Shown here piece after piece: positions 1 to 32,697 of a DNA stretch of 32,697 nt. The stretch is from assembly GCA_013694625.1 (NCBI GenBank), contig JACDCD010000028.1, forward strand, positions 1 through 32,697, in the 5' to 3' direction. The DNA comes from Actinomycetota bacterium. GTDB lineage: Bacteria > Actinomycetota > CADDZG01 > WHSQ01. Position 1 is the first letter of the stretch. Every line of letters starts with the position of its first letter. The translations under genes and the position numbers were made by a program. Under the pieces are notes generated by a model. That model searched no databases and was not told where the DNA came from. It worked only from the letters and a program-made list of their open reading frames with translations.

Positions 1-1
1 G

Positions 2-862
2 GTGGAAGAGCAGCCGCCGGTCCGCCCGCAGGCCGGATGGGGCCGCTACGCCGCACTCGCGGGCCTCATGGCGGGAGCAATCCTCTTTCTGTTCCCGTTC
101 TATTACATGGTCGTCGGCGCATTCCAGAAGAGCCCCAATACCGACATCTCGGGCGCCTTCCCGCAGCCGGGCAACTTGACGTTCAACAACTTCGTGGAGA
201 TCAACCGGGCTATCGACCTCGCCGGCACGCTGCTGAGCTCCGTCATCTTCACCGGTGGAGTGATACTGTCCACCCTCGTGTTGGGGCTGCTCGCCGGTTA
301 CGCGCTGGCACAGCTCGAGTTCCGGGGAAAACAACTCGTCTTCAACGCAATGCTTCTTCTGTTGATCATTCCCTTCATGCTCTTGATGATTCCGCTCTAT
401 GTAATGATCGTTCGCTCTTACGGGCTCGAGGACAACTATCTGGGCATGATCCTGCCTTTCGCGGTGAACCCAACCGCGGTCTTCATCTTCCGGCAGTTCT
501 TCATGCAGGTCCCACAGGACCTGTTCGACTCAGCGCGCATTGATGGCGCCTCCGAGTTCCAGATCCTGACCAGAATCGCCGTTCCACTTGCCAAGCCCGC
601 AATTCTCACTGCGATGATCGTTACCTTCATCGGCCCATGGAACGAGTTCCTGTGGCCGTTCCTCATCACCAAACAGGCGGACATGCAGCCGCTCGCGGTG
701 GCGCTGGGGAGCTTCATCTCGAACGTGGCCGGCAGCGTAGCGAACCCATTCGGTGCAATCCTTGCGGGAGCCACGGTTCTGGCGATTCCCGCCGTCCTCG
801 CGTTCCTGGCCCTCCAACGCTATTTCGTTCAGTCCAACCTGGGCTCCGGAGTGAAAGGCTAA
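2..862 (+). CDS. Carbohydrate ABC transporter permease (MalG-like)
   Basis: This is the inner-membrane permease of a CUT1-type sugar importer, pairing with a second permease and a binding protein that must lie upstream of the window. The protein is 286 aa with about six hydrophobic segments, the first at roughly residues 15-40. The cytoplasmic EAA loop that docks the ATPase is visible around residues 180-200 (DGASEFQ followed by VPLAKP). The GTG at base 2 gives the normal family length of about 280 aa, but only one base precedes it, so an upstream start cannot be excluded. Seven bases separate it from a GH130 phosphorylase gene, which suggests import of beta-mannosides or related oligosaccharides. 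The family call is confident; the substrate is inference from the neighbour. Confidence 0.9.
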   Translation: MEEQPPVRPQAGWGRYAALAGLMAGAILFLFPFYYMVVGAFQKSPNTDISGAFPQPGNLTFNNFVEINRAIDLAGTLLSSVIFTGGVILSTLVLGLLAGYALAQLEFRGKQLVFNAMLLLLIIPFMLLMIPLYVMIVRSYGLEDNYLGMILPFAVNPTAVFIFRQFFMQVPQDLFDSARIDGASEFQILTRIAVPLAKPAILTAMIVTFIGPWNEFLWPFLITKQADMQPLAVALGSFISNVAGSVANPFGAILAGATVLAIPAVLAFLALQRYFVQSNLGSGVKG

Positions 863-869
863 GCACTAC

Positions 870-1931
870 TTGACGGCGCCTCCATACCGGATAGAGCGAA
901 TCGGCGTCATCATGACGCCGGCCCCTGGGGAACCATCCGAGGAGTGGGGTGTGCTTAACCCTGCGTGCGCACGCTCGCGCGACGGAGAGCTCTACCTCTT
1001 CCCGCGGCTCGTGGCCAAAGAAAACCTCTCGCGGGTAGGACGAGCGCGCGTGCTTTTCGAGGACGGCCTTCCGGTGGGCGTGGAACGGCTCGGGATCGTC
1101 TTCGAGCCGGCCGAGTTGTGGGAACGGAATGCCCGCACGGGCGGAGTCGAAGATCCGAGGATCACATGGATCCAGGGACTGGACGCATACCTCATGACCT
1201 ATGCCGCCTATGGGCCTCTGGGTCCGCGCATCGGCCTCGCGGCCTCAGTCGATCTCTTGACGTGGCGACGTCTGGGGCCGGCAAGCTTCGATTACAACCC
1301 AGCACTGAACACCGATCTCAATCTCTACTCGAACAAAGACGCCCTTCTCTTCCCAGAGACCGTCCCGGCTCCAGACGGAACACCTTCGTACGCATTGCTC
1401 CACCGGCCGACCTGGGACCTGTCCTGGATCGCCCCCGGAGAAGGCGAGCTGCCGCCCCAGGGGGTGCGCGATCCAAGGGGCGCCATCTGGGTGTCGTTTG
1501 CGCCGGCCGAACAGGTCGAGGCCGATCTCAGTCGAATCACCCGCTACGGCCAGCACCGGGTCGTTGCGATGCCCGAGCAGCAGTGGGAAGAGCTCAAGAT
1601 AGGTGGAGGCACACCGCCGGTCCGCACCGAGGACGGCTGGCTTCTCGTGTATCACGGAGTTGCCGGAAGCCTGGTACCGGAACGGGAGCACCCACCGGAG
1701 GTCGTGTACTCGGCAGGTCTCATGCTCCTCGACATCGCCGACGTCACGCGTGTCGCTGCGCGTTCGACCACTCCCCTGCTCGAGCCTTCGACCGAGGGCG
1801 AAAGGGACGGGATGGTCCCCAACGTCGTCTTTCCGACAGCGATCGATCCTCGGGGAGATGGATCGGCCGACATTTTCTACGGAATGGCGGACTCTCGCAT
1901 CGGGGCAGCGCGCCTGTTCCCATCCGGATAG
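870..1931 (+). CDS. GH130 family glycoside phosphorylase (beta-mannoside type)
   Basis: This is a cytoplasmic five-bladed propeller enzyme of glycoside hydrolase family 130, whose members phosphorolyse beta-1,4- or beta-1,2-mannosidic bonds to give mannose 1-phosphate. The 353-aa length fits. Family signatures are visible: VLNPACAR with LYLFPRLV near the N-terminus, GVEDPRITW around residues 90-100 carrying the catalytic aspartate, NKDALLFPE around residue 155, and a late GGGTPPVRTEDGWLLVYHG segment. The start is TTG; it preserves the conserved N-terminal RIGVIMTP strand, which an internal ATG at about 912 would cut off. A weak AAAGG lies upstream. It is co-transcribed with the sugar permease. 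Which mannoside is cleaved cannot be read from the sequence. Confidence 0.88.
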   Translation: MTAPPYRIERIGVIMTPAPGEPSEEWGVLNPACARSRDGELYLFPRLVAKENLSRVGRARVLFEDGLPVGVERLGIVFEPAELWERNARTGGVEDPRITWIQGLDAYLMTYAAYGPLGPRIGLAASVDLLTWRRLGPASFDYNPALNTDLNLYSNKDALLFPETVPAPDGTPSYALLHRPTWDLSWIAPGEGELPPQGVRDPRGAIWVSFAPAEQVEADLSRITRYGQHRVVAMPEQQWEELKIGGGTPPVRTEDGWLLVYHGVAGSLVPEREHPPEVVYSAGLMLLDIADVTRVAARSTTPLLEPSTEGERDGMVPNVVFPTAIDPRGDGSADIFYGMADSRIGAARLFPSG

Positions 1932-1937
1932 AGCGAG

Positions 1938-3227
1938 TCAGGCGTCAGCCGTTCGTCCCGAGTCTTTCATCCTGCGGCGGAGGCCGGCCGAGAGCGCGTG
2001 CCCGTGCATACCTTCCGCGGTCGAGATCGCGGCTGCGTGCGGGGCGGCCGCCCGCGACGCCTCCGCCGATAGAGTCTGGTAGGTCACCGTTTTCAGGAAC
2101 TTCCCCACCCACAGACCTCCGGTGTAGCGGGCGGCGCCGCCGGTGGGCAGGGTGTGGTTGGTCCCGATGCCCTTGTCCCCGAAGGTCACGGTCGTTGCCT
2201 CACCGACGAACAACGATCCGTAATTCGTGAGCTGCGTCTCGTACACACCGGGGTCGGCCACCTGAAGCTCGAGATGCTCGGGAGCGAACGCATCGGACAG
2301 CGCGACGGCCTCCTGTGCGTCCTCGGCAACGACCACGGTCCCGTGCGCCTCCCACGCAGAACGGGTGACATCGGCCGTCGGCCACGTCGGCAACAAGCCG
2401 TCGATCTCGTCCAGCACCATGGCGCCCAGCCGCCGGGAAGTCGTGACCAGCACCGCAGGTGAAGTTGGCCCGTGTTCGGCCTGGCTGAGAAGATCGATTG
2501 CGACGACATGTGGGCGCGCCGTCTCGTCGGCTATCACGAGAATCTCGGTGGGACCGGCAAGCAGGTCGATGCCGACACGCCCGAACAGCTGGCGTTTGGC
2601 CTCGGCCACGTAGTCGTTACCGGCGCCGACGACCATGTCCACGGGATCGAGCCCCTCGAGCGCGCCGTGCGCCATCGCCCCCATGGCCTGCACACCCCCC
2701 AGAGCGTAGATCTCGTCCGCCCCCGCAACCTGCATCGCGTAGACGGTCGGCGCGTAGACGCCGTCTGCGCGCGGAGGACTCATCGCCACCACGCGCCGTA
2801 CTCCCGCCACCTTGGCCGTCATGACACTCATCAACGCGGAGGAGACGAGCGAGTAGCGTCCGCCCGGTATGTAGGCGCCCACCGACGCCACCGGTATGTG
2901 ACGATGGCCCAGAGTGACCCCCCTTTCTACCTCGATCTCGAGTGGCGCCAAGCACGCGCGTTGCGCCTCGGCGAAGTGCCGGACCCGGCCGGCGGCCCAG
3001 TCGATGTGCCCGCGGAGATCGTCCGGTACCCGACTGCACGCCCCGGCAACCTCCGCAAGCGACAGCCGGAAGCTGGGAGGATCCCAACCGTCCAAATCCT
3101 TGGAGCAGCGACGAACGGCGGCGGGCCCGTGCGCTTCAATGTCACGGAGGATCGAGCCCACTCGGGCTACGACCTCGGCCGATGGTCCCAGAGGGCGCGC
3201 CGGCGCCTCCTTGAGATAGACCGGCAT
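1938..3227 (-). CDS. Histidinol dehydrogenase family protein, probably HpsN-like (sulfopropanediol 3-dehydrogenase type)
   Basis: This is an NAD-dependent zinc dehydrogenase of the HisD fold, 429 aa. Zinc and catalytic elements are present: QAEHGP (Gln and His ligands), APEHLEL (catalytic Glu-His) and a late GMHGH histidine. Instead of the usual HisD GPNHVLPT...SSGLSV segment it has GTNHTLPTGGAARYTGG followed by LWVGKFLKT. I associate that version with HpsN, which oxidises 2,3-dihydroxypropane-1-sulfonate, and with related polyol dehydrogenases. No histidine biosynthesis gene is nearby. The ATG at 3227 was chosen because the open frame extends another 265 codons upstream through an unrelated frame of the next gene. 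It is the last gene of a four-gene operon, starting 2 bases after the CtaG-like gene stops. The substrate is uncertain. Confidence 0.8.
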   Translation of the reverse strand: MPVYLKEAPARPLGPSAEVVARVGSILRDIEAHGPAAVRRCSKDLDGWDPPSFRLSLAEVAGACSRVPDDLRGHIDWAAGRVRHFAEAQRACLAPLEIEVERGVTLGHRHIPVASVGAYIPGGRYSLVSSALMSVMTAKVAGVRRVVAMSPPRADGVYAPTVYAMQVAGADEIYALGGVQAMGAMAHGALEGLDPVDMVVGAGNDYVAEAKRQLFGRVGIDLLAGPTEILVIADETARPHVVAIDLLSQAEHGPTSPAVLVTTSRRLGAMVLDEIDGLLPTWPTADVTRSAWEAHGTVVVAEDAQEAVALSDAFAPEHLELQVADPGVYETQLTNYGSLFVGEATTVTFGDKGIGTNHTLPTGGAARYTGGLWVGKFLKTVTYQTLSAEASRAAAPHAAAISTAEGMHGHALSAGLRRRMKDSGRTADA

Positions 3228-3229
3228 CT

Positions 3230-4066
3230 CTAGGCGACTTGTGCCTGCGCCGAGGGGGCTCGCCCTAGGGCGCCCAGGGCTATCCAGGTCGTCGCCCACA
3301 GCGCAGCAACCATGTCGATCACCATCATCAGGACGCCGGCTATCTGCTGGTCGATCTGAGGCGAGATGCCCCAGATCTCGTTTGCCGGCCCGTAGTGCAT
3401 GAAGATCACTTCCGGCGACCACACCAGGACCGCGGCGAGAACCGCCGTCGCGATTTGTCCTGCACCGAGGTAGAGGATGCGTCGCACCGGCGGCATCGGC
3501 TTGAAGCTCACTAAGGGATCGATGACCGGCAGCCAGAACAAGGTTCCCGCGACCATCAAGCTGAGGTGCTCTGCAATGTGCCAAGTCTCGGAATGCAGGG
3601 CGAGGTTGTAGATGCCGGGCCAGTGCCACAGATACAGCACAGACACCCAGGTCCCGAAGGTGAACGCCGGTTCGGATAACAGTCGCAGCAACGCACTGGG
3701 GGCGCGCCGGCGCAGCATCGCCGGTAGCAACGGACGGGTGACCGGCACCAGCAGGCGGGGATACAGCCCCACGAGCAGCAAAGGAGCCGCGACGCTCATC
3801 AGCAGGACATGCTGTAGCATGTGAGCCGCCAGCGATCGGCCCTCGGCCCACGCATTCAGCGGCGATTGCAGAGCAATGAACACGCCGGCAAGTCCCACCG
3901 CCCATGCCCATGAGCGACCCACCTTCACAGTGCCACCGCGGGATCGCAATCTCAGCATCAGGAACAGGTATCCTGCGGCCGCGCCGGCGAGGCCCACCTG
4001 CACAGGGGTACCGAGGTGCCACAGCGCTCCCGGCGCCACGGCGCCGTGAGCCAGTAGCAGGTCCAT
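3230..4066 (-). CDS. CtaG (caa3-type) family cytochrome oxidase assembly membrane protein
   Basis: This polytopic membrane protein is 278 aa with about seven hydrophobic helices and belongs to the CtaG_Caa3 family, which in Bacillus is needed for formation of active cytochrome caa3 oxidase. Conserved histidine motifs are visible: AHMLQHVLL, LYLWHWPGIYN, WHIAEHLSL and IDQQIAGVLM. The family is not homologous to the Cox11-type CtaG copper chaperone. The ATG at 4066 overlaps the upstream stop codon by one base (TAATG), which fixes the start and implies translational coupling. The CcdA-like gene precedes it and the HisD-family gene follows. A second family member is encoded at 30498-31391 inside the oxidase operon, so this copy may serve a different oxidase or a different metal-handling job. 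Confidence 0.85.
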   Translation of the reverse strand: MDLLLAHGAVAPGALWHLGTPVQVGLAGAAAGYLFLMLRLRSRGGTVKVGRSWAWAVGLAGVFIALQSPLNAWAEGRSLAAHMLQHVLLMSVAAPLLLVGLYPRLLVPVTRPLLPAMLRRRAPSALLRLLSEPAFTFGTWVSVLYLWHWPGIYNLALHSETWHIAEHLSLMVAGTLFWLPVIDPLVSFKPMPPVRRILYLGAGQIATAVLAAVLVWSPEVIFMHYGPANEIWGISPQIDQQIAGVLMMVIDMVAALWATTWIALGALGRAPSAQAQVA

Positions 4067-4851
4067 TACGCGATCAGGGCCGTCACCGGAAAGAGCACGG
4101 CCCCCATTGCAATCAACGCCGCTCCGGTGGCCCGGTTGACCTGCGGGGCGAGGCTCTGCACCCGTCCGCCCAACGCGGCGTAGCGGCTTGGCGTCAACAG
4201 CGCGGGAAGCAGAAACGGAATCACCATGGTCAACGAATAGAGAGCCACAAGGCCGGCGCCCAACCAGAAGGCTCCCGTGGCCCCCGCTACCACCAATAGG
4301 GCGTAGAGATATGGCCCGCAGCAGGTTGCACAGTATTGGCCGAAGGCTATGCCGGCGGAGAACGGGTGCCGGAACGAAGCCCGCCCCGACCGGAGCAGAT
4401 AGAGCGGTCCACGGCAGCGCGACAACCACGACCGTGGCAGCGCTCCCATCGCCGCAAGACCGAGAACCATGGCCATCACGCCCCCGAGAAGACAAAGCGT
4501 CCAGGCGTATGGACCAAGCAGGAGCGCAAGTCCGCCCAAGAGCACTGCGACGGGGATGTAGAAGACGAGGTAACCCAGCGAGAACAGCCACGCCGCCCTG
4601 ACTACCGTCGGGGCTCCCGATGACTTGGTATTGCGCGTTGCCATGTTTCGCACGACATGAGTGAGCATCGCGGACATCTGCAGCTGACAGGGCGCCATCA
4701 CAGCAAAACCAGACCCCAGCAGAAGTGCGCCTGCGATGATCATCGTCCACTGCGAGGATCCCGTGGCGAGCGCCACACCGGCAGTTACGACGCCCGCCGC
4801 AAGTGCGCCTGCCGCGCCGACTCCGACGCGGCGATCCACCAGAGCGTCCAT
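4066..4851 (-). CDS. CcdA/DsbD-like transmembrane thiol transporter
   Basis: This is a 261-aa membrane protein with about six or seven hydrophobic helices. Two cysteine-bearing segments match the two halves of the CcdA/DsbD transmembrane fold: VMAPCQLQMS near residue 52 and GQYCATCCGPYL around residue 175. The latter is followed by a typical glycine-rich helix and a YSLTMVIPFLLPALL segment. CcdA proteins carry reducing power across the membrane for cytochrome c maturation or for reduction of extracytoplasmic cysteines and metal sites. The second motif has three cysteines (C-x2-C-C) where CcdA usually has one, which is unusual. It lies 7 bases after the DUF1326 gene and overlaps the CtaG-like gene, so the three are probably one transcript. 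The exact partner is unknown. Confidence 0.75.
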   Translation of the reverse strand: MDALVDRRVGVGAAGALAAGVVTAGVALATGSSQWTMIIAGALLLGSGFAVMAPCQLQMSAMLTHVVRNMATRNTKSSGAPTVVRAAWLFSLGYLVFYIPVAVLLGGLALLLGPYAWTLCLLGGVMAMVLGLAAMGALPRSWLSRCRGPLYLLRSGRASFRHPFSAGIAFGQYCATCCGPYLYALLVVAGATGAFWLGAGLVALYSLTMVIPFLLPALLTPSRYAALGGRVQSLAPQVNRATGAALIAMGAVLFPVTALIA

Positions 4852-4858
4852 AGGCTCG

Positions 4859-5500
4859 TCAGCCTTTCATTACGAAGCCGAGTCCCTGGATAGAGTTCCG
4901 TCCCTCGTACGACCACACCATGTCGTGCTCGGGCACTGCGACGTGGTTGTGACTGGCCTTGCCCAGCAGCGCCGCGTTTCCGGGGATCGTGCTCCACGAG
5001 CTGTTGATCAGTTGCGTCGGCTCCCCGTCCGGGCCGCGATAGGGATCCATTTCTGCATCGATGGCGAAGCCCGCGCCGCTCGGGTGTGACACGCGCACCA
5101 CGCCGTGACCGTCCTGGATGGTGTATTCGATCGGAACCCTGTAGAGGGCGACACGATCTCCGATCAGGGACGCCAGGTCGGCAAGGGCGCCGCCAAGGCG
5201 GCCCTGAAATGCGTCCATCAGAAGCTCCACCTGCTCATCCGACGCGTTCGCATCGACGAACATGATTTCACGCCAGTTGCCGTCCGCAACGTTGCCGGGG
5301 ATCTGCACCAGGCTGACGAGCGAAAGGTTGGAGACGTCGACACCTTTAACCTTCCCGAAGCGGATGTGGTAACCGGTGAAGCTCCAGCATTCTCCGCCGT
5401 CTGGATCATCTCCGACCCAGCAAGGGCAAGGCCCCCCACAAGAACACGCCTCGACCAGGTCGCCGGTGAGGTCATACGAGGTTTCGAGCTGAGTTGCCAC
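4859..5500 (-). CDS. DUF1326 domain protein
   Basis: This 213-aa soluble protein is of unknown biochemical function. The DUF1326 signature is a cysteine cluster near the N-terminus; here C19, C21, C25 and C27 (ACSCGGPCPCW) plus C38 in GGECW. Its likely role is metal or thiol chemistry, but that is inference. The open frame continues to a TTG at 5530, but the GTG at 5500 is preferred: it sits 9 bases behind a perfect AGGAGG ribosome binding site and gives the usual DUF1326 N-terminus ending in the YDLTGDLVEACSC region. It is the first gene of the minus-strand operon with CcdA-like and CtaG-like proteins, which suggests a link to redox or metal maturation of extracytoplasmic proteins. No signal peptide is visible. 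Confidence 0.82.
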   Translation of the reverse strand: MATQLETSYDLTGDLVEACSCGGPCPCWVGDDPDGGECWSFTGYHIRFGKVKGVDVSNLSLVSLVQIPGNVADGNWREIMFVDANASDEQVELLMDAFQGRLGGALADLASLIGDRVALYRVPIEYTIQDGHGVVRVSHPSGAGFAIDAEMDPYRGPDGEPTQLINSSWSTIPGNAALLGKASHNHVAVPEHDMVWSYEGRNSIQGLGFVMKG

Positions 5501-5540
5501 GTGAACCACCCTCCTCCAAGAGATCCCCAAGTTGCTCCGA

Positions 5541-5570
5541 AGAGTATGCCGGGACGGCCGGATGCCGCAA
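5541..5570 (-). promoter_or_regulatory. Probable promoter of the DUF1326 operon
   Basis: On the minus strand TTGCGG (5570-5565) and TACTCT (5546-5541) are separated by 18 bases, a fair match to a housekeeping sigma factor promoter in a GC-rich genome. It would start transcription near 5534, giving a leader of about 34 bases that carries the AGGAGG of the DUF1326 gene. It lies in the 144-bp divergent gap with the aldo/keto reductase gene. Seen by eye only. Confidence 0.35.
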
Positions 5571-5644
5571 CCAGGAGTCCGCCGGCGAGCAAAGCGGCTG
5601 CCGGGTAGCCTGGCCCTCGCTCACACCTCACCAAAGGAGAACGG

Positions 5645-6619
5645 ATGCACTCTCGGCGGTTCGGACGCACCGGCTGGCAGATCGGCGAGATCGGTTACGG
5701 CATGTGGGGCATGGGCGGGGACTGGAAGGGGTCGGACGACAGCGAAGCCGAACGGTCGCTAGATCGCGCCGTCGAGCTCGGCGTCAACTTCTTCGACACC
5801 GCCTTTGCTTATGGCAACGGGCATTCGGAGTCTTTGTTGGGAGCCCTTATGCGGCGCCATCCGGACCGGCGGCTCTACTTCGCCACCAAGATTCCGCCGA
5901 AAAACCGGCAATGGCCCTCCATACGCGGCGAGGAGCTCGACGAGGCGTTCCCGCCCGAGTACATACGCGAGTACACCGAGCGCAGCCTTGACAATCTCGG
6001 GACCGATTCCATCGACCTCATGCAATTTCATGTCTGGGAGGACGCCTGGGCCGAGGACGAGCGGTGGCAGGTGGCCACGCAGAAACTCAAAGACGAAGGT
6101 CTGGTTCAGGCGTGGGGTGTGAGTATCAACCGCTGGGAGCCATGGAATGCGACTGAGACCCTGCGCACCGGCTTGATCGACTCGGTCCAGGTCATCTACA
6201 ACATCTTCGATCAGAATCCTGAGGATGAGCTCTTTCCGCTCTGCCGGGAGCTCGACGTGGCGGTCATCGCACGCGTCCCGTTCGACGAAGGTACTCTCAC
6301 GGGCACCCTGACGAGGGAATCGACGTGGCCGGAAGGTGACTGGCGCAACTCCTACTTCGTGCCCGAAAATCTGCACTCGAGCGTCGAACGCGCCGATGCC
6401 TTGAAGCCGCTGGTCCCCGACGGCATGACGATGGCCGAGATGGCCCTGCGGTTCATCCTCGCCAACCCGGCCGTCGGCACGATCATCCCGGGAATGCGAA
6501 AGCTGAAGAACGTTGAGTCAAACGTTGGTGCGAGCGACGGAGACGCTCTGCCGTCATCACTGCTCGCTCGGCTCGAAGGGCATCGGTGGGAGCGCGAGCC
6601 GAAGAGTTGGTCGGGGTAG
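5645..6619 (+). CDS. Aldo/keto reductase
   Basis: This is a cytoplasmic NAD(P)H-dependent aldo/keto reductase, 324 aa, with a (beta/alpha)8 barrel. The catalytic tetrad Asp-Tyr-Lys-His can be read in order: NFFDTAFAYGNG (Asp, Tyr), YFATKIPPKN (Lys) and LMQFHVW (His). The C-terminal cofactor segment NPAVGTIIPGMR is also typical. The start ATG follows AAAGGAG at good spacing. It is divergent from the DUF1326 operon and is the first plus-strand gene of the oxidoreductase region. AKRs of this subgroup act on sugars, aldehydes or steroids; the substrate cannot be told. A second AKR at 21041-22024 shares the fold but is clearly a different subgroup. Confidence 0.9.
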   Translation: MHSRRFGRTGWQIGEIGYGMWGMGGDWKGSDDSEAERSLDRAVELGVNFFDTAFAYGNGHSESLLGALMRRHPDRRLYFATKIPPKNRQWPSIRGEELDEAFPPEYIREYTERSLDNLGTDSIDLMQFHVWEDAWAEDERWQVATQKLKDEGLVQAWGVSINRWEPWNATETLRTGLIDSVQVIYNIFDQNPEDELFPLCRELDVAVIARVPFDEGTLTGTLTRESTWPEGDWRNSYFVPENLHSSVERADALKPLVPDGMTMAEMALRFILANPAVGTIIPGMRKLKNVESNVGASDGDALPSSLLARLEGHRWEREPKSWSG

Positions 6620-6740
6620 CGCCTTATCTGCGGCGCACCACACGGAGGATGGTCTTCACCAAACGCCACATCGCCGCGAGCCGCATCAACCTCCACCACA
6701 TGGATGGGGAGATTAACCTTTCGTCGGCTTCTTTGCAGAA

Positions 6741-7007
6741 CTACATCCGTGCGTGCTCGGCGGTCCTCTCCATCGTGCCGGTTCGCCGCAGCGGAATGAC
6801 CTCCGCCAGGCCGGCCCCCTCGGGTGCCTCCCGGGAATGGACGACCGGCTCGCCGGCCGGCTCAGTCGCCGGCGCGCTGACCTTGCCGTCCCCTCCGCCA
6901 CCCGACCAGCGCCCTTCGAGCAGGCTCCAACCGAATACGGCGCCCAGGGCGAACCCGGCAAACAGAATGAACACCACGGCGCCGCCGTCGCCGAACAGAA
7001 ATCCCAT
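6741..7007 (-). CDS. Small membrane protein, unknown function
   Basis: This predicted 88-aa protein has one hydrophobic N-terminal helix of about 20 residues (from VVFILFAG to GAVFGWSLL) followed by a hydrophilic, Gly/Glu-rich tail. I do not recognise a family. Support for it being real: a purine-rich GGGGGGAAGGG stretch just before the ATG, GC-rich third positions, an extended -10 promoter-like sequence upstream, and its position as the only gene between two well-defined genes. It is convergent with the aldo/keto reductase and divergent from the zinc alcohol dehydrogenase. It could be a small anchor or stress protein, but nothing in the sequence says so. Confidence 0.55.
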   Translation of the reverse strand: MGFLFGDGGAVVFILFAGFALGAVFGWSLLEGRWSGGGGDGKVSAPATEPAGEPVVHSREAPEGAGLAEVIPLRRTGTMERTAEHARM

Positions 7008-7052
7008 GACCCTTCCCCCCTTGAATCCCGATCCGAGCTACTCCCATGGAAG

Positions 7053-7061
7053 ATCATACCA
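7053..7061 (-). promoter_or_regulatory. Extended -10 promoter before the small membrane protein
   Basis: The minus strand reads TGGTATGAT from 7061 to 7053, an extended -10 element (TG-n-TATGAT) without a clear -35 box. It would start transcription near 7046, about 39 bases before the ATG at 7007. The call rests on motif reading only. Confidence 0.35.
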
Positions 7062-7128
7062 GTAGCCGTCGACAACCGGCGGCCCGCCCAGGCATTACAT
7101 TGCCGGTGATGATGGAGACGGGAGGGCC

Positions 7129-8196
7129 GTGAAGGCGGTCGTGTGGCACGGCCGCAACGACGTACGCGTGGATGAGGTCGACGACGCTCCTCCGCCGGGC
7201 GCCGGAGAGATCCGCGCCAGGGTCGAATGCTGCGGCATCTGCGGTACCGACATCGAGGAGTGGCGACACGGTCCGGTATGGATCCCGGCAGACGAGCCCC
7301 ATCCCATAACCCGAAGGCGCTCGCCCCTGACCCTGGGACATGAGATCGCGGCGCGTGCAGTCGACATCGGCAGCTCGGTGGACGGCTTCTCCGAAGGTGA
7401 TCTGATTGCGATCGAGGGCGTCTTGGGCTGCGGGAGGTGCTGGTGGTGCGTTCGCCATCAGGCCAACCTCTGCCCCCATCTCGCCAATGTCGGGCTCCAC
7501 TTTGATGGAGGGTTGGCCGAAAGTGTGACCCTGCCGGCCGCGGTGTGCGCGGTCGTCCCGGAAGGCATCCTGCCCGAGGACGCGGCCCTGGCCGAACCGG
7601 TCTCGGTGGCGATCCGCGCAGTGCGGCGATCCCGGCTGAGCCTCGGTGAGAGCGCCGCCGTCTTCGGAGCGGGAATGATAGGACTCGCCAGCGTGGCCGC
7701 GGCGAACGCAGCGGGGGCCTCGACCGTTGTGGTCATAGAGCCGGACGCTCGGAGGCGGGAGCTTGCATTGGGGTTGGGGGCAACAGCAGCGTTCACGCCG
7801 GAAGACGGCGGCTGGCCTGAAGCGTCGCGAGAGCTCACCGGCGGGCGGGGCCCGGATGTATGCGTCGACGCGGCAGGGACCCCCGCCACGGGCCCTGCGG
7901 CCGTAGCCGCCAGCCGCAGAGGTGGGCGCACCGTCGTTGTGGGGCTCGCCAACCAGGCATCGTCCCTGATGTTCTCCTCAATTGCGACCGGAGAGAAAGA
8001 GGTGCTCGGATCCCTCGCCCACGTCCTCGACGAGGACTTCACACCGGCGATACAGCTTATTGGGTCTGGTGCGATATCGGCCGGGGCGGTTGACGCAGTG
8101 AAGGTGCCGTTGGACAGGGCCGTGGACGACGGTTTCCGGGCCCTCACCCAGCCAGAGCCCCCGCCGAAGGTGCTGGTGCGCCCGGTGACGAACTGA
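7129..8196 (+). CDS. Zinc-binding alcohol dehydrogenase (sorbitol/butanediol dehydrogenase-like)
   Basis: This is a medium-chain NAD(P)-dependent alcohol or polyol dehydrogenase, 355 aa. The catalytic zinc site is C38 in CGICGTD with H71-E72 (GHE). The structural zinc site is C101, C104, C107 and C115 (GCGRCWWC followed by NLC). The Rossmann glycine motif FGAGMIGL lies around residue 180. The sequence resembles 2,3-butanediol, L-threonine and L-idonate dehydrogenases. The start is GTG with purine-rich GGAG and GGAGGG stretches upstream. Thirteen bases separate it from the next SDR gene, so the two are probably co-transcribed and may act successively on one polyol or sugar acid. The substrate is not identifiable. 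Confidence 0.9.
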   Translation: MKAVVWHGRNDVRVDEVDDAPPPGAGEIRARVECCGICGTDIEEWRHGPVWIPADEPHPITRRRSPLTLGHEIAARAVDIGSSVDGFSEGDLIAIEGVLGCGRCWWCVRHQANLCPHLANVGLHFDGGLAESVTLPAAVCAVVPEGILPEDAALAEPVSVAIRAVRRSRLSLGESAAVFGAGMIGLASVAAANAAGASTVVVIEPDARRRELALGLGATAAFTPEDGGWPEASRELTGGRGPDVCVDAAGTPATGPAAVAASRRGGRTVVVGLANQASSLMFSSIATGEKEVLGSLAHVLDEDFTPAIQLIGSGAISAGAVDAVKVPLDRAVDDGFRALTQPEPPPKVLVRPVTN

Positions 8197-8209
8197 GCGA
8201 CAAGGGACG

Positions 8210-8980
8210 GTGAACCTCGAGGGCAAGGTCTGCGTCATCACCGGTGGGGCAAGGGGAATCGGCCGCGCCACCGTCGAAAAATGCGCCCGCAGTGGCGCTC
8301 GGGTCGGGTTTTGGGACTTGGACGCCGGCGCCGGGAACGCGTTGGCGAAGGCATTGCAGGAAGAGGGTTTCGAGGCCCGCTTCTGGCCCTGCGACGTAAC
8401 CGTCGAACAGCAGGTCGAAGAGACCGTGAGGGCCGTTCTCAATGCCTTCGGGCGGATCGACGCGCTCGTCAACAATGCGGGGGTCAACGCCTATTTCGAT
8501 GCGACGCAAATGTCGGAGTCCGACTGGGACAAAGTCTTCGCCGTCGACCTCAAGGCGGTATGGCTGTGCAGTAAGTACGTCCTCCCCGCGATGCAGAGGG
8601 CGGGCTCCGGTTCGATCGTGAACATTTCGTCAATTCACGCGCACATGACGACCAAGAACATGTTTCCCTATGCTGCTGCGAAGTCGGGTGTAGTCGGATT
8701 GACGCGTAGCTTAGCGCTCGATTACGGCGTCGACAACATCCGCGTCAACGCCGTCTGCCCGGGGTGGGTCAGAACCCATCTGGTACAGGAGTGGATCGAC
8801 ATGCAACCGGACCCGCAGGCGGCCGAGGCCAGTGTGCTCGAGGTGCACCCCTTGGGCCGGATCGCCGAACCCGCCGAGATAGCAAATTTCGTGGCATGGC
8901 TCGCATCCGACGAAGCGAGCTTCATGACCGGGGCCGATTTGTTGATTGACGGAGGCCTGAGCGCCCGCTTCTCGACGTGA
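8210..8980 (+). CDS. Short-chain dehydrogenase/reductase (SDR)
   Basis: This is a classical cytoplasmic SDR, 256 aa. The cofactor motif TGGARGIG is at residues 11-18, NNAG near residue 88, the catalytic serine around 140 (NISS) and the Y154-x3-K158 pair (YAAAK) follow. The C-terminal GADLLIDGG is typical. An aspartate after the second beta strand (WDLD) favours NAD over NADP. The start is GTG. It follows the zinc alcohol dehydrogenase and converges with the RraA gene, only 3 bases separating the two stop codons. By analogy with sugar pathways it may oxidise a sugar to a lactone or a keto-deoxy acid, but that is inference. Confidence 0.9.
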   Translation: MNLEGKVCVITGGARGIGRATVEKCARSGARVGFWDLDAGAGNALAKALQEEGFEARFWPCDVTVEQQVEETVRAVLNAFGRIDALVNNAGVNAYFDATQMSESDWDKVFAVDLKAVWLCSKYVLPAMQRAGSGSIVNISSIHAHMTTKNMFPYAAAKSGVVGLTRSLALDYGVDNIRVNAVCPGWVRTHLVQEWIDMQPDPQAAEASVLEVHPLGRIAEPAEIANFVAWLASDEASFMTGADLLIDGGLSARFST

Positions 8981-8983
8981 CCC

Positions 8984-9646
8984 TCAGAAAGTGCCGAAAC
9001 GGTCGTAGGCGTCCAGCGGAAATGTTCCGCTTCGCACCGCCTCCCTGATCTCATTCTCTGTAGCGACCTTATTCTCCGACTCGGACAGCACCACGTCGCA
9101 TACCTCCGCCGGGATCGCCACAATGCCGTCGTGGTCGGCGACTATGTAGTCACCCGGCGAGATGCGCACTCCGCCAACCGTGACCGGCGCGTTCTCTGCG
9201 ACCAGGTCCCATCGCACCACACAGTCCTGGGGGGTGGTGTAGCGGCAGAACACCGGGAACTCCTCCTTCAGGATGTAATCGACATCGCGACAGCCGCCGT
9301 CGATAATTGCCCCACTGCAGCCGCGCGCCTTGAGCGATGTCACAGACAGCTCTCCGAGGTGGGCCGCCGATCGGTCGTTGGTCTGATACACGGCAACGTG
9401 ACCCTCGGGCACCGATCCCAGCATGGTGAGGATCTTCCTGACCGAGGTGTCGTAGTCGTTACCAGGCCGGGGCCGGCCCTCGATCGTGTAGGCGGGACCC
9501 GCCAGCCGCATACCCTCCCGCAGGGGCGACAATTCCGGAGGAAGCGTCTGGGACAACCAGCCCATCCTGTCGAGGACGTCGGTGATCGCTCCCGTGTAGA
9601 GAGCCGAGAACCTGCCTGGCCGGTCCCCCGGCGCGCCCTGTGCCAT
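8984..9646 (-). CDS. RraA-family aldolase/decarboxylase
   Basis: This 220-aa protein of the RraA/HMG-aldolase family includes 4-hydroxy-4-methyl-2-oxoglutarate/4-carboxy-4-hydroxy-2-oxoadipate aldolases, oxaloacetate decarboxylases and the RNase E inhibitor RraA. The metal and pyruvate-binding features of the aldolase are present: GEL at residues 98-100 and DGGCRDVD with R120 and D121. That favours enzyme activity over a pure regulatory role. The ATG at 9646 has no ribosome binding site but sits 8 bases after a TATAGT box, so the mRNA is probably leaderless. It lies alone on the minus strand between a SDR and an epimerase; the neighbours suggest cleavage of a keto acid made in sugar-acid breakdown. 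Confidence 0.87.
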   Translation of the reverse strand: MAQGAPGDRPGRFSALYTGAITDVLDRMGWLSQTLPPELSPLREGMRLAGPAYTIEGRPRPGNDYDTSVRKILTMLGSVPEGHVAVYQTNDRSAAHLGELSVTSLKARGCSGAIIDGGCRDVDYILKEEFPVFCRYTTPQDCVVRWDLVAENAPVTVGGVRISPGDYIVADHDGIVAIPAEVCDVVLSESENKVATENEIREAVRSGTFPLDAYDRFGTF

Positions 9647-9653
9647 GGCCGCC

Positions 9654-9663
9654 GACTATAGTC
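9654..9663. promoter_or_regulatory. Palindromic -10 element shared by divergent promoters
   Basis: GACTATAGTC is a perfect 10-bp palindrome in the 63-bp gap between the RraA gene and the epimerase gene. It places a TATAGT hexamer on each strand, offset by 2 bases (plus 9657-9662, minus 9660-9655). On the minus strand the hexamer ends 8 bases before the RraA start, fitting leaderless transcription. On the plus strand it would give a leader of about 40 bases containing the epimerase GGAAGG site. A TTCGAA lies 17 bases upstream on the minus strand. Confidence 0.4.
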
Positions 9664-9709
9664 CCCTGGCAGTCCGGTTCGAAGTCGGCTCAACATGGAA
9701 GGCTGTGCA

Positions 9710-10618
9710 ATGAAAGTTCTAGTCACCGGCGCAAGGGGCAAGGTCGGCACCGCCACCGTCGCTGCTCTCGCGCAACGAGGCCATGATGTTCGGGCCACCG
9801 ACCTCCACCGGCCGGTCTTCGAGCGCCCCGAGCCGGACGATCCCGACTATATGCAAGCTGATCTCACCGATGCAGGCCAGGCCTACGCGATGGTGCGGGA
9901 AATGGACGCGGTCATTCACACTGCGGCGATTCCCGAACCCACGAGCAACGCGCCTCACACTGTGTTCGAGAACAACCTCATGGCGACCTTCAATCTCATC
10001 GAGGCGGCCGTTCGTTGGGGGCTCTCCCGTTTCGTCAATACCTCGAGCGAGACGGTTCCCGGCTTCTTCTTCGCCGAACGCGCTTTTCTCCCGGACTACG
10101 TCCCGGTTGACGAAGAACACCCCATTCGCCCACAGGACCCGTACGGCCTTTCGAAGTACTTCGGTGAGCTGCTCATGGATGCAGCGGTCCGCCGCTCCGA
10201 CATCCGTTGCGTCACGATCAGACCGTCCTGGGTGCAGCATGAGGGCAACTACGAGCACAATCTCGGGCCGCAGATAAGGGACAGCTCGGAGCTTACGGCA
10301 GGCTTTTGGAGTTACATAGACGTTTACGACCTCGCCGACGCGATGTGCCTGGCCGTCGAATCAGACCTGCCCGGGCACGAGGTCTTCTACATCGCATCGC
10401 CCGATAACGCGGGGGGCCGGGATTTCGCCTCGGCGGTGAAGGAGCACTACGGTGACGGTGTAGGGCTCCGCGCCACCAACCGGAAAGACGCATCCGGCAT
10501 CTCCTGTGCCAAGGCCAACGAGCTGCTCGGCTACCGGCCGTCGCGCTCATGGCGGGACTATCTCGACGATGCCGGCCGGCTCAAGTCCGATGCCACCCAA
10601 ACCCCTAGGGGCGGGTAA
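9710..10618 (+). CDS. NAD-dependent epimerase/dehydratase (extended SDR)
   Basis: This 302-aa extended SDR of the sugar-nucleotide epimerase/uronate dehydrogenase type has the cofactor motif GARGKVG at residues 7-13, aspartate in ATDLHRP for NAD binding, and Y145-x3-K149 (YGLSK) as catalytic pair. The first ATG in the frame is at 9695, but the ATG at 9710 starts directly at MKVLVTG, the usual N-terminus. It also has GGAAGG seven bases upstream, so it is preferred. The gene is divergent from RraA, with a shared palindromic promoter element. It could be a uronate or sugar dehydrogenase feeding the local sugar-acid pathway or a nucleotide-sugar epimerase; the sequence alone does not decide. Confidence 0.85.
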   Translation: MKVLVTGARGKVGTATVAALAQRGHDVRATDLHRPVFERPEPDDPDYMQADLTDAGQAYAMVREMDAVIHTAAIPEPTSNAPHTVFENNLMATFNLIEAAVRWGLSRFVNTSSETVPGFFFAERAFLPDYVPVDEEHPIRPQDPYGLSKYFGELLMDAAVRRSDIRCVTIRPSWVQHEGNYEHNLGPQIRDSSELTAGFWSYIDVYDLADAMCLAVESDLPGHEVFYIASPDNAGGRDFASAVKEHYGDGVGLRATNRKDASGISCAKANELLGYRPSRSWRDYLDDAGRLKSDATQTPRGG

Positions 10619-10656
10619 CTCGCTTCTGCATGCCGCCCGGGATAATATGCCCAGCA

Positions 10657-10824
10657 CTAGTGCTCCTGCGCGGAAGTAACGCCAGCGTCCAGGGCGGCAC
10701 TGCGCGGCGAAGGCAAGGCGCGAGGAGTCGTGCGTACCCGGAGTGTACGTGCGCGACGAGCAACGCAGCCATCGTCGATGCAGGGCTGTCCTGGGGCGAC
10801 GGAACTTACGCAAAGGTGCACTAG
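10657..10824 (+). repeat. MITE-like palindromic repeat, long copy (168 bp)
   Basis: The element begins CTAGTGC and ends GCACTAG. Its ends form imperfect terminal inverted repeats of about 25 bases. The left arm (10657-10695) and right arm (10787-10824) are identical, in opposite orientation, to the complete 77-bp copy at 16327-16403. Between them lies an extra 91 bases: 85 bases (10696-10780) plus a second copy of CAGGGC, so CAGGGC flanks the insert on both sides (10690-10695 and 10781-10786). The insert has its own 9-bp hairpin with two G-T pairs (10729-10737 with 10745-10753, loop CCGGAGT). No protein is encoded. It fills most of the gap between the epimerase and sugar-binding protein genes. 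Confidence 0.85.
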
Positions 10825-10890
10825 GGTGAGGACGAGTGGAAGAGCGGCCGGATCGGTCCGGTCCGCGCGTGAGTTGGGAGGCGTATCCGA

Positions 10891-12009
10891 GTGGACGGCA
10901 AGGAGTGGGCCCGGCTGGGGTCGGGCAGCAGGTTCAACCGGCGCGAGATGCTCAGGAGGACCGCCCTGGGCGGCGCCCTGGCATCCCTGCCTTTGCTCGC
11001 AGCCGCATGCGACGAAGCGCCGGCCGAAAACAGTGGCGGCGGGAGTACTGAGAGCAGCGGGGGCACGTCGATCGGCAACTTCCCCGAAACCCCCGCGTAC
11101 AACTTCGTATTCGTTAACCATGTGACGACCAACCCGTTCTTCGTCCCAACCCAGTACGGGATCGAAGACGCAAGCGCAATGCTCGGCACCGAGTTCCAAT
11201 GGACCGGCTCGGAGACGGCCGTCGTCAAGGAGATGGTGAACTCGTTTGACACCGCAATCACGGGCGACGCCGACGGGATCGCGGTTGCAGTCATAGATCC
11301 GGACGCCCAGGGAGGTCCGATCCAGGAGGCGATCGACGCCGGCATCCCGGTAATCGCCTACAACGCCGACGGCAAGGGTGGGGACACTTCGCGGCTGGCC
11401 TATGTCGGGCAGGACCTCTATGTGTCCGGATTCGAGATGGGCAAGCGCATCGTCGAGGAGGTCAAAGAGGGCCCGGTGGCGCTGTTCATCGCCACGCCCG
11501 GACAGCTCAACATCCAGCCCCGGATCGACGGCGCCGCCGACGCCATCAAGGAGTCCGGCGCCTCCATCGAAGCCCAGCAGATCACGACCGGCGCCGAGCT
11601 CCCGGAGGAGCTGCAGAAGATCGAGGCCTACTACAACGGGCACAAGGACGTGAAGGGCATGTTCGCGGTGGACGCAGGCAGCACCCAGGGAGTCGCACAG
11701 GTGATGGAGAAGTTCGGCCTCGTGGACAAGGGTGTCGTCGGTGGCGGTTACGACCTGCTTCCGGAGACCCTCAAGCTCATCGACGAAGGCCACCTGAGCT
11801 TCACCATCGACCAGCAGCCCTACCTGCAGGGCTTCTACCCGGTCTTTCAGATGTACCTGTGGCACCTTTCCGGGGGCTTGAGTGGTCCTGCCGACACGAA
11901 CACCGGACTGCTGTTCGTCACCCAGGAGAACGTCGCGGGCTACCTGGAGAATTCCTCGCGCTTCGAAGGAGACTCCGAAGAGCAGAAGATCCTAGAACCC
12001 GCTTCGTAA
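10891..12009 (+). CDS. Sugar ABC transporter substrate-binding lipoprotein (CUT2 type)
   Basis: This is an extracytoplasmic binding protein of the ribose/fructose (Peripla_BP_4) type, 372 aa. The N-terminus combines a twin-arginine-like motif (NRREML, residues 16-21) with a lipobox LAAAC, cysteine at 40. A Tat-exported lipoprotein is therefore likely. After a Ser/Gly-rich linker come the two periplasmic-binding domains, with FVFVNHVTTNPFF and GIPVIAYNADG typical of the family. The GTG start is preceded by GGGAGG at 9 bases. It is followed without a gap by the permease gene and then the ATPase gene. The closest remembered relatives are fructose/ribose-type systems, but the ligand is unknown. 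Confidence 0.9.
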   Translation: MDGKEWARLGSGSRFNRREMLRRTALGGALASLPLLAAACDEAPAENSGGGSTESSGGTSIGNFPETPAYNFVFVNHVTTNPFFVPTQYGIEDASAMLGTEFQWTGSETAVVKEMVNSFDTAITGDADGIAVAVIDPDAQGGPIQEAIDAGIPVIAYNADGKGGDTSRLAYVGQDLYVSGFEMGKRIVEEVKEGPVALFIATPGQLNIQPRIDGAADAIKESGASIEAQQITTGAELPEELQKIEAYYNGHKDVKGMFAVDAGSTQGVAQVMEKFGLVDKGVVGGGYDLLPETLKLIDEGHLSFTIDQQPYLQGFYPVFQMYLWHLSGGLSGPADTNTGLLFVTQENVAGYLENSSRFEGDSEEQKILEPAS

Positions 12010-13029
12010 ATGGCCAAGCAAGCAGTCGGCGGGGGCGTGGGCGCCTCCGAAAGCGCCCGGTCCTCCCCCGGGCTTGGAAGCCGCGTGTCCGAGCTCATGC
12101 TCAGGCAGCGCGAGGCCTCGATCTTCCTTGTGGCCATCGCGCTGGCCGTCTACTTCCAGTCCTCCAACTCTGCTTTCTTGAGCTCCGGAAACATACGGTC
12201 GCTGTCCGAGTTCACCTATGCCACGGCCATCATCTCCACGGGCCTCGTCATGCTGCTGATCTGCGGCGAGATCGACCTCTCGGTTGGTCAGGCATACGGG
12301 TTTGCCCCGATCGCCATGTACCTCGCGGACCAGACCCTTGTACTTCCGGTTGCGATAGTCGTCGGCCTGCTCGCCACGGCGGTGATCGGCCTGATCAACG
12401 GCGTCGCAACCGTTTACCTGCGCGTGCCGTCCTTCATTGCAACGCTCGGGATGTTCTTCTTCCTGGGCGGGGTCAATGTGATACTGACCGACGGTTTCCC
12501 CAAGACGGCGCCCTCGGGCAGCTTCTTGACCGAGATCCTCGGTGGTGCAGATTGGTCCGGCATAGCATGGTGCCTCGTCATCGTGCTGTTCATGCACATC
12601 CTGCTCAACCGCACGCGCTGGGGACTGCACACATTCGCCACCGGGGGCAACCCTGTCGGCGCCAGCGAAGCCGGCGTCAAGACCGCAAGGATCAAGGTCG
12701 GTAACTTCATGCTCTGCAGCGCCCTCGGAGGATTCGCAGGACTCCTCGACGCTCTTCGGATCGGATCCATAGACCCCCTTGCGGGTGGCCCGAACATCAT
12801 GTTCTTCGCCGTCTCGGCGGCCGTCATCGGCGGCACCGCCCTGGCAGGCGGCACCGGGACCGTCATCGGCGCTTTTCTGGGCACAGTGGTGCTCTCGATC
12901 ATGCAGAACGGATTCAGTCTGCAAGGCGTCAGTGCCTACACTTTCAACGTCATCCTCGGCATAGCCATCCTCACCGCAATGACGCTGAACGTCTACGTCG
13001 GCAGCCTGCGACGGTCGGGGAGGGGATGA
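12010..13029 (+). CDS. Sugar ABC transporter permease (CUT2 / RbsC-FrcC-like)
   Basis: This is the inner-membrane permease of the CUT2 family, 339 aa, with eight to ten hydrophobic helices. ICGEIDLSVGQ around residue 85-95 is the family signature, followed by LINGVATVYLRVPSFIATLGM, partly conserved in RbsC-like proteins, and GGTALAGGTGTVIGAFLG near the C-terminus. The ATG follows the TAA of the binding-protein gene directly (TAAATG). Its own stop overlaps the ATPase start (ATGA), so all three subunits are translationally coupled. As in other CUT2 systems a single permease gene would form a homodimer. Confidence 0.92.
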   Translation: MAKQAVGGGVGASESARSSPGLGSRVSELMLRQREASIFLVAIALAVYFQSSNSAFLSSGNIRSLSEFTYATAIISTGLVMLLICGEIDLSVGQAYGFAPIAMYLADQTLVLPVAIVVGLLATAVIGLINGVATVYLRVPSFIATLGMFFFLGGVNVILTDGFPKTAPSGSFLTEILGGADWSGIAWCLVIVLFMHILLNRTRWGLHTFATGGNPVGASEAGVKTARIKVGNFMLCSALGGFAGLLDALRIGSIDPLAGGPNIMFFAVSAAVIGGTALAGGTGTVIGAFLGTVVLSIMQNGFSLQGVSAYTFNVILGIAILTAMTLNVYVGSLRRSGRG

Positions 13030-13820
13030 TGGCACAGAACCGGCAAGAGGACGACGCAGCCGTTGCACCCGAGGCTCTGCGCGCCGAGGGCATCGTCAAA
13101 CGGTTCGGTGCACTGACGGCTCTGAGCGGAGTCGACCTGCACCTGCAACAAGGTGAGGTGCTCGGACTCATCGGGGACAACGGTGCCGGGAAGTCCACCC
13201 TGATCAAGACGATCACGGGTTTCCATCGCCCCGATGAGGGCCAGATGTACGTCGATGGCAAGCCGGTGACTCTCCGGTCGGTCGCCCAGGCGCGCGCCCT
13301 CGGAATCGAGACCGTCTTCCAGGATCTCGCGTTGATCTCGGAGTTGAGCGTCTACCACAACATGTTCCTCAACAGCGAACTGACTTTGAAACCCTTCCCA
13401 CTCCTCAACAATCGCAAGATGAAGGAGCGCGCCAAACAGTACATCGATGATATGGGGGTCAACATCCCGTCGATCGACACCCAGGTGGGACGGCTCTCCG
13501 GAGGGCAGCGTCAAGCAATCGCGGTGGCGCGTTCGGTGTACTCGGACGCGAGGATCCTGCTGTTGGACGAACCGTTGGCGGCCATGGGCGCCAAGGAGGG
13601 CGCCATGATCCTCGACCTGGTACAGAAGCTGAAAAACGAGGGACGGGTTTCGATCATTCTGATCGCACACAATTACTCGCATGTGTTCGAGGTCTGCGAC
13701 CGGGTCAATCTGTTGCAACACGGGCGCATCAGCTACGACAAGCCGACCAGCGAATCCTCCGTCGAAGAGCTGACCGAGTTGGTGGTTGCCGAGTACCGCA
13801 AAGCGCGAACAACCAGCTAG
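13026..13820 (+). CDS. Sugar ABC transporter ATP-binding protein, half-size (FrcA-like)
   Basis: This ATPase energises the CUT2 importer. Walker A GDNGAGKST is at residues 50-58, the signature LSGGQRQ at 157-163, Walker B ILLLDEP at 177-183 and the switch histidine is H215 (IAHNYSH). It is 264 aa, one ATPase domain only, whereas most CUT2 ATPases (RbsA, XylG) are about 500 aa with two fused domains. The fructose system FrcA is a known half-size exception and this protein resembles it, including LAAMGAKE after the Walker B. The start overlaps the permease stop by 4 bases. It converges with the metallo-hydrolase gene. Confidence 0.92.
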   Translation: MMAQNRQEDDAAVAPEALRAEGIVKRFGALTALSGVDLHLQQGEVLGLIGDNGAGKSTLIKTITGFHRPDEGQMYVDGKPVTLRSVAQARALGIETVFQDLALISELSVYHNMFLNSELTLKPFPLLNNRKMKERAKQYIDDMGVNIPSIDTQVGRLSGGQRQAIAVARSVYSDARILLLDEPLAAMGAKEGAMILDLVQKLKNEGRVSIILIAHNYSHVFEVCDRVNLLQHGRISYDKPTSESSVEELTELVVAEYRKARTTS

Positions 13821-13838
13821 CAGTGGAGCTTCGGGTGC

Positions 13839-14738
13839 TCAACCTACCCTTGGCACGCTCGCATGGGCGCGGACCGACGCGCCCAGCTCGTTCATGGACT
13901 CAGGGTAGGGTCCCACGCACCCATCTGTGTAACGGGTCAGCTCCGCCAGATCGGTCAAGCCTCTGTCGATGCCCTGATCGACGGCCGCCTGCATGTCACG
14001 CGTGAATTGCAGAGATGCATCGAGCCAACCGGTCGCCTCTGAGCCCTCCATCACGGGGAAGTGAGCCGTCAGGAGCACATCGGGTTGCATCGACCGCACG
14101 GAGCGGATGGTGGCCGCATACGCCCGTGCGTCGTAGTAGCGCGGAGGAATCAAACGGTTTCCGGCGCGGTCGTAGATTCCGTCATACAGCACGGCGTCGA
14201 TCAAGACCAACGCCCGGCTGCGCTCATCCCACAGACCGATGTGACCCAGCGTGTGGCCGGGCAGGTGCAACACCTCTACACGCCATCCTCCACCGAGTCT
14301 CAAGGTCTCGCCGCCCCGGAGACCCCAATCGATGGGGCAATCGCCGCCGAGCTCCGCTGCCATCCATCTTATGGACTCGGCCTCCGGTCCGAAGCCGTAT
14401 GCCTCGTACCAGCGGTAGTTCTCTGCGAGCATCGCCTGGTTGCTTTCGATCCAACGCCGGTCGAGCTCGTGGCAGAAGAACCGGGCGCGGCGGTTCCGGG
14501 CACGAACGGATCGGTTCCCGCCGCAGTGGTCGACGTCGGCGTGGCTGATGATGATCTCATCCACGGCCTCGAGCGACTTGCCGATCGACCGGAGATACGG
14601 TTCGATCACCTCATTCGGCGTGCCGGCCAGCCCGGTGTCGACCAGCACGGTGCGCTCGTCGCCGGTGAGCACGTATTGGCACATGAAGCGCGGCCCGAGG
14701 CCGGACTCGATCCTGTGGATGCCGGGGACGATCTCCAT
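13839..14738 (-). CDS. Metallo-beta-lactamase-fold hydrolase
   Basis: This 299-aa protein of the MBL fold hydrolyses ester, lactone, thioester or similar bonds at a dinuclear metal site. The main metal motif reads H66-A-D68-V-D70-H71 (SHADVDH): the second histidine of the usual HxHxDH is replaced by aspartate. Later ligands look normal: LPGHTLGH (H162), D181 (LIDAV) and TAHFP. The ATG at 14738 follows AAAAGGAG with good spacing; upstream in-frame ATG codons were rejected. It is downstream of the Rieske ferredoxin gene on the same strand, with a strong inverted repeat between them. In a sugar-acid setting a lactonase role is possible, unproven. Confidence 0.85.
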   Translation of the reverse strand: MEIVPGIHRIESGLGPRFMCQYVLTGDERTVLVDTGLAGTPNEVIEPYLRSIGKSLEAVDEIIISHADVDHCGGNRSVRARNRRARFFCHELDRRWIESNQAMLAENYRWYEAYGFGPEAESIRWMAAELGGDCPIDWGLRGGETLRLGGGWRVEVLHLPGHTLGHIGLWDERSRALVLIDAVLYDGIYDRAGNRLIPPRYYDARAYAATIRSVRSMQPDVLLTAHFPVMEGSEATGWLDASLQFTRDMQAAVDQGIDRGLTDLAELTRYTDGCVGPYPESMNELGASVRAHASVPRVG

Positions 14739-14757
14739 ATATGTCGCTCCTTTTCCG

Positions 14758-14804
14758 CCGAGTGGGTGAGCCATGTGAATAATGCACACTCACGTCCCAC
14801 TCGG
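14758..14804. promoter_or_regulatory. Inverted repeat between Rieske and metallo-hydrolase genes
   Basis: CCGAGTGGG (14758-14766) and CCCACTCGG (14796-14804) are perfect inverted arms. They are extended inward by TGAG/CTCA with a 3-base bulge, enclosing GTGAATAATGCAC at 14775-14787. It occupies most of the 81-bp gap before the metallo-hydrolase start. No T-tract follows on either strand, so an operator, an mRNA processing stem or a pause site fits better than an intrinsic terminator. Confidence 0.5.
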
Positions 14805-14819
14805 CCAGGTTTGTCGGGC

Positions 14820-15179
14820 TCACAGGGTGACTCGGACTTCATCGCCGTCCACGCGGGTGGGGAACTTGCGCAAGCGTATGTCGGGGAATGCAAGGCATCG
14901 CCCCGAGGGCACGTGCCATTCAAGCGCATGCCACGGGCAGGTCACGATCTCTCCTTCATGAATCCAGTCGAGTTTCCAGTCGGTATGGGGGCCGTAGTCG
15001 ACGGTGCCCGAGGTGGCTCCTTCGCACAGGGGCCCTCTCTGGTGGGGGCAGAGGTTGGGGATCGCGTGCCAGGAACCCCCCATGTTGAACACGCCAATCT
15101 CCCGTTGGCCGACCCTCACGATGCGGTGGGAGCCCTCGGGGATATCGGAGGTGCGGGCGACGACATGTTCCCGGGCCAA
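14820..15179 (-). CDS. Rieske [2Fe-2S] ferredoxin-like protein
   Basis: This small single-domain Rieske protein of 119 aa carries a [2Fe-2S] cluster with two Cys and two His ligands: C44-P-H46 and C81-P-W-H84. The domain covers the whole protein, with no membrane segment, like the electron-donor ferredoxins of ring-hydroxylating oxygenases or NirD-type proteins. The TTG at 15179 was chosen because the frame otherwise runs far upstream through the amidohydrolase gene in a non-coding-looking frame; no ATG or GTG is available at the N-terminus. It starts 11 bases after the amidohydrolase stop, so the two are co-transcribed. No oxygenase or ferredoxin reductase gene is seen in the window; the redox partner is unknown. 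Confidence 0.82.
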   Translation of the reverse strand: MAREHVVARTSDIPEGSHRIVRVGQREIGVFNMGGSWHAIPNLCPHQRGPLCEGATSGTVDYGPHTDWKLDWIHEGEIVTCPWHALEWHVPSGRCLAFPDIRLRKFPTRVDGDEVRVTL

Positions 15180-15190
15180 TGCTCGCGGCC

Positions 15191-16246
15191 TCAGGCTTCC
15201 AGCCGGAAGAAACGCGCCGCGTTGCCGCCCATGATGGCACGTCGGTCGGACGCGGAGAAGGGCAGCCCGAACACGTATTGAGGATGGTCGAAGTCGTGGT
15301 GCGGCCAGTCCGAGGCGAACATGGCACGGTCGGCCCCCTCGAACAACTCGAACAGCTTGACGATATCGCCCCTGCGCTCGGGTTCTTCGATCGGCTGGGT
15401 GCCGAAGTACCATCTCTTGATGTAATGGCTTGGCCGCTCCTGCAGGAAAGGCACCTCTCGCCGGCGTTCGGTGTATTCCTTGTCCAGGCGATTGAGCATG
15501 AACGGTACCCAACTGATGCCGGCCTCCATGATGCCGATGCCCAGGTCCGGCCAACGCACCGGCACACCTGTCTCGAGCAGGCTGATCATGTTGGCCATCA
15601 TGGAGAACGGATGGGCCACGGCATGTTGGGCGAGCGAGGTCTGGAACACCTCGAGTTGGAAAGGGAAGGTGGGGTACACGGCTTCGACACTGTGCATCAC
15701 GACCGGAAGCCCCGCCTCCGTCGCGGCTTCGTAGACCGGGTCGTAGATGTGATGTCCGTACAGCGGCCGGACCCCCGATGCGGGGAGGTAGACGCACACG
15801 AACCCGGGTTCTCCGGCGTGCCTTCGGATGTCTTCTGCGGATGCTACCGGGTCCTGCGGGGCGATCACGAGCGACCCTTTGAGGGTCGGCTCGGCGAGCA
15901 GCCAGTGATCGTGCAGCCAGGCGTTGTAGGATTGCGCCAAAGCCACGGCGAAACGAGGATCCCGCACCATTGCGAGGGCGAGAAGGTGGTCGGGGAACAA
16001 CACCGCGCGATCGACGTGCAGATCGTCCAGACCCGAGCGCATCTCCGAAGCCGAGTCGACCGTCTGCTTGCGGTTGCTCCCACCGGGCCAAGGTACGCGG
16101 TACTCGGCGCGCGGCGACATCCCGGGGAGGTCGAGATAGCGCTCCGGAACCTTTGCGATCTCGCGCAGGGCGACATCCCAGGGAGAGGGGGCATAGTCGG
16201 CCATCCCCGCAGGATCTTCGTGAATGTGGACGTCTGCGTCTACCAC
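15191..16246 (-). CDS. Amidohydrolase family 2 (TIM-barrel metal hydrolase/decarboxylase)
   Basis: This 351-aa protein belongs to the amidohydrolase-related (ACMSD-like) family, whose members hydrolyse lactones or decarboxylate aromatic acids. Metal-site residues are visible: H7-x-H9 (DVHIH) at the end of the first strand, a histidine in VVMHSVE, a histidine in the HPFSMM region and an aspartate in FASDWPHHD. The open frame extends to a TTG at 16252, but the GTG at 16246 has GAGGG 7 bases upstream and is preferred. It is the first gene of a minus-strand pair with the Rieske ferredoxin. The short repeat element lies upstream. The substrate is unknown; lactonase or decarboxylase activity is possible. 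Confidence 0.83.
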   Translation of the reverse strand: MVDADVHIHEDPAGMADYAPSPWDVALREIAKVPERYLDLPGMSPRAEYRVPWPGGSNRKQTVDSASEMRSGLDDLHVDRAVLFPDHLLALAMVRDPRFAVALAQSYNAWLHDHWLLAEPTLKGSLVIAPQDPVASAEDIRRHAGEPGFVCVYLPASGVRPLYGHHIYDPVYEAATEAGLPVVMHSVEAVYPTFPFQLEVFQTSLAQHAVAHPFSMMANMISLLETGVPVRWPDLGIGIMEAGISWVPFMLNRLDKEYTERRREVPFLQERPSHYIKRWYFGTQPIEEPERRGDIVKLFELFEGADRAMFASDWPHHDFDHPQYVFGLPFSASDRRAIMGGNAARFFRLEA

Positions 16247-16326
16247 GAACAAACCCTCGAGGGTGTCCCGGTCCGGACTCTGCTGTTCGGCTCCGATCGC
16301 GCAAATCCTCTCCGCCTCGACGGCGC

Positions 16327-16403
16327 CTAGTGCACCTTTGCGTAAGTTCCGTCGCCCCAGGACAGCCCTGGACGCTGGCGTTACTTCCGCGCAGGAGCAC
16401 TAG
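16327..16403 (-). repeat. MITE-like palindromic repeat, short copy (77 bp)
   Basis: This is a complete copy of the element also found at 10657-10824, in the opposite orientation and without the 91-base internal stretch. All 77 bases are identical to the two arms of the longer copy. The whole copy folds as an imperfect hairpin: the outer ends CTAGTGC pair with GCACTAG, and the centre holds CCAGG and CCTGG around a 5-base loop. It sits between the divergent amidohydrolase and small zinc-ribbon-like genes and ends 12 bases before the latter's ATG. Confidence 0.85.
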
Positions 16404-16409
16404 TATAGG
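16381..16409 (+). promoter_or_regulatory. Possible leaderless promoter partly inside the repeat
   Basis: TTACTT (16381-16386) and TATAGG (16404-16409) are 17 bases apart. The latter ends 6 bases before the ATG at 16416, the spacing expected for a leaderless actinobacterial transcript. The -35 part lies within the repeat and the -10 just outside. The ATG has no ribosome binding site, in line with this reading. Confidence 0.3.
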
Positions 16410-16415
16410 CAGTCG

Positions 16416-16673
16416 ATGCCCAGCCACTCCCCCTTCGGGTCCTTCCACGTGCACGAAGACCATGCCTTCGAGGGCTTCACGATCGAGACCCGGTGCGGTG
16501 CCGTGGTGCTCATAGCACGATGTGACTGCGGTGACGCTCTTGATGTCGCCGATGCCGTGTTCAAAGGTTGTCCCGATTGCAACGGGTCCGGCGAGGCCAC
16601 CGCGAGCTGCGACCGCTGCGGCACGACCGGCGTCGTCGTCGACCACAGTGCTCTCACCTGGCGGCAAACTTGA
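16416..16673 (+). CDS. Small cysteine-rich zinc-ribbon-like protein
   Basis: This 85-aa protein of no recognised family has three cysteine pairs in its second half: CDC, CPDC and CDRC, with a NGSGEATASC linker reminiscent of the CxxCxGxG zinc-binding repeats of DnaJ. A structural zinc or redox-active site is likely. Codon third positions are strongly GC-biased, which supports coding. It begins 12 bases after the repeat element, without a ribosome binding site. It is followed after 55 bases by the sugar-acid dehydratase gene, whose upstream open frame overlaps it in another frame. It may be co-transcribed with the dehydratase. Confidence 0.6.
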   Translation: MPSHSPFGSFHVHEDHAFEGFTIETRCGAVVLIARCDCGDALDVADAVFKGCPDCNGSGEATASCDRCGTTGVVVDHSALTWRQT

Positions 16674-16728
16674 CCTTTACGCTTCGAGCTCGGCAGGCAA
16701 CGAAGTCAACGACATTCCGGAGGGGCAT

Positions 16729-18456
16729 ATGACTAACGGTGACAACGGCCTTCGAAGCGGCAAGTGGTTCGACACACGTGACCTCGACGGCTTCCTGCAT
16801 CGCTCGTGGCTGAAGTCGCAGGGATTCGGCGACCTCGCCTACAAGAACCGTCCGGTCATAGGGATCTGCAACAGCTGGAGCGAGCTGGTCAACTGCAACG
16901 CCCACCTCCGTGACCTAGCCCAGGATGTCAAACGCGGAATCTTGCAGGCGGGCGGTTTTCCCCTGGAGTTCCCTGTGATGTCGCTGGGCGAGGCGCTGAT
17001 GAAACCCACGGCAATGCTCTATCGCAACTTAATGGCGATGGACGTCGAGGAAAGTATCCGCGCCTATCCCCTTGATGGGGTGGTCCTGCTTGCAGGGTGT
17101 GACAAGACGGTACCGGCAAGCCTTCTCGGCGCGGCAAGCGCCAACGTCCCGGCCCTGATGGTTACCGGGGGCCCGATGCTCAACGGGCACTGGCGCAATC
17201 AGAACCTGGGCTCCTGCACCGATTGCTGGCGCGCCCACGAGGATCTCCGGGCAGGGCGCATAACCGAAGCAGACTTCGACGAGGTCGAAGTGTCGATGTC
17301 GCGCAGCAACGGGCATTGTCAAACGATGGGAACCGCTTCGACCATGGCCTCGGTGACCGAGGGACTCGGCATGACGCTTCCGGGCGGAGCGGCCATCCCG
17401 GCGGTGGACTCGCGGCGCAAGCAGTTGGCGGAGCTCTCCGGCGCCCAGATCGTCCAGCTCGTCAAGGACGACATCAGGCCGGGCGACATCCTGACGCGAG
17501 AGGCGTTCGAGAACGCCATTCGAGTCCTGCACGCCATCGGTGGCTCAACCAACGGCATCCTGCACCTGATCGCGCTGGCGGGGCGTGTCGGCATCGGACT
17601 CCCGGTGCAGCTCTTCGACGAGCTGTCGGAGTCAACGCCGTGGCTCGTCAATCTCAAGCCATCCGGCGAGTACCTGATGGAGGACTTTTACTACGCGGGT
17701 GGAGTACCGGCGGTCATGGCGCAGCTCGGCGGCCTGCTGCACACAGATGCGCTCACGGTGTCGGGCGGGTCCGCGGGTGCCAACATCGAGGGCGCCCACA
17801 TCGTCAATCCGAAGGTCATCGCGTCCGCCGAGGAACCGCTCTCGACCGGAGGAAGCCTGGTCGCGCTCGCCGGAAACCTCTGCCCCGACGGGGCCATACT
17901 CAAGCGGTCGGCCGCGGAGGAGTCACTCTTGCAACACGAGGGCCCGGCGGTGGTATTCGAGGACATCGCCGATCTGAACGAACGCGTCGACGACCCCGGT
18001 CTCCCCGTGTCGGGCGGCAGCGTGATGGTTCTCAAGAACGCCGGGCCGGTCGGCGCGCCGGGAATGCCCGAGTGGGGCCACATGCCCATCCCGAAAAAGC
18101 TACTGCGCCAAGGTGTTACCGATGTCGTACGGATCTCGGACGCGCGCATGAGTGGAACATCGTACGGAGCCGTGGTGCTCCACGTCGCTCCCGAGTCGGC
18201 GATTGGAGGTCCGCTGGCCCTGGTGATGAACGGAGACCGCATCCGCCTCGACACGGCGGCGCGCCGGCTCGATCTGCTCGTGGACGACGCCGAGATGGCC
18301 GCTCGACGCGCCTCCTGGACCCCCCCGCCGAGAAAGGACGCGCGCGGCTACAGGGCCTTGTTCGCCGATCATGTCCTTCAGGCCAACGAGGGCTGTGATT
18401 TCGACTTCCTCAGAGGCCGCTCGCCGGTGGTCGAGACGTCCCGCACCTACGGCTGA
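16729..18456 (+). CDS. IlvD/Edd-family sugar-acid dehydratase (L-arabonate dehydratase-like)
   Basis: This iron-sulfur dehydratase converts an aldonate to its 2-keto-3-deoxy acid. It has 575 aa, the normal length. The [2Fe-2S] ligands C56 (VNCNAH), C124 (AGCDKT) and C197 (GHCQTMGT) occur with the same spacing as I recall for L-arabinonate dehydratase, and K126 is the position of the carbamylated magnesium-binding lysine. The sequence is closer to the pentonate/hexonate dehydratases than to branched-chain IlvD. The ATG at 16729 follows GGAGGGG; the long in-frame extension upstream overlaps the small Cys-rich gene and is rejected. With the DapA-family aldolase and KDG kinase nearby it probably forms an Entner-Doudoroff-like route. 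The exact sugar acid is unknown. Confidence 0.9.
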   Translation: MTNGDNGLRSGKWFDTRDLDGFLHRSWLKSQGFGDLAYKNRPVIGICNSWSELVNCNAHLRDLAQDVKRGILQAGGFPLEFPVMSLGEALMKPTAMLYRNLMAMDVEESIRAYPLDGVVLLAGCDKTVPASLLGAASANVPALMVTGGPMLNGHWRNQNLGSCTDCWRAHEDLRAGRITEADFDEVEVSMSRSNGHCQTMGTASTMASVTEGLGMTLPGGAAIPAVDSRRKQLAELSGAQIVQLVKDDIRPGDILTREAFENAIRVLHAIGGSTNGILHLIALAGRVGIGLPVQLFDELSESTPWLVNLKPSGEYLMEDFYYAGGVPAVMAQLGGLLHTDALTVSGGSAGANIEGAHIVNPKVIASAEEPLSTGGSLVALAGNLCPDGAILKRSAAEESLLQHEGPAVVFEDIADLNERVDDPGLPVSGGSVMVLKNAGPVGAPGMPEWGHMPIPKKLLRQGVTDVVRISDARMSGTSYGAVVLHVAPESAIGGPLALVMNGDRIRLDTAARRLDLLVDDAEMAARRASWTPPPRKDARGYRALFADHVLQANEGCDFDFLRGRSPVVETSRTYG

Positions 18457-18476
18457 TCTCCGGTTGTGTGGTGGCA

Positions 18477-19226
18477 CTAATGCAGGTATAGGCCGCCGTC
18501 CACCAGCAGCGTTTGTCCTGTGACGAAGCTGCTACGGTCTCCGGCGAAGAAAACAACCGCGTTGGCGATGTCCTCTGGGACACCGCGTCGCTTGAGTGAC
18601 TGGTCGCGCATCAGGTCGTCATGCAGCGCCTGTTGGTCCGGGTGAATCGCGATGGCTCGCGTGGGAAAGGCGCCCGGCGCGATTGCATTCACGCGTATAC
18701 CCTTTGGCCCGGCCTCGCGGGCAAGGGAGCGGGTGAAGCCCACAACCGCTCCTTTCGAAGCGACGTAAGGCATAAGGTTCTCGTTTCCCATGAAGAACGT
18801 GATCGACGAGATGCTCACGATGGACCCGCCGCCGCGCTCGATCATCTGGGGATAGACCGATCGCGAGCACAACCAATAACCCTTCACATTCACGTTGAAG
18901 ACGCTCTCCCAGGTGGCCTCATCAAAGTCATGCCACGGTCCATAGGGGTAGATCGCTGCGTTGTTGACCAGAACATCAGCGCCCCCGTACTCGTGCTGGG
19001 CTCGCGCAGCCATAGCATCGACCGCAGCGGCATCCGAGATATCGGTGGCCACAGCAATCGCCCGTCCGCCCGCACGGGTGATCAGCTCCACGGTGTCCTC
19101 AAGACCATCGGGCTCCAGACCGGCGACCACGACGTTGGCGCCCTCGGCAGCGAGGGCCACGGCCGAGGCGCGTCCGAGGCCGGAGGAGGCGCCGGTCACA
19201 ATGGCAGTCTTGTCGGATAAGCTCAC
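18477..19226 (-). CDS. Short-chain dehydrogenase/reductase (SDR)
   Basis: This is a classical SDR, 249 aa. TGASSGLG is at residues 11-18, NNA near 88, the serine in SISS near 140, Y154-x3-K158 (YVASK) follows, and the C-terminus contains GQTLLVDGG. It is related to sugar and 3-ketoacyl dehydrogenases and is distinct from the SDR at 8210-8980. It lies antisense between the dehydratase and the aldolase genes. The start is GTG with no ribosome binding site, 7 bases after a TAGCAT box on the same strand, which suggests a leaderless mRNA. A role as sugar or keto-deoxy-acid dehydrogenase in the surrounding pathway is inference from position. Confidence 0.88.
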   Translation of the reverse strand: MSLSDKTAIVTGASSGLGRASAVALAAEGANVVVAGLEPDGLEDTVELITRAGGRAIAVATDISDAAAVDAMAARAQHEYGGADVLVNNAAIYPYGPWHDFDEATWESVFNVNVKGYWLCSRSVYPQMIERGGGSIVSISSITFFMGNENLMPYVASKGAVVGFTRSLAREAGPKGIRVNAIAPGAFPTRAIAIHPDQQALHDDLMRDQSLKRRGVPEDIANAVVFFAGDRSSFVTGQTLLVDGGLYLH

Positions 19227-19233
19227 GGCGCGT

Positions 19234-19239
19234 ATGCTA
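19234..19239 (-). promoter_or_regulatory. Probable -10 element of the leaderless SDR gene
   Basis: On the minus strand TAGCAT (19239-19234) ends 7 bases before the GTG at 19226. The same bases contain the ATG of the divergent aldolase gene. No convincing -35 box is seen. Confidence 0.3.
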
Positions 19240-20079
19240 ACTCAGCCAGTTTCCATCGTCGTTGCACTGCTGACACCCATTGATCCCAATGGAAACGTGG
19301 ACGTGACCGCCATGAAGCACCATGTCGATTGGCTCATCGACGAGGGAGTCGATGCCATCATGCCCTGCGGCACGACAGGTGAGGGCGCGCTTCTCGAAAC
19401 CGCCGAGGTCGCAGCGGTGATTGCCGCAGTCGCTCAGTCCGCCGAAGGGCGGGCCGAAGTCCTGGCCCACGTCGGTCGTCCGGCAACACGAGCAACCGTG
19501 TCCCTCGCCCGGCAGGCGATCGAGGCCGGCTCGAACGCGGTCGCCGCCGTCGTCCCCTACTACTACGGGGTCGGCGACGATCAGATCAAGAACCACTATC
19601 GCAGGCTGCTCGAGAGCGCGGGCGGGACACCGGTGTTTGCTTACAACATCCCAAGCCGGACGGGCAACGACATGGGCGCTGGATGTGTGCGCGATCTCGC
19701 GGCCGATGGTCTCGGGGGCATCAAAGATTCGACCAAGAGCTTCGGCCGACACCTCGAGTACCTGAAGGTGGCGACGGATCAGCCATCATTCCGGGTGCTC
19801 ATGGGCTCGGACGGCATGGCCCTCGACGCGATGAAGGAGGGAGCGGCCGGCTCCGTGTCGGCCCTCTCGAACCTGAGGCCGGATCTCTTTGTACAACTGA
19901 AGAATGCCTTCCTCGATGGTCGCATGGAGGATGCTGCGGCTCTGCAGGAGAGGATCTCCGCGATCAAGGCGGCCACCTCCGGTGGCCCTGGGCTGAGAGG
20001 CCTGAAGAGCGCCGTGTCCGAGATGCTCGGGCGGCGCGGGATCGCGTATCCCACCGCACAGCGCTCTCCGTTGGAGTGA
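19234..20079 (+). CDS. Dihydrodipicolinate synthase (DapA)-family aldolase/dehydratase
   Basis: This is a class I aldolase-fold enzyme, 281 aa. CGTTGEG is at 45-51, Y137 in YNIPSRT and the Schiff-base lysine K164 in GGIKDST match DapA numbering. Because the neighbours are a sugar-acid dehydratase and a KDG kinase, I infer a 2-keto-3-deoxy-gluconate/pentonate aldolase or dehydratase, not lysine biosynthesis. The ATG at 19234 is only 7 bases from the divergent SDR start; a far longer open frame upstream overlaps the SDR gene antisense and is rejected. The stop overlaps the kinase GTG by 4 bases (GTGA). No ribosome binding site is visible. Confidence 0.87.
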   Translation: MLTQPVSIVVALLTPIDPNGNVDVTAMKHHVDWLIDEGVDAIMPCGTTGEGALLETAEVAAVIAAVAQSAEGRAEVLAHVGRPATRATVSLARQAIEAGSNAVAAVVPYYYGVGDDQIKNHYRRLLESAGGTPVFAYNIPSRTGNDMGAGCVRDLAADGLGGIKDSTKSFGRHLEYLKVATDQPSFRVLMGSDGMALDAMKEGAAGSVSALSNLRPDLFVQLKNAFLDGRMEDAAALQERISAIKAATSGGPGLRGLKSAVSEMLGRRGIAYPTAQRSPLE

Positions 20080-21044
20080 CGCTGCCGGCGCGCGTTCTCA
20101 CGGCCGGCGAGACCATGGTACTGCTGGACCCACTGGACGATGGTGCGCCGTCGATGGGCTCCCGTTTCGATGTGCGCGTGGCAGGCGCCGAGACAAACTA
20201 CGGCATCGGCTTGACGCGCCTGGGGATCGGTGTCCGATGGGTTTCGAAGATCGGGGACGATCCCTTCGGCGGGATCATCGCGGAAGCCCTCGGAGACGAG
20301 GACATCGATCTCGGCTACCTGCAGAGGGAGCCGGGGGCGCCCACGGGCGTCTTCTTCAAGTGGCGGAGCGCAGGCAGAAGTCACGTCTTCTACTACAGGA
20401 AAGGGTCTGCGGCAAGCCGCCTGGGCCCCGAGGATGTGCCCGAAGGCGCCTTCGACGGCATCGCGCACGTCCACCTGACCGGAATCACCATGGCGATTTC
20501 CGAATCTGCCGGGGAGCTCGTCGTCGACCTTGCGCGCCGCGCCTCGCAACGTTCGATCACGGTGTCGTTCGACCCCAACTTCCGCCCAGCCTTATGGAAG
20601 TCCCCCCGCGCTGCCTTGGACGCCCACCTGTGCGTGCTCCCGTACGTCGACTGGTACCTGTGCGGGCTCGAGGAGGGTCATCTCTTGTTTGGCACCGGTA
20701 CAGAAAGGCGACTCGTGGACGCGGTGGAAGATGCAGGGGCAGGCAACGTGGTGGTGCGCGTCGGCGAGCGCGGCGTCATCGTGCGCGAAGGAGCGGATCT
20801 CGTCACCGTGGCGCCGCCCAAACTGGAGTCGGTGTTGGACGAGCTCGGCGCAGGGGATGGATTTGCGGCCGGATTCACGTACGGGTTGCTGCAGGGATGG
20901 GCGCCCCACCGCTGTGCCCAGGCCGGAAACCTGATAGCCGGCGCCGCGCTAAGAGGAACGGGCGACTGGGAGACGCTCCCCTATCTAGGGGAGGTGCAGT
21001 CCGACCTGCAGGCGATAGCGACAACCGGTGGGAGAAGAGGATGA
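20076..21044 (+). CDS. 2-keto-3-deoxygluconate kinase-like PfkB sugar kinase
   Basis: This PfkB-family kinase of 322 aa transfers phosphate from ATP to a sugar or keto-deoxy acid. The anion-hole and catalytic motif GAGDGF is at 258-263 with D261 as the base. VSFDPNFRPALW and FYYRKGSAASRL resemble KDG kinases, which bind the keto-deoxy acid through such tyrosine and arginine residues. The start GTG at 20076 overlaps the aldolase stop and was chosen over an in-frame start deep inside the aldolase gene. Its stop overlaps the aldo/keto reductase ATG (ATGA). The product would be a phosphorylated keto-deoxy acid; whether the neighbouring aldolase uses the phosphorylated or free form is not known. 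Confidence 0.87.
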   Translation: MTLPARVLTAGETMVLLDPLDDGAPSMGSRFDVRVAGAETNYGIGLTRLGIGVRWVSKIGDDPFGGIIAEALGDEDIDLGYLQREPGAPTGVFFKWRSAGRSHVFYYRKGSAASRLGPEDVPEGAFDGIAHVHLTGITMAISESAGELVVDLARRASQRSITVSFDPNFRPALWKSPRAALDAHLCVLPYVDWYLCGLEEGHLLFGTGTERRLVDAVEDAGAGNVVVRVGERGVIVREGADLVTVAPPKLESVLDELGAGDGFAAGFTYGLLQGWAPHRCAQAGNLIAGAALRGTGDWETLPYLGEVQSDLQAIATTGGRRG

Positions 21045-22024
21045 AAAGGCGACGGCTCGTTGCTCAGGGACCCGACATCACCACGGTGGGATTCGGAACT
21101 TGGGCCATAGGGGGACCATGGAAATTCGGCTGGGGGCCGCAGGATGACGATGAGTCCGTGGCGGCTATTCGCTATGCGATTGATTCGGGAATCAACTGGG
21201 TGGACACCGCGGCGGTGTACGGACTCGGTCACTCTGAAGAGGTGACCGGGCGCGCCCTCGAGCCGTATCGGGCGGGGGACGAGGTTTTCATCTTCACGAA
21301 GTGCGGGCGTGTACCGGTGACCCCGGGCAGCGAGGACATCGTGAGCGACCTCACTCCCGCTGCGATTCGGCATGAGTGCGATCAAAGCCTGAAGCGGCTG
21401 AACGCCGGGCGCATCGACCTCTATCAGTTCCATTGGCCCGACGGGAACACGGGGACCCCGTTGGAGGATTCATGGTCCACGATGGCCGAGCTGGTGCAGG
21501 AGGGTAAGGTTCGCTGGACCGGGGTGTCCAACTTCGACGTCGGCCAGTTGGAGAGGTGCGAGGCGATCCATCACGTCGACTCACTTCAGCCTCCGCTCAG
21601 CCTGATGAACCGGAGCGCCCGGAACGGCCTTATCCCCTGGTGCGCGGAGCACGGCACCGGCGTCATCGTCTACTCCCCCATGGCGTCGGGCCTGCTCACG
21701 GGCAAGTTCGACGGTGACCGCGTCGAGGCTCTGCCCGACGACGACTGGCGGAAGAGCTCACCCACCTTCCAGGGGCCGAGGTTGTCGGCCAACCTCGAGC
21801 TCGTAGACCGGCTCGGAGCGCTGGCGGAGCGCCTCGGAACCACCCTGCCGGCGCTGGCGGTGGCGTGGACGTTGGCGATTCCAGGTGTCAGCGCCGCAAT
21901 CGTGGGGGCGCGCCGGCCCGATCAGGTCGATGGATGGCTTCCGGCATCCGATCTCGATCTGAGTGACGAGGATCTCACCGAGATCGAGGCTGCGGTGACC
22001 GATACCGGGGCCGGGAGCGAATAG
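21041..22024 (+). CDS. Aldo/keto reductase
   Basis: This is an aldo/keto reductase of 327 aa. The tetrad reads D and Y in NWVDTAAVYGLG, K in FIFTKCG and H in LYQFHWPD. The C-terminal AIPGVSAAIVGARRPDQ is the NADP-binding segment. It resembles the AKR group that includes sugar and galactose dehydrogenases. The ATG overlaps the kinase stop by 4 bases and follows GGAGAAGAGG. It is the last gene of the aldolase-kinase-AKR operon, so it could be the sugar dehydrogenase that starts the pathway; this is inference. It converges with the formate dehydrogenase membrane subunit, 40 bases away. Confidence 0.9.
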   Translation: MKRRRLVAQGPDITTVGFGTWAIGGPWKFGWGPQDDDESVAAIRYAIDSGINWVDTAAVYGLGHSEEVTGRALEPYRAGDEVFIFTKCGRVPVTPGSEDIVSDLTPAAIRHECDQSLKRLNAGRIDLYQFHWPDGNTGTPLEDSWSTMAELVQEGKVRWTGVSNFDVGQLERCEAIHHVDSLQPPLSLMNRSARNGLIPWCAEHGTGVIVYSPMASGLLTGKFDGDRVEALPDDDWRKSSPTFQGPRLSANLELVDRLGALAERLGTTLPALAVAWTLAIPGVSAAIVGARRPDQVDGWLPASDLDLSDEDLTEIEAAVTDTGAGSE

Positions 22025-22064
22025 GGAGCGCCGAAATGTCCGCCTGGGCCCGAGTTCAGCCTGT

Positions 22065-23186
22065 TCAGTCGGTGGCGCGCCGCCCGCCCGGGCCCGAGAC
22101 GGCCGCCGATCCGGTTGCCGCGGCACCACCCTCGCCCGCCCGCTGTTGGTGGAAGCTCGCCCTGGGATCGCGCGCCGAGGCCTTGCCCGCGTAGAAAGTG
22201 GCGAACCGGATCCCCAGTGCTCCCGCCGTTCCGCATGCGCCGCTCGCTAAGCGGAGGGCGCGTCCGTGGCGCGGCCACAGGTTGAGGGCCAGGCTCGCCA
22301 CCGTAAAGACCTTCGAGGCCCGCCACAGTCCGCCCGACACACCCTCTCTGTAGGGCCGGCCGACCTGCTTCACCTCCGAGACGTCGCGCTCGACGGCGGC
22401 GGTCGCGACCAGCTCGGCCACCTGACCCGCCACCTCGAAGCGCCTAACGATCCTCTCCTCGGTATCGTTCAGGTCGGCAAGACCGAGCAGCGACCCGGCG
22501 GCTGACATCGCCGAGCCGATGAACAGCCACGGCAGCGACCGCCTCGACGCCTGCCACACCGGCACGGCGGTGTTTGTCAGGAGCACGGCCGTATACCCCG
22601 CCAGGGGCATTCCGAGAAATCCGGCCACTTTACCGAGAAGGTTCCCGAGGTGGCCCGGCAGCCCGCCTGCGTGCGGCAGGACGGCCGAAGCGGCAAACAC
22701 TGGGGTAGCAGCGGCGAGGGTCCACGATCCAACGCTCATGGCGGAAGTCGGCCTGAACACCCTCAGCATGTTGAGAAAGCGCTCCGGCCGGCCGAGGTCG
22801 TATATCAGCAACGCTGTGCCGATCCCCCCGCCGGCCGCCCCGATGCGCCTTGCCTTGCGCACCAGACCGTCCGTCTCACCCCGCGTCAGCGATTCCGCCA
22901 CTTCGGCGAGCAGTGAGGCGGCGCCGGCCGTCCCACCCACGTAGAAGTATGCAGGGACGGCCCAGATCCACACCGGCTCCTTCAGAACCGGGCGGTCATA
23001 GTAGGTCGCGTCGGCTCCAGAGGAGGTGGCACTAGGCAATCTGTCCCATACGCCGACCGCCTGGAGAGCCTCGGGGGCCTCGCCCCCGGCCCGTTGCCCC
23101 GACCCTTCGCCCGACAGGTCGGCGCGCCGGAGATCGATGTGACGCGCCTCGGCCCCGGCGTCCCGCTCGTCCCGGCCCGGACTCAT
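22065..23186 (-). CDS. NrfD/PsrC-type membrane subunit of formate dehydrogenase
   Basis: This integral membrane subunit of the NrfD/polysulfide reductase C family passes electrons from the iron-sulfur subunit to quinone. It has 373 aa with about eight hydrophobic helices; WIWAVPAYFYVGGTAGA is the typical first helix and IYDLGRPERFLNM the conserved loop. A hydrophilic N-terminal extension of about 65 residues before the first helix (residues 1-65) is unusual. The ATG at 23186 overlaps the beta-subunit stop (ATGA), so an 84-base longer frame is rejected. This type of anchor replaces the diheme cytochrome b (FdnI) of E. coli enzymes. It is the last gene of the respiratory block. Confidence 0.85.
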   Translation of the reverse strand: MSPGRDERDAGAEARHIDLRRADLSGEGSGQRAGGEAPEALQAVGVWDRLPSATSSGADATYYDRPVLKEPVWIWAVPAYFYVGGTAGAASLLAEVAESLTRGETDGLVRKARRIGAAGGGIGTALLIYDLGRPERFLNMLRVFRPTSAMSVGSWTLAAATPVFAASAVLPHAGGLPGHLGNLLGKVAGFLGMPLAGYTAVLLTNTAVPVWQASRRSLPWLFIGSAMSAAGSLLGLADLNDTEERIVRRFEVAGQVAELVATAAVERDVSEVKQVGRPYREGVSGGLWRASKVFTVASLALNLWPRHGRALRLASGACGTAGALGIRFATFYAGKASARDPRASFHQQRAGEGGAAATGSAAVSGPGGRRATD

Positions 23187-23983
23187 GGGCGCGCGCCGGT
23201 CCTGCTCGTCAGCACGGCTCCGAATGCCGCCACCGCCATACCCAGCGCGGCCGCCGCCATGGAGCGCCATGCCTCTCCCGCCTCCATCGCGGGTGCAATC
23301 GGATCCGGAGGCAGGTTGTAGACCTCCGGCTTGTCGACCAGCAGGAAGAACGCGTTGAGTCCGCCGGTGCCCGGCTGGTTGCCGGCGTCAGCGCCGTACA
23401 GGTAAGCCTCGGTCATGCCGCGTGAATGCAGTTGCTCAACGCGCTTCTCGGCCTGGGCTTGCAGATCGTTGAGCTCGCCGAAGACGATGGACTCCGTTGG
23501 ACACGCCTGGGCGCACGCGGGAGTCATGCCGTCCTGCAACCGGTCGTAGCACAACGTGCACTTCCACGCCCTCCCGTCCTCCTCCCGGCGGTCGATAACT
23601 CCGAACGGGCAGCCAGAGATGCAGTACCCACATCCGTTGCAGATGTCGGGCTGGACGTAAACGCTGTCGAATTCGGTACGCACGATCGCACCCGTGGGGC
23701 ATGCTTCGAGACAACCTGCCCGCTTGCAGTGCTTGCACACATCCGACATCATGAGCCACGACAAATTTCCCATCCCCGTGACCTGTCCGCCAAGTGGCGC
23801 CGGCCGTTCAACGAACGCCACGTGTCGCCAGGTCGATGCACCGACATCGATTGTGTTGTCCAACGACATGCCGGTGAAGAACAGACCGTCGTCCGGTAGT
23901 TGATTCCACTGCTTGCACGCCACCTCGCAGGCCTTGCATCCGATGCATACGGTGGTATCGGTGAAGAACCCTTTCGGACTCAT
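23183..23983 (-). CDS. Formate dehydrogenase beta (iron-sulfur) subunit
   Basis: This electron-transfer subunit is 266 aa and carries four [4Fe-4S] clusters. The first ligand set is C13, C16, C19 and C23 (CIGCKACEVAC). Further sets are in CKHCKRAGCLEAC, CNGCGYCISGC and CTLCYDRL...CAQAC. A hydrophobic helix near the C-terminus (AAAALGMAVAAFGAVL) resembles the anchor helix of FdnH/FdoH. The ATG overlaps the alpha-subunit stop by 4 bases. No Tat or Sec signal is present. It links the molybdenum or tungsten site of the alpha subunit to the NrfD-type quinone site. Confidence 0.9.
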   Translation of the reverse strand: MSPKGFFTDTTVCIGCKACEVACKQWNQLPDDGLFFTGMSLDNTIDVGASTWRHVAFVERPAPLGGQVTGMGNLSWLMMSDVCKHCKRAGCLEACPTGAIVRTEFDSVYVQPDICNGCGYCISGCPFGVIDRREEDGRAWKCTLCYDRLQDGMTPACAQACPTESIVFGELNDLQAQAEKRVEQLHSRGMTEAYLYGADAGNQPGTGGLNAFFLLVDKPEVYNLPPDPIAPAMEAGEAWRSMAAAALGMAVAAFGAVLTSRTGARP

Positions 23984-26900
23984 GAATGGGTCCTGCCCTC
24001 TGTGGCCTCACCGTTCTTGTGCCCGTGCGAAGCATCCGCAGAGCCGCGCGCGCCCGGCAGATCGCGCTCGGTCGCGTCCTCTTCGATTCGCGCCACCAGG
24101 TCACCGCTGGTGACGACCCGTCTTCCCCTGCTCCTTCGGCCCGCGACGATGTCGGCAGTAAGGGCTTTGGATTCCTGAATCGAGACATTGGGATCGCCAA
24201 CGAAGCCAATCAATTCATTCACGGTGTCGCCGGTCGAGAGGCCTTTGCTTCCCCAGTGATAGGGCAGGCCGATCTGGTGAACCGTGCGGCCCTTGAGACG
24301 CAGGGACCTGAGCCTTTCGGTCACCAGCACGCGTGCTTCGATCTCGCCTCGAGCGGTCGTTATGGTCGCCCAGCCCCCATTGCTCAAACCTCTTTCCCGC
24401 GCAAGCTCCGGCGATACCTCACAGAACATCTCGGGCTGCAGCTCTGCGAGCCACGCCACCCACCGCGACATGGCACCAGCGGTGTGGTGCTCGGTCAGCC
24501 GGTAGGTCGTGACAACAAATGGAAAGCGGGGGTCGTCGTGGGCTTTGTGGAAGGGGTTGTCCCGCCGTTTCCATTCCATGCGCGCCGGATTGCACTGTTG
24601 TTTGTACAACGGGTTCGCAACGACCGATTCCTGAGGCTCGTAGTGCGTCGGCAATGGTCCATCGAGCAGGCCGTTGGGCGCGTAGAGCCACCCCTTGCCA
24701 TCACCCTGCATGATGAACGGGTCGATTCCGGACAGCGCGTCCACACCCTGCGCCTTCGCCCCCGGCCGGTAGGAAGGTGGGCGTCCCGCCACGAAATCGA
24801 CCTGATCCAGCCCCTCCCACACCCCTCTGTCATCGTTCCACCACACCAGCTTCTTCCGCTCGGACCATGGCCTGCCGGCAGGGTCGGCCGAGGCGCGGTT
24901 GTAGAGGATCCGGCGGTTCGCCGGCCAGGCCCAGCCCCACTCGGGGGCAACCCAGGTCTGTTCGCGCCCTGCCTTGCGGCGCGCGGCCTGGTTGACCCGG
25001 TCCTTGTACGACCCCGAATAGATCCAACAACCGCACGCCGTCGTGCCGTCATCCGCGAGCTCGAGAAAGCCTCCGAGGGCCTCGCCGTCGGTCATCGTGT
25101 AGCCACTGATCTCGGCGAGGACCGCCTCTGCGCCGGGCTCGTCGTGTTCGCCTTCGGTTGGGTAGTCCCAGGTCAGGTCCCGAATCGCGCGGTCCTTGGG
25201 ATCCGCTGAATCGGCATAGAGCCGTTTGAGCCGCCGGCCCAGGTGATACATGAAATGCAGCTCGCTGCGCGCATCGCCCGGAGGCTGCACGGCGGTGTGA
25301 TGCCATTGCAACAGGCGCTGCGTGTTGGTGAAGCTGCCTTCCTTCTCGGTATGCGCTGCACAGGGAAAGAAGAACACCTCCGTCTTGATGTCCTGCGTCC
25401 TGATCTCTCCCCGTTTGATCTCGGGGGCGTCCTGCCAGAAGTCCGCCGTCTCGGTAACTGCGAAGTCGCGCACCACGAGCCAGTCGAGCTCCCTGAGGCC
25501 CTTTCGATGCAGGGCCCCGTGCATCGAACCTACTGTCGGGTTTTCTCCCATCACGAAATAGCCCTTCAGCTTCCCATCGGCCATTTCGGCGACCGTGCTC
25601 ATATGCGAGTGATCGCCGGTCAGGCGCGGTAGATAGTCGTAGCAATAGTCGTTGTTCTCATTGGCAGCAACGCCGTACCACGCCTTCAGCAACGACACGA
25701 AATACTTGGGAAGGTTGCTCCACCATCCGGTTGGCGCCGTGTTGCCATCGATGTAGCTCGGCAGATCCGGATGCGGTCCGGCCTTGGGCATCGGCATATA
25801 GCCGGGCAGGAGGTTGTACAGGGTGGGGATGTCCGTTGAACCTTGGATTGAGGCGTGTCCCCGTAGCGCAAGTATCCCGCCCCCCGGTCTGCCTATGTTG
25901 CCCAGGAGCAGTTGAACAATGCTCGCGGCGCGGATGTACTGCGCACCCACCGAATGCTGTGTCCAGCCCACGGCATAGCAAATCGCCGAGGTCCTCTCCC
26001 GCCCCGAGTTGTCGCACAGAGTCTTGGCCACGGCAAGGAATTGATCCTCCGGTATCCCGCAGGTGGCATCCACCATTTCCGGCGTGTAACGCGAGTAGTG
26101 GCGCTTGAGGATCTGAAACACGCAGCGAGGGTCTTGAAGGCTCTCATCCTGCCGTTCATTCGCCCGTTCGGTCTTCCGCTCCCCGGCCGCTCCGAAACGC
26201 CCACTCCCCCCGGGCATGGGGGACACGTCGAAGCCCTCGTACTGCCACGAGTCGACGTCGTATCCCCCGTCGTCGGGATTCCAGCCGCTGAAGAACCCAT
26301 GGAGATCCTCTGTGTCCTGGAATTCCTCGGACACTATCTTCGAGGCGTTGGTGTAGTTGACGACGTACTCCGGAAAGTAGCGGTCGGTGGAGATTATGTA
26401 GTTGATCAGACCGCCCAGGAAGGCGATATCGCTGCCCGCCCGTATCGGCACGTGAATGTCCGCCACTGCGCTGGTACGGGTAAAGCGAGGATCGATGTGA
26501 ATGAGCTTTGCACCGCGCCTCTTGGCCTCCATCGGCCAGTGGAACCCGACGGGATGGCACTCCGCCATGTTTGACCCGATGATGACGACGCAGTCAGAGT
26601 TCTGTAGATCCTGCTGGAAAGTTGTGGCCCCTCCCCGGCCGAACGAGGTCCCCAGACCGGGGACGGTGGACGAGTGTCATATGCGAGCCTGATTCTCGAT
26701 CTGGATCGCGCCCAGAGCGGTGAACAGTTTCTTGATCAGGTAGTTCTCTTCGTTGTCGAGCGTCGCGCCCCCCAGATGGGCGATGCCCATCGTGCGGTTC
26801 AGCGGCGTCCCGTCCTCTGTGGCCGCCTCCCAGGTGGAGTCGCGCACCGACTTCACGCGGGCGGCGATCATGTCCATGGCTTCCTCGAGGGGGATGGTCT

Positions 26901-27255
26901 TCCACTCGGTGCCGTGCGGGGCGCGGTAGAGAACGTTGTGAAGCCGATGGGATCCGGTCACAAGCCCGAACGTTGCGGCGCCCTTCGGGCAAAGCCGCCC
27001 CTCTGAGATCGGCGAATCGGGATCACCCTCTATATCGGTGATCTTGTCGCCGATCGTGTAGACGAGCTGCCCGCATCCGACGGCGCAGTAGGGGCACACT
27101 GACTTGGTGACACCATCGGCCTGTCTGATGCGCGGAGCGAGCTCCTTGGTCCGGGTCGAATAAGCCGTCTCGCCCAGAGCGAACAGATCCTTGTGCTTCA
27201 ACTGCTTCAAGACCGGCCATCCGGTCGCCGATCTGACCATGTCCCGCATCCCCAC
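23980..27255 (-). CDS. Formate dehydrogenase alpha subunit, selenocysteine-containing
   Basis: This is the catalytic molybdopterin (Mo or W) subunit that oxidises formate to CO2, 1091 aa including one selenocysteine. A [4Fe-4S] site is formed by C54, C57, C61 and C89. The frame then meets TGA at 26679-26677 (residue 193) within QARI-U-HSSTV, the exact position of the Sec/Cys ligand of the metal. Reading continues in frame through GTSFGRG and AECHPVGFHW to the C-terminal dinucleotide-binding domain. A SECIS hairpin follows the TGA. The GTG at 27255 has AGAGGAGG 7 bases upstream; a longer frame to 27300 and an ATG at 27249 are less likely. No twin-arginine signal is present, so a cytoplasmic site is inferred. 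The beta subunit overlaps by 4 bases. Confidence 0.93.
26648..26664 (-). promoter_or_regulatory. SECIS element for selenocysteine insertion
   Basis: On the minus strand GTCCCC-GGTCT-GGGGAC forms a perfect 6-bp stem with a GGTCT loop. The stem begins 12 bases after the in-frame TGA (26679-26677). The bacterial SelB recognition hairpin has a GGUC-containing loop at such a distance. The hairpin is inside the coding sequence and encodes VPGLGT, so its conservation serves both roles. Confidence 0.88.
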
Positions 27256-27284
27256 AGTCGAACCTCCTCTAAACCGCCCGAAAG

Positions 27285-27311
27285 GGTGGTGCATGTACAT
27301 TATTCACCACC
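27285..27311. promoter_or_regulatory. Inverted repeat upstream of formate dehydrogenase
   Basis: GGTGGTG (27285-27291) and CACCACC (27305-27311) flank a 13-base centre containing the palindrome ATGTACAT. It lies 30 bases upstream of the preferred alpha-subunit GTG, in the 110-bp gap after qcrB, the largest gap in the minus-strand respiratory block. An operator or promoter-proximal control site is likely. On the minus strand it contains GTGAATAATG, also present in the inverted repeat at 14758-14804. Confidence 0.45.
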
Positions 27312-27365
27312 GGTTCGATTGGGCCGCTTCCGTTTGCTCTATGAGGCATTTGCAATCGAATCGTC

Positions 27366-28832
27366 TCACCCACGTGGCGCGTGGGCATCCTCGGCCGGCG
27401 CGCCCAGCCCGTTACCTGCGGGACCATCGCCCGCATGGCCGTCTCCTGTGTGAGCCTTCCCTTCGTGGACCCGTGAGCCGTGGCCGTCGGCGGAGGCTCC
27501 GTTGGTGAGGGCGGCAAGAGGCATCTCGGAGAGGTGCCCGGCGCCGCTTGCGGTGAGGGCCTTCATGAGACGGTAGGTCCCCCAACCGACCAGAGGGGGC
27601 ATGATCAATATCAGGATCCGGAAGACCAGGGTGATCCCGAAGATGGACGCGCCGAGCCACTTGGCGATCAAGTCGTTGCTGGCTGCAACGAACATGACCG
27701 TATAGAAGGTAAGGGTTGTTGCCCCGAGGGCGGTCCTCACGGGGTGGTCGCGAGGGCGGTCCAACAGGTGATGCGCCTCCTTGTCGTGAGCGAAGTGTTG
27801 CTCCAAGAAGGGCCACGCCAACAGCAGTGTGAAGGTCACGCCCGGAAGCAGGACCGCGGGAAAGAAGGGGTTGGGTATCTCGTAGCCGAACAACCGCACG
27901 TCGAATGCGGGGACCAGGCGGAGGGCGCCTTCAACCCACCCCAGGTACCAGTCCGGCTGCGCCGGCGAAGTTACCTGCTGCGGCTCGAACGGGCCATAGA
28001 GCCACACCGGATTTATCTGAGCGAGTCCGCCCATTACGCATAACACCGCCGACACAGCGAAGAAGAGCCCCACGGACTTGGCTGCGTAGGAAGGCCATAG
28101 TCGCGAGCCGACAACGTTGCCCTCGGTCCTGCCGGGCTCCCGGAACTGCGTGTGCTTCTGACGCCACACCACAGCAAGGTGAACGGTAAGCAGGCCGATG
28201 ATCAGCGCCGGCACGATCATGATATGGACGACGAACAGGCGCCCGATGATCTCGTCGGCCGGAAACTCCCCTCCGAAAAGCAGAAAAGCCATCCAGGTGC
28301 CGACCAGAGGCACCGAGAGCGCAATCGAATACGCAATGCGCAGGCCGGTCCCCGACAGCAGATCATCGGGGAGCGAGTAGCCGCTGAATCCGTTGAAGAT
28401 CGCCAATATCAAGAGCAGGACCCCGATGATCCAGTTGATCTCGCGCGGCCGGCGGAACGCGCCCGTGAAGAACACGCGGCAGAGGTGAACCACGATCGAA
28501 CCGATGAACACCAGCGCCGCCCAGTGGTGTATCTGGCGCATGACCAGGCCGGCGCGCACATCGAAGCTTAGCTCCAGCACCGAACGGTACGCGTCGGACA
28601 CCTCTACTCCGTTGAGTGGTTCGTAGGCTCCGCGATAGACCGAGTGGCTGGTGCTGGCGTCGAAGAAGAACGTAAGGAAGGTTCCGGTGAGCAAGAGGAC
28701 TATGAACGAGTAGAGAGCGATCTCTCCGATCATGAACGACCAGTGATCGGGAAACACCTTGGTCAGGGCTTTCTGCACGAAGGCGGAGGTGCCGAGCCTG
28801 GTGTCGAACCAACCAGCCGTTTGTCTAAGCAC
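27366..28832 (-). CDS. qcrB: Cytochrome bc1 complex cytochrome b subunit
   Basis: This is the quinol-oxidising cytochrome b, 488 aa, with eight hydrophobic helices in one polypeptide. Haem ligands are H102 and H116 in one helix and H203 and H218 in another; the second pair is 15 apart, as in b6f-type and actinobacterial proteins. The Qo-site motif is PDWY at 292-295. A hydrophilic Gly/His-rich tail of about 50 residues follows the last helix. The start is GTG and overlaps the qcrA stop by 8 bases. It passes electrons via QcrA and QcrC to the aa3 oxidase encoded upstream in the same transcript direction. Confidence 0.93.
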   Translation of the reverse strand: MLRQTAGWFDTRLGTSAFVQKALTKVFPDHWSFMIGEIALYSFIVLLLTGTFLTFFFDASTSHSVYRGAYEPLNGVEVSDAYRSVLELSFDVRAGLVMRQIHHWAALVFIGSIVVHLCRVFFTGAFRRPREINWIIGVLLLILAIFNGFSGYSLPDDLLSGTGLRIAYSIALSVPLVGTWMAFLLFGGEFPADEIIGRLFVVHIMIVPALIIGLLTVHLAVVWRQKHTQFREPGRTEGNVVGSRLWPSYAAKSVGLFFAVSAVLCVMGGLAQINPVWLYGPFEPQQVTSPAQPDWYLGWVEGALRLVPAFDVRLFGYEIPNPFFPAVLLPGVTFTLLLAWPFLEQHFAHDKEAHHLLDRPRDHPVRTALGATTLTFYTVMFVAASNDLIAKWLGASIFGITLVFRILILIMPPLVGWGTYRLMKALTASGAGHLSEMPLAALTNGASADGHGSRVHEGKAHTGDGHAGDGPAGNGLGAPAEDAHAPRG

Positions 28833-29685
28833 GTGGGCGACTCCAGTATCCGGGACCGATGGGCTCAGAATAGTCGCCGCCGGCGGCGATGTAGCCCTCG
28901 GTGTCTATTCGAAGCGGCAACTGAGGTAGTGGACGCGTGGCGGGCCCGGCGATCGGAGCGGCTGCTTCCAGGACGTCGAAGATGGACTGATGGCAGGGAC
29001 AGAAGAGACGGTGATCGGCCGGCTGATAGAGGCCGACGGGGCAGCCCGCGTGGGTGCATACCTTGGAGAAGGCCACGAAGTCCTCCGGCGCCCAGCCCTC
29101 CCGGTCCGAGGTGACCGGCCGGTAGGTCCCCGGCGAAAGGTGGATGAGCAGCGTCTGTGCATCGGCCGCGTCCGGGTGCCCGTCGGGAAAAACGGTGAGC
29201 ACGCCCCCGATGGCGAGTTCCTCGGGCCGCACGGGCTCTCCGTCGATCGTCACCGCCCGGATGCCGTCGGCCCAGGGGGTGACCACCAGAGATGTGCCGG
29301 GCGCCGAACCCAGCGAGCGGATGGGAAACAGCGCAGCCAATCCGAGCGCGCCCAGAGCGGCTCCGAGAGCCTTGCCGAGGAAGCTCCGCCGCTGAACCTC
29401 CTCTTCGCCCCGCTCGAACAGACGGACGGCTGCATCACTCTGGAGGGTCCCGCCCATCTCGGTATCGCGTTGCTCGACGTAACCTCCGCCGGGCATCAGA
29501 TCCTGGGCCCATCGCACCAGTCCCACGGCCAGACCCCCGAGCGCAACCCCCAGCAGCAGCCCTTCGAGCTGTGGCTGGCCCCCGAATGCGTAAACAACGG
29601 TAAGGCCGATCGACGATAGGGCGCTGAGGCCGAAAGCCAGCGCGACACCGCTGCCCGGCGGTGAGGTGCGCGGTCCTCTGCTCAC
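28825..29685 (-). CDS. qcrA: Cytochrome bc1 complex Rieske iron-sulfur subunit
   Basis: This 286-aa membrane-anchored Rieske protein has two hydrophobic segments near the N-terminus (about 12-35 and 41-60) and a third at about 101-122 preceded by RRSF. That three-helix arrangement is typical of actinobacterial QcrA. The [2Fe-2S] ligands are in C210-T-H-A-G-C and C229-P-C-H232; the extra cysteines form the usual disulfide. The cluster domain is extracytoplasmic. The GTG start lies 9 bases after the qcrC stop, and the stop lies within the qcrB start. Confidence 0.92.
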   Translation of the reverse strand: MSRGPRTSPPGSGVALAFGLSALSSIGLTVVYAFGGQPQLEGLLLGVALGGLAVGLVRWAQDLMPGGGYVEQRDTEMGGTLQSDAAVRLFERGEEEVQRRSFLGKALGAALGALGLAALFPIRSLGSAPGTSLVVTPWADGIRAVTIDGEPVRPEELAIGGVLTVFPDGHPDAADAQTLLIHLSPGTYRPVTSDREGWAPEDFVAFSKVCTHAGCPVGLYQPADHRLFCPCHQSIFDVLEAAAPIAGPATRPLPQLPLRIDTEGYIAAGGDYSEPIGPGYWSRPRA

Positions 29686-29694
29686 GTTGTCAGA

Positions 29695-30501
29695 TCACTC
29701 CTCGCCCACACGCGTCCCAATCAACCTGACGATCACGAGGGCTGCGCCAACCCCCACCAGCCAGCCGATCGCGCCCTCGGTGACGGGACCGACGTGACCC
29801 AGGGGCAGCCCACCTCGATCGTCCGGCCTCTGGAGATGGCTCAGGTACCTCACGATTGAGTTGACCTCCATGTCGGAGAAGGTCTCGCTTCCGAACACCG
29901 GCATCGTACCCGGCCCCACCTTCATCGCCTCTGCGGTCTGCACCGGTGTGGACCGAATGAGGGAGGGGGCGATGAGGGTCTCATCGAAGGGGTCGGGCCC
30001 CGCCGCCAGAGCTCCCCCGACTCCGGTCGTCGAGTGGCATGCCGCACAGTTCTCCTGATACAGCTCGAGTCCGAGGGCAAGGTCCCCCGCTTCGGAATCG
30101 ACCACGGGCACGGGAGGGCCCTCTCCCCCAAAAGCGCTCACGTAAGCCACGAGGTCCTCGATCTCGGCCGGATTGTAGGACGGGGGGGAAAGCCGGGTGG
30201 GTTCAGAGGGATCGTTGATCGGCATCCGCCCCGTCGAGAGCATGAAGTCGGTCATCGCCGCGCCGTTCGTGCCGCTGATGAGGTCGGGTCCCCGGCCGGT
30301 CCCCGAGCCGTCGGTCGCGTGGCACCATGCACAATCCCGCAGATAGAGCACGCGGCCACGTTCGGGGCCGTCGGCCACGGGCTCCTGAGAACGGTAGGGG
30401 CTCGTTAGGTTCGAGGTGTAGGCGCAACCTCCCAGTGCAACTGCTCCGAGTGCCGTGAGCACCTTGACGGCCCATCCAGCCCGGCCCTGGACGTGCCTCA
30501 C
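29695..30501 (-). CDS. qcrC: Diheme cytochrome c subunit of the bc1 complex
   Basis: This 268-aa membrane-bound diheme cytochrome c has two haem sites, C57-AW-C60-H61 and C152-AA-C155-H156, with likely methionine ligands in GRMPIND and GTMPVFG. The N-terminal hydrophobic segment ends in LGGC (C26), so a lipoprotein signal is likely. A second hydrophobic helix lies near the C-terminus. Fused diheme cytochrome c is a hallmark of the actinobacterial bc1-aa3 supercomplex, replacing soluble cytochrome c. The GTG start overlaps the ctaG stop (GTGA). Confidence 0.92.
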   Translation of the reverse strand: MRHVQGRAGWAVKVLTALGAVALGGCAYTSNLTSPYRSQEPVADGPERGRVLYLRDCAWCHATDGSGTGRGPDLISGTNGAAMTDFMLSTGRMPINDPSEPTRLSPPSYNPAEIEDLVAYVSAFGGEGPPVPVVDSEAGDLALGLELYQENCAACHSTTGVGGALAAGPDPFDETLIAPSLIRSTPVQTAEAMKVGPGTMPVFGSETFSDMEVNSIVRYLSHLQRPDDRGGLPLGHVGPVTEGAIGWLVGVGAALVIVRLIGTRVGEE

Positions 30502-31391
30502 GGACGTCGGCCGGCGGGCAGTAGCGCAACCTTGCGGGCGTCGGTTTCGGCCGCACCTTTATCCATGGCTCGCAACCATCTCGTAAAGAGAAGCGACATG
30601 CTGGCAAGATAGACGACTCCGGCGGGGATCCACATAATCACTCCGGCCAACTGCTGATCCTGAAGTGCGCTCAGGCCCCAGGCGCGGGCCCCGGCCGCAT
30701 GAACCGAATAGAGGGGCACCGAGGCGAAGGTCAGAAGTGCGCCCAGTCCACCGCTCTGCAGCGTGGTTACGAAGACGTATCCGAGCCGGGCGGGATAAGG
30801 CAGGCGCGGCCGGCCGAACGAGATGATCAAAGACCAGAACAGCAACGCGGTGAAAAAGAAACTCAGGTGCTCGACGGCGTGCAGCCCCTGAGAGCGCAGC
30901 GCTGCTTCGTACAGCGCCGGAAGGTGCCATGCCCACAGAGCGCCGACGTGAACGATCCACACCACCAGCGGGCCGGTTAGCACCGCCCAGAACGCCGAGG
31001 CCTTAGAGGTGCGCCCCAGAGCATGGAGATCGCGACGCAAGCTACGGGGCAAGGCCAGCGAGCACGGAAGGAACGGTGCGCCCAAGACCAGCAGCGGGGC
31101 CGCCACAAGCACAAGAATCAGATGCTGCACCATGTGAGCGGCGAACAGCGTGTGCCCCAGCGATGCAATCGGGGACACCAACGCAACCGCAAGGGCCACG
31201 AGGCCGGCGGAGAAGGCGAACACCTGCGCGGGCCCGACTCCACGCCCGCGGCCCTTGGTCCACAGACGGTGAACACCGTACCCGTAGGCCCACGCCGCCA
31301 ACAGCAACGAAACCAGCACCACCGGATCGAGGGTCCATGCAGCGACAACCCCTCCCGGCTCGATGGGGGGAGCGAGGGCGACCGGCCTCAC
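30498..31391 (-). CDS. ctaG: CtaG (caa3-type) cytochrome oxidase assembly protein
   Basis: This membrane protein has 297 aa with about seven hydrophobic helices and belongs to the CtaG_Caa3 family. Histidine motifs match the paralog at 3230-4066: AHMVQHLIL, LWAWHLPALYE, LHAVEHLSF and LQDQQLAGVIM. Being inside the oxidase operon, it is most likely the assembly factor of this aa3 oxidase. The open frame extends to 31493, but the GTG at 31391 overlaps the upstream stop (GTGA) and starts just before the first membrane-facing stretch, so it is preferred. Confidence 0.88.
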   Translation of the reverse strand: MRPVALAPPIEPGGVVAAWTLDPVVLVSLLLAAWAYGYGVHRLWTKGRGRGVGPAQVFAFSAGLVALAVALVSPIASLGHTLFAAHMVQHLILVLVAAPLLVLGAPFLPCSLALPRSLRRDLHALGRTSKASAFWAVLTGPLVVWIVHVGALWAWHLPALYEAALRSQGLHAVEHLSFFFTALLFWSLIISFGRPRLPYPARLGYVFVTTLQSGGLGALLTFASVPLYSVHAAGARAWGLSALQDQQLAGVIMWIPAGVVYLASMSLLFTRWLRAMDKGAAETDARKVALLPAGRRP

Positions 31392-31771
31392 GCGCCCACC
31401 TGACAGGACGACAGAAACAAGCTCGGCAGAAACCCCTGGAAGATCGCGATCACAAAGAAGATGCTGGTGAGCACCCCTGCACGAGCCATCCATGATGCGC
31501 GCCTGCCGTTCGTGTCGTCACGCCCGGATGCCGCTCGCAGGCAGCGCCAGGACATCACGCCGGCGAGAATCGTGATCGCAAAGCAAACCGCGGATACGGC
31601 GAGGACGACCGGCTCTACCACACCGGGGGCCGATGCGCCGGGCGAGCACGCGATCTCATCGAGCTCCGAGCCGATGAGAGTCTGGATGCTCCACCCCACG
31701 GGACCGCCCAGAACCCCGAACCACAGCCATCCTGATCCCCGGGCCTCGGACTTCGTCACCTGAGTCGCCAC
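31388..31771 (-). CDS. Small integral membrane protein of the oxidase operon, unknown function
   Basis: This 127-aa protein has three predicted hydrophobic helices: around residues 14-35 (GWLWFGVLGGPVGW), 52-72 (PVVLAVSAVCFAITILAG) and 96-118 (GVLTSIFFVIAIFQGFL). I recognise no named family. It lies between ctaE and ctaG, overlaps ctaG by 4 bases and begins 33 bases after ctaE. That makes an accessory or assembly role for the oxidase likely. The start is GTG with AGAGGGGG 13 bases upstream. Cysteines in IACSPG, VCFAI and SSCQVGA are present but form no known metal motif. Confidence 0.78.
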   Translation of the reverse strand: MATQVTKSEARGSGWLWFGVLGGPVGWSIQTLIGSELDEIACSPGASAPGVVEPVVLAVSAVCFAITILAGVMSWRCLRAASGRDDTNGRRASWMARAGVLTSIFFVIAIFQGFLPSLFLSSCQVGA

Positions 31772-31804
31772 TGAGCTGTCTCAACCCCCTCTAACAGACA
31801 AGGA

Positions 31805-32440
31805 CTAGGCGTTCGGAAAGAGATAGATGGTCGAAAGGACGAACAGCCAAACGACGTCCACGAAATGCCAGTACATGGTGAAATTCTGCACCGTGACATG
31901 GCGCTCCGAATCGAACGCCCCCTTCCATGCACGCACCTGCGTCCACAGGCTGAACAACAAACCAACCAGGACGTGGATGCCGTGGAAGCCGGTGATCGTA
32001 TAGAACAGCGACCCGTACGAGTTGGTGGTCGGCGTGAACTCCGCCAACGTCTCCGGGTACTCCAGGCCCAGCTGCATAGCGAGGAAAGACGCGCCCAGCA
32101 CGAAGCCGAGCGCAAGACCGAGCCTCAGGCGTCGCTGGTTTCCCTTCATGATGGCCCGCTCGGCAAAGTGGACCGGGATGCTGCTCGACCACAGGATCGC
32201 AGTCATGATGAGCGGGAGCTCCAGGGTGGGTGGTTCGATACCGTCTGGCGGCCACTCCGGGCCGAGCTGATACCGCAGATAGAAGTAGCTCGCGATGAGC
32301 GCGGAAAAGAGCATGGTCTCGGTGCAGATCAGCATGACCATGCCCCACCAGCCCGTGGACCTCGGGCCCGCGACGTGACGCGATAGGACGGCTTCCCGTG
32401 AGGCTGCTTCGGGCGGGTTGGTCGTCTCGAGGACGCTCAT
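31805..32440 (-). CDS. ctaE: Cytochrome c oxidase subunit III
   Basis: This 211-aa membrane subunit of the aa3-type oxidase has five hydrophobic helices. Family motifs are TETMLFSALIASYFYLRY, TGFHGIHVLVGL and MYWHFVDVVWLFVLSTIYL, the last containing the conserved His and Trp of subunit III. The ATG at 32440 overlaps the ctaD stop (ATGA), so a longer frame to 32584 is rejected. It is followed by the small membrane protein gene. Confidence 0.93.
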   Translation of the reverse strand: MSVLETTNPPEAASREAVLSRHVAGPRSTGWWGMVMLICTETMLFSALIASYFYLRYQLGPEWPPDGIEPPTLELPLIMTAILWSSSIPVHFAERAIMKGNQRRLRLGLALGFVLGASFLAMQLGLEYPETLAEFTPTTNSYGSLFYTITGFHGIHVLVGLLFSLWTQVRAWKGAFDSERHVTVQNFTMYWHFVDVVWLFVLSTIYLFPNA

Positions 32441-32697
32441 GTTTCCTGCGTCTCGCCTCTGGGCCAGAACCATCCGATCAAGCCGCCGGCGCCGCCCAGC
32501 GCGCCCAGTGCCGCCAGCGCATACGCGTCGAGAAGGATTCCGTAGAACATCACCGCGAGGGCGGCGGCCAACAACACCGGCCATGGGCTCTCGTGGGGCA
32601 TCTCCAGGACGGCCTGCGGCTGGGCGTCGAGAAGGCTCGTGGCCAAGGTCTCATGGCCCCCGGCCAAGGCGTAGCCACCCATGTCCGGAGATTGCGG
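32437..32697 (-). CDS. ctaD: C-terminal end of cytochrome c oxidase subunit I (cut by window edge)
   Basis: The frame is open to the window edge (87 codons with stop). An ATG at 32682 exists, but upstream codons continue as PQSPD and the sequence HETLATSLLDAQPQAVLEMP followed by two hydrophobic helices resembles the C-terminal extension of ctaD proteins fused to a subunit-IV-like part in actinobacteria. I therefore read it as the end of ctaD and not as an 81-aa separate gene. A stand-alone subunit IV is the alternative. The stop overlaps ctaE by 4 bases. Confidence 0.65.
   Translation of the reverse strand, partial: PQSPDMGGYALAGGHETLATSLLDAQPQAVLEMPHESPWPVLLAAALAVMFYGILLDAYALAALGALGGAGGLIGWFWPRGETQET

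Follow-up and report, generated by a model that had tools for sequence, protein, structure and literature searches.

A formate dehydrogenase gene with an in-frame UGA at its catalytic residue in an actinobacterial draft genome

Formate dehydrogenase-N (FDH-N) of E. coli and FdhAB of Desulfovibrio both carry a twin-arginine export signal and do not face the cytoplasm, and the membrane subunit of FDH-N is a cytochrome b gamma subunit. By one account (PMC13188914), no bacterial selenoprotein family is more widely distributed than FdhA. A variant form of selenocysteine (Sec) decoding, in which UAG is read by a tRNA-Sec with a CUA anticodon, has been published for AhpC of Blastococcus saxobsidens (PMC5330540).

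The stretch of DNA analyzed here (the window, 32,697 nucleotides) comes from the draft genome of an actinobacterium and carries a formate dehydrogenase gene, fdhA, whose frame is interrupted by a TGA. Its product is homologous over residues 49-1036 to Desulfovibrio FdhAB (PDB 8cm4, 1h0h) and to E. coli FDH-N (PDB 1kqf), and an alignment with the structures puts the interrupted codon, residue 193, on the column that holds Sec (printed as X) in 1h0h and 8cm4, in the shared motif QARI-U-HS. We are close to certain, from sequence comparison, that this is an intact gene for a UGA-decoded respiratory FdhA selenoenzyme. The relevant features of the window are as follows.

23980..27255, minus strand: fdhA, formate dehydrogenase-N type alpha subunit, with a single in-frame TGA; matches NF041513 and TIGR01553, 59-72% identity to 80 relatives
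26677..26679, minus strand: in-frame TGA, probably read as selenocysteine, judging from codon usage in 80 relatives and the aligned Sec in PDB 1h0h and 8cm4
26648..26664, minus strand: putative bacterial SECIS hairpin, 6-bp stem, GGTCT loop; full stem in 69/70 Sec-type and 0/9 Cys-type sequences
23183..23983, minus strand: fdhB, iron-sulfur (beta) subunit; best NCBIfam match TIGR01582 FDH-beta, 194 bits, below the cut-off of 335
22065..23270, minus strand: NrfD-type membrane subunit, likely a quinone-reactive anchor; Pfam NrfD PF03916, 52 bits, above the gathering score

Reading frame and neighborhood of fdhA

Read from 27255 down to 23980, fdhA is one frame of 1,091 residues whose sole internal stop is the TGA at 26679-26677, within the motif QARI-stop-HSSTV; it probably starts at the GTG at 27255, with AGGAGG just upstream. 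The preliminary description of this DNA, made from its letters, had joined two aligned open frames across this stop, placed the stop on the catalytic Sec/Cys of the family, recognized formate dehydrogenase on both sides of it and expected an automatic caller to report two fragments. All of this is borne out, down to the fragments themselves, which a standard caller places at 27300-26677 and 26568-23980. Over nearly its whole length the read-through protein is recognized by two NCBIfam models, NF041513 (formate_DH_Act; 1847 bits, where 1400 are required) and TIGR01553 (formate dehydrogenase-N alpha; 984 bits, where 814 are required), and it contains the Pfam domains Molybdop_Fe4S4, Molybdopterin and Molydop_binding, with CPYCAVGC as its N-terminal Fe4S4 cysteine motif. 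A 407-codon open frame also runs antisense within fdhA (23986-25209, plus strand), and is likely a shadow frame of this G+C-rich coding sequence.

The 77 residues of FdhA up to CPYCAVGC hold no twin-arginine (RR) motif, unlike E. coli FDH-N and Desulfovibrio FdhAB, and a typical motif is also absent from the other members of the actinobacterial-type family that we inspected. An enzyme facing the cytoplasm is therefore likely, as far as its N-terminus can tell. The membrane subunit differs too, being of NrfD type where E. coli FDH-N has its cytochrome b.

The order fdhA-fdhB-nrfD is kept in most relatives with enough flanking sequence. The genes immediately upstream of fdhA share its strand (27366-32584, minus); they are qcrB, qcrA, qcrC, a CtaG-like gene and a gene for oxidase subunit III. 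The QcrB encoded here scores 632 bits (cut-off 500) against the actinobacterial-type QcrB model, and it is this match, together with the titles of the nearest records, that places the genome among the actinobacteria. This linkage to bc1 genes is unusual: within the flanks examined, qcrB is found near fdhA in only 4 of 80 named relatives, and lies upstream on the same strand in just one of them (L083). Given the bc1 and oxidase-related genes at this position, electrons from formate may enter an aerobic chain by way of quinone.

Codon 193 and the hairpin behind it

The interrupted codon can be followed through its column in related genes. Among the 80 nearest named relatives, drawn from a species-level genome collection and 59-72% identical to the FdhA of the window, the codon is TGA in 69 (70 when the window's own gene is included), TGC in 9 and TAG in 2. 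Their record titles place these relatives in the Actinobacteria, Acidobacteria, Myxococcales and other groups, so that the stop is conserved across phyla. The closest full-length homologues in genomes of the same family also have one TGA in fdhA, and the nearest fdhA relatives are about 72-74% identical. In three genomes of our set the fdhA homologues come in several pieces with frame changes (L116 in G003, L118 in G004, and G013:C192), which are probably assembly indels. The two TAG codons belong to Blastococcus tunisiensis (L054, position 6565) and Geodermatophilus sp. TF02-6 (L064, position 6565), in keeping with the published UAG-decoded Sec in Blastococcus; the window gene differs from this decoding of the Geodermatophilaceae in using the standard UGA, with TCA as the anticodon of the tRNA-Sec.

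These counts bear on the statement, made in the preliminary description, that selenoproteins are uncommon in actinobacteria. For this family it does not stand: Sec is used at this position by the majority of the close relatives, many of which are actinobacteria by title, and in a 2006 survey (PMC1794560) Actinobacteria are one of three phyla listed as rich in selenoproteins. Among the relatives compared here, selenoproteins are not rare. It should be kept in mind that Symbiobacterium, counted among the Actinobacteria in the 2006 survey, is now classified elsewhere.

Rfam scans at the gathering threshold gave no matches in the window and none in the contig carrying selA and selB, and the SECIS element was therefore tested by comparison. 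The hairpin, GTCCCC-GGTCT-GGGGAC at 26664-26648, starts 12 bases after the TGA, and both its existence and its spacing are as had been proposed. In the window sequence alone, though, it is not remarkable: when the peptide is recoded at random with synonymous codons, 19% of the codings form the 6-bp stem and 15% fold at least as stably. Taken alone the hairpin is thus within chance, and it is convincing only through its conservation in relatives. There, 70 distinct sequences are of Sec type (with TGA or TAG), and all but one of them (69) keep the six stem pairs; of 9 Cys-type sequences none does. The counts are not independent, because the sequences are related. Sliding the partner strand by 1-3 bases lowers the pairing of the Sec-type sequences to 33-65%; two of the stem pairs show changes on both sides, including C-G to G-C; and every Sec-type sequence has GGTCT, AGTTT or AGTCT as its loop. 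The Cys-type members, in turn, have lost the conserved Pro encoded in the stem (TVP to TVA or TVV). To judge from these alignments, the contrast between Sec and Cys types is a stronger argument for a SECIS element than the raw counts.

Selenocysteine machinery in a fragmented assembly

The host genome is a draft of 2.72 Mb in 230 contigs, estimated to be 98.2% complete. The 32,697 nucleotides of the window hold no sel genes, as had been noted; those that we found lie elsewhere, with selA and selB on contig C229 and the two halves of a tRNA-Sec gene on C229 and C76. Of the full set that the host had been expected to encode, these genes are present, and selD is missing from the assembly.

C229:7759-9096: selA, 515 bits, above the curated cut-off
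C229:13525-15390: selB, 310 bits in all, above the curated cut-off, with SelB winged-helix domains (Pfam)

Searches of the host genome for an intact tRNA-Sec, whether with the tRNA-Sec model of Rfam, by pattern or with a covariance model built for the purpose, returned only other tRNAs, because contig ends cut the gene in two. The first gene of C229 is the orthologue of a gene close to tRNA-Sec in relatives; two strong tRNA-Sec matches were recorded in each of G009, G016 and G017. Read on the minus strand, bases 1-52 of C229 (L023 1-52) are a 5' tRNA-Sec half that contains the TCA anticodon loop, and the only match in the genome to a pattern for the 3' half is at the end of C76 (L189). The two contig ends overlap by exactly 20 bases, CTTCAAAACCGGTGCGCCGA, and once they are joined ARAGORN calls tRNA-SeC(tca); beyond its half of the gene, C76 matches the sequence that follows tRNA-Sec in a relative (G010). 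The complete gene depends on joining two contig ends, and the halves could in principle come from two copies. Two other members of the family, G002 (C208) and G003 (C150), likewise have their tRNA-Sec at the extreme end of a contig, which indicates that assembly breaks recur at this gene. A duplicated selC may be the reason.

No selD match above the cut-off was obtained anywhere in the host assembly, whereas all 15 other genomes of the family (15/15) have one, and most of these selD genes themselves contain an in-frame TGA. On C143, a contig of 5,029 bases that is collinear over its full length with a congener (G001) at 93.4% identity, lies a conserved member of the selD neighborhood. The end of C143 aligns with position 9281 of L164, and the selD match of the congener occupies 9590-10510 of L164, that is, 309 bases beyond. 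Since the contig stops that close to a gene found in every other genome of the family, its absence is likely an assembly gap. A selD-like match on C159 was rejected as selD (71 bits against a cut-off of 125, covering model positions 44-256 only, with a ThiD-like neighbor); it is probably ThiL.

Competing explanations and known systems

Support for the Sec reading comes from the family models, from the alignment with structures containing Sec, from the TGA, TGC and TAG codons of the column, from a SECIS element confined to Sec-type sequences and from the presence of selA, selB and tRNA-Sec. If it is correct, SelB would bind the hairpin after the UGA and bring Sec-tRNA(Sec) to codon 193, which the ribosome would read as selenocysteine, and this residue would be the predicted ligand of the metal (Mo or W) in the bis-MGD cofactor. 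FdhA, FdhB and the NrfD-type membrane protein would then presumably work in the direction of formate oxidation, with electrons passing to the quinone pool through the NrfD membrane attachment, and selD would be present in the unassembled part of the genome.

The simplest way to dispense with selenium is a sequencing or assembly error that turned a TGC or TGT into TGA, leaving an ordinary cysteine formate dehydrogenase. A fragmented draft of 230 contigs and the existence of Cys-type members (9/80) invite this thought, but an error would have to coincide with the same TGA in 69 named relatives whose sequences come from separate genome records, with a SECIS stem that is present in the window gene and lost in Cys-type members, and with a genome that has selA, selB and tRNA-Sec; we consider it extremely improbable. 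A pseudogene disabled by a nonsense mutation is what the two fragments of a standard caller would suggest, and it is just as hard to credit: the rest of the 1,091-codon frame is open and reaches 1847 bits against its family model, and the stop falls exactly on the catalytic residue, where it is conserved across phyla.

The missing selD opens two further possibilities. The gene could be a relic, a former selenoprotein gene in which UGA acts as a stop since the recent loss of selD from the lineage. The lack of a selD above cut-off in a genome 98.2% complete, when 15 of 15 other family genomes have it, speaks for such a loss; yet selA and selB are intact, fdhA shows no decay, and C143 preserves the selD neighborhood, collinear with G001, up to a contig end 309 bases before the gene, which makes a relic very unlikely. 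Highly unlikely, too, is an organism truly devoid of selD that has kept selA, selB, tRNA-Sec and the Sec enzyme, and that has another source of selenophosphate or another means of decoding UGA. An intact selenoenzyme gene in an incompletely assembled genome thus remains our reading.

On this reading the annotation is to be corrected, as the gene would otherwise be split in two or labeled a pseudogene. The case also illustrates how tRNA-Sec and selD can go unseen in a draft when they fall at contig ends, which makes a report that no sel genes were found in a fragmented genome weak evidence. Compared with known systems, fdhA shares with the NF041513 family a match over nearly the whole length and the fdhA-fdhB-nrfD order of its relatives, and only ordinary sequence divergence was found to separate them. 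The find is correct and useful for annotation, but the gene is of a well-known kind that leaves the selenoprotein picture unchanged, given that a curated NCBI model for it exists, that FdhA is widespread and that Actinobacteria were already listed as selenoprotein-rich in 2006.
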